From the NCBI GenBank assembly GCA_016933965.1, contig JAFGTS010000011.1:1-64000 (forward strand): DNA of 64,000 nucleotides, written 5' to 3'. The notes below the pieces were generated by a model. The model made no database searches, was not told the DNA's origin, and was given only the letters and a program-made list of their open reading frames with translations. Positions 1 through 64,000 of the stretch are shown in pieces. Made by a program: the position numbers and the translations under genes. This DNA is from Deltaproteobacteria bacterium (GTDB lineage Bacteria > Desulfobacterota > Syntrophia > Syntrophales > UBA2210). The stretch's first letter is position 1; each line of letters opens with the position of its first letter.

Positions 1-90
1 CTTGAACAGAAAAAAGGCATCGCCTTTGATCGCGATGCTGCAGAAATCTGCATTTCTCTTTTCAGAGATAGGGGGTTCACCTTACAGTAA
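1..90 (+). CDS. C-terminal end of a cut-off gene, possibly an HD-GYP domain protein
   Basis: Frame 1 is open from the window edge and encodes 29 residues before TAA. The stretch KGIAFDRDAAEICISLF resembles the end of HD-GYP phosphodiesterase domains, where a G-x-FDP-like motif precedes the last helix. That identification rests on one short motif. The gene stops 28 bases before a strong hairpin, which fits a real gene end. The start and all catalytic residues lie outside the window. Confidence 0.4.
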   Translation, partial: LEQKKGIAFDRDAAEICISLFRDRGFTLQ

Positions 91-118
91 CCCGATTTGA
101 TGAACAGATGAAAACAGA

Positions 119-145
119 AAGCCCGCCGAGCTCGACGGGCTTTGT
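119..145. terminator. Bidirectional hairpin terminator
   Basis: A 7-bp G/C-rich stem (AAGCCCG / CGGGCTT) lies between the end of the plus-strand gene and the 3' end of the minus-strand tRNA. Both flanks carry T-rich runs on their own strand, so it could end transcription from either side. Confidence 0.65.
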
Positions 146-154
146 GATTTCTTT

Positions 155-231
155 TGGTGGCGGTGCAGGGACTTGAACCCCGGACACTACGGATATGAGC
201 CGTATGCTCTAACCTGCTGAGCTACACCGCC
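155..231 (-). tRNA. tRNA-Met (anticodon CAU), with encoded CCA
   Basis: The minus strand folds as a complete cloverleaf. The acceptor GGCGGTG pairs with CACCGCC, followed by discriminator A and a genomically encoded CCA (155-157). The anticodon stem TACGG/CCGTA closes the loop CTCATAT, giving anticodon CAU, and the T arm has loop TTCAAGT. It has no initiator-type mismatch at the first acceptor pair, so it is an elongator methionine tRNA; a tRNA-Ile2 with modified C34 cannot be excluded by sequence alone. Confidence 0.93.
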
Positions 232-295
232 GTAATCGTAATCAGGGCGTTTTCCTACACCAGAAATCCGGACATGTCAAGCATGTTTAACGCTC

Positions 296-535
296 TCATT
301 CCTTCACTCCACCCTTAAATGATCCCGCCACTTTCCGCAGTCGGATCTTTTCAGAAAACCCGGGGTACCGTCGTATAAGTTCATCCTTTAATCTCTGTAT
401 CAACCTGCTGTCAGGAGCAAGAAGCAGAAGTCCGATGACAATGAAGGCAAGCCCCTGGAGGAAAGGAAGGAACAGTCCAATTATGCCCAGAACGACGAAA
501 AACGACCCCGTTATCAGCCTGATGATACGTTTCAT
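296..535 (-). CDS. Small inner-membrane protein, PGPGW/DUF454-like
   Basis: This 79-residue protein begins MKRIIRLITGS and has two hydrophobic segments (about residues 5-25 and 29-41) separated by a Pro/Gly turn. A basic C-terminal tail (RLKDELIRRYPG) follows. The layout matches small PGPGW-type membrane proteins of unknown function, although the exact PGPGW signature is not present. A longer frame from a TTG at 595 would overlap the end of mrpD, so the ATG at 535 is preferred. It is the last gene of the Mrp cluster and may be co-transcribed with it. Confidence 0.6.
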   Translation of the reverse strand: MKRIIRLITGSFFVVLGIIGLFLPFLQGLAFIVIGLLLLAPDSRLIQRLKDELIRRYPGFSEKIRLRKVAGSFKGGVKE

Positions 536-557
536 TGTTGGGATTTCATGAATCTGT

Positions 558-2066
558 TCACAGCTGGGGAATGGCAAACTGTATGAGATTCGCAATGATC
601 GACTGGTTATAGAAACCTACAAGCAGAACGATCGCTGCAACGATAAGCGTGGGGATGATCATGGTAAGCGGTGCTTCCCGGAACAACATCCGCCCTCCGT
701 TACCATGGCTCTCCACATGTCCATGACCGGCATCATCACTTTCGAAGCTGTAATAGCCGATCTCAATGATCCTGAAGAAGAGTACCACATTTATAAGGCT
801 TGAAAAAAGGAGCGCAAAAACAAAGAGGTAATTGCCGGCCATGACGGCACCCTGGATAAGATACCATTTACTGAAGAAGCCGCAGGTGGGGGGAACACCG
901 ATGACCGACAAGGCGACGGTGAGAAATGCCACCATCGTCAATGGCATATTGACGAACACTCCCTTGAAGCTTGCCAGATCATGCCGCCTCATCTGATACG
1001 TGATAATACCGGCGACACAAAAGAGACCGAGGGTCATGACGACATCATTGAGAATATGCAGAACAACACCCTGGAGTGCCACCGAATTTGCCAGGCCCAC
1101 ACCGCCGACCATATATCCCACTTCGGCGATAACGATGTAACAGAGCATCCGTTTCAGGTCCGTCTGAGCAAGGGCCATGATCGCGCCGGCGAAGATGGCG
1201 ATGATTCCCATGAAAAGCATGATCTGCGGCATCGGCAACAGCTCAAAGGACAGGTAGGGCCGGAATATGGTGAACATGATCCTGAACATCACGTATATCG
1301 CGATCTTCGTCATCAGGGGCGCTATGAGCGCACTCGCCACGGAAGGAGCCTTTGTGTATGCGTCGGGCAGCCAGACATGAAGGGGGAAGAGCGCCATTTT
1401 CAGGGCTATCCCGACCATGAAAAAGGCGAAGGCCACCAGGACCACCCGGGAACCGTAGAGGCGTGGCAGTATTTCCGACAGGTCCGCCATATTGAGAGAA
1501 CCGGTCACCATGTAAATGTAGCCGACACCGAGCAGATAAAAGCAGGCCCCGATCGTTCCCAGGATGATGTATCGAAAACTTGCGAGCGGCGCGCCTTCTT
1601 CACCGACGGCGATCAGCGCATAGCCGGCGAGGGAGGCGATCTCAAGGAACACATACAGATTGAAGACGTCACCGGTTATGACGATTCCCAGGAAACCCGT
1701 CACTTGCAGAAGAAACAGGGTATAAAACATGACAAATCTGTCGGGAAGCTCAAGTTCGACGCTTCTGAGCGAATAGAGAGAAACCAGAAACGCCGTCCCG
1801 GAAACGAGGACAAGCATCATGGCATTCAGGTGGTCAACGACATACTCGATCCCCCAGGGTGGAAGCCAGCTTCCCAGATAATAATGAACTGGTCCCGTCG
1901 TGATGACGGTATGCAGGACAATACAGGAGCAAACCGTCGAGAGAAAAAGGGCGAACATGGCCCAGGGGTAGCACAACTCTCTTTTCACCCAGCCGACAAG
2001 GGGGGTGATCAGTGCCGACATGAGGGGGATGATGACGACGAGGATGGTGGCCTGTTCTGAGATCAT
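558..2066 (-). CDS. mrpD: Na+/H+ antiporter subunit D (MrpD/MnhD)
   Basis: This 502-residue polytopic membrane protein belongs to the NuoL/M/N-MrpD proton-pumping family. The residues expected for ion translocation are visible: Glu142 in NLYVFLEIASL, Lys223 in GIALKMALFPLHVWLPDA with His230, and Lys254 in APLMTKIAIYV. About 14 membrane segments fill the length, which is usual for MrpD. The start overlaps the mrpC stop by 4 bases (ATGA), indicating translational coupling. It works in the inner membrane as part of a multisubunit Mrp/Mbh-type complex exchanging Na+ (or another cation) for H+. A second D-like subunit is encoded at 12178-13665. Confidence 0.93.
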   Translation of the reverse strand: MISEQATILVVIIPLMSALITPLVGWVKRELCYPWAMFALFLSTVCSCIVLHTVITTGPVHYYLGSWLPPWGIEYVVDHLNAMMLVLVSGTAFLVSLYSLRSVELELPDRFVMFYTLFLLQVTGFLGIVITGDVFNLYVFLEIASLAGYALIAVGEEGAPLASFRYIILGTIGACFYLLGVGYIYMVTGSLNMADLSEILPRLYGSRVVLVAFAFFMVGIALKMALFPLHVWLPDAYTKAPSVASALIAPLMTKIAIYVMFRIMFTIFRPYLSFELLPMPQIMLFMGIIAIFAGAIMALAQTDLKRMLCYIVIAEVGYMVGGVGLANSVALQGVVLHILNDVVMTLGLFCVAGIITYQMRRHDLASFKGVFVNMPLTMVAFLTVALSVIGVPPTCGFFSKWYLIQGAVMAGNYLFVFALLFSSLINVVLFFRIIEIGYYSFESDDAGHGHVESHGNGGRMLFREAPLTMIIPTLIVAAIVLLVGFYNQSIIANLIQFAIPQL

Positions 2067-2443
2067 TCTATTTCCTTCAGTATTTCGTCTTCTTCAAGCG
2101 TATGATATTTGCGGTACATCATGATGACGATCGCCAGGGCGACACCGAGAGTCGCGACCATGACGACGATCGCGGTAAGCATGAGGACATGGGGAAGCGG
2201 ATTGATGTACTCGGCTACGGTAATTGCGTGATGGCCGTGAGCGTCCGCATCGGTAAGGATCGGCAGAGTTGCGCCACCTTTCTTGAATGCGATGGATATG
2301 AAAAAGAGGATGATCGCCGTCTGGAATATGTTCATCCCGATGATCTTTTTTATAAAATTGTTCTTGGCGATCATCGCATAGAACCCGATCATCATGAGGG
2401 CTATATAGATCCAGTAATTGTACTTGGCGATGATGAAGTCCAT
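2063..2443 (-). CDS. mrpC: Na+/H+ antiporter subunit C (MrpC/MnhC, NuoK-like)
   Basis: The product is 126 residues with three membrane helices, the size and layout of NuoK/MrpC. Residues 28-50 (NNFIKKIIGMNIFQTAIILFF) match the family's second-helix region, and the third helix is Val/Ala-rich. The His/Asp/Ala-rich loop around residues 66-75 (ADAHGHHA) is common in MrpC. It is coupled to mrpD by a 4-base overlap and lies 88 bases after the MbhE-like gene. MrpC packs beside MrpD in the membrane arm. Confidence 0.92.
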   Translation of the reverse strand: MDFIIAKYNYWIYIALMMIGFYAMIAKNNFIKKIIGMNIFQTAIILFFISIAFKKGGATLPILTDADAHGHHAITVAEYINPLPHVLMLTAIVVMVATLGVALAIVIMMYRKYHTLEEDEILKEIE

Positions 2444-2531
2444 GGTATGCGTTTTTCCCTTCCGCTGTCCTTTATGATATGCCGGTGACAGGAGTCGTTC
2501 ACGGCCTTCTGCCGCTTCCGGTGTTCTGTAT

Positions 2532-2807
2532 CTATCGTTTCCTGCGTTTTCTCAAGAGCATGATGCATGACATGCCCGCAGTGAAAATGACCGTCGTTTC
2601 CCCCAGCGTGTCATATCCGCGATAATCGGCGAGCACCGATGTCACCATGTTGGGCGTCGCCGTATCGATCTCCGTGTTCGTTATATAGTAAGGAGAAACG
2701 TGCAAACTTGCGGGGGTATCGGGCTCGCCCCAGGGTGGCATGTCCAAGGTCCCATAGACAAGGAACGCACCGGTTATTACCGTAACGATCAGGCTCAGGA
2801 ATTTCAA
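2532..2807 (-). CDS. MbhE-like subunit (C-terminal MrpA/MrpB-N fragment) of the antiporter
   Basis: This 91-residue protein has an N-terminal membrane anchor (LSLIVTVITGAFLVYGT) and a second hydrophobic end. Between them lies the hallmark ADYRGYDTLGETTV, which in canonical MrpA sits near the C-terminus (DFRGFDTLGE) and in archaeal membrane-bound hydrogenases forms subunit MbhE. Having it as its own gene means MrpA is split, as in Mbh-type complexes. The start is a TTG, chosen because of the strong ribosome-binding site at 2815-2822. It overlaps the preceding gene by 4 bases. Confidence 0.85.
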   Translation of the reverse strand: MKFLSLIVTVITGAFLVYGTLDMPPWGEPDTPASLHVSPYYITNTEIDTATPNMVTSVLADYRGYDTLGETTVIFTAGMSCIMLLRKRRKR

Positions 2808-3049
2808 TCTTTCGACCTCCTTGTCGTCTGCATCAACGCCGCGATGAAGAGTATCGTTCCGATCCCGGCGCTCACCGAAGCCTCGGTAAAGGCCACATCG
2901 ACAGCGCCCATCTGCGCCCACATGAGACACATGAAGAAGCTGTATGCACCCAGGATCATGACGGCGCTCAAAAGGTCCTTTACGGTTATGGCTGCAATGG
3001 CACAGATGACGATGAATATCTGCAGGATAAGGTCAAAAGGAACGTTCAT
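2804..3049 (-). CDS. MbhD-like subunit (DUF4040) of the antiporter
   Basis: This 81-residue protein with two to three membrane helices carries the DUF4040 pattern VKDLLSAVMILGAYSF...DVAFTEASVSAGIGT, with the conserved acidic FTEA. In canonical Mrp systems this forms the middle-to-C-terminal part of MrpA; in Mbh/Mbs-type complexes it is the separate subunit MbhD, suggested to line the Na+ path. It starts within the mrpG stop (ATGA overlap) and its end overlaps the next gene by 4 bases. Confidence 0.88.
   Translation of the reverse strand: MNVPFDLILQIFIVICAIAAITVKDLLSAVMILGAYSFFMCLMWAQMGAVDVAFTEASVSAGIGTILFIAALMQTTRRSKD
2815..2822 (-). promoter_or_regulatory. Ribosome-binding site fixing a TTG start
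   Basis: The minus strand reads AAGGAGGT, a full match to the anti-Shine-Dalgarno sequence, 7 bases before TTG at 2807. No ATG or GTG is better placed, so this site sets the start of the MbhE-like gene. Confidence 0.8.
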
Positions 3050-3360
3050 CTCCGTTCATCCCCCTTCATCCATGGTTTCAATCCGTATCGCAGACCTGCC
3101 TTCGATATAGCGTGTGTCGCCGTCGGCTGGGCAATGAACATGAATATGGCGATGAGTATTATCTTCACTCCGTTCAGGGTGATCCCCTCATACAGCGCCA
3201 GCCCGACAAGTGAAAGAAACACCGCCAATGTGTCGCCCTTGCCCGTGGCGTGCAGGCGGGAAAAGAAATCGGGAAACCTCAGAAGGCCGACCGTTGCGGT
3301 GAAAAAGAAAAATATGCCGCCCGCTATGAACAGGATCGACAGGACCTTGAGCAGTGTCAT
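3046..3360 (-). CDS. mrpG: Na+/H+ antiporter subunit G (MrpG/MnhG)
   Basis: The product is 104 residues from MTLLKVLSILF. It shows the MrpG signature GLLRFPDFFSRLHATGKGDT followed by two membrane helices. An upstream in-frame ATG would add 15 residues overlapping mrpF; the start at 3360 preserves the 4-base overlap with the mrpF stop and aligns with the family N-terminus. It is a small membrane subunit needed for assembly of the antiporter. Confidence 0.92.
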   Translation of the reverse strand: MTLLKVLSILFIAGGIFFFFTATVGLLRFPDFFSRLHATGKGDTLAVFLSLVGLALYEGITLNGVKIILIAIFMFIAQPTATHAISKAGLRYGLKPWMKGDERR

Positions 3361-3626
3361 CGCGCCTCTCCCTCTCTCTCCAGGTATTTCGCCGCCGCGA
3401 TACATCCGACGAAATTCAGCAGCGCATAGACCAGGCTGATATCAACGAACATCTCGATCCGGTTGTAGAGATATCCGAAGATCAGCAGAATAACCAGTGT
3501 CTTGGTTCCGATCGCGGAAATCGCCGCTACCCTGTTGAACACACCTGGCCCGAAAATGACACGGTACATAACGAGAAGAACCAGGCCACACAATACCAAT
3601 CCCACACCTGCAAATAATTCGTTCAT
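3357..3626 (-). CDS. mrpF: Na+/H+ antiporter subunit F (MrpF/MnhF)
   Basis: This 89-residue, three-helix membrane protein contains the MrpF core YRVIFGPGVFNRVAAISAI, the FGPxxxDR-like region with Asn in place of the usual Asp, followed by ALLNFVGCIAAAKYLE. It overlaps mrpG by 4 bases. In archaeal numbering it corresponds to MbhB. The 78-base gap to mrpB upstream shows no separate promoter. Confidence 0.9.
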   Translation of the reverse strand: MNELFAGVGLVLCGLVLLVMYRVIFGPGVFNRVAAISAIGTKTLVILLIFGYLYNRIEMFVDISLVYALLNFVGCIAAAKYLEREGEAR

Positions 3627-3704
3627 TCACATCCTCTATTGCTGACAATTCCGTTTCAGGTTCTTCCGCCGTCGCGGTTTCTCGGCGGCAACAACCGGTC
3701 CGCG

Positions 3705-4169
3705 CTACTTCTTTTTCTTCTCTTCATCCGGGTCTTCCCCACCGGTCGATATATCGAAGAAGATGGAAAACATGACGGCCATAACCGCCAGTCCGACACC
3801 GATCTCCACACCAAGTATCCCCAGCGAACGGGCATGGGCCGGGTCGACATGCAGTATCGTGGACAGTTTGCTGTAATCAAGATAGTTCCCGAGCAGGATA
3901 AGGCAGAGAAGCCCTACACCCGAATAGATAAGGACGCCGATACTGCTGAAGAGAATGGCCATGTTCTCCGTCAACACCGATCGTACCTCGCTGTATCCAT
4001 GGGTGATATAGAGAAGTACCATGCTTGCGCCGAGGATAACCCCTCCCTGGAACCCGCCGCCGGGGCTGTAATGGCCGTGCATGATCACGTAGAGAGCGTA
4101 CAGCTGGATAAAGGGAACCAGAATCCTCGCGATCGTCTTGATGATTATATCTTCGCTCTGTATTATCAT
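3705..4169 (-). CDS. mrpB: Na+/H+ antiporter subunit B (MrpB/MnhB)
   Basis: The protein has 154 residues and four membrane helices with the MrpB signature HGHYSPGGGFQGGVILGA around residues 30-48. The C-terminus is a charged tail ending in four lysines. A Shine-Dalgarno-like AAGGAG precedes ATG 4169. It sits between mrpE and mrpF, whereas canonical Mrp operons (A-B-C-D-E-F-G) place it after A; the order here is nearer to Mbh-type modules. Confidence 0.92.
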   Translation of the reverse strand: MIIQSEDIIIKTIARILVPFIQLYALYVIMHGHYSPGGGFQGGVILGASMVLLYITHGYSEVRSVLTENMAILFSSIGVLIYSGVGLLCLILLGNYLDYSKLSTILHVDPAHARSLGILGVEIGVGLAVMAVMFSIFFDISTGGEDPDEEKKKK

Positions 4170-4184
4170 TCTCCCGCCCGCTCC

Positions 4185-4898
4185 TTATTTCAACGCCGCG
4201 AATATCCGCGCCACGTCGAGCACGTCCTGTATATAGATATGGTCGGCTTCCATGAACACATGGGCGATCCTGTCTTCCATTTCTCCCGTGTTGAGATCGT
4301 CGGCAAGTTTTTTTGAAAGGGCGTGAACGACGAACTCACCCTCCTCTATGTCGATGGTTATGGTGCCTGGCGTCAGCGTGATGGAATTCGCCAGCGTGAC
4401 CCAGGATATGTCGCTTTCAAGCTTTGTCCGGTAACGCATCAGCTCCGGATCGATCGGCATGGAGGGTGAAAGGGCGAGGTAGGCCACATGGAAATTCGCC
4501 AGGATTATCTGATACACATGCCACGGCACATATGCCAGGAACCTCTGGACGATGACCCGGATATCCCCGACGCGAACGTTCGCGAAGATAAGGCTGTGAC
4601 CGATGGTGGCAACAAGGGCGGAGCAGATGACGCCCAGCGTCAGGTGGAAGGTGTCGAATTTTGCTGAAAGAAGCGCCCAGAAGGCAAAGAGCATTATAAA
4701 AGTGGCGATGAAGTTCTGAATGCCGGAACGGGTCTTTTCGGCCCCGCGCAACAATGCCGTGATCTTTCGTTCCTCCACGCTGCGCGTTTCTGCCGTCAGC
4801 TTTGCCGCCGTATTCAGCAGGTCGACCGCCTGTCCCCGGGCGTTTTCTATGATCTTGAAGGCGTCTTCGGCAGCCTGAACAAGAAGGGTCACTTCCAT
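4185..4898 (-). CDS. mrpE: Na+/H+ antiporter subunit E (MrpE/MnhE) with an N-terminal extension
   Basis: The product is 237 residues, while MrpE is usually about 160. Residues 60-237 are a normal MrpE: membrane helices (FIATFIMLFAFWALLSA and following), the conserved ANSITLTPGTITID and the amphipathic C-terminal half. Residues 1-57 are an added charged, helix-prone segment rich in Ala/Glu/Lys/Arg (for example KIIENARGQAVDLLNTAAK) that is not a signal peptide. It lies 20 bases after the upstream stress-protein gene. The extension may dock a regulator or partner subunit; that is inference. Confidence 0.88.
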   Translation of the reverse strand: MEVTLLVQAAEDAFKIIENARGQAVDLLNTAAKLTAETRSVEERKITALLRGAEKTRSGIQNFIATFIMLFAFWALLSAKFDTFHLTLGVICSALVATIGHSLIFANVRVGDIRVIVQRFLAYVPWHVYQIILANFHVAYLALSPSMPIDPELMRYRTKLESDISWVTLANSITLTPGTITIDIEEGEFVVHALSKKLADDLNTGEMEDRIAHVFMEADHIYIQDVLDVARIFAALK

Positions 4899-4918
4899 GA
4901 GCCTGTCATCCTTTGCCG

Positions 4919-5668
4919 CTATTGTGAACCAGGGATAATAAAAACGGGCACCGGGGAAGATCCGGCAACCTGTTCCACGGTAGTCCTTGAGAACAATCTT
5001 TTGAGAACGGGCCGCTCCGGTCCCGTCCCCAGTATTATCACTGTTCCGCGGTAATCTCCCGCGGCGGTCACGAGCTCCTCGCCGGTTTTCCCGGCATAAA
5101 TATGAAACTCCGCATCAATATCAACGTCGAGGCAGACCTTTCGCGTTTCTCCCAGTCGTATCCTGAGTTCCCTGATATTCCTCACGGTAAGTTTCTCATT
5201 GATCACATGGATCATGTCGAGAACCTTGATCCGTTCCCTGAATTTCAGCGCAAAGGCAAGCGCTCTTTCGGCCGGCACGGTCCAATCCATGGCGAGAATC
5301 ACGTGGTCCAATATGTTTCCCGTTCCTCCCGCTCCGTTCAGGAGAAGCAACGGCACCGAAACCTTCGATATGATCTTCCGTAATACCGATTCATGGCTGT
5401 TCCAGTCAAGGTCCACGGCAATGAGCGTTATGCCTTCCTTTTTCACCGTCGCCAGTATCACTTCCGGGTTCAGGCTTCCCGCCACGATCTTGAAACACTC
5501 AGCATCGAAACTCGATGTCATCTTTCCCCACTCGGCGGATTCAGCGGTCAGGATACAATGGATCGAATCGAACCCTCCCCCTGAGAGATCCTTCACCCGC
5601 TTCATATGTTCGAAAGATGCATGTACATCTCTCAAATCGGTAACGAACAGTAACCGTTTCACTTCCAT
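4919..5668 (-). CDS. Universal stress protein (UspA-like, double domain)
   Basis: The 249 residues fit two Usp folds, the first degenerate. The N-terminus MEVKRLLFVTDLRD is a typical beta-1 strand, and the second half holds a G-rich ATP-binding-like loop (ILGTGPERPVLKRLF ... VPVFIIPG). The loop departs from the usual GSHG/S pattern, so nucleotide binding is uncertain. It lies between mrpE and another Usp gene, suggesting a cytoplasmic stress or nucleotide sensor acting with the antiporter. Operon membership is inferred from the 20-21 base spacings. Confidence 0.8.
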   Translation of the reverse strand: MEVKRLLFVTDLRDVHASFEHMKRVKDLSGGGFDSIHCILTAESAEWGKMTSSFDAECFKIVAGSLNPEVILATVKKEGITLIAVDLDWNSHESVLRKIISKVSVPLLLLNGAGGTGNILDHVILAMDWTVPAERALAFALKFRERIKVLDMIHVINEKLTVRNIRELRIRLGETRKVCLDVDIDAEFHIYAGKTGEELVTAAGDYRGTVIILGTGPERPVLKRLFSRTTVEQVAGSSPVPVFIIPGSQ

Positions 5669-5688
5669 TACCAGACTGCTCCCGGTAT

Positions 5689-6582
5689 TCAGTTGCCCGC
5701 TGTTTTGATGCTTGCTGGAACCAGTAAGGTGGGGAATGAAGAATATTTTGCCAACTTCTGGGCCACGTTACCCATGAAGATCTCTTTCAGGCTGCTTTTC
5801 CCCGTTGCTCCCGCAACAATCATCGTCGCTTCACGTTCACGCGCCGCTTTTTCGATCTGTTCGCTTGCATCACCCACGTACAGATGAGCGCCGGCCTCAA
5901 TGCCGGCATCGTTCAATCTGTCGCATATTTCATCGAGCCGCTTTCGCTGGTCCTTGCGTGTCGCCTGGATCTCCATGGCCGAGGAGCCTTTTATTTCTTT
6001 TTCGCTCGCCACGTTTATGACCGTCGCCGTTTTGATGATTTCCTTGAAATTCAGTATATACTCCACGGCCTGTTCACTTGCCGGGGACCAGTCCATGGCG
6101 AGAAGAGGCCGCTCAAAAGGGCGCTCGTTGATCTTTCCCGTAGGCAACATATACTTGTACACGAGAACCGGCTTTGATGCCCTTCTTAAAATTTCCACCG
6201 TGTCGCTACCCGCATACAGTTCCTCGATCTTGCCCCGTTTATGGTGTCCCGTAACGATCAGATCGACCGATTCCTCTTCTGCTGTTGATATGATCTTCGG
6301 CAGGGGATTCCCCACGACAATGTAGGCCCCCACTTCCATTCCCTGTTCAAAAAGGCTTTCAGCCCAGTCAATGAATCGGATGTTCGCGATCTCACGCAAC
6401 TTCGTTTCTTCATCCTTCAGATACCCCTTGCCCCGATGCATGGCAACCTTATCACGTTCAATAACATGCAGAAAGATAACGTGATTGAAGTTTGCCTTCC
6501 TCAGGTCCATCAGTGACTGCAGGGCGTCAAACCACAGTTCCTCAAATTGGGTGACAAACAATAATTTTTTTGATTTCATCAT
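5689..6582 (-). CDS. Universal stress protein with two UspA domains
   Basis: The product is about 297 residues. The first domain (from KKLLFVTQFEELW) contains VTGHHKRGKIEELYAGSDT, and the second contains VAGATGKSSLKEIFMGNVAQKLAKYSS with the G-x2-G-x9-G ATP-binding pattern of Usp proteins. The reading frame extends to 6597, but MMKSKK at 6582 gives the family-like N-terminus; a GAGTGGA element precedes it. It is followed closely by the second Usp gene and mrpE. Confidence 0.85.
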   Translation of the reverse strand: MMKSKKLLFVTQFEELWFDALQSLMDLRKANFNHVIFLHVIERDKVAMHRGKGYLKDEETKLREIANIRFIDWAESLFEQGMEVGAYIVVGNPLPKIISTAEEESVDLIVTGHHKRGKIEELYAGSDTVEILRRASKPVLVYKYMLPTGKINERPFERPLLAMDWSPASEQAVEYILNFKEIIKTATVINVASEKEIKGSSAMEIQATRKDQRKRLDEICDRLNDAGIEAGAHLYVGDASEQIEKAAREREATMIVAGATGKSSLKEIFMGNVAQKLAKYSSFPTLLVPASIKTAGN

Positions 6583-6651
6583 TCCACTCGCTTGCATCTT
6601 CTGTCCGCGCCGCTCTACCGCGTTCCGCGAGGCATTTCATATAGAGTTTTA

Positions 6652-7044
6652 CTATCCGATAATATTTTTCACCGTTTCGGCGAGTTCATCGGGCTCAACG
6701 GGTTTTTCTATGTACACGTCAGGTTCCGGCACGGTCTGATCGCCGAACTCGGTGAGGGCTTCCTGGGAGCGCAGAAACGTCCGCTTCGCGATACCGGAAA
6801 GGATTATTACGGGAATCCCCTTCAGAGCATCATCACTTTTCATTTCCCGGTACATGCGGATCCCACTCTGTTTCGGCATCAGCACATCGAGAATGACCAG
6901 GTCCGGCTTTTCGCTCTTCGCCAGATCGAGGCCCATTTCACCGTTTCTCGCGATCAACGGCGTGTAGCCGTTCTCCTCAAGTACTGTTTTTACAAATGCA
7001 ATGATATCAGGATCGTCATCGACGGTCAGAACTTTCTTCGGCAT
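6652..7044 (-). CDS. Single-domain CheY-like response regulator
   Basis: This 130-residue protein is one receiver domain. The acidic pocket is VDDDPD (residues 8-13), the phosphoacceptor Asp53 lies in VILDVLMP, the Thr/Ser position is in ILSG and the conserved Lys is in YIEKPV. An insert (RSQEALTEFGDQTVPEPD) lies before the Lys. There is no output domain. GGAGG sits close before the ATG. Its neighbours are two kinases upstream and Usp/antiporter genes downstream, so it may relay phosphate from them. Confidence 0.9.
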   Translation of the reverse strand: MPKKVLTVDDDPDIIAFVKTVLEENGYTPLIARNGEMGLDLAKSEKPDLVILDVLMPKQSGIRMYREMKSDDALKGIPVIILSGIAKRTFLRSQEALTEFGDQTVPEPDVYIEKPVEPDELAETVKNIIG

Positions 7045-7089
7045 TCTTGCTCCTCCTTCCTTTTTGAGCGCTCTTCGATTACGACGTTC

Positions 7090-8613
7090 TCAAACCGACT
7101 TTCTAAAGGGAAGCCTGATGGTGAACGTCGATCCCTGATCAGACTCGGAAGCCACGTGTATCGTTCCGCCATGCTCATTCACTAATTTCTGCACGACCAG
7201 GAGGCCCAGTCCGGTTCCCTTTCCTCCCTTGGTGCTGAAAAAAGCCGTGAACAACTTCCTTTTCACATCGTCGGTCATGCCGCATCCGTTATCGGATACC
7301 TCATAGCGGATCATTCCCTCTTCATCTTCGAGATCCGTCGCAACAGTCACATGGTGGCGCTTCTCCATGTTCATGTCATACACGCAGGCATCAACTGCAT
7401 TTGATACCAGATTGAGAAGCACGCGATGAACCACGTCCGAATCCATGGAGACATCGGCGATTGAAGGATTAAACTTCCGGATTATATGAACCTGATGTTT
7501 CCCTGCCTCCATCTCGGTCAGTTCGCAAACATCCTCGGCGATGTCATTTGGTGAGCAGATGACATATTGAGGTTCACGTTCCTTGGAGTAGGAAAGCAGG
7601 TCGGCAACCAGGGATGAAACCCGCCGAACGTTCCTCTGGACCATATCCCAGCCCGTTTTTAGCTTATCATTATCGCCCTTGTCAAGGCCAATATTGACAA
7701 TATATGTACCGCCTTTGAGCCCTGTCAATATGTTCTTGATGTAGTGGGCGAGCCGTGCCGTCGTCTGTCCGATGGCGGCCATTCGCTCGGAATTCACCAG
7801 TTCCTGCTGGAGACGTTTGATCTCTCTGAGGTCCTGGAAAAAACCGACACTGCCGATGACCGTGTCGCCCTCGCTCAGGAGCGTCCCTGAAAACCGGGTC
7901 GGCACCCCGGTACCCGCCTTGCTGATAATGGTGATCTCTTTCCAGCCCCACCCTTTCTTGTCACGTTTCCGCCGGAATCCTTGCTGAAACTCCGCGGCAA
8001 TGTCCGCCGGATAGAGATCATCGAATGTCATCTTGCGAACCACATCGATTCGGGCATGCCCGAAGATCTCCTCTGCCGCCGGATTGTAAATGATTATTTC
8101 ACCCTTTTCATCGGTGGCAACGATTCCGTCATTCGAGCTCTTGATCAGCTTGTCCTGGAAATCCGATTTCCTTTTGACCTCGCCGATCGCCATCTGGCAC
8201 ATGTTCTCAAGGTCCGTCGTATATGCCGCCAATTGCCGGCGGATCTTGATCTTTTCCCGGGCCCGCGTGATGGCGATGCTCAACGCTTCATCACGCACCG
8301 GTTTGTTGATGAAATCGGAGGCGCCGAAACGCAGTGACTCTATGGCCGAGTCCATGTCACCATGACCGGTGATCACAATGATCTCCGAGTCGGGATTGAT
8401 GGATTTGATCCTTCTCAGCACCTCAAGGCCGTCGATGCCGGGCATTTTCAGGTCCGTCAACACAAGCGCCGGTTTTTCTCTTTCGAAGACATCGATTCCT
8501 TCTTTTCCTGTCATCGCCGTCATGACGTCGTATCCGTCACTTTTCAATGACAGGGACAGGACCCGGAGTATCGCTTCTTCGTCATCAATTATCAATATCC
8601 TGTCTTCGTTCAT
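7090..8613 (-). CDS. Hybrid sensor kinase: REC-PAS-HisKA-HATPase
   Basis: The product has 507 residues and no membrane segment. An N-terminal receiver (phosphoacceptor Asp54 in LVLTDLKMPG) is followed by a coiled linker and a PAS domain (about 155-270). The dimerisation/phosphoacceptor region has His290 in RLAHYIKNILTGL, and an ATPase domain follows with N (LLNLVSNAVDA), G1 (VSDNGCGM) and G2 (GKGTGLGLLVV) boxes. The H-box reads HYIKN rather than HELRTPL, like NtrB/HPK4-style kinases. It probably takes phosphate from the large kinase upstream and sets activity by intracellular cues. Confidence 0.92.
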   Translation of the reverse strand: MNEDRILIIDDEEAILRVLSLSLKSDGYDVMTAMTGKEGIDVFEREKPALVLTDLKMPGIDGLEVLRRIKSINPDSEIIVITGHGDMDSAIESLRFGASDFINKPVRDEALSIAITRAREKIKIRRQLAAYTTDLENMCQMAIGEVKRKSDFQDKLIKSSNDGIVATDEKGEIIIYNPAAEEIFGHARIDVVRKMTFDDLYPADIAAEFQQGFRRKRDKKGWGWKEITIISKAGTGVPTRFSGTLLSEGDTVIGSVGFFQDLREIKRLQQELVNSERMAAIGQTTARLAHYIKNILTGLKGGTYIVNIGLDKGDNDKLKTGWDMVQRNVRRVSSLVADLLSYSKEREPQYVICSPNDIAEDVCELTEMEAGKHQVHIIRKFNPSIADVSMDSDVVHRVLLNLVSNAVDACVYDMNMEKRHHVTVATDLEDEEGMIRYEVSDNGCGMTDDVKRKLFTAFFSTKGGKGTGLGLLVVQKLVNEHGGTIHVASESDQGSTFTIRLPFRKSV

Positions 8614-8671
8614 AGAAAATGCCCTGTCAAACGGTGTTCGTTCCTTCTCACTTGGGTCATGTACTACTTTT

Positions 8672-11600
8672 TCACGGTGCCGCGGGAAAAGTCAATGTAA
8701 ACGTGCTTCCTTCGCCCAATTCGCTGTCCACCTCTATGGTGCCTCCGTAGTCCTTGATGATGCCGTAACTGATGGAAATACCAAGGCCTGTTCCCTTTCC
8801 CACGTCCTTTGTCGTAAAAAACGGTTCAAATATCTTGTCGCGGATCTCCCGGGGTATCCCCGTCCCGCTGTCATAGACCGTGACGACGACGCGCCCGTTC
8901 TCCACAAAGGAACTGATCCTGAGGATTTTCTCGATCTCCTTCGAGGTCGACTGTGCCTCTTTTTCATCAAGGGCATCCCGGGCGTTGGTCACGAGGTTTA
9001 TGAAGACCTGTTCCAATCGGTTGTGATCGGCGATGATCGGCGGCAGTTCCTCGGACAGTTCAAGCTCAACGGTGATACCATGGACCCGCAGCTGCTGTCC
9101 CAGGATCTTGAACACATCATTGATGGGACCATTGATATTTACACGATCCCCCGTGGCCACCTGTGATTTTCTGACGAAATCCTTCATGTGTCGTATGGTC
9201 TGGGCGGCCCGCTGAACGTTCTTTTCTATTTCTTCCGCCATGGCAGCCAGGTCTTCATCGCTGATCTTCCGGCCTTTCCTGATCGACTTGATAATGAAGT
9301 CCGAAGAGACCTGCATGACGTTCAACGGTTGGCTTATCTCGTGTGCGATACCCGATGCCATCGTTCCCAGGGTCGCCATCTTGCTTGCCTGGATGAGCTG
9401 TGTTTCCCGCTCCACATGCTCCGTAACATCGGGCGTATTAATGATGAGACAGTCCTTTCCCATGAAATTGACGGAACTGATATAGATATCCACATAGAAC
9501 GAAGTTCCGTCCTTCTTCTTATGCATTTTCTTCGGATAAAACAGTGACTGGTCCGGAGCGACGAGCCGTTCCAGCCCCTCAAGCACCTGCTGGTCTATCT
9601 GGTACTCGAGGTCTATGAACGAGCGGGACAGAAGCTCGGAGCGAGTATATTTGTAACATTCAAGGGCCGTCGCATTGACGTCCAGTATTTTCAGGGATTC
9701 CCTGTCGGCGATTATGATCGGGTTGGGGTCGGCGTCGAAAAGGTTCCGGTATTTCTCCTCGGAAAGCCGCAATTCGGCGTTTGATTCCTCCAGTTCCCGG
9801 GTTTTTTCCTTCACCTTGATCTCAAGGCTCTTACCGAACTGTTTCGCTTCATGGTGGAGCCGGGCATTCTCAAGCTCCAGGGCCACGTGGTTACTGATGA
9901 TCGCCAGAAGATTTTTGTCTTCCTCGGAAAACTCGGTGGTCCGGTGACTTGATATCAAAGCAACCCCGAACGTCACGGCTTCCGACGTGAGAGGAACATA
10001 TGCCGCCGATCGCAGTCCCTCGATATCGACGAACTCCGGGCAGGGTGCGCTCGCCGATGTCATGTTCTCAAAGAACACGATCTCCTGCCGCCTGGCAATA
10101 TCTTCGACGATCCTTAAAAATTCCTCGGTCCCGCCGTCCTGGAATGTTTTTTCCCGGTATCCAAAGGTATAACGGCTGCGCAAGCGTCCGTCCTTGCCCA
10201 TCAGATACACGGCAAGGCTGTCGATATCGAAATTCTGAAATATCTCCTTACCGAAGGCCCTGATCCTGGCATCGGGATCCATGGAAGCGCTCATCGCGGT
10301 GGTGATGTTCCAGAGAATGGACAACTGGCGCAGGTGTCGCTCCCGCTCGGCATGAAGAAGCTTTGAATCGGTCCTGTCCCAAAGCGTTTCGATGGCTCCT
10401 ACAATGTGACCGTCAGGCCCCTTTATGGGGGCCGCAGTAAAATAGATCCACCGGCCGCTTTCACCGATGTGGGGGAAAAACCCTTCCGCTTCGTAAGCTC
10501 CGTCTATGAAGGGAGATTTTCTCCCCTTCTCCGGGTAGAATTTTCTGATCTCCTCCTCATTGACATTGTCAACGATCAGGTCCGCCATGATCGGCTTCTC
10601 TCCCGAATAAAAGGCCTGCCAGTGCTTCTTGGTACCGATAATATCTTCGGCATGATAACCCGTCAGACGCTCAAGAGCCCTGTTCCAGTGGGTAACCACG
10701 TGATTCCTGTTTATGACGAAGGTCGGGATCGTGCTTCCCTGTATGATCTGCAGAAGTGTGCGCTCACGCTCCTGAAACTCCTTCTTCATGATCTCCAGAT
10801 GTTTTGCCCGCTCCTTGGCAATTATCTGGTACTGGCGGGATATTCCCTTGGCGAGGAGAGCCGATATGAGCAGGAGTAGTATCACCGAAAGGATAAGGAT
10901 GATGATGACCGTCTTTGTCCATGTCTCCACCTCTTTTTCAACGTTCTGGAAAGCGGAGCTCATGACGGTGGTAAGGTTCTCCACATCGATACCCATTCCC
11001 ACCCATCCGAACCCGGTCGGCTTCGGATATGTCGGAGAGTAAAAAGGTATCGGCGCATAGGCGACAAATTTGGTATGCCCGGCGAACCGGTAACTCTTGA
11101 TTCCTGAAAGACCCCTGGCCGCGTCACCGGCTATCTCCGGCAGCGTCTCATCCATGAACCCCAGTTGATGGAGATTCAATACCTCATAGCCTTTTTTCGA
11201 CATTTCGGCGGCGTTCTCTTCCGTGAGCGGCGCAACAGGCACCCCCCGCTCGTCGAGACCGGCGATATGATAATCGTTGGGATGTGAGATGATTAGGCCG
11301 TCCTTGTCGACAAGGTAGGCGTAATTCCCCGTTGCCGTATCAACCTGTGCCACCTGTTCCGCCTGTGTGGGGATGATATGATCGGTGAACTCCGCCAGGT
11401 GCCGGATATCCAGCGCAAGGGTGATCATGCCGGCGAATTCCCCGCCCTCGTACAGCGGAGTGGCGAAACGAAGGATGCCCGTGAATGTTTTCCCCGATTC
11501 GAAGGCGCGCCGGTCGACATACCACCCCGTTACGGGAGATACATAGATCTCTCCAGCCTCGAGTTCTTTCGTCTCACTGAAATATCGTTCTGATCGGTAT

Positions 11601-12088
11601 GTAGTGTTCTCGGGTCTGCTGATATCCCTCAGGTTCTGCCGGGACACGATGGTTCCATTTTCTATCCTGATACGCTCATGCCCTTCCTTATCTATAAGCG
11701 ACATTTCAGCATAGAGAGGTACCATCACCGTGATGAATTCGTCACCCCGTTTTACCCATAGTGAGCCCTTCTTGTCGGTCACGAAGGAACGGAAGGCTTC
11801 ATTCGACCTGGGGATAATGGTCGCCACGCGCATATCACCGCGCCGTTCCTCCAGGAATTTTGCCACATCCTCGGCCGTGTTGACGGCACGCATCCTGATC
11901 TCGTTCTGGAACTGTTCATCAATGACCGCCGAAGCGTGCTGTTTCGTTGTGTGACCGACCTCGAATATGCCGGTATAGATGAGAAGGACCAGGAGAGACA
12001 GGGGAATCACGATGAGCAGAAAGAATATGCGGGCCATGTCAAATACCCTGGCCATGGTCTGTTCACGCTCGTTGTGCTGTTCCGCCAT
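8672..12088 (-). CDS. Large membrane sensor kinase: Cache-PAS-GAF-PAS-HisKA-HATPase
   Basis: The 1138-residue protein has a first membrane helix at about 22-42, a long extracytoplasmic dCache-type sensor (45-390, with the [14 protein letters not shown] motif), a second helix at about 393-413, PAS (445-570), GAF (590-745), a coiled coil (745-785) and a second PAS (785-895). HisKA follows with His916 in [13 protein letters not shown], then an ATPase ending in [17 protein letters not shown] 12055 ([12 protein letters not shown]) is an alternative start. It lies directly between the second D-like antiporter gene and the hybrid kinase, so it may sense an external solute relevant to the antiporter. 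Confidence 0.93.
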
Positions 12089-12177
12089 GATTCACCCTTG
12101 CTGTTGAAACGGCCTTCCTGCAGCTTTTTCGCGTCTTGCCCGTCCTCCGGTCACCCGCTCCCCGTTTTTCGAAAACA

Positions 12178-13665
12178 TCAGCCGCCGGCACCCAGGGCAT
12201 ACCGGGCCGTCATTTTCGCAAGCTCGAGGAAAAATCCGGGATGGATGAACAGAAGGAACGAACAGGCTGCCGTCAGAACCGGCGGTATGATCGCAAAGAG
12301 CGGTCCCTCATCCATTCGCGTGTTTTCGTCGAAATACTTCCCGCTCGCGAAGAACGCGTCATAGGTAATAGGCAGAAAATAGGCGGCATTCAGAAGCGAA
12401 CTGGTGAGGATGACAACCAGTATGGGAAGTTGTTCCGCCTCGATACATCCCAGTGCAAGGAACCACTTGCTGATAAATCCCCCAAAGGGGGGTATACCGA
12501 TAACGCTGAGGGAACCGAAGAAAAACGCCGCCATCGTTATGGGCATTTTTCTGCCTATTCCCTTCATGTCGCTGATCTTTTTCAGTCCCGTATTAACGAT
12601 TATGGCCCCGGCGCAAAAGAAGAGAGTGATCTTTCCAAATGCGTGCATGACTATGTGTATGGTCCCGCCCGCTATGCCGAGAACGCTCAGAAGCGCTCCT
12701 CCCATCACGATGTATGATAACTGGCTGACCGTAGAATAGGCCAGTCGAGCCTTCAGGTCGTCCTGTCTCAGGGCGAAGAGTGAACCGACGATGATCGTCA
12801 CCGATATGACGTAGAGGAGACCCGTATCAAGCTTGAGGCTGTGCATGAACTCTATCCCGAACACGTGCAGGCAGATGCGCAGGACGGAAAAGACGCCGAC
12901 CTTGACAACCGCCACCGCATGGAGAAGAGCGCTCACCGGCGTCGGCGCCACCATGGCCGACGGCAGCCATGAATGTATCGGCATGATCGCCGCTTTCCCG
13001 ACACCGGCGATATACAGTATGAAAAGGACCACCATGAGCCCGTCGCCAGCCTTCCCCGCGAGAATCCCCTGATCAGTGAAATCCAGGGTCCCCGTCAGGA
13101 CATAGGTGATGATGATCGCCGGCAGCAGGAAGGCGATTGATGTCCCCATGAGATAGGCGAGATACTTTCTTCCGGCGAATCGGGCCTCGGAGTCCTGATG
13201 GTGAGTGACCAGTGAGTATGTCGAAAGTGACAGCATTTCATAAAAAAGGTAGAGTGTGAGGAGATTGGCCGCAAAGGCGACACCGATCGCCGACGAAAGT
13301 GCCAGGGCAAAAAAGGCAAAGTACCTGGTCTGTGAATGTTCCTTCAGCGGCCGCATGTAGCCGATTGAGTAAAAAGTGGTCACGATCCACAGGGAAGACG
13401 CGACGATGGCGAACATCATCCCCAGGGAATCGACCCTGAAAGCAATTCCCACACCGGGAAGAACATCAACGAGGTTGTATACAATGCGGGTGCCCCCAAG
13501 GACGGCCGGGAGCATTGAAATGACGATGCAGAATTTTATGAGGGCGATGACAACGCTGCAGAACTCCCGCAGGTTGGGACTGCGTCCGACGGCAATGATA
13601 AGAAGGGAGCCGAAAAGTGATACGGCAACAGCCAGCAGGGGCTTGATGGAAGTAATGGTATCCAT
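12178..13665 (-). CDS. Second NuoL/MrpD-like proton-pumping subunit
   Basis: The product has 495 residues from MDTITSIKPLLAV; the GTG 18 bases upstream overlaps its GGAGGAG ribosome-binding site, so ATG 13665 is preferred. It is a member of the NuoL/M/N family, with Glu143 in LTLYLFYEMLSLSTY, Lys224 in GVGKAAIMPIHSWLP, His231, and His249/Lys255 in LLHAVAVVKVG. It lacks the long C-terminal lateral helix of NuoL. It may fill the place of the N-terminal part of MrpA, which is otherwise absent here, although it lies 7.3 kb from the other subunits behind three signalling genes. Confidence 0.88.
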   Translation of the reverse strand: MDTITSIKPLLAVAVSLFGSLLIIAVGRSPNLREFCSVVIALIKFCIVISMLPAVLGGTRIVYNLVDVLPGVGIAFRVDSLGMMFAIVASSLWIVTTFYSIGYMRPLKEHSQTRYFAFFALALSSAIGVAFAANLLTLYLFYEMLSLSTYSLVTHHQDSEARFAGRKYLAYLMGTSIAFLLPAIIITYVLTGTLDFTDQGILAGKAGDGLMVVLFILYIAGVGKAAIMPIHSWLPSAMVAPTPVSALLHAVAVVKVGVFSVLRICLHVFGIEFMHSLKLDTGLLYVISVTIIVGSLFALRQDDLKARLAYSTVSQLSYIVMGGALLSVLGIAGGTIHIVMHAFGKITLFFCAGAIIVNTGLKKISDMKGIGRKMPITMAAFFFGSLSVIGIPPFGGFISKWFLALGCIEAEQLPILVVILTSSLLNAAYFLPITYDAFFASGKYFDENTRMDEGPLFAIIPPVLTAACSFLLFIHPGFFLELAKMTARYALGAGG

Positions 13666-13733
13666 GTAAAGCGTCTCCTCCACGTGAATGGGAACGATAG
13701 TACTCTTTCATGAACGGACGCATCGACGGCCGT

Positions 13734-14396
13734 TCATGTGTTGTTCAGATGATTTTGTATATCGCCAAAGTTCGAGTATCGGATGCACTCCTTACCATTT
13801 TCCAAACATTTTTCAAAGAGGATACTTTTTGCAAAAACAAAATCCGCCTCGCGGGAGGGGCACACGTCAGAATGACCGTCACCGACATATACCACCGTGT
13901 CGAATTCTTCCCGGTATTTTCTCAGAATGGACAGCTTGCAATTTCCGCATCGACGGCACTCTTCATTGAAATGGGGAAATCTGACGGATATGTTCCCGTT
14001 TTCATGAAATACGGCACAATTCGAGTAAACAGGTATGGTTTCAAGGCCGATCGTTTCGAGAACCGCTCGAATATAGAAATCAAGACCGTCGGAAACGATG
14101 ATGAAAGAAAATCCCTTCTCTTTACAGAACCGGTGAAAGTCTTTGAAATAGGGGTCGACCTGTACACGGGCCATGACATACCGCGTGATCTCTTCTCTTG
14201 AGACAGAGAAAAGCGCCGCGATCATCTCATAGGCATGACGCGAACCGATCTCGCCGGCGCAATAGGCCCGGTTGATCTCCTCCCAGCCGTCGCCGGCATA
14301 GCGGGTGATAACGTCATGCCCCATGTCATTCGCCGCTATGGTACCGTCGAAATCACTGATTACAAGGGTTTTCCCCCACGCTTTGTTCATGCTCAT
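13734..14396 (-). CDS. HAD-family phosphatase, MtnX/SerB-like
   Basis: The 220-residue protein has the HAD motifs: nucleophile and acid in ISDFDGTIA (Asp15, Asp17), motif II in FIIVSDGLDFYI, a Lys in the CRRCGNCKLSIL region and motif IV YVGDGHSDVC. The C-R-R-C-G-N-C-K cluster in the cap-side region is typical of MtnX-like phosphatases (2-hydroxy-3-keto-5-methylthiopentenyl-1-phosphate phosphatase). No other methionine-salvage gene is nearby, so the substrate is uncertain. Confidence 0.8.
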   Translation of the reverse strand: MSMNKAWGKTLVISDFDGTIAANDMGHDVITRYAGDGWEEINRAYCAGEIGSRHAYEMIAALFSVSREEITRYVMARVQVDPYFKDFHRFCKEKGFSFIIVSDGLDFYIRAVLETIGLETIPVYSNCAVFHENGNISVRFPHFNEECRRCGNCKLSILRKYREEFDTVVYVGDGHSDVCPSREADFVFAKSILFEKCLENGKECIRYSNFGDIQNHLNNT

Positions 14397-14457
14397 TTTC
14401 AGGAACCGCTCATCCCGGTCCCGGCCTGCCTGAAGTATCCGGGATCACCCTGCCGGA

Positions 14458-15213
14458 TCATTTGTCCTCCCTGCCGACGGGTTGCAGAAAGGGTTTCACG
14501 AGATCGATCGGTATGGGGAAAAGTGTCGTCGAATTGTTCTCCGCGGCGACGAGCGCAAGTGTCTGGAGGTATCGCAACTGCAAAGCTATCGGCTGCTCCG
14601 CAATCACTTTACCGGCGTCTGCCAGCTTCTGAGCCGCCTGGAATTCGCCTTCCGCACTGATGACCTTCGCCCGCCGATCCCGCTCGGCCTCGGCCTGTTT
14701 TGCCATGGCACGCTGCATTTCCTGGGGAAGATCGATATGCTTCACTTCCACGGTTGTGACCTTAATGCCCCAGGGATCGGTGCTGCGGTCGAGAATTTCC
14801 TGGAGGTGGGTATTGATCTTTTCCCTCTCCGACAGGAGTTCGTCCAGTTCGACCTGGCCGCAGACACTCCTTAGTGTCGTCTGGGCGAGCTGTGACGTGG
14901 CATAAAGAAAATTCTCCACCTGGATGACGGCATCATTCGCGGACATGACCCGGAAATAGATAACGGCGTTGACCTTGATCGACACGTTGTCCCGGGTGAT
15001 GACATCCTGTGGCGGCACATCCATAGTGATGATCCGCATATCTACCTTCACCATACGGTCGATTACGGGGATCAGTATGATCAGCCCCGGTCCCTTGGTA
15101 TCGATGATCCGGCCGAGCCGGAATATGACGCCACGTTCGTATTCATTAAGAATCCGAATGGCAGCCGCCAGGAACATGACGACGAGCACCACGATGGTAA
15201 TAATGGTATACAT
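14458..15213 (-). CDS. Slipin (stomatin/prohibitin SPFH protein)
   Basis: The 251-residue protein has one N-terminal membrane helix ([17 protein letters not shown]) and then an SPFH domain with [22 protein letters not shown] and the slipin hallmark [22 protein letters not shown], and a coiled-coil C-terminal half. A strong GGAGGG precedes the ATG. It follows the NfeD gene, the standard bacterial pairing. The two form membrane-microdomain assemblies in which the NfeD protease is thought to cleave the slipin C-terminus. Confidence 0.93.
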
Positions 15214-15317
15214 GATATCTACCCTCCTCTATTCATTTCGAACCATTAACGACTTCGTAAAACATCCATATGCCGCGTCCTTATCCTTCTTTCTTCGGTA
15301 CGACCTTACAAAAAGGA

Positions 15318-16628
15318 TCAGGACGTTTTTTCCACCGTCAGGTTCAATCCCTCAACACCGGTCACCACGACAGGTTCACCCTTTTCGATGGGTCCCTCAC
15401 TCCTCGCATTCCACAGTTCACCTTTTATCAGGACCTTCCCTTCTTCATGAATATCGGTGGCTGCGGTTCCCTGATGTCCGATCATGGCCTCCCTCCCGGT
15501 CACCGGTCTCCGAAGCTGAGCCCTGACGGCGAGAGATATGACGGCGATGAAGAAGAGAGACACGAACGTAATGGTCGGGATCATGACCCTGAAGGACACT
15601 TTCAGGGCGGGAATGGGCGACTCGAATAGCATCAGTGACCCCAGAACCAGAGAGATGATCCCGGCGACGGTCAGCATTCCGTGGCTGACCACCTTGATCT
15701 CGGCCACGAAGAGTATGACGGCGAAGATGATAAGTACGATCCCGGCGTAGTTCACGGGCAGTGTCTGCATGGCGAAGAAAGCGAGAATCAGGGATATGCC
15801 GCCGACCACACCGGGAAGGATCGCGCCGGGATGGGCAAACTCGAAATACAGTCCGGCAAGTCCTATCATCAACAGGAGATACGCAATATTCGGGTCGCTG
15901 AGCGTCACCAGGATCTTGTCCCGGATCCCCATTTCACGCTCGTCGAGAAGCGCGCCCGCCGAACGCAGGACCACCTCCCCCTCCGGTAACGAAACCGCTC
16001 TCCCGTCCATCTTCTGGAGAAGCTCCGTTGGCGTGCCGGCAATGATATCGATGACATTGATGTTTCGTGCTTCTTCCGCTGTTATGGAAACACTTTCCCT
16101 AACTGCCTGTTCCGCCCACTGTGCGTTCCTTCCCCGTTTTTCCGCGATACCGACCGCATAGGCAACGGCATCGTTTTCGACCTTTGCGGCCATTGTTTCA
16201 TCCATCTTGCCGCCGATCCCAAGGGCGACAGGATGCGCCGCCCCGATATTCGTACCTGGTGCCATGGCAGCGATGTGCGCCGACATGGTTATCATGACAC
16301 CCGCTGATGCGGCCCGTCCCCCCGACGGATATACGAAGACAATAACGGGGATCCGGGAACCAAGTATTTCCTTGACCATATCTCTCATGGCCAGATCAAG
16401 GCCGCCCGGTGTATCAAGAAGGATAATGATGCCGTCGGCACCCTCTTCCTGCGCTTCCCCAATATTCCTGATGACATATTTCGCCACCGCCGGTGTAATG
16501 GCGGAATGGACGGTGATCATGTTAAAGACCGGTGTCTCCGCCCGGGCGCTCACAGGGCACGCACCGAGCCACCCGATGATCATCATGATACCTGCCGTTA
16601 TCAAAAGAGAAGATCCCATTCTTTTCAT
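15318..16628 (-). CDS. nfeD: NfeD-type membrane serine protease (ClpP class)
   Basis: The 436-residue protein has a signal peptide (residues 1-30), a ClpP-like protease domain with nucleophile Ser108 in GGRAASAGVM and probable Lys149 in MAAKVENDA, four or five membrane helices (about 235-375) and a C-terminal OB fold (HQGTAATDIHEEGKVLIKGELW). This is the full-length NfeD1b architecture. It precedes the slipin gene by about 100 bases. It likely acts on the periplasmic side in membrane-protein quality control. Confidence 0.92.
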   Translation of the reverse strand: MKRMGSSLLITAGIMMIIGWLGACPVSARAETPVFNMITVHSAITPAVAKYVIRNIGEAQEEGADGIIILLDTPGGLDLAMRDMVKEILGSRIPVIVFVYPSGGRAASAGVMITMSAHIAAMAPGTNIGAAHPVALGIGGKMDETMAAKVENDAVAYAVGIAEKRGRNAQWAEQAVRESVSITAEEARNINVIDIIAGTPTELLQKMDGRAVSLPEGEVVLRSAGALLDEREMGIRDKILVTLSDPNIAYLLLMIGLAGLYFEFAHPGAILPGVVGGISLILAFFAMQTLPVNYAGIVLIIFAVILFVAEIKVVSHGMLTVAGIISLVLGSLMLFESPIPALKVSFRVMIPTITFVSLFFIAVISLAVRAQLRRPVTGREAMIGHQGTAATDIHEEGKVLIKGELWNARSEGPIEKGEPVVVTGVEGLNLTVEKTS

Positions 16629-16665
16629 TGCACCACTCCCTGAGGGCCGTGAACCGGCCCTGCTT

Positions 16666-17391
16666 TCATGACATGCCCAGCTCTTTCATGATCAACCTGA
16701 CATCGCTCCATACCTGCTTCTTTTCACCGGGATTCCTCAGCAGATAGGCAGGGTGATAGGTCGGCATGAGCTTTATGCCTTGATAGACATGAAAAGTCCC
16801 CCGAAGCTTTGATATGGGTGTGTCCGTCTTCAGAAGCGTTTTTGCGGCGAATGTGCCGAGGGCGCAGATGACTCGCGGCCGGATCGCCTGAAGCTGCTTG
16901 ACGAGGAACGGTTCACAGATAGTTATTTCATCCTGCAGCGGGTTTCTGTTTCCCGGCGGACGGCATTTCAGAATGTTGCAGATATATACGTGATCCCGTG
17001 AAAGTCCCATTGCCTCTATGATCCGAGTCAGAAGCTGTCCGGCCCTGCCGACGAAGGGACGACCCTGAAGGTCTTCCTGCTCACCCGGCGCTTCTCCAAC
17101 GAACACCAGTTCCGCCCGTTCACTCCCCTCTCCGAACACAAGGTTTCTTCGCGTTTTGGAGAGGGGGCACCGCCGGCAATCGCCCAGTTCCGCGCGAACC
17201 TGCGCTAGCGTCACGACGGACGGCGGATATTCCGGAACCTGTTCCATCGTTGTCGAGTCACCCTGCACGGCTTCCGTGACATCCGATACTTCCCGGTATT
17301 CAAGCGCCACACCATGTCCCTCGTTCACGGAATCCGCGACCCACGGTTTCAGGGCCTTCACCAGGGAGAGGAGCTCACCTTTCGGGTCCAT
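16666..17391 (-). CDS. Uracil-DNA glycosylase, type 4 (Fe-S)
   Basis: The catalytic part of this 241-residue protein begins at CRRCPLSKTRRNLVFGEG and carries the family motif VGEAPGEQEDLQGRPFVGRAGQ and then ILKCRPPGNRNP. The Fe-S cysteines are CRRC, the Cys in LKCRPP and the Cys in ITICEPF. It ends with the HPAYLLRN motif. The first roughly 65 residues are an acidic extension. It removes uracil from DNA to start base-excision repair. It overlaps the end of coaBC by 17 bases. Confidence 0.92.
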   Translation of the reverse strand: MDPKGELLSLVKALKPWVADSVNEGHGVALEYREVSDVTEAVQGDSTTMEQVPEYPPSVVTLAQVRAELGDCRRCPLSKTRRNLVFGEGSERAELVFVGEAPGEQEDLQGRPFVGRAGQLLTRIIEAMGLSRDHVYICNILKCRPPGNRNPLQDEITICEPFLVKQLQAIRPRVICALGTFAAKTLLKTDTPISKLRGTFHVYQGIKLMPTYHPAYLLRNPGEKKQVWSDVRLIMKELGMS

Positions 17392-18592
17392 CTTTTCGCC
17401 TTTCGTCGAGCAGTTTTTTTACACGGTCCAGGATCGCTCCCGCCACTTCTCTTTTCGTCATAATGGGCAATGCCTCCACTGCTCCCCGCCTGTGGATTAT
17501 TTTCACGATGTTCGTGTCGTACCTGAATCCCGCACCCTCCGTCCCCAGGTCGTTCGCCACGATAAAGTCCATGTTCTTTTCCTTCAATTTTTTCCTGGCG
17601 TTCTTTTCAAGTTGTTCCGTTTCCATGGCAAAGCCGACCAGGATACGATCCCCTTTCTCTTTGCCGACCTCGGCAATGATGTCGGGGTTTCTTTCGAGCT
17701 GCAGGGTCAGCGTGTCTTTCCCCTTCTTTATTTTTTGTTCCGATACGACGGATGGACGGTAATCGGAAACGGCCGCCGCCTTGATAATGACGGAGGAGTC
17801 ACGCACATGAGCAAGAACGGCCGTTCTCATTTCCTCAGCGCTCATAACATTTACGCAGGTGACCCCGCCGGGTACCTCCAGGTCCGTGGGACCGCTGACA
17901 AGGATCACGGAGGCGCCCCTTTTCTTTGCCTCCGCCGCAATGGCGTATCCCATTTTCCCCGATGAATGGTTCGATATGTACCTCACGGGGTCCATGGCTT
18001 CCCGTGTGGGACCGGCGGTCACCAGTACCCGCTCACCTGAAAGGTCACCGGGAGTTACGATGGAGTCGATCTCCTCGATGATGGCTTCAACAGGGGGCAG
18101 ACGTCCCGGACCTTCCGTCCCGCAGGCCATCATGCCGCTCCGGGCATCGAGAATGAAATAGCCCAGGGAAACAAGTTTTTTCATGTTCTCCGTGACAATG
18201 GGATTTGTGTACATACGGCTGTTCATGGCAGGACACAGCAATACCGGGGCTTCCGTGGCCATGATCGTCGTTGACAGGAGGTCATCGGCAAGGCCCGCGG
18301 CGATCTTGCCCAGGATGTTCGCCGTGGCCGGCGCCACGACCATGATGTCGGCCGACCTGGCCAGTGATATGTGACCGATCTCCCATTCACCGATCGGGCT
18401 AAACATGTCCGTATGTACCTGATTGCCCGTCAGGGCCTGAAGGGTCAGGGAAGATATGAACTTTTCGGCATTTTCGGTCATTATCACCGTTACGGTATCG
18501 CCGCGCTTCACGAGCTCCCGGGCAAGTTCAGCCGATTTATAGGCTGCGATCCCTCCCGTAATTCCCAGGACTATGTTCTTTTTTTCTTTCAT
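17375..18592 (-). CDS. coaBC: Phosphopantothenoylcysteine decarboxylase / phosphopantothenate-cysteine ligase
   Basis: This bifunctional coenzyme A enzyme has about 405 residues. The N-terminal flavoprotein half begins KNIVLGITGGIAAYKSAEL and includes APATANILGKIAAGLADDLL and the PAMNSRMYTNP active-site motif. The C-terminal ligase half includes VTAGPTREAMDPVRYISNHSSG. Two Met codons upstream (to 18637) are possible, but the 18592 start matches the family N-terminus; no strong ribosome-binding site decides it. The 303-base divergent gap to the M23 gene holds no gene; it must carry the promoters for both. Confidence 0.93.
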   Translation of the reverse strand: MKEKKNIVLGITGGIAAYKSAELARELVKRGDTVTVIMTENAEKFISSLTLQALTGNQVHTDMFSPIGEWEIGHISLARSADIMVVAPATANILGKIAAGLADDLLSTTIMATEAPVLLCPAMNSRMYTNPIVTENMKKLVSLGYFILDARSGMMACGTEGPGRLPPVEAIIEEIDSIVTPGDLSGERVLVTAGPTREAMDPVRYISNHSSGKMGYAIAAEAKKRGASVILVSGPTDLEVPGGVTCVNVMSAEEMRTAVLAHVRDSSVIIKAAAVSDYRPSVVSEQKIKKGKDTLTLQLERNPDIIAEVGKEKGDRILVGFAMETEQLEKNARKKLKEKNMDFIVANDLGTEGAGFRYDTNIVKIIHRRGAVEALPIMTKREVAGAILDRVKKLLDERRKDGPER

Positions 18593-18895
18593 GAACGAAC
18601 GTATCGCCATCCTTTCCTGAATAAAGGATCTCTCCATATCTCTCAGTTGGTGTCGGTGTCTGTCCGATGTCCACGACAGGCCCCTTGACAGGACCCGGTT
18701 TTTCTGTTGATAGTAGGGCTCATTGAAAACAGGCCCGAAAAAACCTCATCAGCCTCAAACCGGCGGAGATATGTGAAAAACTGTGAAAATATAACAGTGA
18801 TCAGGTGTAAGGTCAATGAATTAAGGGCCGTCGGAGAGCACCATTCCGAAGTTCGACGCTTCGTTTCTCAAAATCAATCTTAAGGGGAGTCAGAT

Positions 18896-20236
18896 ATGAA
18901 AAAGTACCGTACCATGCTCATCTTAACCTTCATTATTGTTCTCGCGTTGGGCGCATTCTGGTTCTTCTTCACCTACTGCGAGGGGGAAAAACCATCCATA
19001 GTTATGGAATCCTTCAACGGCGTGATCGGAACCGAGGGACGGATAACGATCGATTTCATCGATACGAAGACGGGCCTTCGTGATATCGCCGTTTCAGTGA
19101 CACAGGAAGAAAACAAACATGTGCTTCATTCACTTACCTATCGGATGCGCGGAATCCATCACGAAACCGTCAGGATAGCCATACACCCCGGGGATATTCC
19201 CCTGAAGGACGGACGGGCGCGCCTCGATATGTCGGCCGTTGACTACTCTCTCAGAAAAAATACCTGTCATGCGACCCTGGATGTCGTCATTGATACCACA
19301 CCTCCTCGGATAGACCCGGTTTCCACGCAGCATTACCTTAACATGGGCGGTTCTGGTGTCGCCCTCTATCATCTCTCCGAAGAAAACACCACAACGGGAA
19401 TACTCGTCGGTGATGACTACTTTCAGGCATATCCATTCGTCATCAATGGGGCGAAGGGATATGTCTGTTACTTTGCCTGCCCCCTCGAGCTCGAGGAAAA
19501 CGATATCAGTCTCAACATCATCGCGGAAGACGCAGCGGGCAATCGTTCTCTCTGCTCACTTCCCCATCATGTCCGCGACAGGAAATTCAAACGTGACACC
19601 ATGAACATCAGCATGAGCTTCCTGGAGAAAAAAATGCCCGAATTTCGGAGGATGATCAAGGGTATGGAGCAGGCATCCCTTCTCGAGGTGTTCAGGTATG
19701 TCAATGATACGATGCGACAGGATAATTTCAAAACAGTTCAGCAGATCTGCAGTACATCTGAACCGCGGCAACTGTGGGAAGGAACGTTTCTCAGGATGAA
19801 GAATTCCGCCCCGATGGCCCTGTTCGGGGACCGGCGTACCTATTGCTGCGAGGGGAGCGATCTGGGAAAAAGCGTACATCTCGGTGTCGACCTTGCCTCG
19901 GTCCAATGCGCTCCCGTTGAGGCAGCGAACACGGGAATGGTCGTGTTCGCCGATTACCTCGGCATATACGGAAATACGGTTATCATTGACCACGGCCTCG
20001 GGCTTTTCAGTTTTTACGCGCACCTTTCATCGATAAATGTAGCAACGGGCGAAGGGATCAACAGGGGTGACATTATCGGAAAGACGGGAACTACGGGCCT
20101 GGCAGGCGGTGATCACCTGCACTTCGGCATGTACGTCGGGAACAGGTTCGTCAATCCCCAGGAATGGTGGGACCCCCACTGGATCCGGGACAATGTGACG
20201 AAGAAGATGGAAGGGATTAACGGATTAACGGATTAA
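18896..20236 (+). CDS. M23 family peptidoglycan endopeptidase, membrane-anchored
   Basis: The 446-residue protein has an N-terminal membrane helix (7-27), then a Cys-containing extracytoplasmic region that may include Ig-like folds (TPPRIDP), and a C-terminal LytM/M23 domain. The zinc ligands are visible as His328 and Asp332 in HLGVDLA and His409 in GGDHLHFGMY, with His376 in FYAHLSS. It likely trims cross-links in the periplasm. AAGGGGAG precedes the ATG. Its last codons (GINGLTD and TAA) are formed by the tandem repeat that starts at 20214. Confidence 0.92.
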   Translation: MKKYRTMLILTFIIVLALGAFWFFFTYCEGEKPSIVMESFNGVIGTEGRITIDFIDTKTGLRDIAVSVTQEENKHVLHSLTYRMRGIHHETVRIAIHPGDIPLKDGRARLDMSAVDYSLRKNTCHATLDVVIDTTPPRIDPVSTQHYLNMGGSGVALYHLSEENTTTGILVGDDYFQAYPFVINGAKGYVCYFACPLELEENDISLNIIAEDAAGNRSLCSLPHHVRDRKFKRDTMNISMSFLEKKMPEFRRMIKGMEQASLLEVFRYVNDTMRQDNFKTVQQICSTSEPRQLWEGTFLRMKNSAPMALFGDRRTYCCEGSDLGKSVHLGVDLASVQCAPVEAANTGMVVFADYLGIYGNTVIIDHGLGLFSFYAHLSSINVATGEGINRGDIIGKTGTTGLAGGDHLHFGMYVGNRFVNPQEWWDPHWIRDNVTKKMEGINGLTD

Positions 20237-20349
20237 CGGATTAAGGGATTAAGGGATTAAGGGATTAAGGGATTAGGGGATTAGGGGATTAGGTAATCCG
20301 TAACCCGTAACCCGTAACCCGTAATCCGTAACCCGTAATCCGTAATACC
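20214..20349. repeat. Inverted tandem-repeat array: ten GGATTAAN octamers then eight TAATCCG heptamers
   Basis: From 20214 to 20293 there are ten consecutive 8-base units (GGATTAAC x3, GGATTAAG x4, GGATTAGG x3). From 20294 the period changes to 7 with TAATCCG/TAACCCG units, the last one degenerate. The halves are mutually complementary, so the transcript can form a long imperfect hairpin between the convergent M23 gene and rapZ. The array supplies the M23 stop codon. It ends 4 bases from the rapZ stop. Confidence 0.97.
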
Positions 20350-20352
20350 GTT

Positions 20353-21219
20353 TTACCCCCTCCCGATATCCCGATGATTGATGGTTACTGAATATTCCTT
20401 GCCGGCGAAGTGCTGTGCGAGTTGGTTGAGAATGACCACGGAGCGGTGTTTTCCACCGGTGCAGCCGATGGCGATGGTCAAATAGGATTTCCCCTCCTTT
20501 TCAAAAAGCGGCATCAAGAAATCAACCATATCGAGGAGTCGCTTGACAAAACGTTTCGTGTCGGCCCATTTCATGACATACTGTTCCACTTTCTCGTCGT
20601 TACCGTCGTACTTCTTCAGGTCTTTGACAAAATAGGGGTTGGGGAGGAACCGTACATCAAACACCATGTCCGCTTCCAGAGGAAGTCCGAAGCGGTAACC
20701 GAAGGACATCAGGTGAACGGTCATCTTTTTCCCTTCGGCGGGTGCGAGATAATACTGCTGAACCAGTTCCTTCAATTTATGTACATTGTAGTGAGATGAA
20801 TCGAGAACGGTGTCGGCCATTTCTCTCAATGGCGCGAGCGAAAGGCGTTCAACCTTGATACTTTCAAGAATGGAGCCTTTTTCGGAAACCGGATGGACCC
20901 GGCGTGTTTCACTGAACCGGTGAAGGAGTTCCTCATCACCTGCTTCGAGAAAGAGAATTTCTATTCTGAACTTTCTTTTTTTGAGACGTGAGATCACCTC
21001 GAGATAATTTTCAAGGAAATATTTTTCCCGCAGGTCCATGACAATGGCCACTTTTGATATCTCGCTCGTGGCACCCGACTGCATTTCAAGAAATTTTTCC
21101 AGGAGAAGGATGGGGAGGTTGTCGACACAAAAAAAACCGATATCTTCAAGGGCCCGGAGAGCGGTGCTCTTTCCTGACCCGGAGAGACCGGTTACGATGA
21201 CGACCCGAAGATTCTTCAT
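20353..21219 (-). CDS. rapZ: RapZ/YvcJ RNase adapter protein, nucleotide-binding
   Basis: The product has 288 residues from MKNLRVVIVTG. It shows a P-loop GLSGSGKS, the family region DNLPILLLEKF, the FLEAGDEELLHRFSETRRVHP stretch and the C-terminal signature IGCTGGKHRSVVI. An upstream in-frame start adding 18 residues is less family-like. In enterobacteria RapZ controls GlmS synthesis through small RNAs; elsewhere it binds nucleotides. It is the last gene of the rpoN-hpf-ptsN-rapZ order seen across proteobacteria. Confidence 0.94.
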   Translation of the reverse strand: MKNLRVVIVTGLSGSGKSTALRALEDIGFFCVDNLPILLLEKFLEMQSGATSEISKVAIVMDLREKYFLENYLEVISRLKKRKFRIEILFLEAGDEELLHRFSETRRVHPVSEKGSILESIKVERLSLAPLREMADTVLDSSHYNVHKLKELVQQYYLAPAEGKKMTVHLMSFGYRFGLPLEADMVFDVRFLPNPYFVKDLKKYDGNDEKVEQYVMKWADTKRFVKRLLDMVDFLMPLFEKEGKSYLTIAIGCTGGKHRSVVILNQLAQHFAGKEYSVTINHRDIGRG

Positions 21220-21297
21220 AAGAATCACTGACACGTATGCAGGTTGTAAAAAAACAGAATTCCAGACCGGCACCGGTCACATGCCGGGACATCCGCA

Positions 21298-21762
21298 TTA
21301 GAGAAACGATCTGTCCTTCTTCTCTATTATCGAATATATCTCCTGCGCAGAGGAGGCTTTCATCAGGTCACTTCGAAAATCCCCGTCTTTCAGCATCCGC
21401 GATATCTTTGCCAGCGCCTTGAGGTGCTGCCCCGCGGAATTTTCAGGCGCCATCAGAAGAAAGAAGAGGTGTACGGGTTTCCCGTCAAGAGAATCAAAAT
21501 TGACGCCTTCGGTGCTTCTCCCGAATGATATGATGAGGCCGTCCAATCCCCCCAGTTTTCCGTGGGGGATGGCGATACCGTCACCGATGCCGGTACTGCC
21601 GAGTTTCTCCCGGTCAAGAAGGACCGACACCATCCTGTCACTGTCGACGCTGATGTTCTCTTTCTTGAATATTTCTGAAAGTTCGACGAGGACCTCCCGT
21701 TTTGTTCTTGATTTCAGTTCGTCTATAACAAACTGTTCCTTCAATAATTCAATAATATACAT
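21298..21762 (-). CDS. ptsN: PTS IIA-Ntr regulatory phosphocarrier
   Basis: The product is 154 residues from MYIIELLKEQFVIDEL. The PTS EIIA type-2 fold is seen in the central SRTKREVLVELSEIF region. The phosphorylated His lies in GDGIAIPHGKLGGL, followed by VNFDSLDGKPVHLFFLLMAPE. A GTG 39 bases upstream is an alternative start. It is part of the nitrogen PTS, with regulatory links to K+ homeostasis and sigma-54 in other proteobacteria. It lies between hpf and rapZ. Confidence 0.93.
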   Translation of the reverse strand: MYIIELLKEQFVIDELKSRTKREVLVELSEIFKKENISVDSDRMVSVLLDREKLGSTGIGDGIAIPHGKLGGLDGLIISFGRSTEGVNFDSLDGKPVHLFFLLMAPENSAGQHLKALAKISRMLKDGDFRSDLMKASSAQEIYSIIEKKDRSFL

Positions 21763-21809
21763 GCTCTTCTCGTTCCCGTCCCCTGGATTGACGGTAATCA
21801 CGAATGGTT

Positions 21810-22352
21810 TCAGTTCGTTTCTATCAGCGTGAACCCTCCGTCATCCCGACGATAGATCACGCTGACCGCCTCAGAGGCACTGTCACGATAGATAAAAAAT
21901 CTGTTCTTTGATTCTTCCAGCATCAGAACCGCATCGTCAAGCGACATCGGTTGCAGGGTCATTTTTTTGACTTCCACATTTCGAGAGGGTTCATCGACAT
22001 CTTCAAAGGCAACATCCTGACCTCCTCCCGGAAATGGTTCTTTCCTGGCCCTGACAGCGTTGTCCTTGTGGTTTCTCGTTTTTTCCCTGATTTTTTTGAT
22101 CTGCCGTTCTATCTTGTCGGTCACGGTATCAACGGCAAGTACCATTTCCTTGGCCTCTTCCCTTCCGTTGACATTCATACCCTTGGCAAGGATCTTTATT
22201 TCAGCCACATTTCTGAATTTTTCAACTGAGAGGGTTACCTGCGCTTCCACCGGCTTGTCGATATATCGTTCCAGCTTCGACAATCTTTTACTGACATAGT
22301 CTTTCAGCCAATCTTCGGCGTCCGTGTTCCGAAATGTCACTGATATGTTCAT
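21810..22352 (-). CDS. hpf: Ribosome hibernation promoting factor, long form
   Basis: The 180-residue protein has an N-terminal RaiA/HPF domain (MNISVTFRNTDAEDWLKDYVSKRLSKLERY) and a C-terminal dimerisation domain (MTLQPMSLDDAVLMLEESKNRFFIYRD), joined by a charged linker. This two-domain form assembles 100S ribosome dimers in resting cells. AAGGAGG is 7 bases before ATG 22352, while an ATG two codons upstream would be only 1 base from it, so 22352 is chosen. A probable terminator separates it from rpoN. Confidence 0.95.
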   Translation of the reverse strand: MNISVTFRNTDAEDWLKDYVSKRLSKLERYIDKPVEAQVTLSVEKFRNVAEIKILAKGMNVNGREEAKEMVLAVDTVTDKIERQIKKIREKTRNHKDNAVRARKEPFPGGGQDVAFEDVDEPSRNVEVKKMTLQPMSLDDAVLMLEESKNRFFIYRDSASEAVSVIYRRDDGGFTLIETN

Positions 22353-22381
22353 AGACATGCCTCCTTCTACGGTACATCCAT

Positions 22382-22412
22382 AAAACAAAATTCCGGGATA
22401 CCTCCACCGGAA
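22382..22412 (-). terminator. Probable terminator or attenuator between rpoN and hpf
   Basis: On the minus strand TTCCGG pairs with CCGGAA across a 10-base loop and is followed by TTTTGTTTT. It sits after the rpoN stop and 30 bases before the hpf start. Confidence 0.5.
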
Positions 22413-22500
22413 ATGTTTTCAGGAAAATGACACGGTTGTCTCTCGGCAACAAAGCATCGTCTTATAGGGGAGATGAGGTAAAAAGTCAATATCTTTCCCT

Positions 22501-23940
22501 TTAAAAAAATTTTTTTCGTTTTGATGAAGGAATGATGCCCATCATTTCTCTATACTTGGCAACCGTTCGCCGGGCGATGGAAATATGCTGCTTTTTCAGG
22601 AGTTCGACGATCCGACTATCGTTACAGGGGTTTTTGGGGTCTTCTTCACTGATTATTTTTCGGATCGCCTCCTTGACACTTTCCGATGCGATAGTGTCCC
22701 CGTCGGTCTTGCTGATCCCGCTGTTAAAGAAATACTTGAGCTCGAACATCCCTCGCGGGCAATGCATGTATTTATTCGTCGTTACCCTGCTTATGGTCGA
22801 TTCGTGCATTCCCACGTCGTCGGCTATATCCCTCAGTACCATCGGTTTCAGACAGGAAATCCCCTTGTCGAAAAAGTCCCTCTGGTGGTTGACGATGCTC
22901 TCCGACACACGATAGATCGTTTTCTGCCTCTGCTGTATGCTTTTTATGAGCCATGTGGCCGATTGCAGTTTTTCCTTGATATATGCCTTGCATGATTCTC
23001 TCTTGCTGTTGCTTTCGCCATCGGTCAGGATTCTCCGGTAAAAATCGCTGATGTGCAGGCGCGGCAGCCCATCGTCGTTCAGGACGATCCGGTAGTCGTC
23101 ACCCACCTTGAACACGAACACATCGGGCACGATATACTGCGGCCGCTCTTCATTGTACACCAGCCCCGGACGCGGATCGAGGCTGCTGATAACCCGCACG
23201 GCCTCCTGGACCTCCTCGATAGTGACTTTCTGTTTTCGCGCGATACTATGATAGTTCTTTGTTTCCAGGTCCTTCAGGTGCTCCCGTATGATCCTTTCGG
23301 CAAGGGGCGTATCGACCACAAGAGAGGTGATCTGGAGCAGGAGGCATTCCTGCAGATTCCGCGCGGCGATACCGGGAGGATCGAATTCCTGCACTTTTTT
23401 CAGGACGGCTTCCGCCGCCTCGGGTGTTACGGCTTCGATTGCGGCGATCTCTTCCACGGTGGCTTTCAGGTAGCCGTTGTTGTCAAGATTGCCGATGACC
23501 TGACGTCCGATCCGCTTTTCTTCTTCATCAATTCGTGAAAGATTGAGCTGCCACAGGAGGTGATCCGTCAGTGAGGCGGTTTGTGTGAGCACGTTCTCCA
23601 GGGGAGGCGCCTCTCCTTCCTCCCGATAGTAATTCACGCCGACGGGACCGAAATCTTCGAGGTATCCGTCCCAGTCGAACTCATCACGACCGTCGCCCTC
23701 ACCGGTGATCTCGGGGGTTTTTTCTTCGGCCTTGAACTCGTCGATCTCCGGGGCCGCTTCGGTCTTTATGTCCTCTTCATAGGTGCGCTCCTCCAGAAGG
23801 GGGTTCTGCTCCATTTCCTGGTTGATCGCATCGATCAGTTCGATCCGGGAAAGTTGCAGCAGCTTGATGGACTGCTGCAATTGCGGGGTCATGATCAACT
23901 GTTGCGTCAGTTTTAAATGTTGCTTTAATTCAAAGGCCAT
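22501..23940 (-). CDS. rpoN: RNA polymerase sigma-54 factor
   Basis: The 479-residue protein has region I with the Gln/Leu-rich helix MAFELKQHLKLTQQLIMTPQLQQSIKLLQ (activator-interacting), an acidic region II, the core-binding domain and a C-terminal RpoN box ARRTVAKYRE that reads the -24 promoter element. The start MAFELKQ at 23940 is preferred over an upstream GTG-type extension to 23994. It is needed with an NtrC-type activator; PilR and a matching promoter lie in the same window (31791-31805). Confidence 0.96.
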   Translation of the reverse strand: MAFELKQHLKLTQQLIMTPQLQQSIKLLQLSRIELIDAINQEMEQNPLLEERTYEEDIKTEAAPEIDEFKAEEKTPEITGEGDGRDEFDWDGYLEDFGPVGVNYYREEGEAPPLENVLTQTASLTDHLLWQLNLSRIDEEEKRIGRQVIGNLDNNGYLKATVEEIAAIEAVTPEAAEAVLKKVQEFDPPGIAARNLQECLLLQITSLVVDTPLAERIIREHLKDLETKNYHSIARKQKVTIEEVQEAVRVISSLDPRPGLVYNEERPQYIVPDVFVFKVGDDYRIVLNDDGLPRLHISDFYRRILTDGESNSKRESCKAYIKEKLQSATWLIKSIQQRQKTIYRVSESIVNHQRDFFDKGISCLKPMVLRDIADDVGMHESTISRVTTNKYMHCPRGMFELKYFFNSGISKTDGDTIASESVKEAIRKIISEEDPKNPCNDSRIVELLKKQHISIARRTVAKYREMMGIIPSSKRKKFF

Positions 23941-24005
23941 TATTTCTACCAAAACATCCTGTGTTCGCTGCCGGGACACGACAACCCCCGGCATACCATC
24001 CTGCC

Positions 24006-24725
24006 CTACAGATCAAAATCCTTGCCGAGATAAAAGGTGCGGGCCACCTCGCTGCCGGCGATGTCGACAGGATCACCCTCGATCAGGATGGTCCCCTCGT
24101 TGACTATGTACGCCCGGTCACAGACCTTGAGAGTTTCTCGAACATTATGGTCCGAGATCAACACCCCGATCCCGCGCTCCCTGAGCTTTCTGATAATGTT
24201 CTGAATGTCGGCAACCGCGAGCGGATCAATCCCGGCGAAAGGTTCATCGAGAAGCATATAGCGTGGTGACGTTACCAGCGCCCGGGTTATCTCGACACGG
24301 CGGCGTTCACCCCCTGAAAGCGAGTACGCCATATTATCCGCCAGATGAGTGAGATCCAGTTCCCGCAGAAGCTGCCGGAGCTTTTCCTTTTTTTCCTCAT
24401 CACTTCCCGGAAGGGTTTCAAGTATCGCTTGAACGTTATCCCTCACGGTAAGTTTTCTGAATACCGAGGGCTCCTGGGGAAGATAATTAATTCCCTTGCG
24501 CGCCCTGAGATACATGGGATCCAGGCTGATATCCCCGCCGTTCAGGAGGACCCTGCCTGAATCAGGCCTGATAAGCCCAACAATGATGTAAAACGTCGTT
24601 GTCTTTCCCGCACCGTTGGGCCCGAGAAGCCCGACAACCTCGCCCTGTCGTATGGACATGGTTACATCATTGACGACCGTTCTGCCGTTAAACGACTTTA
24701 CCAGTGATTCCGCTGTCAGCATCAT
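24006..24725 (-). CDS. lptB: LPS export ABC transporter ATPase LptB
   Basis: The 239-residue ABC ATPase has Walker A GPNGAGKTT (35-43), signature LSGGERRR, Walker B MLLDEPF and switch His in ISDHNVRET. YLPQEPSVFRKLTV is characteristic of LptB. It powers extraction of LPS from the inner membrane with LptFG, whose genes are not in view. The start overlaps the lptA stop by 4 bases. Confidence 0.95.
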   Translation of the reverse strand: MMLTAESLVKSFNGRTVVNDVTMSIRQGEVVGLLGPNGAGKTTTFYIIVGLIRPDSGRVLLNGGDISLDPMYLRARKGINYLPQEPSVFRKLTVRDNVQAILETLPGSDEEKKEKLRQLLRELDLTHLADNMAYSLSGGERRRVEITRALVTSPRYMLLDEPFAGIDPLAVADIQNIIRKLRERGIGVLISDHNVRETLKVCDRAYIVNEGTILIEGDPVDIAGSEVARTFYLGKDFDL

Positions 24726-25303
24726 TGGGCCGGTCCGCCATCATGTTCGGGGCTTTTCCCCCCGGACTCGTTCTCCTGTGCCGGATAGATCGTGGCCCGA
24801 ACTCTCTTACCGTCGGAACTTTCAACGGTTCCCCGGTTCTCGGAGAGGAATATGATCATCCGTTCTCCCTGGATGACCTGCGTACCCTCCTGCATCACGA
24901 CGTCTCCCGTAACCGTGATCGTCTGGTCCCGGTTTGAAAAGAGCGCGTTGTTCCCCCTCACGAGCTTTTCGCCCTGTCGGATCTCCACATTTCCCCGGGC
25001 TTCGATCCTCTCAATGGCGCTGTTCTCCGTAATACCCTGACGAACCGTATCCGGTGTTCCCCCCTGTTCATCCGAATAATACAGATAGAGGGAATCGGAT
25101 TTCATTGTCACGTCATCGCGGTTCACGACGACATTACCGGAAAACACCACCAGCCTGTCATCCTCGTATGCATCGAGGCGATCGGAGAGTATCGTTATCG
25201 CATTCCCCTGCTGTGTCTGCATCGAATGAAGAACTGGCGGGCTGAGAAATACCGGGATGATGAAAACGATCAGGTATATAAATATGTTATGTTTTCTGAA
25301 CAT
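24722..25303 (-). CDS. lptA: LPS transport periplasmic protein LptA
   Basis: The 193-residue protein has an N-terminal signal sequence (IYLIVFIIPVFLSPPVLHS) and an OstA-type beta-jellyroll (DRLDAYEDDRLVVFSGNVVVNRDDVTMKSD...). It forms the periplasmic bridge for LPS between LptC and LptD. It overlaps lptC by 17 bases and lptB by 4, giving a tightly coupled lptC-A-B unit. Confidence 0.92.
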   Translation of the reverse strand: MFRKHNIFIYLIVFIIPVFLSPPVLHSMQTQQGNAITILSDRLDAYEDDRLVVFSGNVVVNRDDVTMKSDSLYLYYSDEQGGTPDTVRQGITENSAIERIEARGNVEIRQGEKLVRGNNALFSNRDQTITVTGDVVMQEGTQVIQGERMIIFLSENRGTVESSDGKRVRATIYPAQENESGGKSPEHDGGPAQ

Positions 25304-25874
25304 GCAGTCCCTTCACCGCTTCTCCCTGATGTTTCATTCCCTCTATCCGGGCACGGACATGGGAAGTCATCTCAAGCCTCCTGTCCCTGAGGAACAGTGT
25401 CATACCACCACCTTCTATCGTCATGGTCCGGTTCTCGACGATCACCGGTCCCTCCGCTGATATTTCCTTTTTTTCCGCTTTGTAAAGTGCCTGTTCCGTT
25501 CGTATTTCCTCATTCTGATCGGAACGTACGACCACGTTCCCATATACTTCGATATTGCCGGTGTCGGTATGGAGGGTCCCTTCCCGAGCCGTCAATACAT
25601 AGGCGGCCCCGTGAGATGTGATGAGGCGGATACGGACGTTCTTGAAGATCGACAGGTTCTCCTGCTTCATATAGGTCGCCTGATCGGCTCCTATTTCCCA
25701 GGAAGCATCCGGATCACCGACTTCCGTAAAATGAACATCCGTTATCTGAAGATTGACATTATCAGGAAGGATGGTGAGAGCCACCCCGCTCATTTTCCCC
25801 TGGGAAAGAACCATCAGTGCCGCGAAACCAACTATGATTACGAGAATGATTCCCGTAAAAACTTTTTTCATCAA
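25287..25874 (-). CDS. lptC: LPS export protein LptC
   Basis: The 195-residue protein has an N-terminal membrane anchor (GIILVIIVGFAALMVLSQG) and the LptC periplasmic fold (LQITDVHFTEVGDPDASWEIGADQATY ... GTLHTDTGNIEVYGNVVV). It accepts LPS from the LptBFG transporter and hands it to LptA. Position and order after kdsC are typical. Confidence 0.92.
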   Translation of the reverse strand: MMKKVFTGIILVIIVGFAALMVLSQGKMSGVALTILPDNVNLQITDVHFTEVGDPDASWEIGADQATYMKQENLSIFKNVRIRLITSHGAAYVLTAREGTLHTDTGNIEVYGNVVVRSDQNEEIRTEQALYKAEKKEISAEGPVIVENRTMTIEGGGMTLFLRDRRLEMTSHVRARIEGMKHQGEAVKGLHVQKT

Positions 25875-25920
25875 GGGTAGTACCGCATTCCATACTAAAT
25901 TTTATTGAAAAATATAGCAT

Positions 25921-26493
25921 TCAGTCCTCGTTATGTAAAGGCATATGACCGGTTTCCTCCATACTGTATCGTTCGGTCACGGTATGCCAATTCCCCTGTA
26001 TTTTCAGGATCAGATCACAGACCTCCCTGACCGCTCCCTCACCTCCCCGTGTTGCGGTCACATAATGAGCCCGTTGCCTCACATAATCGGGCGCATCGGC
26101 GACGGCAATCGCAAAACCCACTTTTCGGAAAACAGGTATGTCCACCACATCATCACCCACATAGGCGACCCGCTCACCGCTTAAACCACGATCCTCGAGG
26201 ATCTCATCGAGCACCCGTCCCTTGTCCTTGATACCCTGATATACCCCACCGACACCGAGCTCATTGGCCCTGTGCTCAACAACGCGGGATGTTCTTCCCG
26301 TCAGGAAAAGGACCTCTATACCCGAACGCATGAGCAGTTTCAGTCCATGGCCGTCCCTGACATGAAACTGTTTAGACTCCGCTCCCTGATCATCAATGAT
26401 GATCCGTCCATCCGTCAGCACCCCGTCCACATCGAGGATCAGCAGGGCAACCGGAGCTACGCGCCGCCGTATATCATTCTTTTTCTCGTTCAT
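25921..26493 (-). CDS. kdsC: KDO-8-phosphate phosphatase
   Basis: The 190-residue C0-type HAD phosphatase has motif I LLILDVDGVLTDG, motif II FLTGRTS, Lys in QGIKDKGR and motif IV AYVGDDVVDIPV. It releases phosphate from KDO-8-P made by KdsA for the LPS core. The start overlaps the kdsA end by 20 bases. The C-terminal tail after ILKIQG is longer than in minimal KdsC. Confidence 0.94.
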   Translation of the reverse strand: MNEKKNDIRRRVAPVALLILDVDGVLTDGRIIIDDQGAESKQFHVRDGHGLKLLMRSGIEVLFLTGRTSRVVEHRANELGVGGVYQGIKDKGRVLDEILEDRGLSGERVAYVGDDVVDIPVFRKVGFAIAVADAPDYVRQRAHYVTATRGGEGAVREVCDLILKIQGNWHTVTERYSMEETGHMPLHNED

Positions 26494-27319
26494 AATGTAT
26501 TCTCTTCACCGTTTCATCGATTTCTTTCAGGATCTTCAGTATGTCGGGAAGTTCTGCCATTGCAATTGAATTAGGACCGTCACAGAGCGCCTTGTCGGGC
26601 CGCTCATGGACTTCCATGAAAATCCCATCGACACCGACCGCGGCCGCCGCCCGCGCCAGGTGAAAGGCCATTTCCCGGTCCCCGCCCGAGCATGTCCCCG
26701 CACCACCGGGTGACTGGACACTGTGTGTCGCATCGAAAACCACCGGGGAACCGAACCCTCTCATCAGTGGGATGGACCGCATGTCGGCCACAAGGGTATT
26801 ATAGCCGAAGCTCACACCGCGCTCGGTTACCATTACGCGCTTATTGCCCGCCGCAAAGACCTTTTCGATCACCTGCGATATGTCCCAGGGTGCCAGAAAT
26901 TGTCCCTTCTTTATATTGACGATGGCCGCACGTCGGGCCACTTCCATGACAAAATCGGTCTGCCTGCAGAGAAAGGCAGGGACCTGCACGACATCAAGTA
27001 CATCGCATGCGGCTTCTATTTCCTCGAAGCGGTGTACATCGGAAAGTACGGGAACGGACATTTCTCTCTTGACCCTGTTCAGTATTCTGAGACCCTCCTC
27101 AAGCCCCGGTCCCCGGTACGAATCCTTTGATGTGCGGTTCGCCTTGTCGAAGGATGACTTGAAAATGAACGGTATCCCCAGTGTCCCCGTCAGATCTTTC
27201 AGAAACTCCGCCGCCGACAGAGTGGATTCCTCGTTCTCGATAACACAGGGACCCGCGATGAGAACGAAGGGTTCGTCGCCTCCTATGGAAAAATCCTTCA
27301 GACGGATCTTCTTCATCAC
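26474..27319 (-). CDS. kdsA: KDO-8-phosphate synthase
   Basis: The 281-residue aldolase-fold enzyme carries VLIAGPCVIENEES, FKSSFDKANRTS, the Cys in SDVHRFEEIEAACDVLDVVQVPAFLCRQTD and FDATHSVQSPGG. It condenses phosphoenolpyruvate with arabinose-5-phosphate. The start overlaps the stop of the TPR gene by 4 bases (ATGA), so the two are translationally coupled. Confidence 0.95.
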   Translation of the reverse strand: MMKKIRLKDFSIGGDEPFVLIAGPCVIENEESTLSAAEFLKDLTGTLGIPFIFKSSFDKANRTSKDSYRGPGLEEGLRILNRVKREMSVPVLSDVHRFEEIEAACDVLDVVQVPAFLCRQTDFVMEVARRAAIVNIKKGQFLAPWDISQVIEKVFAAGNKRVMVTERGVSFGYNTLVADMRSIPLMRGFGSPVVFDATHSVQSPGGAGTCSGGDREMAFHLARAAAAVGVDGIFMEVHERPDKALCDGPNSIAMAELPDILKILKEIDETVKRIHYEREKE

Positions 27320-29310
27320 TGACTTCCCCCGTGTTTCTGCTGCAACATCTTTATCTTCATGGTCGTCATCTTTTGTGCCGCCTCCGCGGCCCCCGGATTT
27401 ATCTCATGGGCGTTCCGGTACATTTCGTAAGCTTCCTCGAACATTCCTTTTTTCTCATAGATCGATCCCATGCCGAAATAGATGGAATCATCCTCCCGGT
27501 CATATCGAAGCGCCGCTTCATAATTTTTGAGAGCCCGATCATTATCGCCTTTCAATCCGTAAAGATATGCAAGGTTCGCATAAAAATCGGCCCGTTTTGA
27601 ATCGATTTTTATCATGTCCCGATAGGCGGCGATAGCTTTATCATACTTTTTCGTTTTCATATAGTATTGCGCGAGATAGGTAAGAACCTCTTCATCGCGG
27701 TGTGATGCGTTGTATTTTTCGAACTGCGACACGGCGGCCTTTTCATTTCCCGTTTTTCTGTAGGACAGGGCCAGGGCATATCTGACCGCGTCGCTTTTCA
27801 TCCCGCCCTGCACTGCTTTTTCAAGACTTTTCACGGCATTTTTGTAATCTCCAAGAGCGGAGTTTGCAATGCCGATCCCGGCGTGTGCTTCGAGGTTGTC
27901 AGGGTCACCGGCGAGTATTTTTTTATACAGGTCCCGCGCATCCTCATAATCTTTTTCCCGCAGTCTGAGGGCCGCGAGCTTCGACAGGGCATCCCCGTCG
28001 TTCGGCTTCAGTTCGAGGACCTTGGTATACAGGTCGACCGCCTCCTTGAAACGCTTTGCTTTTTCATAGGCCGTCGCAAGGTTGTAACGGATTACGGCGT
28101 CTTTGGGACTGAGGGACAGAGCCTTTTCGTAGTTTGCGATCTCTCTCGTCACGTTCCCAAGACCGCTGTAAGCAAGGCCGATATTAGCGTAGGCCGCGGC
28201 ATTGCTCGGCTGCCTGGCAATGATCTTCCGATACAGTTCCACTGCATTGTCATATTTCCTGGTCCTCAGATAGGCATCGGCAAGTGCGCTCATGACAACC
28301 ACATTACCCGGCATGCTCGAGAGGACCTGCTCATATTCGCCTATCGCATCGGCGGTCTCCCCCAATTTTTCGTAAGCCTCCGCAAGCCGATACCGGACTT
28401 CGATCATTTCCGGATTCAATTTCAGAGAAACCCGATAATTCGCCGCCGCCCGTTTCCAGTTTTCCAGCTTCCCGTAAGCATAGGCGATATTCGCGTATGC
28501 CCCGTCATCCCTGGGGTTAAGTCGAATGATCCGGCGGTAGACGGGCAGGACCTCCTGATACTTTGCCCGTTCCAGATAGAGCCGGGAAAGTTCTATCAGA
28601 GAAGGAAGGTCATCCGGTTTGAGCTTCAGGACCTTCTCATATTCCGCAATCCCTTTCTCCTGTGCTCCTGACACCACATACAGATGGGCCAGAGTTTTTC
28701 TCACGGCAATATCTTCCGGTTTCATTTCAACGGCCCGTTCGAGGTAATCGATGCGTGATGTTTCTTCCTCTGATTGTTTGGCAAAGCGCAGCCAGTCCTG
28801 TGCGGTAACGGAAATGATCATGGGTATCGCCGCGATTGCCTTCCCCCTGTAATTGACGACGATATTCATGTTACTTTCATGTTTTCCTGAAACGACCTGA
28901 TCGATGAGCGCCTGCCCCTGGAGCAGTCTTCCCAGGTCATCCCCGGTCCCGATCCCCTCAACATCGACGGTTATGCCCCGGTTGAAAATCGAATCGGTGG
29001 AAATGTCCTTGACGACGAACTCATCCCGATAGGTGACCTCAAATGAGTCTCCTTCTGTGAGCCGGAAGTCTTCTCCGTTTTTCTCGACGACAAGAAAATA
29101 TAATCCCGGTCGTTCTCCCATGACCGTGCAGAAAAAGGCGTTTCGTGCCCGGCCGCAGAGATCCGCGGCCCGGTCCACAACTCCCGGAACGCTCAGGGTA
29201 ATAAGCACGCCCGCCAGGAATGCCGCTGCTGCCACCGTCAGCGGTATCCAGATTCGCTTTCTTTTTCGCGGTTCCGAGTCAACATCTTTCCGCTCTTTGT
29301 AATATTCCAT
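27316..29310 (-). CDS. Membrane-anchored TPR-repeat protein
   Basis: The 664-residue protein has a short basic cytoplasmic start, one membrane helix (about 21-43), a roughly 120-residue beta-rich domain with GDSFEVTYRDEFVVKDIS, and then about 14 consecutive tetratricopeptide repeats (residues 180-655), for example PRDDGAYANIAYAYGKLE. It is probably an extracytoplasmic scaffold. It is coupled to kdsA and follows xerD by 9 bases. It could serve envelope assembly; no enzymatic residues are seen. Confidence 0.85.
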   Translation of the reverse strand: MEYYKERKDVDSEPRKRKRIWIPLTVAAAAFLAGVLITLSVPGVVDRAADLCGRARNAFFCTVMGERPGLYFLVVEKNGEDFRLTEGDSFEVTYRDEFVVKDISTDSIFNRGITVDVEGIGTGDDLGRLLQGQALIDQVVSGKHESNMNIVVNYRGKAIAAIPMIISVTAQDWLRFAKQSEEETSRIDYLERAVEMKPEDIAVRKTLAHLYVVSGAQEKGIAEYEKVLKLKPDDLPSLIELSRLYLERAKYQEVLPVYRRIIRLNPRDDGAYANIAYAYGKLENWKRAAANYRVSLKLNPEMIEVRYRLAEAYEKLGETADAIGEYEQVLSSMPGNVVVMSALADAYLRTRKYDNAVELYRKIIARQPSNAAAYANIGLAYSGLGNVTREIANYEKALSLSPKDAVIRYNLATAYEKAKRFKEAVDLYTKVLELKPNDGDALSKLAALRLREKDYEDARDLYKKILAGDPDNLEAHAGIGIANSALGDYKNAVKSLEKAVQGGMKSDAVRYALALSYRKTGNEKAAVSQFEKYNASHRDEEVLTYLAQYYMKTKKYDKAIAAYRDMIKIDSKRADFYANLAYLYGLKGDNDRALKNYEAALRYDREDDSIYFGMGSIYEKKGMFEEAYEMYRNAHEINPGAAEAAQKMTTMKIKMLQQKHGGSQ

Positions 29311-29319
29311 GCCCCGTTC

Positions 29320-30207
29320 CTATCCTCTCGGATGATATTTTCTGTGTATGTCCTTCAGTCTCTCCCGGGTAATATGCGTGTATATCTGTGTGGTTGATAT
29401 GTCGGCATGCCCCAGCATCACCTGGACGGCCCTCAGATCCGCGCCACCGTCAAGAAGGTGTGTCGCAAAAGAATGACGAAAGGTATGGGGATGCACCTTT
29501 TTCTGAATGCCGCAAAGTCCGGCATACTTTTTCAGGATCTTCCAGAATCCCTGCCTTGTCAGGCCTCTTCCCGATCTGTTCAGGAAAATCACATCCGAGC
29601 GGACACCTTTGAGCAAAACCGGACGGGCCGCATCGATATAGGTACGAAGGCGGTCAAGCGCTTTCCTCCCTACCGGTACGATGCGCTCCTTGTTTCCCTT
29701 GCCCACCACGATCAGATACCCCACCTGCCAGTTGATATTGTTCATGGTTAGAGATATCATTTCCGACACACGGATCCCCGTTGCGTACATCAGTTCGAGC
29801 ATAGCCGTATCCCTGATCGCAGCCGGCGTCTCACTGCCAGGTTTTTCGAGGAGCATGCGCATTTCGGCAACCGATAACGTATCGGGAAGTCGCATCCACA
29901 CCTTCGCGAGCTCGATGTGGGCAACCGGGTTTTTCTCCAGCACATTTTCCCTGAGCAGGTGTTTGTATAATCCCCTGATGCAGGCGAGGCTTCTGTTCAC
30001 GGACGTTGCCTGTAATCCACCCCCCCGCAATAACGCAAGGAACGAAATAACGACATCCGGTGTTACTTCTTCAAAATCTCTGTGATCTCGCGATTCGAGA
30101 AACCCGACGAAGCGGTTCAGGTCACGGCTGTACGCTTCCAGCGTATTGCGTGAAAGTCCCCGTTCAACGGCCAGGTAGTTCAGATATTCATCGACATGCC
30201 CGTGCAT
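29320..30207 (-). CDS. xerD: Tyrosine recombinase XerD/XerC
   Basis: The 295-residue protein has a SAM-like core-binding domain (1-105) and a catalytic domain with Arg146 (ATGIRVSE), Lys170 (VGKGNKER), His241/Arg244 (HTFRHSFATH), His267 (LGHADISTTQ) and Tyr276 (IYTH). All catalytic residues are intact. The length and context (a chromosomal core gene, not linked to a mobile element) point to dimer resolution at dif. XerC against XerD cannot be settled by eye; XerD is somewhat favoured. Confidence 0.88.
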   Translation of the reverse strand: MHGHVDEYLNYLAVERGLSRNTLEAYSRDLNRFVGFLESRDHRDFEEVTPDVVISFLALLRGGGLQATSVNRSLACIRGLYKHLLRENVLEKNPVAHIELAKVWMRLPDTLSVAEMRMLLEKPGSETPAAIRDTAMLELMYATGIRVSEMISLTMNNINWQVGYLIVVGKGNKERIVPVGRKALDRLRTYIDAARPVLLKGVRSDVIFLNRSGRGLTRQGFWKILKKYAGLCGIQKKVHPHTFRHSFATHLLDGGADLRAVQVMLGHADISTTQIYTHITRERLKDIHRKYHPRG

Positions 30208-30373
30208 CGTATGCCTCGTCGTGGTAACGATGGTAGTCTAAAGAATGAAACCGAGGAATGCAAGGATGATGTGGGAAGATCGGCTACTGCATGCCGGCTG
30301 AAGTGGGTTTTTCACCCCTCACTGCACATCCCTTTTTCGCCTGGCCCGAAACGTTTTTGATACATCTACAGTC

Positions 30374-30597
30374 AGTGGCAAAGGGGCAAAGCGACAAAGT
30401 GGCAAAGTGAAAAATTCACGAGACCCCGTGCAGATCCCTTTTGAAGTTGCCATTGAAACTTTTTTTAAGGGTGCGGGATTCAAGAATCAGGAATTGTTAT
30501 TCGGAAAATCAGTATTGCTTTACAGTTGCGTTGGTGCTTCTGTCTTATGTTTTGTGATTTTCACTACGTCGCTTTGTCGCTTTGCCCCTTTGCCACT
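30374..30597. repeat. MITE-like element: inverted GGCAAAG-type arrays flanking a 172-base core
   Basis: A 26-base arm (30374-30399) made of octamer units such as GGCAAAGG/GGCAAAGC/GACAAAGT recurs as an exact reverse complement at 30572-30597, and the match continues imperfectly inward (AGTGAAAA ... TCAC). The core encodes nothing convincing. The element fills most of the 396-base gap between xerD and the second pilin and ends 6 bases from that gene's stop codon. No target-site duplication was identified. Confidence 0.85.
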
Positions 30598-30603
30598 TCT
30601 AGC

Positions 30604-30987
30604 TTATTGATATTCTGTGATATTACCGTTATCGTCGACGACATAGGTGATCGTGCCTTCGTCGTGCCTGAAGGTCGCATCACAGGTGACCATGCGGGTT
30701 CCTGCATCAAAGGTATATTTTCCTCCTACCATGGTCCTTCCCGTATATGCGTCCGGTAGATTGCTCCTGTCAAAAACGACGCTTTCATTGAGTGTTGCGT
30801 ATGCACTCGCGCAACTGTAAAAATTTCTTGCGTCGGATTTCGCCTCCGCGTTATAGCCCTTCTGGCGGTACTGAATGAATTGCGGAATGGCGATAGACAT
30901 CAGGATGGTGATAATGGCGATGACAGCCATTATTTCCACCAGGGTAAATCCACTTACTTTTCCGTACCGACGTTTATACACCCCCAT
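30604..30987 (-). CDS. Type IV pilin-like protein (minor pilin or pseudopilin)
   Basis: The 127-residue protein has a short basic leader, the prepilin peptidase site SG|FTLVEIM and a hydrophobic helix (VEIMAVIAIITILMSIAIPQF). Mature Phe1 and Glu5 are present. The C-terminal domain has two Cys (ARNFYSCAS and MVTCDATF) that could form a disulfide loop, and it ends with TYVVDDNGNITEYQ. It shares the AxxQFIQYRQKGYNAEAKSDARN region with PilA 330 bases upstream, so the two are paralogues. No sigma-54 promoter was found directly before it. Confidence 0.88.
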   Translation of the reverse strand: MGVYKRRYGKVSGFTLVEIMAVIAIITILMSIAIPQFIQYRQKGYNAEAKSDARNFYSCASAYATLNESVVFDRSNLPDAYTGRTMVGGKYTFDAGTRMVTCDATFRHDEGTITYVVDDNGNITEYQ

Positions 30988-31151
30988 ACCCCCCTTTATG
31001 TATCTCTACCTCCCCACATTCTCACGTCTGACATTATCGTTGAATGAATACGACTACTGACGGATAGTAAAAAATGAATGTGAAAAACGCAAGATATTTT
31101 AAAGAAATACAACCGTACGTGAAGTGTGAGGCGTTAAGCGATATAATTTCA

Positions 31152-31206
31152 GGATTACGGATTACGGATTAGAGGATTACGGATTACGTATCCCGAATCA
31201 CGATTT
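31152..31206 (-). repeat. TAATCCG/GGATTAC tandem array with leader
   Basis: Five units (GGATTAC x2, GGATTAGA, GGATTAC x2) lie at 31152-31187. On the minus strand they are preceded by ATCGTGATTCGGGATACG, resembling the leader of the arrays at 37681 and 44912. It lies in the 329-base gap between the two pilin genes; the rest of that gap holds a second short array (31216) and the pilA terminator. Confidence 0.9.
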
Positions 31207-31215
31207 TCCTCACCC

Positions 31216-31234
31216 AGGCACTTAGGCACTCAGG
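31216..31234 (+). repeat. Short AGGCACTN octamer repeat
   Basis: Units AGGCACTT, AGGCACTC and AGG follow one another. The array is short and could be chance alone, but it lies 10 bases from the TAATCCG array. Confidence 0.5.
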
Positions 31235-31251
31235 AAATACCATCAGAAACA

Positions 31252-31288
31252 ACAAGGGGGAGGCATCTTGGGTTCGCCTCCCCCTTGT
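31252..31288 (-). terminator. Strong terminator after pilA
   Basis: A perfect 13-bp stem (ACAAGGGGGAGGC / GCCTCCCCCTTGT) with an 11-base loop is placed 29 bases beyond the pilA stop. On the minus strand it is followed by a T-rich TGTTTCTG. It would separate pilA from the second pilin gene. Confidence 0.85.
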
Positions 31289-31316
31289 GTTTCAAATGGT
31301 AAAATCCGGCTTCATA

Positions 31317-31700
31317 TTACGGAGTTGCAGCTGATGTGATCACACCGGCGGCATCGACCGTATAAGTCAGTGTACCGTTTGCATGTGACGTGGCCATACT
31401 CAGACCAGTCATCGAGCCGTCGGTGACCGTGAGCGTTACACCACTTGATTTGTTCCACCCATTAGCCGTGAGAAGGGCCTCTGTGACGGTTCCCGTGGGG
31501 TTCTCTGAAAAATAGGCCTGCGCCGCCGTATAGGCGTTCTTACAGTCCGCGTTGGCCGCCGCGTTGAAACCTCTCTGGCGGTATGCCGTGAACTGCGGGA
31601 TGGCGATGGCCGCGAGAATACCGATAATCGCGATGACGATCATCAGTTCGATCAGGGTAAAACCTTTCTGTCCTCTCTTTTTGTTCAGTTTCATCAACAT
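31317..31700 (-). CDS. pilA: Major type IV pilin PilA
   Basis: The 127-residue protein has the leader [13 protein letters not shown], cleavage before [24 protein letters not shown], Phe1 and Glu5 of the mature pilin, and a short C-terminal domain (mature about 114 residues) ending in [16 protein letters not shown]. It has no Cys pair. GGAGG is 8 bases before ATG 31700. A sigma-54 promoter (31791-31805) lies upstream and pilR/pilS are next, so expression is likely PilSR-controlled. It is longer than the 60-residue Geobacter nanowire pilin. Confidence 0.94.
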
Positions 31701-31790
31701 GGTTCCTGCCTCCTTAAAGTAGTTTTTTAAGCCCCGACATTCTCCGGAGAGAACGTCCGCACCTTATTGTGCATTTGATAGTCAATTGGA

Positions 31791-31805
31791 GCAATCTTCA
31801 TGCCA
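31791..31805 (-). promoter_or_regulatory. Sigma-54 (-24/-12) promoter of pilA
   Basis: The minus strand reads TGGCATGAAGATTGC. This is the sigma-54 consensus TGGCAc-N5-TTGC with one deviation and the invariant GG and GC exactly 10 bases apart. Transcription should start about 12 bases downstream (near 31779), giving a leader of about 80 bases to pilA. Confidence 0.85.
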
Positions 31806-31960
31806 CACTTCATTGAGCTTCCTGCAATCATTCAAAAAAGGAGGACTACCGCTTGATATCACTTATTTTATTCATATCCATCATGTGAATTATATCCGGG
31901 GGAATACCGTTCCACGCTCCGGAGAAATCGAAAATATTTACCGGTTTTCGGAAAAATTTT

Positions 31961-33328
31961 CTACTGAATACCCAATTTCTTGATCTTGTAACGAAGAGAG
32001 TCAAAATTCTCGTTCAGGTACTGGGCCGCTCTGGTCTTTGAACCCTGGGCCTTTTTGAGCGCCTTTTCTATCAGAGTCCTCTCGAATCGGGCGACCTCCT
32101 CGGCAAGATCGATCCCTTCATCGGGGATATCGGAGTCGGCATATACGGCGGGATTGGTCTCTCCTTTCTGCGTTATGACCAGATTCTCGGGAAGGATGAT
32201 GTTCGTCGTCTCCAGGGCGACGCTTCGTTCTATTATATTTTCAAGTTCCCTGATATTTCCCGGAAAGGGATATTCCATCAGTAGTTCCAGCCCGTATGAC
32301 GACATCCTGTTCACTTCCTTGCCCATTTCACGGGAATATTTTTCAATAAAGTGCTTTACCAGTAACGGAATATCATCTTTTCTATCCCTGAGCGGGGGGA
32401 CGTTCACGGGGATCACGTTTAATCGATAAAAGAGGTCCTCTCTGAACTCACCCTTTTCAACCCGCTCCTCGAGGTCCTGATTTGTGGCGGAAATGATACG
32501 TACATCGACCCTGAAATCATCGGTCCCGCCGATTCTCCGAATGGTTTTTTCCTGAACGGCCCGTAGAAGCTTGACCTGGAGGAAGGGGGAAAGTTCACCG
32601 ATCTCGTCAAGAAAGATGGTGCCGCCGTTCGCGTTCTCGAACAGACCCGCCTTGTCGGCGTAAGCCCCGCTGAAGGACCCTTTCATATACCCGAAGAGCT
32701 CGCTTTCCAGCAGGGTTTCCGGTATCCCACCGCAATTGATGACGACAAAGGCATTTTTCCTGCGCGGGCTGTACTCATGGATCGCGCGGGCGACCAGCTC
32801 TTTCCCCGTACCGCTTTCGCCGAGTATCAGAACATTTGCCGTGGTATCGGCGACTTTTTTTATCAACTGGTAGACCTTTATCATTCCTTTACTGGCGCCG
32901 ATCATGCCCCCAAAGGAAACGGCATCCTCAACACTTTTGATGAACCTGACATCTCCTTCACGAACGCCTTTTTTCTTGAGGGCGTCTTTCACGATCACCT
33001 TGAGCTCCTCGATATCGAAATCCTTTTCTATATAGTCATAGGCGCCTTCCTTCATGGCTTCAAGGGCCGTCTCACCGGAAGCGAAAGCGGTAATAACAAC
33101 GATCATTGTTTCCGGTGATATTTCCTTGACGGCCCTGAGGAGATCGATGCCACTGAATTTCGGCATCTTGAGATCCGTCAGGACCAGGTCGAATTTGTTT
33201 TTCTTACAGATATTGAGGGCTTCTCTGCCTCCCGGTGCCGTTTTAACCTTATAGCCTTCCCTGGTCAGCATGATCTCGAGAAAGTCCCGCATTCCCTGGT
33301 CATCGTCCACCACCAGTATTGATACCAT
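31961..33328 (-). CDS. pilR: Sigma-54 dependent response regulator PilR
   Basis: The 455-residue protein has a receiver (Asp52 in LVLTDLKMP), an AAA+ domain with Walker A GESGTGKE (170-177) and Walker B GGTIFLDEIGEL (235-246), and a Fis-type helix-turn-helix at the C-terminus (SKTRAAQYLNENFDSLRYKIKKLG). The sigma-54 contact loop reads GSFSGA (217-222) instead of GAFTGA. It is 3 bases downstream of pilS. It should activate pilA from the promoter at 31791. Confidence 0.94.
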   Translation of the reverse strand: MVSILVVDDDQGMRDFLEIMLTREGYKVKTAPGGREALNICKKNKFDLVLTDLKMPKFSGIDLLRAVKEISPETMIVVITAFASGETALEAMKEGAYDYIEKDFDIEELKVIVKDALKKKGVREGDVRFIKSVEDAVSFGGMIGASKGMIKVYQLIKKVADTTANVLILGESGTGKELVARAIHEYSPRRKNAFVVINCGGIPETLLESELFGYMKGSFSGAYADKAGLFENANGGTIFLDEIGELSPFLQVKLLRAVQEKTIRRIGGTDDFRVDVRIISATNQDLEERVEKGEFREDLFYRLNVIPVNVPPLRDRKDDIPLLVKHFIEKYSREMGKEVNRMSSYGLELLMEYPFPGNIRELENIIERSVALETTNIILPENLVITQKGETNPAVYADSDIPDEGIDLAEEVARFERTLIEKALKKAQGSKTRAAQYLNENFDSLRYKIKKLGIQ

Positions 33329-33331
33329 CGG

Positions 33332-35002
33332 CTACCTCCCGTGTTCATTCAAAGGAAGCAGAATGCTGCACCGTGTACCTTCGTTCGGACGGCTCATCAC
33401 GGTGAACGTTCCGCTGTGGCTCTTGACGATCCTGTTCACGATCGCCAGGCCCAACCCCGTGCCCATTTCCTTTGTCGTAAAAAACGGCTCCAGGATCCTG
33501 TCCATGTGTTGTTCCTCTATGCCGCATCCGGTATCGGTGACCGATATTTCCAGAAGCTCCCGATTTCGAGCATCGGCGATTATTTCCGTTTTCAGGCTGA
33601 GTGTCCCGCCATCATGCAACGCCTGGATCGAATTGATGACCAGATTCCACAGGGCCTGTCGGATCTCCAGCTGGTTTCCCCGGAGCGTGTTCGAATCAGC
33701 GAAGGAACAGGTTATCGTGATATCATCATGCCAGTCCGGATTGACCTGGACAGATTCCACTATATTAGTCAACATTTCCCTGATGTCTATTTCAGTATAG
33801 TTTCCCTCCTGCGGCCGGGCAAGGAGCAGGAAGTCCCGTACGAGCCCCTCGACCTGGTCCTTTCCCCGCAATATGATATCCATCAATCGACGATCCGTTC
33901 CATCAAGCCGCAGATCACGTTTGAGAAGCTCCACGGAACCACCGATGGACGCAAGGGGCGTGCGCAGTTCATGGGCAAGAACAGCGGTCATTTCTCCTAT
34001 CAGGGCAAGACGCTTGTTCCTCTCCACTTCATGCTCCATTTCCTTTATTGTTGTCAGGTCCTCAAATATCAGGATACGTCCGATCTCACTTCCCGAACTG
34101 TCGACCAGGGGATGCATGGAAAAGCCGAGAATCATTCTTTTCCAATCCTCGGTCATATAGGTGAATTCAAAATTCTTCACCTCCCCGTTCATCTGTTCGG
34201 TAATGTCCGGGAAGAGGCTGTTCATGGGCCGGTCTTTGTATCCGCCGAGCGATCTGGAGCAGATGACCTCCGCCGCCTTGTTGAAGGACTTGATGTTTCC
34301 CGCAAGGTCGGTGGTTATGATCCCCGAGTTCACCGACTCGATGATGCTTCTATGCAGGAGGTCGAGATTATCGAAAGCGCTTTCCCGCTCCGACAGCAAC
34401 GCTCTCATGCGCTTTTCCTGTTCAACGACGAAACTCGCCAGGAAGGCAATAATATAAAAGGAAACAACGTTAGCTAAAATTCTCGAGAATACTGAGCCGG
34501 CGCTGAAGGCATAGGGCCGGACCTCCGTGTAGATCGGGCTTATGAACCCGAAAAATTCCATTTCAAGCAGAAGTCCGTATAGGACACTGCAGAGCGTGGC
34601 GACCAGGATGCCTCCCCGTCTTTCTATGAAAAGCACGGTATAGATGATCACCATGGGGTAGAGCGTCGCATACATGCTGTCTATGCCGCCCGTTACGAAG
34701 ACGAGCGCCGTTATCAACAGCACGTCGACGACGCTTTGAATGTAGACATTGAACGCAATGCTTCTGACGATGCGCGACATGAAAACATACAGGATCGAAA
34801 GAATATAGGTTGCGGCGATTATGATATAGAGAAAGTACTGTAATGTTACCGATGCCGACACGGTTCCTTTCAGCTGTATGTAAGCGCTGATCCCCAGAAG
34901 AACGGAAACAATGACGACGCGGAAAAACATCAGCCAGCCCAGACGATTCGTCAGTGGCCTTTCCGCCGTGTCATGAAATGTTTCCACGATCGTTTCTTTC
35001 AC
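33332..35002 (-). CDS. pilS: Membrane sensor kinase PilS
   Basis: The 556-residue protein has about six membrane helices in the first 195 residues, a PAS domain (210-320), HisKA with His344 in LAHELRTPLASIGG and an ATPase domain (TDTGCGIEEQHMDRI, GTGLGLAIV). This is the PilS architecture, in which the membrane helices sense pilin levels. It overlaps nothing and precedes pilR by 3 bases. The 112-base divergent gap to comEC must hold promoters for both. Confidence 0.93.
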   Translation of the reverse strand: MKETIVETFHDTAERPLTNRLGWLMFFRVVIVSVLLGISAYIQLKGTVSASVTLQYFLYIIIAATYILSILYVFMSRIVRSIAFNVYIQSVVDVLLITALVFVTGGIDSMYATLYPMVIIYTVLFIERRGGILVATLCSVLYGLLLEMEFFGFISPIYTEVRPYAFSAGSVFSRILANVVSFYIIAFLASFVVEQEKRMRALLSERESAFDNLDLLHRSIIESVNSGIITTDLAGNIKSFNKAAEVICSRSLGGYKDRPMNSLFPDITEQMNGEVKNFEFTYMTEDWKRMILGFSMHPLVDSSGSEIGRILIFEDLTTIKEMEHEVERNKRLALIGEMTAVLAHELRTPLASIGGSVELLKRDLRLDGTDRRLMDIILRGKDQVEGLVRDFLLLARPQEGNYTEIDIREMLTNIVESVQVNPDWHDDITITCSFADSNTLRGNQLEIRQALWNLVINSIQALHDGGTLSLKTEIIADARNRELLEISVTDTGCGIEEQHMDRILEPFFTTKEMGTGLGLAIVNRIVKSHSGTFTVMSRPNEGTRCSILLPLNEHGR

Positions 35003-35114
35003 CTTTGTATTGCCTTATTTTGAGTATTCGTGGTATTTAATACACTAATTTTATCGTTTCGTCTTCCCCGATTTCACGTACATCCCCCACAAAACAAAAA
35101 GGAATGACAGTTAT

Positions 35115-37583
35115 ATGAGCCGGCCGGTCGTTTTTCTGCTCACCGCCCTGTCGATAGGGATTTTCTTCGGACAAGCCATATCAGTATGCAACATTGTCCT
35201 CCTGTCCCTCCTTTTCATCACGATGATATTCCTTCTTGTATCACTGATATACGGGAAGACAAACTGCTCGTTCATGTTCATCGTCCTGTCCTTCTTCTTC
35301 CTGGGTGCGCTTCTCATAAACCGGTACCTGTATCCCCCACCTCGCGTGACGGACCTCGACAACTACCGTGTGGAACGTGAAAAAATCGTTCTTGAGGGAA
35401 TCGTCGACGAACCTCCCCGATTCATGGAAAACGGTACCGTTCTGATCATACAGGCATCGGGCATCCTGAGAGAAAACCGTTTCCAGCGGGTAAAAGGCAA
35501 GATCCGCCTGTCTGTTGCGAACAACACATATCCCTTCCGCTACGGCGATTATATCCGTGTTTTCACCACGCTTAGAATACCTCGCAATTTCAACAATCCC
35601 GGAGGATTTGATTATCGCCGTCACCTCCTCTATCAGGAAATCCGTTTCCAGGCATCGGTCAGCAGGCCTTCGGATATTACCGTCCTGAGGAGAAACCGGG
35701 GAAACATTTTGCGATCGATCATCGAGAACTACCGAACCTCGCTGAGCGATATGATACAAGACGCCCTGCAGCAGCCTGAACAGGGAATTCTTCGTGCCCT
35801 CACGCTCGGCGACCGGAGCGGGATTTCTCAGGAGATGTACGAGATGTTTTCAAACGCGGGGGTGTCCCATATTCTCGCCATATCAGGACTGCATGTCGGC
35901 ATCATCGCATCTCTGTTCTTTTTCGGACTTCAGGGTCTTATGAAGCAATGGCCCTGTCTCCTTCTCCGTTTTGATATTCAGCGTTTCTGCGCTTTTCCCT
36001 GCGCCTTCGTTATCATCGGCTATTTCTGTATCACCGGATGCGGCATATCGACCTTTCGCGCCACCATCATGATCCTGACCTTTCTGCTTTCCTTTTATGT
36101 CGGCAGGGATCGCGATCCGGTCAATACCATCGCTCTTGCAGCGTTCATTATCCTGCTGATCGACCCACCCGCTCTTTTCGCCGTTTCCTTCCAACTGTCC
36201 TTTGCCGCCGTGACGGCCATTGTTGTCATCATGCCCCTCCTCAATTCCCTGTTTCCAATGGATGTGACCGCAACGGCCGGCCGATACGGTCGTATCCGGC
36301 GTTCATTCATACTCTTTTCGATGGTGACCCTTTGCGCCACTATCGGAACGGCCCCCCTGACGGCCTTTTATTTCAACAAGATCTCCCTGATCACCCTGGT
36401 TGCGAACATCATCGTGGTTCCGCTGATCGGCTTCGCCGCCCTTCCCCTGGCAATGTTGTTTATCATAATCGCTCCCGTATCCTCCGGAATTGCTCTTTTT
36501 TTCCTGGGCCTGGCATCGCTCATTACGAAATTCACCGTGTCCATCATAACATTGCTTGCCGGTATTCCCCGGTCTGTTCTGATGGTCGCCACCCCGTCTC
36601 CGGCGGTTATCGTTCTCTATTATCTCAGCGTTGCCGCGGCGATCCCGGTCCTTCGAAGAAAAAAGGAACGTCGCCCCGTTCATGCCGGCCTGGCGGCCGC
36701 GCTCTGTCTGCTGGTCCTCACCACTTTTGCCGCTGCAGGATTCCCTCATCTACGGCGATATTTCCGTCATGACCTCGCGATCACCTGCATCGATGTCGGC
36801 CAGGGGAGTTCCGCGCTGCTGCAATTCCCCGGAGGCGGGACCATGCTTGTCGACGGCGGCGGTTTCTACAGCCGTCATTTCGATGTCGGGCGGTATGCCG
36901 TTTCCCCTTTTTTACGCCATGAGGGGATCAACAGGCTCGATATCGTTGTGCTGACCCATCCAGATTGCGACCATCTGGGCGGGCTGCCATACATCCTGAA
37001 ACATTTCTCCATCGGAGAGGTATGGACGAACGGCGACGGAACCGACACCGAACAATACCGGGAGTTCCGGCGTATCATGACGGCACGGAATATTCCCCAT
37101 CGGATCATGCATGCCGGCTCGGTGCCCGTCACCATCGGTGATTCGTTCATCTCGGTGTTAAGTCCGCCCCCGCCGGACAGTGAGATCGGTCGGAACTTCT
37201 TCCCCGGTGATACGAACAACCGGGGACTTGTGCTCAAAGTGTTTCATCGCGGTCGCAGTATACTGCTTCCGGCGGATATCGGAGAACCCGCAGAGAAACG
37301 GCTTGTTGATACCGGGTGTGACCTTGAAAGCACTGTCATACTTGTTCCCCATCACGGTTGTCCCACGTCAAGCAACCGGTTTTTCCTCGAACACGTGCGT
37401 CCTCGATTTGCCTTGTGCAGTTGCGGTTATTTTAATACCTTCGGGTTTCCTCATGCCGACGTGCTCCTCCGGTACCGTGAGGCGGGTGCCGGGTTTTTCC
37501 GAACCGACCTGGACGGCGCCGTTACCGTCACGATCAATGAAGAGGAGATCACCGTAAGGTGTCATGGTGTTCCCGATCAGTAA
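35115..37583 (+). CDS. comEC: DNA uptake channel ComEC/Rec2
   Basis: The 822-residue protein has an N-terminal membrane/DUF4131 region (1-200), the Competence membrane domain (about 215-500, including GVSHILAISGLHVGII) and a C-terminal metallo-beta-lactamase domain with ITCIDVGQGSSALL and LTHPDCDHLGG. All three parts of full-length ComEC are present. It moves one DNA strand across the inner membrane. Its divergent placement beside pilSR and the pilins is suggestive of natural transformation. Confidence 0.94.
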   Translation: MSRPVVFLLTALSIGIFFGQAISVCNIVLLSLLFITMIFLLVSLIYGKTNCSFMFIVLSFFFLGALLINRYLYPPPRVTDLDNYRVEREKIVLEGIVDEPPRFMENGTVLIIQASGILRENRFQRVKGKIRLSVANNTYPFRYGDYIRVFTTLRIPRNFNNPGGFDYRRHLLYQEIRFQASVSRPSDITVLRRNRGNILRSIIENYRTSLSDMIQDALQQPEQGILRALTLGDRSGISQEMYEMFSNAGVSHILAISGLHVGIIASLFFFGLQGLMKQWPCLLLRFDIQRFCAFPCAFVIIGYFCITGCGISTFRATIMILTFLLSFYVGRDRDPVNTIALAAFIILLIDPPALFAVSFQLSFAAVTAIVVIMPLLNSLFPMDVTATAGRYGRIRRSFILFSMVTLCATIGTAPLTAFYFNKISLITLVANIIVVPLIGFAALPLAMLFIIIAPVSSGIALFFLGLASLITKFTVSIITLLAGIPRSVLMVATPSPAVIVLYYLSVAAAIPVLRRKKERRPVHAGLAAALCLLVLTTFAAAGFPHLRRYFRHDLAITCIDVGQGSSALLQFPGGGTMLVDGGGFYSRHFDVGRYAVSPFLRHEGINRLDIVVLTHPDCDHLGGLPYILKHFSIGEVWTNGDGTDTEQYREFRRIMTARNIPHRIMHAGSVPVTIGDSFISVLSPPPPDSEIGRNFFPGDTNNRGLVLKVFHRGRSILLPADIGEPAEKRLVDTGCDLESTVILVPHHGCPTSSNRFFLEHVRPRFALCSCGYFNTFGFPHADVLLRYREAGAGFFRTDLDGAVTVTINEEEITVRCHGVPDQ

Positions 37584-37680
37584 CATGTATGACGTTGGTA
37601 AAATTAGTCCCTTTACAAAAATCTGTAAAACCGTAATAAATGAGATTGCTTTGTATGCCCAGGGGAATAAGGGGGCGGGG

Positions 37681-37741
37681 ATCGGGATTCGTAATCCGTA
37701 ATCCGTAATCCGTAATCCGTAATCCTCTAATCCATAATCCA
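37681..37741 (+). repeat. TAATCCG tandem array with leader
   Basis: Leader ATCGGGATTCG (37681-37691) is followed by four exact TAATCCG units, TAATCCTC and two TAATCCA units. It lies in the 249-base gap between comEC and hisS, about 100 bases after the comEC stop. Confidence 0.95.
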
Positions 37742-37832
37742 TGCAAAGCCCGTGAAGTCATCACAATTAATTGCTTTTCAAGGGTAAATATGCTATCAAC
37801 TCACGCTCTGAGACAGGGGAGTTCATGAGAAT

Positions 37833-39119
37833 ATGGCCAAGATCACATCAGTAAGAGGGTTCAAGGATATTTTACCGGACGAGGCCGGCAAGTGGCATGC
37901 CGTTGAAAGTACCGCACGAAGGATATTCGCCGATTTCGGTATCCAGGAAATCGGCATTCCCATTCTCGAAAAGACGGAACTCTTCAAACGGGGTATCGGG
38001 GAAACGACGGATATCGTCGAGAAAGAAATGTACACTTTCCTTGACCGGAACAATGAGTACCTGACACTCCGGCCAGAAGCGACGGCATCGGTCATCCGCG
38101 CCTATGTGGAGCACCACCTGTACGAAACGTATCCGCTGGCGAAACTCTACACCATCGGCCCCATGTTCCGTCGAGAGCGCCCGCAGAAAGGCAGATTCCG
38201 GCAGTTCCACCAGATAAACGTTGAATACATAGGCCAGGAAGATCCTCATGTCGACGCGGACCTTCTTTTCATGCTGATCCATTTTCTCGAAGCGGTCGGT
38301 CTCACGGAGCTCAATCTTGAATTGAACTCGCTCGGGTGCGCTCAATGCCGCCCTTCATTCAAGCCGCGGCTCCTCGCCTTTCTCAATGAACGCCGTGACG
38401 GGCTTTGCGAGGATTGCCGTCGCCGGCTCGAGACAAATCCATTGCGTGTCTTTGACTGCAAGGTCGAAAGCTGCCGGGAGATCATAGCCGGCGCGCCGCT
38501 GATGCTGGATTTCCTCTGCCCTGAGTGTATCGACCATTTCGATCGAGTTCGGGCATATCTTGATGATCTCGACATTTCATACGGCGTGAACAAGCAGATG
38601 GTCAGGGGACTCGATTATTATACGCGAACGGCCTTTGAGATCACCACGCACGCCCTGGGTGCCCAGAACGCCGTAACGGGCGGCGGAAGATATGATGGTC
38701 TCGTCGAGCTTCTCGGAGGTCCCGCCATACCCGGCATCGGCTTCGCCATCGGCTTCGAACGCCTCGTCTCCATGATACCGAAAGAGAACGAGGAATATCT
38801 GGACCGTCCCGATCTCTATATCGCCTCCCTTGGAGAAGAAGCCCGGCATTTTGCTTTTCTTCTCTGCAACGCCCTCAGGAAAAGGGGCATAAAGGCCGAG
38901 ACCGACTTTTCCGTAAAGAGCCTGAAAAGCCAGATGAAACGATCGGACAAGCTGAACTGCCCATTCACCCTGATCGTGGGCGAAGAAGAAATGAAAAAGG
39001 GAGAAGCACCGTTGAGAAACATGATCACAAAGGAACAGCGCGCTATCGTCACCAAAAGTATCGATGGCGCCCTTGAAACACTGGCTCCGCTGCTGGTCGT
39101 CGAATCCACTGATAAATAA
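37833..39119 (+). CDS. hisS: Histidyl-tRNA synthetase
   Basis: The 428-residue class II synthetase has motif 1 near IGIPILEKTELF, motif 2 FRRERPQKGRFRQFHQ, the His-A signature RGLDYYTRTAFE and motif 3 GIGFAIGFERL, followed by the anticodon-binding domain. Two extra cysteine pairs (CAQC and CEDC) sit in the insertion domain, as in many bacterial HisRS. It is 36 bases upstream of aspS, the usual arrangement. Confidence 0.96.
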   Translation: MAKITSVRGFKDILPDEAGKWHAVESTARRIFADFGIQEIGIPILEKTELFKRGIGETTDIVEKEMYTFLDRNNEYLTLRPEATASVIRAYVEHHLYETYPLAKLYTIGPMFRRERPQKGRFRQFHQINVEYIGQEDPHVDADLLFMLIHFLEAVGLTELNLELNSLGCAQCRPSFKPRLLAFLNERRDGLCEDCRRRLETNPLRVFDCKVESCREIIAGAPLMLDFLCPECIDHFDRVRAYLDDLDISYGVNKQMVRGLDYYTRTAFEITTHALGAQNAVTGGGRYDGLVELLGGPAIPGIGFAIGFERLVSMIPKENEEYLDRPDLYIASLGEEARHFAFLLCNALRKRGIKAETDFSVKSLKSQMKRSDKLNCPFTLIVGEEEMKKGEAPLRNMITKEQRAIVTKSIDGALETLAPLLVVESTDK

Positions 39120-39155
39120 CTGGAATGCTTACAGATATCCAAAGGTGAAACCATC

Positions 39156-40931
39156 GTGACGGATTTCATAGGAAAAGAAAAAAGAACACATTATTGCGGC
39201 GATTTGAACGCCGGCGATGCCGGAACCACGGTCACGCTCATGGGCTGGGCACATCGAAGAAGGGACCTGGGGAATCTGATATTCGTCGATCTCAGGGACC
39301 GGCAGGGAATCGTGCAGGTCGTCTTCAACCCCGAAGTAAACGGTGACGTCCATGAACGTGCCCGCCGGGTCCGGAATGAATTCGTTCTTGCCGTGAAGGG
39401 AACCGTCCACCTCAGGCCGGAGGAAATGATCAACCGCACCATGGCGACCGGCGAGATCGAGGTCGTCGCCGTGGATCTGGAAATCCTGAACGAGTCCAGA
39501 ACACCTCCCTTTCAGATAGAGTCTGCCCAGGACATATCGGAAACGCTGCTTCTGACCTATCGATACCTGGATCTGAGGCGGCAGCATATTCAGCGGAACC
39601 TGATACTCCGGAGCACTGTCGCCATAGAGGCGAGAAATTATCTTGCACGACAGGGATTCGTTGAGATCGAGACACCGTTCCTCACAAAAAGCACCCCCGA
39701 GGGGGCACGCGATTACCTGGTGCCGAGCCGCGTCAATCCCGGCATGTTCTATGCGCTGCCGCAGTCCCCGCAACTCTTCAAACAGCTTCTCATGGTCTCA
39801 GGGTTCGACCGGTATTTCCAGGTCGTCAAGTGTTTCCGCGATGAAGACCTCCGGGCCGACCGGCAGCCTGAATTCACTCAGATAGACGTTGAAATGTCCT
39901 ATATTAACGAGGAAGATATCATCGGTACCATGGAAGGTCTCATCTCACACATATTCTCTGCCGGGATCGGCAGGGAAGTTCAGACTCCCTTTCCCCGTCT
40001 GACCTATCGAGAGGCCATCGAACGGTTCGGCCGTGACAATCCGGATGTTCGGTTCGGACTTGAGTTGAAGGACGTGACCCAAACGGCAGCTGTGACGGAT
40101 TTTCGGCTCTTCAGAGAAACCGTTGAAGCAGGAGGTGTCATAAAGGCCATCTGCATCCCTCCGGGTACGTCGCTTTCGCGCAAAGAGCTCGACGGGCTCG
40201 GCGAGTTCGTATCGACCTATGGAGCGAAGGGGATTCTCTGGGCCCGTGTCACGTCCGAGGGCTGGACCTCCTCGCTCACCAAGTTCCTGAAGGCCGAGGA
40301 AATAGATGCCATCAACAGGCAAACGGGGGCAATGGCGGAATCAACGATCCTCTTCGTGGCCGGAACACCGAAGGTGGTGCATGAATCACTGGGAAATCTC
40401 CGGACCCATCTCGCTGCAAAATTGAACCTGGTCAACCCGCAGGCCTATGCATTCACCTGGATCACCGAATTTCCCCTCTTTGAGTACAGTGAAACGGAGG
40501 GTCGCTTCCTCGCGAACCATCATCCTTTCACGGCACCCGTAACGGAAGACGTACCCGAGCTCACCTCAAACCCCGGTGCAGTCAAGGCACGGGCATACGA
40601 CCTTGTGCTGAACGGCTCCGAGATCGGCGGCGGCAGTATCCGTATCCACCGGCGGGACACTCAGTCGCTGATCTTCAAGGTGCTCGGGATCGGCGAGGAG
40701 GAAGCCCGGCTGAAATTCGGATTTCTGCTTGATGCGCTGGAATACGGTGCGCCTCCTCACGGCGGCATCGCCTTCGGCCTCGATAGAATAATCATGCTCA
40801 TGGCTGGGACTGATTCCATCCGTGATGTGATCGCCTTTCCGAAAACCACCAGCGCGACCTGCCTTATGACGGGTGCTCCCTCCGAGGTCGGGGCGGAACA
40901 ATTACGCGAGCTTTCGTTGAAATTGCTGTAG
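39156..40931 (+). CDS. aspS: Aspartyl-tRNA synthetase (bacterial type)
   Basis: The 591-residue enzyme has an N-terminal OB anticodon-binding fold ([21 protein letters not shown]), motif 2 [22 protein letters not shown], a GAD insertion domain (about 280-420) and motif 3 [13 protein letters not shown]. The full bacterial length is present. Whether it is discriminating or non-discriminating (also charging tRNA-Asn) cannot be told here. Confidence 0.95.
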
Positions 40932-41033
40932 AAAATGAGCACCCCCTGGAAGAGGGTTGCCCTGTGTCTGGTTTTTGTCGCGCGATATCGAACGAAATGC
41001 TATGACAAAATCCACGGAACGTAGTAATTTTCC

Positions 41034-41062
41034 TTGACAAAGAGGATGAACAAAACTATAAG
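41034..41062 (+). promoter_or_regulatory. Sigma-70 promoter of the LysM lipoprotein gene
   Basis: A perfect -35 TTGACA (41034-41039) is 17 bases from -10 TATAAG (41057-41062). It lies 64 bases before the ATG, in the 194-base gap after aspS. Confidence 0.75.
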
Positions 41063-41125
41063 TCGTTATGTATTGACAAATAATTTCCTTTCCCTAGGCG
41101 CCCCACAAAAAAAGGAGTGATGGAC

Positions 41126-41638
41126 ATGGCAAAAACCACGGTATCAAAAGTAATCGTTATTATGTTTCTCTCCGTCGGCCTTATCTTTTTCATTTCAGGA
41201 TGCTGCTGCAAGGAATGTCCGAAGGGGGACGAAGGCGGTCTCTTGAAGTCATCACCGGTCGCGATTGTCAATGAGCAACCCCCAGAGGTGACAGTCGAGG
41301 AAGAGATCGTTGTGGAAGAAGTGCCGCTTGAAGAGATCGGATCGGTTCTCGACACGGCAATGGCCGCCAAGCCCGCCGAAGAAAGTCATGTCGTCACGAA
41401 AGGTGAATGTCTCTGGTGGATAGCCGAGTACGAGGACGTTTACAACGATCCCTTCATGTGGCCTCTCATATATGATGCCAACAAGGACCAGGTACAGGAT
41501 CCTGACCTTATCTATCCGGACCAGGTCCTCAGGATCCCGCGAAGCGGATACACCGTGAACGAAGTTGAAAGCGCCCGGAAGACCGCTGGCGCACCCCGGC
41601 CCTATGTGGTTCCGGTGGATTCGCTCCCCCCGATGTAA
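41126..41638 (+). CDS. LysM-domain lipoprotein
   Basis: The product has about 170 residues. The signal peptide ends in a lipobox (FISGC), with a Cys cluster CCCKEC at the mature N-terminus. A Glu/Val-rich linker (PPEVTVEEEIVVEEVPLEE) precedes one LysM domain (SHVVTKGECLWWIAEYEDVYND ... PDLIYPDQVLRIPR). It is likely an outer-membrane or periplasmic peptidoglycan-binding protein. AAAGGAG is 8 bases before ATG 41126; a GTG at 41117 overlaps that site and is less likely. It has its own promoter and terminator. Confidence 0.87.
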   Translation: MAKTTVSKVIVIMFLSVGLIFFISGCCCKECPKGDEGGLLKSSPVAIVNEQPPEVTVEEEIVVEEVPLEEIGSVLDTAMAAKPAEESHVVTKGECLWWIAEYEDVYNDPFMWPLIYDANKDQVQDPDLIYPDQVLRIPRSGYTVNEVESARKTAGAPRPYVVPVDSLPPM

Positions 41639-41665
41639 CCGCAACGTATACATTGTAGAAACACG

Positions 41666-41697
41666 AAAAGGGCACCGGTGATGTGCCCTTTTTTTGT
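41666..41697 (+). terminator. Rho-independent terminator of the LysM lipoprotein gene
   Basis: An AAAAGGGCAC / GTGCCCTTTTT stem with a 7-base loop runs into a T tract, 28 bases after the stop codon. Confidence 0.92.
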
Positions 41698-41722
41698 TCT
41701 TTTACCATCTAGTTTCAAAAAA

Positions 41723-41762
41723 GGTTTCAAGGGTTCAAGGGGTCGAGGGGTCGAGGGGTCAG
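41723..41762 (+). repeat. GGGGTCGA-type octamer array
   Basis: Five contiguous 8-base units drift in sequence: GGTTTCAA, GGGTTCAA, GGGGTCGA, GGGGTCGA, GGGGTCAG. It is placed between the LysM terminator and the SMR gene. Confidence 0.8.
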
Positions 41763-41816
41763 CCGTCCCCGAACAGCACCATCACGGTCTACAAGGAATT
41801 ATCCCGGAGGAAGTGT

Positions 41817-42143
41817 ATGCTCTATTGGTCTTTGCTGATAGCCGCAATTGTTTTTGAAGTCTTTGGCACCGTATCCATGAAGCTGTCCAACGGCATGGAA
41901 AAATTCCTGCCGTCACTTCTCATTTTCTTTTTTTACGGATGTTCCTTTATCGCCTTGACCTTTGCGCTCAAAAAGATCGACGTCGGTGTCGCCTATGCCG
42001 TCTGGTCGGGTGTCGGGACGGCCCTTGTCGCGCTCATCGGATTCTTTTATTTCCGTGAGATCGTGACGGTCCAGAAGATATTCTTCATTACGCTGATAAT
42101 CGCCGGTGTTGCCGGTCTGTATATGACCGAGGCCGTTCACTGA
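41817..42143 (+). CDS. Small multidrug resistance (SMR) family transporter
   Basis: The 108-residue protein has four membrane helices. Glu14, the proton/substrate site of EmrE, is in place (AAIVFEVFGTVSMKLSNG), and the signature AYAVWSGVGTALVALIG follows. GGAGG is 6 bases before ATG. Subtype (EmrE-like drug exporter, SugE/Gdx-like guanidinium exporter) is not certain; the W-S-G-x-G motif is shared. The long upstream in-frame extension runs through the repeat and is not real. Confidence 0.92.
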   Translation: MLYWSLLIAAIVFEVFGTVSMKLSNGMEKFLPSLLIFFFYGCSFIALTFALKKIDVGVAYAVWSGVGTALVALIGFFYFREIVTVQKIFFITLIIAGVAGLYMTEAVH

Positions 42144-42152
42144 AAAGAGGTC

Positions 42153-44114
42153 TCAATACTCGCCGATAATCCATTGTTCAAAGGGAAGTTCCTCAGGATC
42201 GCAATAGGCTGGTGCCAATTCGTGTATAAAGCGTGACGGAGCAAGAACGCGGTTCCCCGCACCCCGGTCATGATCCAGAAGCGTTGAACAGAGATAGAGC
42301 CGGTCCTTCGCCCGGGTCGTGGCGACATAGAACAGTCGCCTCTCCTCATCAACGCCGCCGGGTTCCTTCATGGCCCGCGCAAGGGGGATCTTCCCTTCGG
42401 AACACCAGATCATGAAAACCACCGACCATTCGAGACCTTTCGCCTGATGGATGGAACTGAGGATCACCCGCTCATCCCCATTGCGGAGGGTGATCTGATC
42501 GCTTTCCTCGGTGATGTTCGTCAGCAGTGAAAGCTCGCTCAAAAAATCCGTCAGCGAATCATAGCGTTCGGAGAACAGGGCGAGTTGCTGCAGATCCTCT
42601 TTTCGTGACTCTTCCGTTCCATAACGGGTTTCTATGAATTCATCATACCCGCCGGAACGAATGAGGCCGATCAAACCGGCGGGATCATCCCTTCGGGGGC
42701 CCTGGAGCAATTTCCCGATCAGGTCACGGAAGGTACACAGCGCCGGCCGGGCCACTCCGGGAACGGTATCGAGAAAAGATTCATCGAGGAGGCAGGATAT
42801 GGGATCGTTGCGTGATATAAGGTTTTTCCAGACCCGGTCCGCCGTTACGGTCCCTATTTTTCGATAGAGCATCAATACCCGTTTCCACGCGACTTCATCA
42901 AAGGGATTTACCAGAAGTCTGAGAAAGGCCGTCACGTCCTTGATGTGTGCCTGTTCAAAAAAGCGGATCCCCGAACGAATTTCAAAAGGGATCCTTCTCC
43001 GCACAAGCTCCATCTGGACTTCCATTGAATGGTAATGAGCACGGTAGAGTACCGCAATATCGTTCAGCGGGACACCTTCGTCGGCAAGCTCAATGATCCG
43101 CTGGCTCACGAAGTCCGCCTGCTGCATAACGTCCCTGAGAGGAACGAAGACGGGCCTGCCGCCGCGTTTTCTTACCGCACGGAGCTCTTTCTGAAACTGG
43201 TCGCGGTTATTGATAATGCTCATATTGGCAAGGTGCAGGATCTCCGGTGTACTGCGGTAGTTCGTTTCCAGCTTGAATATCCTGGCGTCGGGATATTTTT
43301 CCGGAAAGTGGAGGATGTTGAGGAAATCGGCCCCCCGGAATGAATATATACTTTGAGAATCATCGCCAACGACCATGATATTGCGGTGGCGCGACGCGAT
43401 GATATCGAGGATCTCCGCCTGAATGCGGTTCGTATCCTGGTATTCGTCCACCAGAACATGAAGAAAACGCTCCGTGTATTCATCGCGTACCGCAGCATTG
43501 TCACGGAGCAATTCCCGCCACTTGTCCAGCAGGTCGTCAAAATCCATGCAGTTCAGTTCTTTTTTCCGAACCCGGTATCGAAGCTCGATATGCAGGATTT
43601 CGCTGATGTATGAAAAGAAAGCGGGAAACCGTCGCATGACGACATCCTCGACGGCCCCCCCCGTGTTGACGGCAAGGCTGATGATGTCACCCAAAAGGCC
43701 TGGAGTGGGAAGATGGTCGCATTTCGACAAACCGGCCTCTTTTACACAGGTCTGCAACAGATGCCGGGCATCGCTCTCATCCAGGATGGTGAAATTGCGT
43801 TCGTACCCCAGAAGAGGCGCGTGACGCCTGAGCGTTTTGTTCGCGAGATGGTGAAATGTACCCCCCCAGAGGTCGCGCAAGGCGCGTCCCGTCAAGGCCT
43901 CGACCCGCCCGAGCATTGACCGGGCCGCCTTATTGGTGAACGTGGCCAGAAGAACGGCATCCTCGGGAACCCCCGATTCGAGAAGACGCGCGACCCGATA
44001 GGTGAGCGTCCGGGTCTTTCCGCTTCCGGCACCGGCAATGACCAGGATCGGCCCTCCCTCGGTCATCACTACGTCATGCTGTTCCGAATTCAGATGGCTC
44101 CTAAAATCTATCAT
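42153..44114 (-). CDS. UvrD/PcrA/Rep-type DNA helicase
   Basis: The 653-residue SF1A helicase has the Q motif LNSEQHDVV, Walker A AGAGSGKTRT, motif Ia ATFTNKAA, motif II VDEYQDTN, motif III GDDSQSIYSFRGA, motif IV NYRST, motif V SSIHQAKGLEW and motif VI YVATTRAKDRLYL. It is shorter than UvrD (about 720) because the C-terminal Tudor-like tail is missing. It probably acts in DNA repair or replication restart. Confidence 0.92.
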   Translation of the reverse strand: MIDFRSHLNSEQHDVVMTEGGPILVIAGAGSGKTRTLTYRVARLLESGVPEDAVLLATFTNKAARSMLGRVEALTGRALRDLWGGTFHHLANKTLRRHAPLLGYERNFTILDESDARHLLQTCVKEAGLSKCDHLPTPGLLGDIISLAVNTGGAVEDVVMRRFPAFFSYISEILHIELRYRVRKKELNCMDFDDLLDKWRELLRDNAAVRDEYTERFLHVLVDEYQDTNRIQAEILDIIASRHRNIMVVGDDSQSIYSFRGADFLNILHFPEKYPDARIFKLETNYRSTPEILHLANMSIINNRDQFQKELRAVRKRGGRPVFVPLRDVMQQADFVSQRIIELADEGVPLNDIAVLYRAHYHSMEVQMELVRRRIPFEIRSGIRFFEQAHIKDVTAFLRLLVNPFDEVAWKRVLMLYRKIGTVTADRVWKNLISRNDPISCLLDESFLDTVPGVARPALCTFRDLIGKLLQGPRRDDPAGLIGLIRSGGYDEFIETRYGTEESRKEDLQQLALFSERYDSLTDFLSELSLLTNITEESDQITLRNGDERVILSSIHQAKGLEWSVVFMIWCSEGKIPLARAMKEPGGVDEERRLFYVATTRAKDRLYLCSTLLDHDRGAGNRVLAPSRFIHELAPAYCDPEELPFEQWIIGEY

Positions 44115-44172
44115 CGATCTCTCACAGCCGAAACGACCGTCCCTTCAGGGTCATTCTTTCCGGTACGATCTT

Positions 44173-44814
44173 TCAGAGGGTCTTGATTATCTCTGCGACG
44201 GTATCCTTGCTGCTCAGGGACTTGAAATTCTCAAGCAGCCCTTCCCTTTCATAAAATCCGATGAGAGGCGCCGTCTTGGCATTGTACGTATCGAGGCGGT
44301 TCAGAATGGCTTCCTCCGTCTCATCGTCCCGCTGAATGGTGGGACTCCCGCATTTCTTGCAGGTCCCGTCGGCTGCCGGCGGATTGCTTTTTATATTATA
44401 AATTTCCTGACATTCCGGGTTCGAACAGGTACGTCTCGTCGTCAGGCGGTCGAGAATGATTTCTTTCGGGACCTCGAGGTTCGCAACAAAATCGAGGGAA
44501 ATACCGATTCTTTCAAGAAGCGCCTTCAAAGCCTCGGCCTGGGGAATGGTCCGGGGAAATCCGTCCAGGATGAAGCCCTGCCGGCAATCGTCCTCCTGAA
44601 GACGCTTTTCCATGATCTTCATGATAAGTGCATCGGGCACAAGGTCCCCGCGATCCATATATGCCTTCGCTTCCCTGCCCAGATCCGACCCTTCCTTGAC
44701 TTCCTTGCGGAGGATGTCCCCCGTTGAGATCTGAACCGAGCCGTCATATTCCGTCAGGAGCTTCGCTACGGTGCCCTTGCCCGCTCCGGGCGCACCAAGA
44801 AGTATAATTCTCAT
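44173..44814 (-). CDS. adk: Adenylate kinase (zinc-LID form)
   Basis: The 213-residue enzyme has the P-loop GAPGAGKGT (residues 7-15), TGDILR, DGFPRTIPQAEAL and a LID with a Cys4 zinc site (CSNPEC ... CKKC). It interconverts 2 ADP with ATP and AMP. It follows the betaine operon by 215 bases that contain the array at 44912. Confidence 0.95.
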   Translation of the reverse strand: MRIILLGAPGAGKGTVAKLLTEYDGSVQISTGDILRKEVKEGSDLGREAKAYMDRGDLVPDALIMKIMEKRLQEDDCRQGFILDGFPRTIPQAEALKALLERIGISLDFVANLEVPKEIILDRLTTRRTCSNPECQEIYNIKSNPPAADGTCKKCGSPTIQRDDETEEAILNRLDTYNAKTAPLIGFYEREGLLENFKSLSSKDTVAEIIKTL

Positions 44815-44911
44815 GATAAACCTCCATTATTCATTTCCATCAGGGAAACGCTTTATAATTGAAACCACGTCGAGGGTCAAGGACTGAATGGTATTAGCTG
44901 ACATTTAATAG

Positions 44912-44982
44912 GATCGAGATTCGTGAATCGGGATCCGGGGTCCGTTAATCCGTAATCCGCTAATCCGCTAATCCGTAATCCG
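44912..44982 (+). repeat. TAATCCG tandem array with leader
   Basis: The leader GATCGAGATTCGTGAATCGG is followed by GATCCGGGGTCCGT and five TAATCCG/TAATCCGC units (44946-44982). It lies between proW and adk. A GTGAGGC-type motif on the minus strand (45005-45026) follows, similar to one at 31125-31139 near the array of 31152. Confidence 0.93.
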
Positions 44983-45028
44983 GACATTATACGACTGTGT
45001 TCCTCGCCTCACGCTTTAAGCCTCACAT

Positions 45029-45889
45029 TCAGCTCTTCTGCGTTTCCTGCCGGCGCGTTGCCAAAGCGGTGGTGAGCCTGTCGATTATGATCGCCAGAAA
45101 GACGATACAGATACCTGCCTCGAATCCCCTGCCGATCTCAATACGGTTGATCGCCAGGAGGACTTCGAGCCCCAGTCCGCGGGCACCGATCATCGATGCG
45201 ATGACGACCATTGCGAGGGCCATCATGGTGGTCTGGTTTATTCCCACCATGATGGAAGGGATCGCCAGCGGGATTTCCACTTCGAAAAGGATCTGACGCG
45301 GACTCGCGCCAAAGGCACGGGCGGCTTCAAGAACGCTTTGCGGGACCTGCCTGATACCGACATTGGTCAGTCTGATGACCGGCGGCACGGCATAAATGAG
45401 GGTCGCGATCAATGCCGGGACCTTACCCAGACCGAAAAACATGAGCGCCGGGATCAGGTAGACAAAGCTCGGCATGGTCTGCATCGCGTCGAGGATCGGT
45501 TTTGTGATGGATTCCACGATGTCGCTTTTTGCCATGAGAATACCCGTCGGCAGGCCCACGGCCAGCGATACGATGACAGCCGCCGTGGTAAGACCCAGCG
45601 TCATCATGGCAAGTTCCCAGTATCCAAAGGTCCCGATCAAAAAGAGCATCGCCGCCATTACAAGGGCGTGCCACCATTTATCCATGACCCGCCAGCAGGC
45701 GACGACTACGGCCAGAATGACGAACCACCAGGGAAGCCAGAGAAAGAACCGCTCGATATACAACAGCAGCATGAGCATACCGTGACCGATGACGTCGAAA
45801 AAGGTACCGAAGGTGTCGAGAAGCCAGTTCATGACGGCATCGATCCATTCGGAGAGCGGTATGTTCAGAAATGTGGGGAAATCATGCAT
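45029..45889 (-). CDS. proW: Glycine betaine/proline ABC transporter permease
   Basis: The 286-residue polytopic protein has a BPD permease domain including the EAA loop EAARAFGASPRQILFEVEIPLAIPSIMVG and LIYAVPPVIRLTNVGIRQVP. It starts 8 bases inside the end of proV. With ProV and ProX it imports glycine betaine or a related compatible solute against osmotic stress. Confidence 0.93.
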   Translation of the reverse strand: MHDFPTFLNIPLSEWIDAVMNWLLDTFGTFFDVIGHGMLMLLLYIERFFLWLPWWFVILAVVVACWRVMDKWWHALVMAAMLFLIGTFGYWELAMMTLGLTTAAVIVSLAVGLPTGILMAKSDIVESITKPILDAMQTMPSFVYLIPALMFFGLGKVPALIATLIYAVPPVIRLTNVGIRQVPQSVLEAARAFGASPRQILFEVEIPLAIPSIMVGINQTTMMALAMVVIASMIGARGLGLEVLLAINRIEIGRGFEAGICIVFLAIIIDRLTTALATRRQETQKS

Positions 45890-47114
45890 GGTTGTTGTTC
45901 GCCTTCACTTGGATCATGTTCTCAAAAATCGAACTGATCTCTATCTCACCGAGAAACTTTCCCTTTTCATCAATAACGGCAATCGGAAATTCCGCTTCGG
46001 CGGCCTGGGGGAACAGGTCCTCAAGAATGGTATCGGGCCCCGTCGTCATTATGCGCGGATCAAGTGCATCCTTGAGAGTGGCACCGGGCTGATTGATAAT
46101 ATCCTTCATTTTTTTCGTGGTCACGATCCCGATGAGCCTGTTCTCCCGTCCCACCATGAAGAGATGTTCCTCCTTGGCCGTTTTCAGCACGTGGAGGGCG
46201 GTCTTGATACCTTGCCACTCGTAAATGAGCTCATCTGGCTGGTCCATTATCCTTCCAGCGGTCAGCACCTTTGCCGGGGATGCATCCTGGACGAACTCAC
46301 GCACATAGTCATCGGCGGGAGATGTTACCACATCTTCGGGATAACCGATCTGTATGATCTTACCGTCACGGAGGATGACGATGCGGTCCCCTACCTTCAG
46401 GGCTTCATGGAGATCATGCGTCACGAAGAGGATCGTCTTGTGAACCCTCGACTGCAGCTCGATGAGCTCATCCTGCATTTCACGGCGTATGAGGGGATCG
46501 AGACCGCTGAAAGGCTCGTCCATGAACAGGATATCCGTGTCGTTCGCCAATGCACGGGCGATCCCGACACGCTGCTGCATTCCGCCGCTCAGGGCGCTGG
46601 GCATGTAATTCTCCCACCCTTTCAAGCCTACCGTTTCAATGGCTTCAAAGGCACGCTCGTAACGCTTCTTCCTTCGCATGCCGCGTATCTTTAATCCATA
46701 GGCCACGTTATCGAGCACGTTCCGATGCGGCAACAGTCCAAAATGCTGGAACACCATACTGGTGGTAAACCGGCGGAAGTTCATCAACCGTTCTCTGTTG
46801 TACCCGCAGATGTCATCACCATTCACGCGGATCTGTCCGCCCGTCGGTTCTATCAACCGCAGGAGCAGCCGGATCAACGTTGATTTCCCGCTTCCGGACA
46901 AGCCCATGATGACGAAAAATTCCCCGCGGTGAACACTGAAGGACACATCACGGACCGCAACCACACAACCCTCTGTCTCCAGTATCTTTTCTTTTGTTTC
47001 ATTGCGGAGATCTGTTTTGAAGACATCGGCAGCGTTCTCACCGAATATCTTCCAGAGGTTTCTGACCTCTACACATACCTCTCGCTCGCTTCCATTCGAG
47101 TTATAGTTCGCCAC
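45882..47114 (-). CDS. proV: Glycine betaine/proline ABC transporter ATPase with CBS domains
   Basis: The 410-residue protein has Walker A GLSGSGKST, Q loop VFQHFGLLPHRNV, signature LSGGMQQRV, Walker B ILFMDEPFSGLDP and H loop VTHDLHEA. Two CBS domains follow (about 280-400), typical of ProV/OpuAA, which sense ionic strength. It lies 69 bases downstream of proX. Confidence 0.94.
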   Translation of the reverse strand: MANYNSNGSEREVCVEVRNLWKIFGENAADVFKTDLRNETKEKILETEGCVVAVRDVSFSVHRGEFFVIMGLSGSGKSTLIRLLLRLIEPTGGQIRVNGDDICGYNRERLMNFRRFTTSMVFQHFGLLPHRNVLDNVAYGLKIRGMRRKKRYERAFEAIETVGLKGWENYMPSALSGGMQQRVGIARALANDTDILFMDEPFSGLDPLIRREMQDELIELQSRVHKTILFVTHDLHEALKVGDRIVILRDGKIIQIGYPEDVVTSPADDYVREFVQDASPAKVLTAGRIMDQPDELIYEWQGIKTALHVLKTAKEEHLFMVGRENRLIGIVTTKKMKDIINQPGATLKDALDPRIMTTGPDTILEDLFPQAAEAEFPIAVIDEKGKFLGEIEISSIFENMIQVKANNNHA

Positions 47115-47183
47115 GTTCCAGTTCCTTGTTCACGTCTTTGTGGGGACTGTCAAAAAATGTCTCAATGCGATTTATACATTTCA

Positions 47184-48194
47184 CTACTGCGCCAGTGCCT
47201 TTTTAACCTTGGAGGCAACGTCGCCAGGAACCCAGGGGGTCCAGAGAGCCTCATAATTCTTGAGGAACCAGAGGGCAGCCTCGCCCGTGTCCGCCTTATT
47301 GTCCTGCATATAGGCCAAGAACTTGTTGGCGATGGCCTGCGTGGTCTCATAGTTATCGAGGAACGCCACCACCTCGGGGGCTTTCTCTTTGAGGCCGGCA
47401 TTGACAAAAATGTTCACACGAACAGAAGGATACGCACAGGCATAGTTCTTGTTCCATACCTCATCGCTGTAAGGGGGTTCCTCGAGGGGCGTCATGTCGT
47501 ATTTTCCAAGCACCCAGGTCGGTGCCCAGTAGTAACCGAACCAGGGTTTTCCCTTCTTGTGGGCTGCCGCTATGGAACCGCTCAACGCCGGATCTGATCC
47601 GGGAAGGAAGATGTTGTAATACTTGTCGAGTCCGTAGGTTTCGAATTTCATCCTGTTGATCTTTTCACACTCCCATCCGGGGATACAGGAATAGAAACGT
47701 CCCTTTGAGGGGTCTTCTTCATCTGTGAAAATTTTCCAGTACTTGGGCATGTCCATCACCGACTTCAGGTCCGGGGCCATCGGCTTGATACCCCTCGCAG
47801 GGTCACCCTTGATGACATAGGTCGGCACGAGCCACCCCTGCCAGCTGTCAGGGAAATTGGGTCCGAGATCGATCACGGTCCCTGCAGCAAGGGCATTGTC
47901 GACAGCCTCCTGCTGATTTTCCACCCATACCTCCATATTGATGTCGATATCTCCACGGGTTGTGCCGGCGAAGAGTGCGATGGTGTTGCCGGGAACATAC
48001 TGAACCGTATATCCGTAACCGTTCTCGAGAATGAATCCGGCAATACGATTGTGAACCTGAACGCTGTCCCAGCTGAGGTCGGCGATCTTGAGAACTCCCT
48101 TTGCCGCGAGGGATGCCGATGGAACCAGGAATACCGTGATAAGCAGCATACACATCATGGCAATAAACGCATGTAATTTACGATCTTTCATCAT
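47184..48194 (-). CDS. proX: Glycine betaine-binding periplasmic protein
   Basis: The 336-residue protein has a signal peptide (1-30, cleavage near SLAA) and an OpuAC-type fold. Tryptophans that could form the aromatic betaine cage include those of SWDSVQVHN, MEVWVENQ, DSWQGWLVPTY and KPWFGYYWAPTWVLG. AAGGAGGAG precedes the ATG. First gene of the proX-proV-proW operon. Confidence 0.93.
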   Translation of the reverse strand: MMKDRKLHAFIAMMCMLLITVFLVPSASLAAKGVLKIADLSWDSVQVHNRIAGFILENGYGYTVQYVPGNTIALFAGTTRGDIDINMEVWVENQQEAVDNALAAGTVIDLGPNFPDSWQGWLVPTYVIKGDPARGIKPMAPDLKSVMDMPKYWKIFTDEEDPSKGRFYSCIPGWECEKINRMKFETYGLDKYYNIFLPGSDPALSGSIAAAHKKGKPWFGYYWAPTWVLGKYDMTPLEEPPYSDEVWNKNYACAYPSVRVNIFVNAGLKEKAPEVVAFLDNYETTQAIANKFLAYMQDNKADTGEAALWFLKNYEALWTPWVPGDVASKVKKALAQ

Positions 48195-48591
48195 ATCTCC
48201 TCCTTGTTTTGTATTGCTTTTTGGAATTCTTGGTTACCCGATGGGTGACACCGCCACGAGAAGCATTTACGGCGGTGATCGTACTAACAACCCGAGGTTC
48301 CAGCTCTGCCCGCAGATAGTAGACAAAGGCTGTTATGGCAATGAAAAATTCAGGTATAGAATCTATAAATCATATCATTTCTAATAAACTTACTTATGTA
48401 CCGATTATTTCAGCTGAACGGTTTATACATGCATATTTTACGGTAGCTGTCAAGCCTTAAAACAGGATAATCTCTATAACTCTTTGTTATTTATTGATTA
48501 TTTAAAACAGATCCGTCAAAACAAGGGCTGTGCGGGCTCATTCCCCATAAAAAAGGGTCGCGGTCCTTCTACCCGCAACCCCTTGAAATCA
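48195..48591. other. Gap upstream of proX: no gene seen
   Basis: These 397 bases are AT-rich at their far end. A hairpin (CACCGCC / GGCGGTG, about 48249-48274) lies 55-80 bases before proX and may belong to its leader. No known riboswitch was recognised. The rest holds nothing that can be supported. Confidence 0.5.
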
Positions 48592-48647
48592 TGGTGCCTG
48601 GGGCGGGAATCGAACCCGCACAGTCGCAAGGACCGAGGGATTTTAAG
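48592..48647 (-). other. 3' fragment of tRNA-Leu(UAA): probable integration (att) site
   Basis: On the minus strand the sequence runs from the anticodon loop CTTAAAA through the anticodon-stem 3' strand TCCCT, a long class II variable arm, T arm GCGGG-TTCGATT-CCCGC and the acceptor strand CCCAGGC, to A and CCA. The 5' half (acceptor GCCTGGG, D arm) is missing upstream. A break in the anticodon loop with a conserved 3' half is what tyrosine integrases leave at the distal end of an element. Confidence 0.8.
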
Positions 48648-48708
48648 TGCGTTTTCAAGCAATTACGTTATATTAAAGAAACCGGTAAGTTGCTTAAAAT
48701 CCCTCGGT
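48632..48708. repeat. 16-bp perfect inverted repeat at the att-like site
   Basis: ACCGAGGGATTTTAAG at 48632-48647 (inside the tRNA-Leu fragment) recurs as its exact reverse complement at 48693-48708, 45 bases apart. The match reaches past the palindromic anticodon stem into the variable arm, so tRNA symmetry alone does not explain it. Confidence 0.9.
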
Positions 48709-49012
48709 TCTCTATGGCAGAAAAAGTTGGAAAATGTTAGGTAGTTTCTGAAAAAAAATGACTCGCCAGGCACAATGCGAGGCACAATTTCTTCCTGTAC
48801 TAATCAGAATTGAAATTGACCGAAGGATACCAGCTTTCTTTTGGTAATCATTGTTGACCGAAATGAAGAAAATCAAGTGTGATTGATTCGTTGTATCTTT
48901 ATTTGTGTAACGTGGAAATCAGCCGCGAGTTTGCGAGTCGGCTGTATTTGCCTGGTCAGGTGTTTTGAGAGCGTTCATTCAATTTAGTATTTTCTCTTTT
49001 GCCCACTCTTAG

Positions 49013-49630
49013 TTAGTAAATAAATGGAACGAGCCGTCTAATCTTCTGGCTATAGGAGCGGTACTCTTCGCCAAACGCTTCGGATAGCTGGTTTTCTTCT
49101 ATGGAAATTACACGTAAGACCAGTATGAGGTAGATGACAAACAGGGCAATTACGAAAAGCGACTGTACAACAAACGCAAGGCCCAATGTCACAGATAACA
49201 CACCCGAATTTAGCGGATTCCTCACCAAAGAGAATATACCCCAGGTAACCAACGGGTCCTGGGAGCGTGGAGCAAAGCCGCCAGGCTGAAAGGTGTTACG
49301 CAAAGCCAGGAAACCAAATACGACCATTGCGGTACCGCAAATTATTAAAGCAATGCCTATAACCTCTAGCCCATAGATTAGCCAAGGAATGGCTATAGCC
49401 AAGTGCGTCGGATCTAAAATCTGATACCAATCCATAATCAGGGAAACAGCAATCAAGGGGATAAACAAAACGAGTATAGCTGTGTTGAAATAGTTTTCTG
49501 CCATGACTATACCTTGTCCTTCGGGTTTAATCTGCAGAAACCTCCTGGTGCAGACCAGCATAGCACCGCCCTGCAATGCCAACACTACGAATAAAAATAT
49601 CCCAATTCCTTGCTCGCCTATAAGAAGCAT
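49013..49630 (-). CDS. ICMT/PEMT-like integral membrane methyltransferase
   Basis: The product has 205 residues from MLLIGEQGIGIFLF, with AAGGAG 7 bases before ATG 49630; a GTG 18 bases upstream overlaps that site. There are about six membrane helices. The C-terminal half has the family pattern LVRNPLNSGVLSVTLGLAF and EENQLSEAFGEEYRSYSQKIRRLVPFIY seen in isoprenylcysteine carboxylmethyltransferase-like proteins. The substrate is unknown. A weak hairpin (48920-48944) lies downstream; the 365 bases between it and the att site hold no gene. Confidence 0.82.
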   Translation of the reverse strand: MLLIGEQGIGIFLFVVLALQGGAMLVCTRRFLQIKPEGQGIVMAENYFNTAILVLFIPLIAVSLIMDWYQILDPTHLAIAIPWLIYGLEVIGIALIICGTAMVVFGFLALRNTFQPGGFAPRSQDPLVTWGIFSLVRNPLNSGVLSVTLGLAFVVQSLFVIALFVIYLILVLRVISIEENQLSEAFGEEYRSYSQKIRRLVPFIY

Positions 49631-50150
49631 GAATATACTCCTTGTCACCTAACTCTCTAATTACTCTCTGAAATAAAAACCCTGTCTCTCATTACAAAAA
49701 ACAGGGTCGTCATAATCATACCTGAACTTCCTTATCAGATTTAGTCAGGTCAATATAAACTTGCAAGAGAGCTAACGCTTAAACAAGCAGAATATACTAA
49801 ATTTGAGTATATCGATCAAGAACATCTTTCATGATCCAGCAATTAAGTTGATGAGCCGCGTTTTTTTACTAATTGTGATCAAAGATTTGCAGTGCCAATA
49901 ATGACTTTTCCATCCTAATTAATTCTATTGACTCGCAGGCGTAGCTGATTCTTCCTGAAAGCGACGGACGACTTTATTTCTTTTCTATAGTAAGTTTCAA
50001 TTGGTAGTCTTAAGAAAGATTAGGTTGAGAACACTATATTGCTGTGCCGTCCACACTTGTCTTACGAAATATATTTAAATAAAGCCTTTTGTGATATAAA
50101 AATCTATCCGGATTCAATTATTATATAAAGACTCCACGAAGGAGAACACC
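49631..50150. other. AT-rich gap between divergent genes
   Basis: These 520 bases carry no credible gene. They must contain promoters for the methyltransferase (minus) and the sensor-trkH pair (plus), and they hold the hairpin at 49671-49707. Confidence 0.5.
49671..49707 (-). terminator. Hairpin with T tract upstream of the methyltransferase gene
   Basis: On the minus strand ACCCTGT pairs with ACAGGGT and is followed by TTTTATTT, a normal intrinsic terminator shape, 41 bases before the gene start. With no gene upstream on this strand it may be an attenuator in the leader or the end of a lost gene. Confidence 0.55.
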
Positions 50151-50900
50151 ATGGGAATACGCGCAAAGATATTTTCAGGGTTTTTGATCATGGCGATCAT
50201 GTTACTGGTCGCCGGTGTGTGGTCCATTTTTGAATTGAGTCACATCGGGATATCCGTTCAAAGACTTCTCGACGATAACTACAAGAGCATTAACGCCGCT
50301 AAATCGATGCTCGAGGCCCTTGAGCGGGAGGACAGTGCGGTACTTCTGCTGATGCTCGGCAATCGGAACGAGGGACGGGTGATCCTGCAATCCGCCGACG
50401 ATGCATTTGGGAAGGCTTATGAAACAGCCCGGAACAATGTCACGATCCCGGGTGAACAGAAGTATGTTGATGCGATATTACAGGCCTATCAGGCGTACAA
50501 GGCTGTCTGGAGCAGGCCCATCGTAGAAACCAAAAGAGAAGGAAATCTGAACTGGTATTTTAAAGAGGTTCATTCTTCGTTTCTCTCGGCGAAACTCGCC
50601 GTCCAGAATCTCATGTCCCTGAACGACCAGGTTATGTATCAAACCGCGTCGGCTTTGGAAAGCAGAGCGCACCGGGCAACCATGCCGGGTGTTATTGCGA
50701 TAATATCCGCATTTATTTTTGCCGTTATTTTTAGTTTCCTGATCAATCTGTTCATAGTGGGTCCGATCATAAACCTTACGCGTGGCATTCAGCAATATAT
50801 TGATAGTGGAACACCCTTGCATGTAAAGGTAGAAACTGAGGATGAAATTGCGAAGCTGGTTGTGTCCATCGAGAACCTGATCGCCCGTTCAAAAAAGTGA
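50151..50900 (+). CDS. 4HB-MCP/HAMP membrane sensor without an output domain
   Basis: The 249-residue protein has a membrane helix (8-28), a periplasmic four-helix-bundle region (29-180, for example MLEALEREDSAVLLLMLGN, typical of 4HB_MCP sensors), a second helix (181-204) and a HAMP domain (VGPIINLTRGIQQYIDSG ... DEIAKLVVSIENLI). The chain ends right after HAMP, with no kinase, cyclase or chemotaxis signalling part. AAGGAG is 6 bases before ATG. It is followed 10 bases later by trkH, so the two are almost surely one operon. Confidence 0.87.
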   Translation: MGIRAKIFSGFLIMAIMLLVAGVWSIFELSHIGISVQRLLDDNYKSINAAKSMLEALEREDSAVLLLMLGNRNEGRVILQSADDAFGKAYETARNNVTIPGEQKYVDAILQAYQAYKAVWSRPIVETKREGNLNWYFKEVHSSFLSAKLAVQNLMSLNDQVMYQTASALESRAHRATMPGVIAIISAFIFAVIFSFLINLFIVGPIINLTRGIQQYIDSGTPLHVKVETEDEIAKLVVSIENLIARSKK

Positions 50901-50910
50901 GATACGGACA

Positions 50911-52350
50911 ATGAGATATCATATTATCCTCCGCTATGTCGGTATCATCCTGCTTATCAATGCCGCCTTTCTGCTTGTATCGGCAATGATCTCCTTTTTC
51001 AAGGGCGACTCCGCCCTTTTTCCGCTTATCTATACGTGCCTTATAGCGGCCCTGTTCGGTGCCTTTCCGTTCATCTTCATTCCGCCGACGGAGGAAATAT
51101 CCGTCAAGGAAGGATTTACCATCGTAATTTCAAGCTGGCTCCTGTCCTGCCTGATCGGAATGATCCCCTATGTTCTCTGGGGTGGTGAATTCACCATAAC
51201 AAATGCATGGTTTGAAAGTGTGTCCGGATTTACGACGACGGGATCTTCCATTCTGACAGATATCGAGGCGCTTCCCCCGGGCCTGTTGTTCTGGCGATCC
51301 GTCACCCAGTGGATAGGGGGAGTAGGCATCATCATATTCGCCCTCTCCGTTCTGCCTTCGATGGGGAAGATCGGCATGACGCTTTACCGGTCGGAGATAT
51401 CCCCGCTTGCGGCAGCCAATTTCAGGTATCAGACACGGAAGACATTACAGATCATTATGTCGGTCTATATCGGATTGACGGCAGCCGAGGCCATCGCCCT
51501 CATGCTGTGTGGAATGGATTCGTTTGATGCCATCACGCATTCCTTCGCGACCATCGCAACCGGCGGGTTCTCACCGAAAAACCTCAGCATTGCTTATTAT
51601 GGCAGTATTTCGGTTGAGACCGTTATCATGATCTTCATGATACTGTCCGGCATTAATTTTGGCCTTCTCTTTCTTGCCATATCGGGACGCCCAAAGATCC
51701 TGCTCCGATCAACAATCCTTCATGCCTACCTGATCATGCTCGCTGCCGGCGTGGCACTGGTGGCGGTCAATGTACATGGAACGGTCTTCAACACGTGGGG
51801 AGAGGCTGTCAGAAATGCCGCTTTTCAGGTCATATCAATAGGGACCTCGACCGGGTTTGCCACGACCGACAGCACCATCTGGCCGCCATTTTCCCAACTC
51901 CTGATCCTCTTTTTTACGTTACAATGCGCCTGCAGCGGTTCCACATCGGGGGGCATCAAGGTCGACAGGGCCGTCCTGCTCTGGCATGCCATAAAGAAGA
52001 GGGTCCTGAAAGTCCAACACCCTCGTGCCATAGTCAAAGAAAAGATAGAGGACATGGTCATTGACGATGACGTCCTTGAAGCAAGCCTTCTTTACATCAT
52101 ACTGTATGTACTTATTGTGTTCGTATCGAGCCTTCTCATCTGTTTCATGGGCATTGATATAATGACGGCATTCTCCGCCTCGGCGGCTACCATAGGCAAT
52201 GTAGGCCCCGGATTCGGCCTGGTCGGGTCGGTGAGCAACTTCAGCCAGATCCCCGAACTGGGAAAGTGGATCCTCTCGGGAGATATGCTTCTCGGACGGC
52301 TTGAGATATTTGGCCTTCTTTTATTCTTCCTTTTAAGATACTGGAAATGA
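50911..52350 (+). CDS. trkH: Potassium uptake protein TrkH
   Basis: The 479-residue protein has four selectivity-filter loops: SGFTTTGSSIL, ATIATGGFSPKN, IGTSTGFATTD and TIGNVGPGFG. Each has the filter glycine. The membrane pore normally needs the cytosolic TrkA/RCK ring; no trkA is next to it. Instead a 4HB-HAMP sensor precedes it. Codon use looks closer to the core genes than to the replication module downstream. Confidence 0.94.
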   Translation: MRYHIILRYVGIILLINAAFLLVSAMISFFKGDSALFPLIYTCLIAALFGAFPFIFIPPTEEISVKEGFTIVISSWLLSCLIGMIPYVLWGGEFTITNAWFESVSGFTTTGSSILTDIEALPPGLLFWRSVTQWIGGVGIIIFALSVLPSMGKIGMTLYRSEISPLAAANFRYQTRKTLQIIMSVYIGLTAAEAIALMLCGMDSFDAITHSFATIATGGFSPKNLSIAYYGSISVETVIMIFMILSGINFGLLFLAISGRPKILLRSTILHAYLIMLAAGVALVAVNVHGTVFNTWGEAVRNAAFQVISIGTSTGFATTDSTIWPPFSQLLILFFTLQCACSGSTSGGIKVDRAVLLWHAIKKRVLKVQHPRAIVKEKIEDMVIDDDVLEASLLYIILYVLIVFVSSLLICFMGIDIMTAFSASAATIGNVGPGFGLVGSVSNFSQIPELGKWILSGDMLLGRLEIFGLLLFFLLRYWK

Positions 52351-52721
52351 ATGTGTTCATTCTTTTAATGATTCACGAATTATATTATGAACTTTGGATT
52401 CGCTCTCTTTTGATAAAATGAGTAGCAGAATACATATGGAAATATGGAGTTGGAGAGAAGGGGTAATTCGAAGGACTCGTAGGTGTATTAAAAAGACTGA
52501 ATTGAAAACCACCATATTCCCCCCTCCTTGTTAGGCAGACGAAAATATCTTTAGTATTTTTGTAAAACACGTAGAAAAATGGTAAGGCATATTCCCACAA
52601 GCAAACTTACCAATCATTGAATAATCACAATTTCCGGGGATAGGGTGACGTCCCCGACAAGGCGGTTTTCCTGAGCTGCCTTCCTCGGAAACATTGTCAG
52701 GGCGCTACAGGGGCGCAATAA
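52351..52721 (+). other. Gap with three consecutive hairpins before the replication module
   Basis: There is no gene in these 371 bases. Near the right end lie CGGGGA/TCCCCG (52635-52656) and a compound stem GACAA/TTGTC with inner GTTTTC/GGAAAC (52656-52698), then GCGC/GCGC (about 52702-52716). A structured leader or part of an origin of replication is possible; nothing decides it. Confidence 0.4.
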
Positions 52722-53411
52722 GTGAAAATAGGGCTATACGATAAATTACAGGCGCTGAAGCGTTCCGAGAAGTACCGTAAGGACTACGACGAATATCTCA
52801 GTAAAAAAACTGGCGATGATGCGCTTGTTGGATCACTGTTGGATCACAGCATCAAGTTGTCAAAAGCCGGGAGGACACTTTGTGATAAGTATGGTCTACG
52901 CTTTCCAATAAACCCCGACACCCCCATAGATGGTGATAACTTCCCCATAGAATGTTTCCCTGAAATAGATTCTCTGATCACCTATCTTGATCCCCCCGAA
53001 AAATGGCATGAAACATTGTCGACTTCTGTCGACAACGATAATTTATACACACACATCAATGGCAAGCTTGTTTTAATGGTGGATACTTCACGTTCATATG
53101 GCGAATTGCTTGAAGCGTTTAAGTTGCTCTTAAAAAGATGGGGGCAAGAATCGTCCAGTAGGGTGAAAACATCTTCCATCGACATTTGGCATGTATATGA
53201 CGAAGTCGAGAAGAATCATAGAAACCAGTTACAGGTAATGAGAAAATTATTTGATATAACCAGACTACCCGCTTACGACGGAAAGGCAGACGCGTACTAT
53301 AAACAAGTACGTAAAGCTTATGAAAAAGCCAAAAAAATAATTGAATTCGTTGAGAATAAAACACGTCCGACTCCCAGAGTTTTTGCCAACGAAGATGTAA
53401 AAGACTTTTAA
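52722..53411 (+). CDS. Hypothetical protein of the island
   Basis: The product has 229 residues and starts with GTG. It is charged and mostly helical with no membrane segment and no recognised domain. The ends are Lys-rich (MKIGLYDKLQALKRSEKYRKDY and YYKQVRKAYEKAKKIIEFVENK), and the middle holds CFPEIDSLITYLDPPEKWHETL. It is the first gene of the plus-strand module and probably belongs to its replication or control functions by position only. Confidence 0.6.
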   Translation: MKIGLYDKLQALKRSEKYRKDYDEYLSKKTGDDALVGSLLDHSIKLSKAGRTLCDKYGLRFPINPDTPIDGDNFPIECFPEIDSLITYLDPPEKWHETLSTSVDNDNLYTHINGKLVLMVDTSRSYGELLEAFKLLLKRWGQESSSRVKTSSIDIWHVYDEVEKNHRNQLQVMRKLFDITRLPAYDGKADAYYKQVRKAYEKAKKIIEFVENKTRPTPRVFANEDVKDF

Positions 53412-53491
53412 GAATTTCTTTATCCCTCCATTTAAATTTTTATTATCTCACCATACACTCTTCCAAAATCAAAGAATGAGGAGGCATCAAA

Positions 53492-53713
53492 ATGAATACG
53501 CCTTTACGCCGTTACCGCTTTGAATACGAGTATACTCAACAGCATCTAAGCCATCTCAGCAAGGTGCCACAGGCAAAAATCTCCGGTGCTGAAAACGGAT
53601 ATCCCGTCCTTTCCGAAGATCAGCGAAAAAGGTTGGCGTGGGTCTTCGGTGTGCCGGTGGAGGAACTTTTCCCCGACAGCGAAAAAGTCGCCGATCAGGA
53701 GGCAGCAAAGTGA
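53492..53713 (+). CDS. XRE-family helix-turn-helix regulator
   Basis: The 73-residue protein is a single HTH_3 domain: YRFEYEYTQQHLSHLSKVPQAKISGAENG, then EDQRKRLAWVFGVPVEELFPD, the usual close of XRE domains. GGAGG is 9 bases before ATG. It is likely the element's control switch or a copy-number regulator. Confidence 0.85.
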   Translation: MNTPLRRYRFEYEYTQQHLSHLSKVPQAKISGAENGYPVLSEDQRKRLAWVFGVPVEELFPDSEKVADQEAAK

Positions 53714-53796
53714 GGATACTATGTGAGGATACTATCATACATTATATTGTCACGCCGTACGTCGCGGCGAATCTGTAAAGAGGGGTCAGGGAACCC

Positions 53797-54501
53797 ATGG
53801 TCGTCGGAACAAATCCGCAGCTTGAAGATGGCTTCACCACAATAGCCAATGAACTTTCAGAAGCTTTCTTCCGTCTTCAACTATCAGGCAATCAATGGCG
53901 TATTCTGTGGGTTATTATCCGCAAGACGTATGGATGGAAAAAGAAGACAGCACAAATAAGTATAACCTACTTTGAGCAGAAGACGGGGCTGGGAAGACGC
54001 CACATTGTCCGAGCGTTAAACGACTTGGTTGAAAGAAGAATCATTACCAAAAATGACACTACTTTCGTCACAACATATGGTTTTCAAAAAGATTATTCAA
54101 AATGGGAACTATTACCAAAAAAGACACCGGTGACAAAATTGGTAACGGAACCATTACCAAAATTGGTACCCATTAAAGAAAAGAAACAAAATATATTATA
54201 TGTCCTTCATCACGCTGGCGAAAAAATCCTCTTACAAAATGCTGTGTCTGAAATTCTTGAGCTTTTGAATAAAGAGCGAATCAAGATTCTTGGACACAAC
54301 GGGATTAAATCCATCACCACCGATAAACAGATCATTGCCCGCTTAAAAGACGGGGGTAGCGTTCATGAATGTTGCCGAATAATTCTGACAAAATCGAAAG
54401 ACCCCTTCTTCAAGGAGAATCCCCGGTATTTTCATCCAGACACCCTTTTCAGGAAAAGCCATTGGCAAAAGTATCTTGATGAAGCGGAGTTAATGAAATG
54501 A
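53797..54501 (+). CDS. Phage RepO-like replication initiator
   Basis: The 234-residue protein has an N-terminal winged-helix phage replication protein O-type domain (DGFTTIANELSEAFFRLQLSGNQWRILWVIIRKTYGWKKK ... ISITYFEQKTGLGRRHIVRAL). The C-terminal segment NPRYFHPDTLFRKSHWQKYLDE resembles the end of phage replication organiser proteins. It should bind the element's origin and recruit the helicase encoded downstream. Its stop overlaps the next start by 4 bases. Confidence 0.82.
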   Translation: MVVGTNPQLEDGFTTIANELSEAFFRLQLSGNQWRILWVIIRKTYGWKKKTAQISITYFEQKTGLGRRHIVRALNDLVERRIITKNDTTFVTTYGFQKDYSKWELLPKKTPVTKLVTEPLPKLVPIKEKKQNILYVLHHAGEKILLQNAVSEILELLNKERIKILGHNGIKSITTDKQIIARLKDGGSVHECCRIILTKSKDPFFKENPRYFHPDTLFRKSHWQKYLDEAELMK

Positions 54502-54836
54502 CCGATGATGCTCTTACCCTGAGTGTACTTGATGCCATGGCTCTCAAGTACCATAGCGACCCTGTCATGATGAAGGAAATCGAGGACCGGATACGGTTCA
54601 TCCGAGAGAACGGAGAGCTGCGACCTTCGGTCCTCGACGAACTCAGGGAAACATGGGAACGGGATACGCAGGAGCAGATCGAGTTCTTGAAGCAGGATAC
54701 CGCCCTCTTGGGAGACATTGTGATGTTAGCACCAGACGAGAAGACCCGGCAGTACGCGGAGTACATACTTCGCATTGAGCAGGACGATCTCGCTGAACTC
54801 ATCGGAAAGGAGGAATTACCAAAATGGCTATCATAA
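54498..54836 (+). CDS. Small coupled protein of the replication module
   Basis: The product has 112 residues, acidic and all-helical by composition (for example DELRETWERDTQEQIEFLKQDT), with no recognised domain. It overlaps the initiator by 4 bases and the ATPase by 13. The position between a RepO-like protein and a helicase suggests a loader or a detached DnaB N-terminal-like domain; this is inference. Confidence 0.65.
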   Translation: MTDDALTLSVLDAMALKYHSDPVMMKEIEDRIRFIRENGELRPSVLDELRETWERDTQEQIEFLKQDTALLGDIVMLAPDEKTRQYAEYILRIEQDDLAELIGKEELPKWLS

Positions 54837-55639
54837 CAGACCTATCGAACTATGACGGAGAGGACAAGATCGTTTCCTCTTACGAAATGCAGAAGATATT
54901 ACAGAACCAAAGGCACTCATACAAGATCATGTCACACATCCCTTCACTGGACCGGCTCATTGACGGCTTCGTACCGGGAGAGCTTATCGTGATATCTGGA
55001 CCCACGAAGAACGGCAAGAGCCTTTTCTCGCAGACCCTCACGAAGAATTTTCATGACCAACATGCAATTTCGCTATGGTTCAGTTACGAACTTCCCCCGC
55101 ACCAGTTCCTTTCATGCTTCCCCGAACTGCCCCTGATATACATGCCGAAGATGCTCAGGTCTGCGGATTACGACTGGCTCGAACAACGCATCATGGAGAG
55201 CTTCACGAAGTACCGCACGAGGTTTATCTTTCTGGACCACCTGCATTACCTCGTGGACATGGCCCGTCTGCGAAACCCGTCGATTGAGATAGGTTCCGTC
55301 ATCCGGCGGCTCAAGCTGTTAGCAGTGCGCGAGGAGTTGGTAATCTTTCTCATGTGCCACACCAAGAAGTTCAACCGGGACGGCAACGACTTCGGGGAGA
55401 TCAGGGATTCATCGTTTGTGGAGCAGGAGAGCGACTGCGCTTTGATGGTCCGACGGTTCCCGGACATCGATGACAACGTTGCCTGTCTCATGGTGAACCA
55501 ACACCGGCGGACCGGAGTCCTGCAAAAAAAGGTATGGCTTGAAAAGCAAGGGAACTACTTAGTTGAGACGACGGATCGGGAAACTGATTTCGGTTCAAAA
55601 GAATGTCGTGAAACGGGAAGACGATACTGGGACGATTGA
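54824..55639 (+). CDS. Mini DnaB/RecA-type ATPase (replicative helicase-like)
   Basis: The 271-residue protein contains one RecA fold, like the C-terminal half of DnaB. IPSLDRLIDGFVPGELIVISGPTKNGKS gives the Walker A (59-66), a hydrophobic strand ending in Asp (FIFLDHLHYL) is Walker B, and VREELVIFLMCHTKKFNRDG and IRDSSFVEQESD match later motifs. Full DnaB is about 450 residues; the N-terminal domain is absent. It is probably the element's helicase. Confidence 0.83.
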   Translation: MAIITDLSNYDGEDKIVSSYEMQKILQNQRHSYKIMSHIPSLDRLIDGFVPGELIVISGPTKNGKSLFSQTLTKNFHDQHAISLWFSYELPPHQFLSCFPELPLIYMPKMLRSADYDWLEQRIMESFTKYRTRFIFLDHLHYLVDMARLRNPSIEIGSVIRRLKLLAVREELVIFLMCHTKKFNRDGNDFGEIRDSSFVEQESDCALMVRRFPDIDDNVACLMVNQHRRTGVLQKKVWLEKQGNYLVETTDRETDFGSKECRETGRRYWDD

Positions 55640-55663
55640 GATTCATAGGCACACTTTAGGCAC

Positions 55664-55909
55664 ATGGGAATGAAACGCTCTGGAATAACGCAGAAAAAAA
55701 CCGCGCAGGGGATTTGTAATCCCTCGTCACCGCGTCTTCTTACCATAAAGAAAGGTGCTGAGCGATTGGGTCTTACCGTTTGGGCAATGCGCGAGCGCGT
55801 ATGGGCGGGTGACATTCCTGTCGTACGGTTTCCCGGTGGCCGTAAAATGTACATAGATGTAAACGACCTTGAGGACTTCATTCAAAGGAACAAGACGGTT
55901 TTTGTATAA
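55664..55909 (+). CDS. Excisionase-like helix-turn-helix protein
   Basis: The 81-residue protein contains a MerR/Xis-type HTH_17: LLTIKKGAERLGLTVWAMRERVWAGDIPVVRFPGGRKMYIDVNDLEDFIQRNK. The first 25 residues are not conserved, so the real start may be later. Such proteins bend DNA for excision or act as regulators. Its presence without an integrase in view suggests the integrase lies beyond 64000. Confidence 0.8.
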   Translation: MGMKRSGITQKKTAQGICNPSSPRLLTIKKGAERLGLTVWAMRERVWAGDIPVVRFPGGRKMYIDVNDLEDFIQRNKTVFV

Positions 55910-55978
55910 GCCGTAAGGCACTACTTAGAAATTTTTTATCTAAATCATTAGGCAAATCAAGGCATAGGTGGCAGGCAC

Positions 55979-56593
55979 ATGGGCGGTTTTTGGTCGGGGT
56001 TCAAGATTAATTCAAAGGAAATAGCAGAACATCAAAATCGGATTGATATCCGATGGCTCAAAAAGCAGGGATGTCTCCGTCGTGGAATCACGACAACTCT
56101 CTCATGGGAATGCAGAGGAGTAAAAACTGGGGCCATTCAGTATCACGTTGAAGATAATCACGTAGTATTAAACTATCTATATCGGCGCAACGGTAATGAA
56201 GGGGAATCGGTGGAGCAGAAAATATTCTTTGACCGGACGCCCTGCAATTACGGCGGGTACAGGAGATGGCTTCGGTGTCCTCGCTGTTATCGGAGAGTTG
56301 CCGTCCTTTATGGGGCAGGGAAATATTTTTTTTGTCGCCATTGCCATGATCTGCACTATTTGAGCCAAAGGGAAAGCAGGATGGGACGACTTATTACTAA
56401 GGCCAGCAACATCCGGCGTCGACTTGGAGGGAGTGGCGATCTGATAGGCGTACCGTTCCCTTCCAAACCAAAGAACATGCACTGGAAGACTTACTGGAAG
56501 TTGAGAATAGAAAGCGAGAACGCCCGCACCTATTCTCTGATGATTGCTGCAAAACGAGTCGGGATCAAGCTCGATGAAGAAGAAACTGTATGA
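55979..56593 (+). CDS. Zinc-ribbon protein of prophage/island type
   Basis: The 204-residue protein starts MGGFWSGFKINSKEI. The middle contains a zinc ribbon CPRCYRRVAVLYGAGKYFFCRHCHDL with the pattern C-x2-C ... C-x2-C, followed by a basic helical part (RITKASNIRRRLGG-like) and the HWKTYWKLR motif. Its function is unknown; nucleic-acid binding is likely. It shares the start context GGCACATGGG with the excisionase-like gene. Confidence 0.72.
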   Translation: MGGFWSGFKINSKEIAEHQNRIDIRWLKKQGCLRRGITTTLSWECRGVKTGAIQYHVEDNHVVLNYLYRRNGNEGESVEQKIFFDRTPCNYGGYRRWLRCPRCYRRVAVLYGAGKYFFCRHCHDLHYLSQRESRMGRLITKASNIRRRLGGSGDLIGVPFPSKPKNMHWKTYWKLRIESENARTYSLMIAAKRVGIKLDEEETV

Positions 56594-56616
56594 AGATCAT
56601 ACTCATGGAGGTCACG

Positions 56617-57057
56617 ATGAAACAAAAGAAACGCCAACAACGATTGACACCCGGCGAGACGATCAGGGCGTATTGTATACATTGCACCGGGGGGAGTTTT
56701 CAGGCTGTAAAGGACTGTGACGCCACGGACCCAGAATATCATGCATGCTCCTTTCATAAATACCGTCTGGGAAAGGGACGTCCGTCAGTTAAGCTGATCC
56801 GTAAGTTCTGTCTTCAGTGCGCGGGCGGAAACCGTGTCCTAGTTGAAGACTGCGAAATAAATGATTGTCCCTGCCATCCCTTCCGAATGGGGAAGAATCC
56901 TGCATACGAGGGGAAAGGTCGGAGTGCGGAAGAACTGAGAAAGATTCTTCCTAAAAATAGGGGGCTTGTCAGTAATCTTTCCTTCGATTTTGGACAAACT
57001 CCCCTTCCCCCTACTCCTACCATTACCCGAATCGAGAAAATGGATTTGAGAGAATAA
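56617..57057 (+). CDS. Cys-rich protein with two zinc-finger-like repeats
   Basis: The product has about 146 residues. Two tandem repeats are visible: IRAYCIHCTGGSFQAVKDC ... HACSFHKYRLGKG, and IRKFCLQCAGGNRVLVEDC ... CPCHPFRMGKN. Each has C-x2-C-x-GG and a later Cys/His pair, suggesting two metal sites. The C-terminus is unstructured. GGAGGT is 5 bases before ATG 56617; the longer frame from 56590 overlaps the zinc-ribbon gene by 4 bases and is the alternative. Confidence 0.7.
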   Translation: MKQKKRQQRLTPGETIRAYCIHCTGGSFQAVKDCDATDPEYHACSFHKYRLGKGRPSVKLIRKFCLQCAGGNRVLVEDCEINDCPCHPFRMGKNPAYEGKGRSAEELRKILPKNRGLVSNLSFDFGQTPLPPTPTITRIEKMDLRE

Positions 57058-57154
57058 AATGCAGGTTAAGGGGGAAATCAACTTGTTCTTATCGGGAGAT
57101 ATTTCGAAGGTTACCGACGGCACCGTTTAATCATGTACGTAGTTCATTCAAAAC

Positions 57155-57290
57155 CAGAGCGCGGGTGCGATAACAACCAGCCCGAAGTCGGTTGTAAGTC
57201 CCGGAAGAAAACTTGATGCAACAACGGTCCTGCTAAGGCAGGTAGGAAGCCTAACCGAAAATGGGCTGCCCTTGGAAATTTTAAATAAGA
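57155..57290 (+). ncRNA. Structured RNA candidate, possibly a group II intron 5' fragment
   Basis: The 442-base gap between convergent genes holds a compact set of stems: ACAACC/GGTTGT (57172-57195), CCTGC-TAA-GGCAGG (57229-57242) and runs such as CCTAACCGAAAATGGGC. GTGCGATAAC at 57165 resembles a group II intron 5' end (GUGCG), and CTAACCGAAAA resembles intron domain I. No reverse transcriptase follows, so it would be a truncated remnant. The rest of the gap shows nothing that can be supported. Confidence 0.35.
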
Positions 57291-57499
57291 TGTCTCAGAA
57301 TGAAATAGTCTGTCCAGGTTACTGCTTACATATACAAAAGCACCTGTGTCCACATTCAGTCTCCGGAACATTTTATTGAATCCCGAATAAAAGGTACAGT
57401 GTTAATCGTGAAGCTATTGTAGGTTTTTACCTGTCGAGCTACCTGATTGTTCCGTATATCATTCATGGAAAAATGCAAAATAGTTTCTTTTTTAGACAA

Positions 57500-60400
57500 T
57501 CACAATGCCTTATCGATCAACGCCCGCACCTCGCCGATCTCCCTCGCCAATGCAAATTTCCAAATACCATAGGTTCCATCAGCATTCACTGCATTTACCC
57601 ACCTCTGAGCTGCTTGTGTTTTGACTTCCGTCAAATCGTCAAAACCCTTTGTTTCAAGTATCAGGTGAATAATAGGTGCGGTTTTCAGGCGAATAATGAA
57701 GTCAGGAATGTAATCATGGGGCTGGCCATTATGCAGATAAGGGATTGCAAAGCCGAGTCCGGTGTTTTTCACGAAGGCATCTACCATCTTATGAGAGTCG
57801 ATCAGATAGGTTGCGGACTGCTCCCATACTTTGGTATCGGCCACGGCGTAATTAAGATGGCTATTCACTACTTCACGAACATCTTTGCTTGTCCAATAGT
57901 CTACATCAGCAGTAGAACCAGGGCCACGATTGGTTTCATAACGCGGCACCTCCGGGGTTTCTCCTTGCGAGGTATCCGGTTTTATCGCTTCTATCAAGCG
58001 CTCTATCACCCAGCCATAATAGGGTGAAAGAAACACATCCAGGATATTGGCCGGTGCAATCGGTCTGACCTTTTTCTTGAGATAGTTCTTTACGATCCTT
58101 GCTATCTGAGGAAATAACACATGTACCGGCACCTCGCAACCCGGCTGAGAAGCATAATCATGTATCAGGTCCCGAGCCAGTTGAAAGGTCAGCTCCTGAA
58201 ATCTACGCCCCTGCCGATACGGATTCAGATCCACATTTTCCAGTTTACCCGGCCCAGTCAGTGAATAGCGTCCATTATTGTTGGGAAGCCCGGCCTTCAT
58301 CTGCACTTCTGGTGGAATTTTAAGTGGATCAAGATCGAGTGTTGCAATGGCATTCCAGTCAACGGTGATGCGATTGTGGATTGCCTGCCTGTAGCCATCC
58401 ACACGGGGAAAGGTAATTTCAAACCGTGCCTTGGCAGGAACGGCGTTTACATGGTAGCGTTTGGGAGGCTTTGTCGTTGTGCCGCCTGTGTTCTCCTTGA
58501 ATGGGATCACCTCGAATGGTACGCCGAAGACCTTTGCCACCTCTTCGGTCAGTTTGCCGTCTTCTCCGACCTGATAGCTGGAACGCCGCAATCCACGCCC
58601 CACTACCTGCTCGCAAAGCAGTTGTGACATGAAAGGACGCAGGCCGATAATATGAGTGACGGTGCTGCAATCCCACCCCTCGGTCAGCATTCCTACGCTG
58701 ACAATACAGCGCACATCCCGCCCCGGTGGGTGCAAGGGGCGGTTCAGTTTCTGCGCCAGCACCTCGAATCCTTCCGGGTAGAGTTGCCTCCCCTGCTTAT
58801 CCATCGGCCAGGCAATTTTCCCCACCGTGTCTAGGGTAAGGCGCATCCAGGTTGATTCGTCTCCCTTGCTCTCACCAGAATCGGTTTCGTGGATAACCTT
58901 GGAGTCAACTCGGATGGTGTATGTTGTGTCATCGGTATTGTGAAATGCTGCTATTCCCGCAGAGGGAATACCTGCCGGTTTCACATCATAGGCCAACCAT
59001 TCGTGGATCATCTTGGCAATTTTGGTGTTCTTGCAAACCAGGATAAACACTGGCGGACGGGGGTCTTCACTGTTATTCTCCCATTCTTGCCACAGATCAT
59101 CCCAAAGACCGGCCAACATGGCAATCGGCGTATTGACCCATTTCAGGATAGCTTCCGGTTTAGGGCTCCCTTTTTTGCCACCACGTTCAGCGGGGGTCAA
59201 CTTGGGGAGAATCCAGCGCCAGACGTTGAAATAACCAGGTATCTCCGCCCCGGTGGTATCCCGTACTGCAAGCTGAGGGATCTTTACCAGACCTGATTCA
59301 ATGGCGTCGGTCAGACCAAAATCGCTGACTACCCAAGGAAACGTGCGGTTGGTCTCCTGTCCCACCCGCCCCAGGTAATAGGGTGTTGCCGACAGATCGA
59401 CGCAGAAGTTGATCTTTCGCAACTTGTGTATTCGGTCCAGGCCATCAATCCAGACAGTTGCCTCTTTGAAGAACTCTTCGCTTTCCTCGGCCTCACCAAA
59501 CAGATCGTCCTCAGTTTCCTCTGCTTCGGGACGAGAAATTCGGTAGGCATGGTGCGCTTCATCGTTAAATACCAGGATGTTCTTTTTGCCGCCCACTTCC
59601 CGCCCCAAAACCCGGTTAATCATTGCGGTATCGCTTTCAACATACTTTAGCGATTCCACGAAAACCTTTTTCAGGTTACCATGCTTGTCCTTATCTTCGC
59701 TAATAAGGGTCAGCATCCCCGCGTCCAACTGCTTCTGAAAATCCTCCAAGGTGAGATAGCGCTTGCCCCGCGCCGTGGTAGTCTTTTTGCCGATGATAAT
59801 GGTCTCCTTCATCCGGATCGGAACACCTGTCTTCGTTACCTTGGCTCCGGTTCCGCCGGTCTTCACTCCTTGCGGCTCAAATATATGCCAGTTAGTCATC
59901 ATCACGCGACCCTTTGCAAGGTCGGGCATCAGGTGCGGCGGCACAAGATCACGAGTCCGATACAGGCTCGCTTCACCCCTGGACGGGTCAAGCTCCTGCA
60001 AACGGTTACGGATGGTAACGTTGGGACAGACGATCAAGATTACGTCGGAATACACGGCGTTCATCCGATCATTTACCTTATTCAGAATGCTCCATGCCGC
60101 CAGCATTCCCATGACGGTGGTCTTGCCCGAACCGGTGGCCATTTTACAGGCGTAACGCTGAAAGGCGCTGAACCCCTCGGCCTTGCGCTCGTCGCTTACA
60201 TCATCAAGTGGTATGTCGATCCCTTGCAGGAAATCTCCCCGCGCCTCGTTCAGGAAGATAATCGTCTCAGCCGCCTCAATCTGGGCGAAGAACAGCCGGT
60301 GCTGCCGCCCATCACGCCGCCAGTAATTGAGAAGTTCCTGTGTGGTGCGGGTAACACCCCCTTCACCACGGAGTGCCAGAGTCCGCCACTCCTTGACTCC

Positions 60401-60616
60401 CACCCGGATCTGGTTGACCAGAGTCAGTTCAAGCCACAGACCACGGGCTCCTTGAGCGGCATCGCTGGACGGTGCCTTGGGGTCACGGTAAAAATAACCT
60501 GCCATGCGGCGCCCCTTCCTCCGTTCAGGTTGGTGTCCCTCCTCGATGTACCAATGTTCAGCGGGTTCGTAGTAGGGGGAGTTCAGTATCGGTTGATTAA
60601 CCTCAAAGCCGCTCAT
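57500..60616 (-). CDS. Type III-like restriction enzyme subunit (Res, BPTD_3080-like)
   Basis: The 1038-residue SF2 helicase-nuclease has Walker A ATGSGKTT (160-167), DEAH in VFNDEAHHAYR (352-355), motif III VDLSATPYYLG and motif VI EQVVGRGLRR. A C-terminal PD-(D/E)xK-type site is formed by PDFIIRL and HLILETKGFD near residue 990-1010. It overlaps the methyltransferase gene by 4 bases, so the two are coupled. It would cut DNA lacking the partner's methylation. Confidence 0.9.
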   Translation of the reverse strand: MSGFEVNQPILNSPYYEPAEHWYIEEGHQPERRKGRRMAGYFYRDPKAPSSDAAQGARGLWLELTLVNQIRVGVKEWRTLALRGEGGVTRTTQELLNYWRRDGRQHRLFFAQIEAAETIIFLNEARGDFLQGIDIPLDDVSDERKAEGFSAFQRYACKMATGSGKTTVMGMLAAWSILNKVNDRMNAVYSDVILIVCPNVTIRNRLQELDPSRGEASLYRTRDLVPPHLMPDLAKGRVMMTNWHIFEPQGVKTGGTGAKVTKTGVPIRMKETIIIGKKTTTARGKRYLTLEDFQKQLDAGMLTLISEDKDKHGNLKKVFVESLKYVESDTAMINRVLGREVGGKKNILVFNDEAHHAYRISRPEAEETEDDLFGEAEESEEFFKEATVWIDGLDRIHKLRKINFCVDLSATPYYLGRVGQETNRTFPWVVSDFGLTDAIESGLVKIPQLAVRDTTGAEIPGYFNVWRWILPKLTPAERGGKKGSPKPEAILKWVNTPIAMLAGLWDDLWQEWENNSEDPRPPVFILVCKNTKIAKMIHEWLAYDVKPAGIPSAGIAAFHNTDDTTYTIRVDSKVIHETDSGESKGDESTWMRLTLDTVGKIAWPMDKQGRQLYPEGFEVLAQKLNRPLHPPGRDVRCIVSVGMLTEGWDCSTVTHIIGLRPFMSQLLCEQVVGRGLRRSSYQVGEDGKLTEEVAKVFGVPFEVIPFKENTGGTTTKPPKRYHVNAVPAKARFEITFPRVDGYRQAIHNRITVDWNAIATLDLDPLKIPPEVQMKAGLPNNNGRYSLTGPGKLENVDLNPYRQGRRFQELTFQLARDLIHDYASQPGCEVPVHVLFPQIARIVKNYLKKKVRPIAPANILDVFLSPYYGWVIERLIEAIKPDTSQGETPEVPRYETNRGPGSTADVDYWTSKDVREVVNSHLNYAVADTKVWEQSATYLIDSHKMVDAFVKNTGLGFAIPYLHNGQPHDYIPDFIIRLKTAPIIHLILETKGFDDLTEVKTQAAQRWVNAVNADGTYGIWKFALAREIGEVRALIDKAL

Positions 60617-63390
60617 CCGTTGGCCTCCTTCAGGCTCTTAATAACTTGCAGCTCATTCCCCCGGTCGTCTATCACCTTGATGGCGACCTGTGTATTCTCA
60701 CCGGCGTCAAAGGGTGCGCTCATGGTTCCGGCCAGATGATCCCAGACACTCTCTTCGTGGGTGGATTTGAGCGCCTTTTTCAGGTTATCCCAAGCGTTGG
60801 TGCGGGGGAAGAAAGCTTGAGAAACATGGAAGCAGAGGCCGTTGTAATCCGTATCCAGAAACCAAGCTGGGACATCGTTTCCCTTTCGTTGATCGGTTTC
60901 CAGCGTTGTTGGATCAAAGACATCAAGCCCCACCAGTTCCACCTGATAGCGGACTGGATCGTCTTTACTTTCAGATTTTACCGTATGAACTTTTACTTCC
61001 GGCAGGCCGCAGACGCTGAAAATCTGACTGGATCGCATGTTTTTCAACAGGTCGCCCATCATCAGGTCGGTTGTTGCCTGCACATAAGTGGCGGGGATCA
61101 TGATCTCGGCAGCGTTTTCAATCAGCATCCTGGCGTTGGGTTGAATGGCAAAGCCGATGACATAGAGATGTGCATATCCCTTCAGGTTGGCTTCCTTCAA
61201 AGCTTCATGCACCAGTTTCTCGCTCACGGCACCGCTTTCCGGACCGAAGACAAGGGCCACCGGCTTTTGTGTCAGAGGGAGCATGCCGGAAGTTTTTTCC
61301 TCTGCCTCCTGACATAAGTCGTCTTTTAGGCTTGGCTGCGGGGCAAGTACCGACATATCCACCAGCGCTTCCGCCGAAAGCGAAAGGGTCTTGGCCGGTG
61401 GCCGGATATTTTTCAGCGTTACCGACTTACCCCCGCCCAAGTGCAGGATAGGCGATTTGCGCAACACTTCCAGCATCCGGTCGATGAAAGAGCTGTACTG
61501 CTCTGCTGCCCCTGCTCCGGAATCCTCTTCGCCGTCACCTTCCCAATCAACCGGGGTTGGAATGGTCGCCTCTACGCAGAACGGCCCGGAGACGCGGGTG
61601 ATTTTGTTTTCGATCTCCGGTCGGTCAATCAGCACCTCTTCCGCTGGCGGCTCGTTGTTGGCAATAGTCTCAAGTTTGATGTGAGGAACGATGCCACCTA
61701 CTTCCTCGCCTTTCTTGTTCTGCTTACGGACGTAGACGAACCCCCCTGCCGGACCGCGAGCCTCATCCTTCAGTTGATAATAGGGGAAGGTCGCTGTCAG
61801 GAGACGTTGCCGTGCCAGCGCCAGCGGTACGCGGGAGGTGTCACAGGTAATCCAGCGGCGGCCACTCGACTCCGCAACATAGGCGGTGGTGCCACTACCG
61901 CAGGTCATGTCCAGCACCAAGTCGCCGGGATCAGTGGTTAACAACAGGCAGCGTTCAGCTACTTTGATATTGGTCTGAACCACGTACAGCTTTTCGTCGG
62001 TAAAACTGCCTGTCAGGGTATCGGTCCATATATTGCCCCTCTCCGTATAAGGGAAGTCGTCGGCAAAACGGCGATACTGAATGCTGTTCTTTGCTCTGTG
62101 GATTCGTCCGGCAGTTGCCAGCCGTTCCATACCAGTCGGGAAATTGGCCTTCCAGTGTGAGTTAGCTCCCGGATTGTAGGTTTTCCCCTCAAATACAAAA
62201 GGCTGTGGTTCGCTGGACGCTCCTTGCGATTGTAAATCGCCTGGTTTATATAGCCTTGCTCCTTCAGGTAATGGCACCTCACGACGCTTTTCCGCGGCCG
62301 TGACACCTCGGTAACTACCATCAGGCAGGAGAACCCAGCGAGCATTCCCTTCGCCTAGCACAACAGGCTGTTCTTCATAAAGTTTGTTTACCTTGACGTG
62401 CGATTTGTCTTTTGCATACCAGAGCAGAAAATCACCAAGGGTAGCAATGGTGGTGGTTTCAAATCCAGATGTTTTCTGGAAGAAAATCTGGGAAACAAAG
62501 TTTTCCTCACCAAACACTTCATCCATAACAGCTCGCACATAATGCTGGTTAATATCACTGATCTGGACAAAAACGCTACCACGGGTATGAAGCAGGTCTT
62601 TGGCGAGCAAGAGCCGGTCTCGCAGATAGGTGAGGTATGAGTGCAAACCCAGCTCCCAGGTATCTCGATAAGCTTTGACCATCTCCGGCTCGCGGGTCAT
62701 GCTGTCGTCATCATTATGGTCCACGTTGCCCACATCTTTCTGGCGCACAAAGGGCTGAAAATTGGAGCCGAATTTCACCCCGTAGGGTGGGTCGAAGTAA
62801 AACATCTGCACCTGCCCGCCCATTCCTTCGTATTGGAGCAACGAGTTCATCACCACAAGTGAATCACCCAGAATCATCCGGTTGACCCATTTATCCTTGT
62901 ACTCGTAAGCCTTCAGGATCTGGTCGATAATAGGGTGCTGCGGATCGTCAAACAGGCTGAACATATCAAGTTGGGAGGATTGAATCTTGTGGCTCTTAAG
63001 GGTTTCGATGATTCCCTTGGTAGAGAGGCGTTCATGGACAAACAGCGGCAAGGTCGGCACATCAAAAGAAAGCCTCTCGGCCTTACCGGCCCAGTTGAGA
63101 AACGGTCTGGAAAGAACCGCCAGCTCACGCGCCGCAGCCTGAGCTTCCTCAACCGTAGCAACCTCCAAAATCCGCTTGATGAGAGTTTCCCCTTGCTCAC
63201 GAGCAGGGTTCCGGCCATCCCAGTTTAGTTCCGGGGAAAGAGAGGAATCATATTTGTATGTAGTCGGGGGTTTTTTCTTCCTGAAATTCGCCTGCGTCCC
63301 CACCTCAGGACGCATCGGGCTTTCGGCCTCGGGGTGTTTGTAGCTTTTTGCTTCAACATTGGTCACGGTAGTTTTATTGGGCTTTGCCAT
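60613..63390 (-). CDS. Type III-like site-specific DNA methyltransferase (Mod)
   Basis: The 925-residue protein has DPPY (200-203, in FYFDPPYGVKFG) before the AdoMet motif DMTCGSGTTAYVAE (494-507), the beta-class order typical of type III Mod and N6-adenine methylation. The target-recognition region should lie between them (about 290-470). The C-terminal about 350 residues are an extra domain with GFAIQPNARMLIENAAEI. It is the first gene of the restriction-modification operon. Confidence 0.9.
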   Translation of the reverse strand: MAKPNKTTVTNVEAKSYKHPEAESPMRPEVGTQANFRKKKPPTTYKYDSSLSPELNWDGRNPAREQGETLIKRILEVATVEEAQAAARELAVLSRPFLNWAGKAERLSFDVPTLPLFVHERLSTKGIIETLKSHKIQSSQLDMFSLFDDPQHPIIDQILKAYEYKDKWVNRMILGDSLVVMNSLLQYEGMGGQVQMFYFDPPYGVKFGSNFQPFVRQKDVGNVDHNDDDSMTREPEMVKAYRDTWELGLHSYLTYLRDRLLLAKDLLHTRGSVFVQISDINQHYVRAVMDEVFGEENFVSQIFFQKTSGFETTTIATLGDFLLWYAKDKSHVKVNKLYEEQPVVLGEGNARWVLLPDGSYRGVTAAEKRREVPLPEGARLYKPGDLQSQGASSEPQPFVFEGKTYNPGANSHWKANFPTGMERLATAGRIHRAKNSIQYRRFADDFPYTERGNIWTDTLTGSFTDEKLYVVQTNIKVAERCLLLTTDPGDLVLDMTCGSGTTAYVAESSGRRWITCDTSRVPLALARQRLLTATFPYYQLKDEARGPAGGFVYVRKQNKKGEEVGGIVPHIKLETIANNEPPAEEVLIDRPEIENKITRVSGPFCVEATIPTPVDWEGDGEEDSGAGAAEQYSSFIDRMLEVLRKSPILHLGGGKSVTLKNIRPPAKTLSLSAEALVDMSVLAPQPSLKDDLCQEAEEKTSGMLPLTQKPVALVFGPESGAVSEKLVHEALKEANLKGYAHLYVIGFAIQPNARMLIENAAEIMIPATYVQATTDLMMGDLLKNMRSSQIFSVCGLPEVKVHTVKSESKDDPVRYQVELVGLDVFDPTTLETDQRKGNDVPAWFLDTDYNGLCFHVSQAFFPRTNAWDNLKKALKSTHEESVWDHLAGTMSAPFDAGENTQVAIKVIDDRGNELQVIKSLKEANG

Positions 63391-63704
63391 TTACCCCTCC
63401 AGTAAATGTCATGAGAAGATGCAAATCCAGGCTTCCAAGTTGTGAATTGAAGAATCTAATCGAAAGTTTATAGCAAGAAATGGGACGAAATAACACAGAA
63501 AACAATCTTCACTTATTCACTTATGTCGCACGCGCATTATGGAAAGAAAGCTGTCACACAAACACCTTCCTCCAATGCCTTGACTTCAATAAGCAGTCAA
63601 TAAGCTCATGACACCCTCAATGTTTAATATAATTAGGTGAAATGATTTAGACATTGTTTTTCTTACAATGCCTGTCAAATCAATTTTTAGCTTAACAACA
63701 ATAA
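63391..63704. other. AT-rich gap, nothing recognised
   Basis: The 314 bases upstream of mod should include its promoter. No gene, repeat or RNA was recognised. Confidence 0.5.
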
Positions 63705-63860
63705 TCATTTTTTAGATTTCTTTTCGTTCTTTTTTATAAAGTCTTTTATCGCCTCTTCGAGTACATCGTTAAAAGGACGTTCGAGGTCAATGGCAAGCTT
63801 TTTGATCTGTTTGAGCAATTCATTATTGATAATGGTTGAAAACATTTTTTTTGTCTTCAT
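63705..63860 (-). CDS. Small ribbon-helix-helix DNA-binding protein
   Basis: The 51-residue frame reads MKTKKMFSTIINNELLKQIKKLAIDLERPFNDVLEEAIKDFIKK and a Lys-rich tail. It has the RHH layout: an N-terminal beta strand (KMFSTIIN), helix A (ELLKQIKKLAIDL), a turn and helix B (NDVLEEAIKDFIKK), as in CopG/ParD/Arc-type repressors. The Shine-Dalgarno is weak. No toxin gene partner is seen downstream. An inverted repeat directly upstream is a likely operator. Confidence 0.75.
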   Translation of the reverse strand: MKTKKMFSTIINNELLKQIKKLAIDLERPFNDVLEEAIKDFIKKNEKKSKK

Positions 63861-63872
63861 GAGAGTAAATTA

Positions 63873-63919
63873 ATATCAATATACAAATAAATCAAGATAA
63901 TACTTGACTATATTGATAT
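63873..63919. promoter_or_regulatory. Probable operator: spaced inverted repeat
   Basis: ATATCAATATA (63873-63883) and its exact complement TATATTGATAT (63909-63919) flank an inner TCAAG/CTTGA pair (63892-63896, 63903-63907). The site lies 12 bases before the RHH gene start, as expected for autoregulation. Confidence 0.55.
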
Positions 63920-63969
63920 CTTGTTATATATATTTCTATATTATTCATTGATACTCCGAATCATAGGCC

Positions 63970-64000
63970 ATGAATACAGAGATAATCACAAAACCCCTGA
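63970..64000 (+). CDS. Possible start of a gene cut by the window edge
   Basis: ATG at 63970 opens MNTEIITKPL and runs out of the window. It is divergent from the RHH gene, sharing its operator region. No ribosome-binding site is clear, so it may not be a gene. Confidence 0.2.
   Translation, partial: MNTEIITKPL

Follow-up and report, generated by a model that had tools for sequence, protein, structure and literature searches.

Several heptamer units coexist as tandem repeats (STRR) in the genome of the cyanobacterium Calothrix, and a different class of intergenic sequences, the REP, BIME and REPIN elements, is made up of inverted pairs of short palindromes that accompany RAYT transposases. 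Dispersed and mostly intergenic tandem heptamers have been described from Xanthomonas (GGGAATC) and Nostoc (GGGGA(C/T)T) by Rehm et al. 2015 (PMC4692102), who found that the repeats lie nearer to the open reading frame on the 5' side of their G-rich strand, that some of them overlap stop codons, and that Xanthomonas holds 70-75 convergent inverted pairs per genome, with a mode of four units. No functional class of neighbouring genes was apparent; G-quadruplexes were proposed, and both the function of the repeats and the question of what makes heptamer arrays appear again and again in the gaps of bacteria, frequently as convergent pairs, were left open (PMC4692102). A further case is presented by the TAACTGA direct repeats of Beggiatoaceae, cyanobacteria and Bacteroidetes (MacGregor 2015, PMC4679880).

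Here we describe a paired array found in a 64-kb stretch of DNA (the window, meaning the whole stretch analysed), together with further arrays of the same genome (2.85 Mb in 55 contigs, 96.7% complete). What is distinctive in this genome is that several unrelated repeat words share one inward-facing pattern that is not accounted for by simple base-pairing. The genome thereby separates candidate reasons for such arrays: polarity is kept without complementarity, which argues against hairpins, and without G tracts, which argues against G-quadruplexes, while polarity in divergent as well as convergent gaps speaks against terminators, and the period is locked at 7-8 nt for unrelated words. We consider the arrays a variant of the Xanthomonas/Nostoc kind of repeat and not a G-quadruplex repeat, because they share its placement features and lack its G tracts and its scarcity in divergent gaps. 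The initial annotation of the window had supposed a comparable heptamer family to be new, which does not hold, given the described kin in Xanthomonas (GGGAATC) and Nostoc (PMC4692102) and the occurrence of exact (GGATTAC)n in many phyla; our literature search found no published account of GGATTAC arrays.

The array pair between the M23 peptidase and rapZ genes

The array at positions 20214-20349 of the window is confirmed as a real feature. On direct reading of the sequence, its left arm (20214-20293, + strand) consists of ten 8-nt units, three GGATTAAC, four GGATTAAG and three GGATTAGG, such that seven of the ten conform to GGATTAAN (three with AAC, four with AAG) and the remaining three to GGATTAGG. 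The right arm (20294-20349, - strand) runs in the opposite orientation and abuts the left one without a spacer; seven regular 7-nt units at 20294-20342, three TAATCCG and four TAACCCG, are followed by a degenerate eighth, TAATACC. TRF resolves the locus into period 8 with 10.1 copies (20211-20291) and period 7 with 7.6 copies (20293-20345). The initial annotation had reported ten copies of one octamer followed by eight TAATCCG heptamers: its ten units, with their ten-fold period of 8, its opposite orientation and its direct junction all stand, while the octamers prove to be of three variants and the heptamers to comprise seven regular units of two kinds and a degenerate one.

The same annotation was right that the array writes the end of a gene. 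The M23 peptidase gene (18896-20236, + strand; NF052529, E 1.8e-82) has its last codons and stop within the array, the TAA at 20234-20236 falling inside the third octamer, and the open reading frame ends in KKMEGINGLTD* where relatives have, e.g., RKLSGEG*. The other end of the array, as had also been noted, adjoins the stop codon (20353-20355, - strand) of the convergent rapZ gene (20353-21219, - strand; NF003828, 358 bits), at a distance of 3 nt. The RNA of the locus is predicted to fold with -60.4 kcal/mol (z -3.4), which no shuffle equalled. The earlier judgement that this is neither a usual terminator nor a REP element is borne out, in that the strong stem is accompanied by no U-tract pattern of an intrinsic terminator, and in that the arms are tandem arrays, as opposed to the palindromic words of REP, BIME and REPIN elements, in a genome with only one Y1_Tnp gene.

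Elsewhere in the window, GGATTA units form three further arrays and other octamers another three. The former comprise a GGATTAC array between two pilin-like genes (31152-31188, + strand), followed by units of the CGAATCACGA type in opposite orientation, a GGATTAC array between comEC and hisS (37690-37740, - strand, reading GTAATCC on the + strand), and a mixed 7/8-nt array between adk and an ABC permease gene (44941-44982, - strand). A second family of 8-nt units, AAAGTGGC/AAAGCGAC, forms the left partner (30374-30409, + strand) of an inverted GTCGCTTT array in the same gap (30568-30592, - strand), and a third, TCAAGGGG, also of 8 nt (41727-41761, + strand), lies downstream of a hairpin that by eye resembles an intrinsic terminator.

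Families, placement and polarity across the genome

A genome search for further GGATTA-type arrays, which had been proposed as a check on the locus, found many: 121 matches to a three-unit 7-nt pattern (GGATTANGGATTANGGATTA) compared with 1 for the same pattern read backwards, and 31 compared with 1 for its 8-nt version. Within 838 kb of the genome, 123 arrays of at least three units were assigned to six families (GGATTAN(N), AAAGNGNC, GGGAWTC, AGTGCCTR, AAGGGNTC and GCGTKAR), with the reversed-sequence control giving 4; this sample was picked mostly around GGATTA matches, which inflates array densities in the genome, and the family expressions were composed after looking at the data, whereas the GC-skew test given below was untuned. 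An assembly artefact is ruled out by the more than 100 loci and by arrays at the M23-rapZ gap of other genomes, and a DNA uptake sequence by the frequency of GGATTA outside arrays (259 observed, 290 expected).

Analysis of gap arrays by TRF, which is blind to the unit, returned period 7 in 58 cases, period 8 in 30, periods of 14-16 (sums of 7 and 8) in 16 and periods of 9-10 in 2, with periods 9-13 nearly absent. The likeness to the 7-nt units of Xanthomonas and Nostoc is therefore partial (58 gap arrays of period 7, but also 30 of period 8), and the genome further differs from those systems in that at least six families coexist and that periods 7 and 8 are mixed even within one array. As far as the general description of the Calothrix STRR goes, they too combine several units in one genome. 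The GGATTA unit is common to about 70 sampled loci, and its arrays share with the Xanthomonas/Nostoc repeats a mode of four units (19 arrays), followed by five (16); across all families three units are commonest, three being also the detection threshold. Within GGATTA units the variant fraction is 0 at GG, compared with 0.29 at the free base in position 7, and the main units of the genome, GGATTAC, AAAGTGGC and AGTGCCTA, contain no GGG and have no three-tetrad capacity, unlike those of Xanthomonas and Nostoc.

Placement was scored against gene calls from a home-made hexamer model, in which gene starts are approximate. As in Xanthomonas and Nostoc, the arrays are intergenic genome-wide: 117 of the 123 lie in gaps flanked by two called genes, 1 is coding and 5 are at the ends of stretches. 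They are likewise polarised with respect to the nearer gene, since the unit strand reads from that gene into the gap in 90 arrays and the opposite way in 27 (n=117, p 4e-9), an edge rule followed by GGATTA (49:19), AAAGNGNC (23:1) and AGTGCCTR (8:1) and absent in the small AAGGGNTC set (2:4). Median distances are 11 nt beside stop codons and 120 nt beside start codons. Forty arrays begin no more than 16 nt from a stop, and in these the unit, judged by eye, often extends across the stop codon itself, with first units such as aagtgaC-AAAGGGGC, ggattaa-GGATTAC and gtgcctga-GTGCCTGA. The TAACTGA repeats are similar in being genome-wide intergenic heptamer arrays of unknown origin, but they have one fixed unit, are almost always direct and lie mostly just upstream of starts, whereas the arrays described here adjoin stops and form inverted pairs.

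Where a gap holds several arrays, neighbours follow the order + then - in 24 cases and - then + in none, four divergent gaps included. None of 20000 permutations reached this order, and the GC-skew test, which disregards the unit, gave 28:0. Convergent inverted pairs are thus a further likeness to Xanthomonas and Nostoc; in contrast to those systems, pair members here often differ in unit. Both members belong to the same family in only 12 of the 24 head-to-head pairs, which is close to chance (permutation mean 10.0, p 0.2), so that the conserved feature is something other than arm complementarity. Within-pair polarity is strict in this genome and arm complementarity is not required; a hairpin of complementary arms, as the conserved property, is ruled out by the composition of the pairs.

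Gaps with arrays are long, with medians of 277 nt (codirectional) and 236 nt (convergent) compared with 40 and 41 nt for gaps without. Arrays occur in 22% of divergent gaps (17/76), 20% of convergent gaps and 9% of codirectional gaps (51/549), whereas the Xanthomonas/Nostoc repeats are under-represented between divergent open reading frames.

The M23-rapZ gap in relatives and GGATTAC arrays elsewhere

The M23-rapZ neighbourhood is conserved in the order, and the relatives compared here are genomes of the same order belonging to other genera. In most of them the gap is short: array-free gaps measure 9 nt from stop to stop in G006, G009 and G012, and 11-19 nt in several others. Other relatives carry different units at the same position, namely GGTTCAC in G008, GGAGTAA in G016, AAGGGTTC in G029 (CAAGGGTC...GAACCCTT) and AAGGWAC in G032 (AAGGAAC...CTTGCAC), and degenerate array-like stretches are seen in G014 and G035. 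Among the genomes compared, two congeners come closest to showing a step of growth, as GGAGTAA follows the M23 stop once in G017 and about three times in G016. Identical unit counts among relatives and a lack of other genomic copies, which the initial annotation had named as the outcome that would tell against its reading, are thus not what was found, as the genome has many copies and arrays in the same gap differ among relatives.

Arrays rewrite gene ends, and since the arrays that extend over the M23 C-terminus differ between several genomes of the order, this gap could be used to time array birth. In G032 (L089) translation continues into the heptamer array, which gives the M23 peptidase a long new tail at its C-terminus (IKVKGTRYKVQG). 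A gap of 240 nt in G001 (L083) is occupied by a non-tandem insert that looks rich in hairpins.

Counted with their own units, 7/8-nt arrays reach densities of 24.5 per 100 kb in G029 and 15.2 per 100 kb in G032. A unit-blind test of these two genomes showed a weak edge rule (38:20 together) and a weak or mixed order rule, with orientation taken from GC skew, which is a poor guide for their AT-rich units. Arrays were few in the random first contigs sampled from ten members of the family.

Arrays of exact GGATTAC units are spread over many phyla, ranging from Vibrionaceae to Chloroflexota as well as candidate phyla, and are present in 3 of 395 sampled genomes of the same phylum, with 20 matches here and 2 and 1 in the others. 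A single match among 2.9 million viral contigs rules out a phage-borne family. The edge rule was not seen in unrelated bacteria with exact GGATTAC arrays (37:34 in 71 gap arrays), which rules out a universal rule, and an inverted partner is infrequent in these genomes (downstream in 7 cases, upstream in 1). Because the unrelated genomes have neither the edge rule nor frequent pairing, the GGATTAC word is a common property across phyla, whereas paired, polarised arrays are not.

Origin of the arrays and alternative explanations

The explanation that we hold to be probable, if only just, is that gene borders undergo tandem duplication and slippage in steps of 7-8 nt, and that units have in addition spread between loci. 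The M23-rapZ feature would then be one head-to-head pair of a genome-wide intergenic set of 7- and 8-nt arrays. Arrays would be born at gene borders, often over or just past a stop codon, where a tandem duplication of 7-8 nt may be tolerated, and would grow by slippage, with propagated copying errors giving runs of identical variants (AAC three times, AAG four times, AGG three times) and switches between periods 7 and 8. The occupation of many loci by few unit words, chiefly GGATTA plus one or two free bases, would reflect spread or homogenisation between loci. At the M23-rapZ locus an ancestral gap, probably of 9-30 nt, would have been filled with about 130 nt of array and the ancestral M23 stop replaced, and any effect of an RNA hairpin on the two convergent transcripts would be secondary.

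Slippage and tandem duplication are favoured because of the variant runs, the 7/8 switches within an array, the comparison of the congeners and the arrays that run through a stop codon. The choice between slippage and templated addition had been left open in the initial annotation; for growth the evidence now favours slippage, and RVT_1 and Ku genes were not found. We infer that arrays grow by slippage and spread between loci without a dedicated function. Slippage from local seeds leaves unaccounted for the sharing of GGATTA by about 70 sampled loci, the strict 24:0 order, which holds also beside start codons, and the fixed GG with a free position 7; these features suggest that units are exchanged between loci, or that the underlying process is itself polar. 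Against the favoured explanation stand also the weak order rule in G029 and G032 and the absence of the edge rule in unrelated GGATTAC genomes (37:34).

Alternatively, the inverted arms may constitute a selected RNA element whose long hairpin terminates or protects the two convergent transcripts, as a bidirectional terminator or mRNA stabiliser. This is consistent with the stable fold of the locus (-60.4 kcal/mol, z -3.4), the closeness of arrays to stop codons and their presence in 20% of convergent as compared with 9% of codirectional gaps. We nevertheless think it unlikely, and a terminator role is improbable as an account of the arrays in general, because these are just as frequent (22%) in divergent gaps, where there are no 3' ends, because arms are often unpairable, with the same unit in only 12 of the 24 head-to-head pairs (mean 10.0, p 0.2), and because there is no U-tract. 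Some array gaps moreover contain, by eye, a separate canonical terminator (L047 8675; window 41670).

The contents of the gaps suggest another possibility, rather doubtful in our estimation, whereby the arrays form the borders or the targets of miniature mobile elements, with small palindromic elements and 23S_rRNA_IVP genes inserting between the arms. Palindromic dispersed modules, e.g. GTCATTCCCGCG...CGGAATGACA and GCCGATTTATCGGCG, which may be REP-like, occur in 35 of 73 array gaps compared with 8 of 131 array-free gaps (gaps of at least 150 nt; p 5e-12). In 105 array-module comparisons the module is on the inner side of the array, and in 7 on the outer side (112 comparisons, not independent). 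Both 23S_rRNA_IVP genes of the genome (PF05635, four-helix bundle) are also situated between inverted arrays, and this bracketing of modules and IVP genes sets the arrays apart from the Xanthomonas/Nostoc repeats. However, the same module is found with different arrays or none, the two borders often differ in unit, 38 array gaps have no module, the genome has one Y1_Tnp gene only, and the window's own M23-rapZ pair has no insert between its arms. The IVP genes (L043 9599-10078; L065 16171-16672) each lie alone in their gap in the manner of cargo, with border arrays of different families, one of GGATTA and one of AAAGCGAC. Nested palindromic modules resembling MITEs or REPs are seen at L073 7390-7545 and 10235-10370, L047 8700-9000 and L075 12950-13070.

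We give little weight to the idea that gene borders are extended in units of 7-8 nt by some trans-acting process that keeps one polarity and uses the genome's current unit, which would yield inward-facing arrays of unmatched units and make the Xanthomonas/Nostoc repeats other products of the same process. It is also improbable that DNA 3' ends, broken in gaps, were extended with units and rejoined, although inward-facing arrays of independent units would result, matching the 24:0 head-to-head order with independent unit identity and the filler-like modules between arms. The copy-number difference between the congeners is local and concerns a seed of which the stop codon is a part, and searches of the 96.7% complete genome found neither reverse transcriptase (RVT_1) nor Ku family genes, so that the simplest templated end addition is left without support; RNA-templated (telomerase-like) addition and Ku end joining are accordingly retained as a weak rival only. 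A G-quadruplex element, of the kind put forward for the Xanthomonas/Nostoc repeats, would share the placement rule, the inverted pairs and the four-unit mode of GGATTA, but is barely credible here, as the main units hold at most GG (a two-tetrad structure at best) and the rule is obeyed by AAAGNGNC (23:1) and AGTGCCTR (8:1), mostly without G tracts.

Among minor observations, two hexamers are over-represented on both strands of the 838-kb sample, CTATCT/AGATAG (375 compared with 229 expected) and CAATCT/AGATTG (235 compared with 144 expected). At 57500-63390 of the window, a restriction endonuclease of the BPTD_3080 family adjoins a large protein that weakly matches a methyltransferase.
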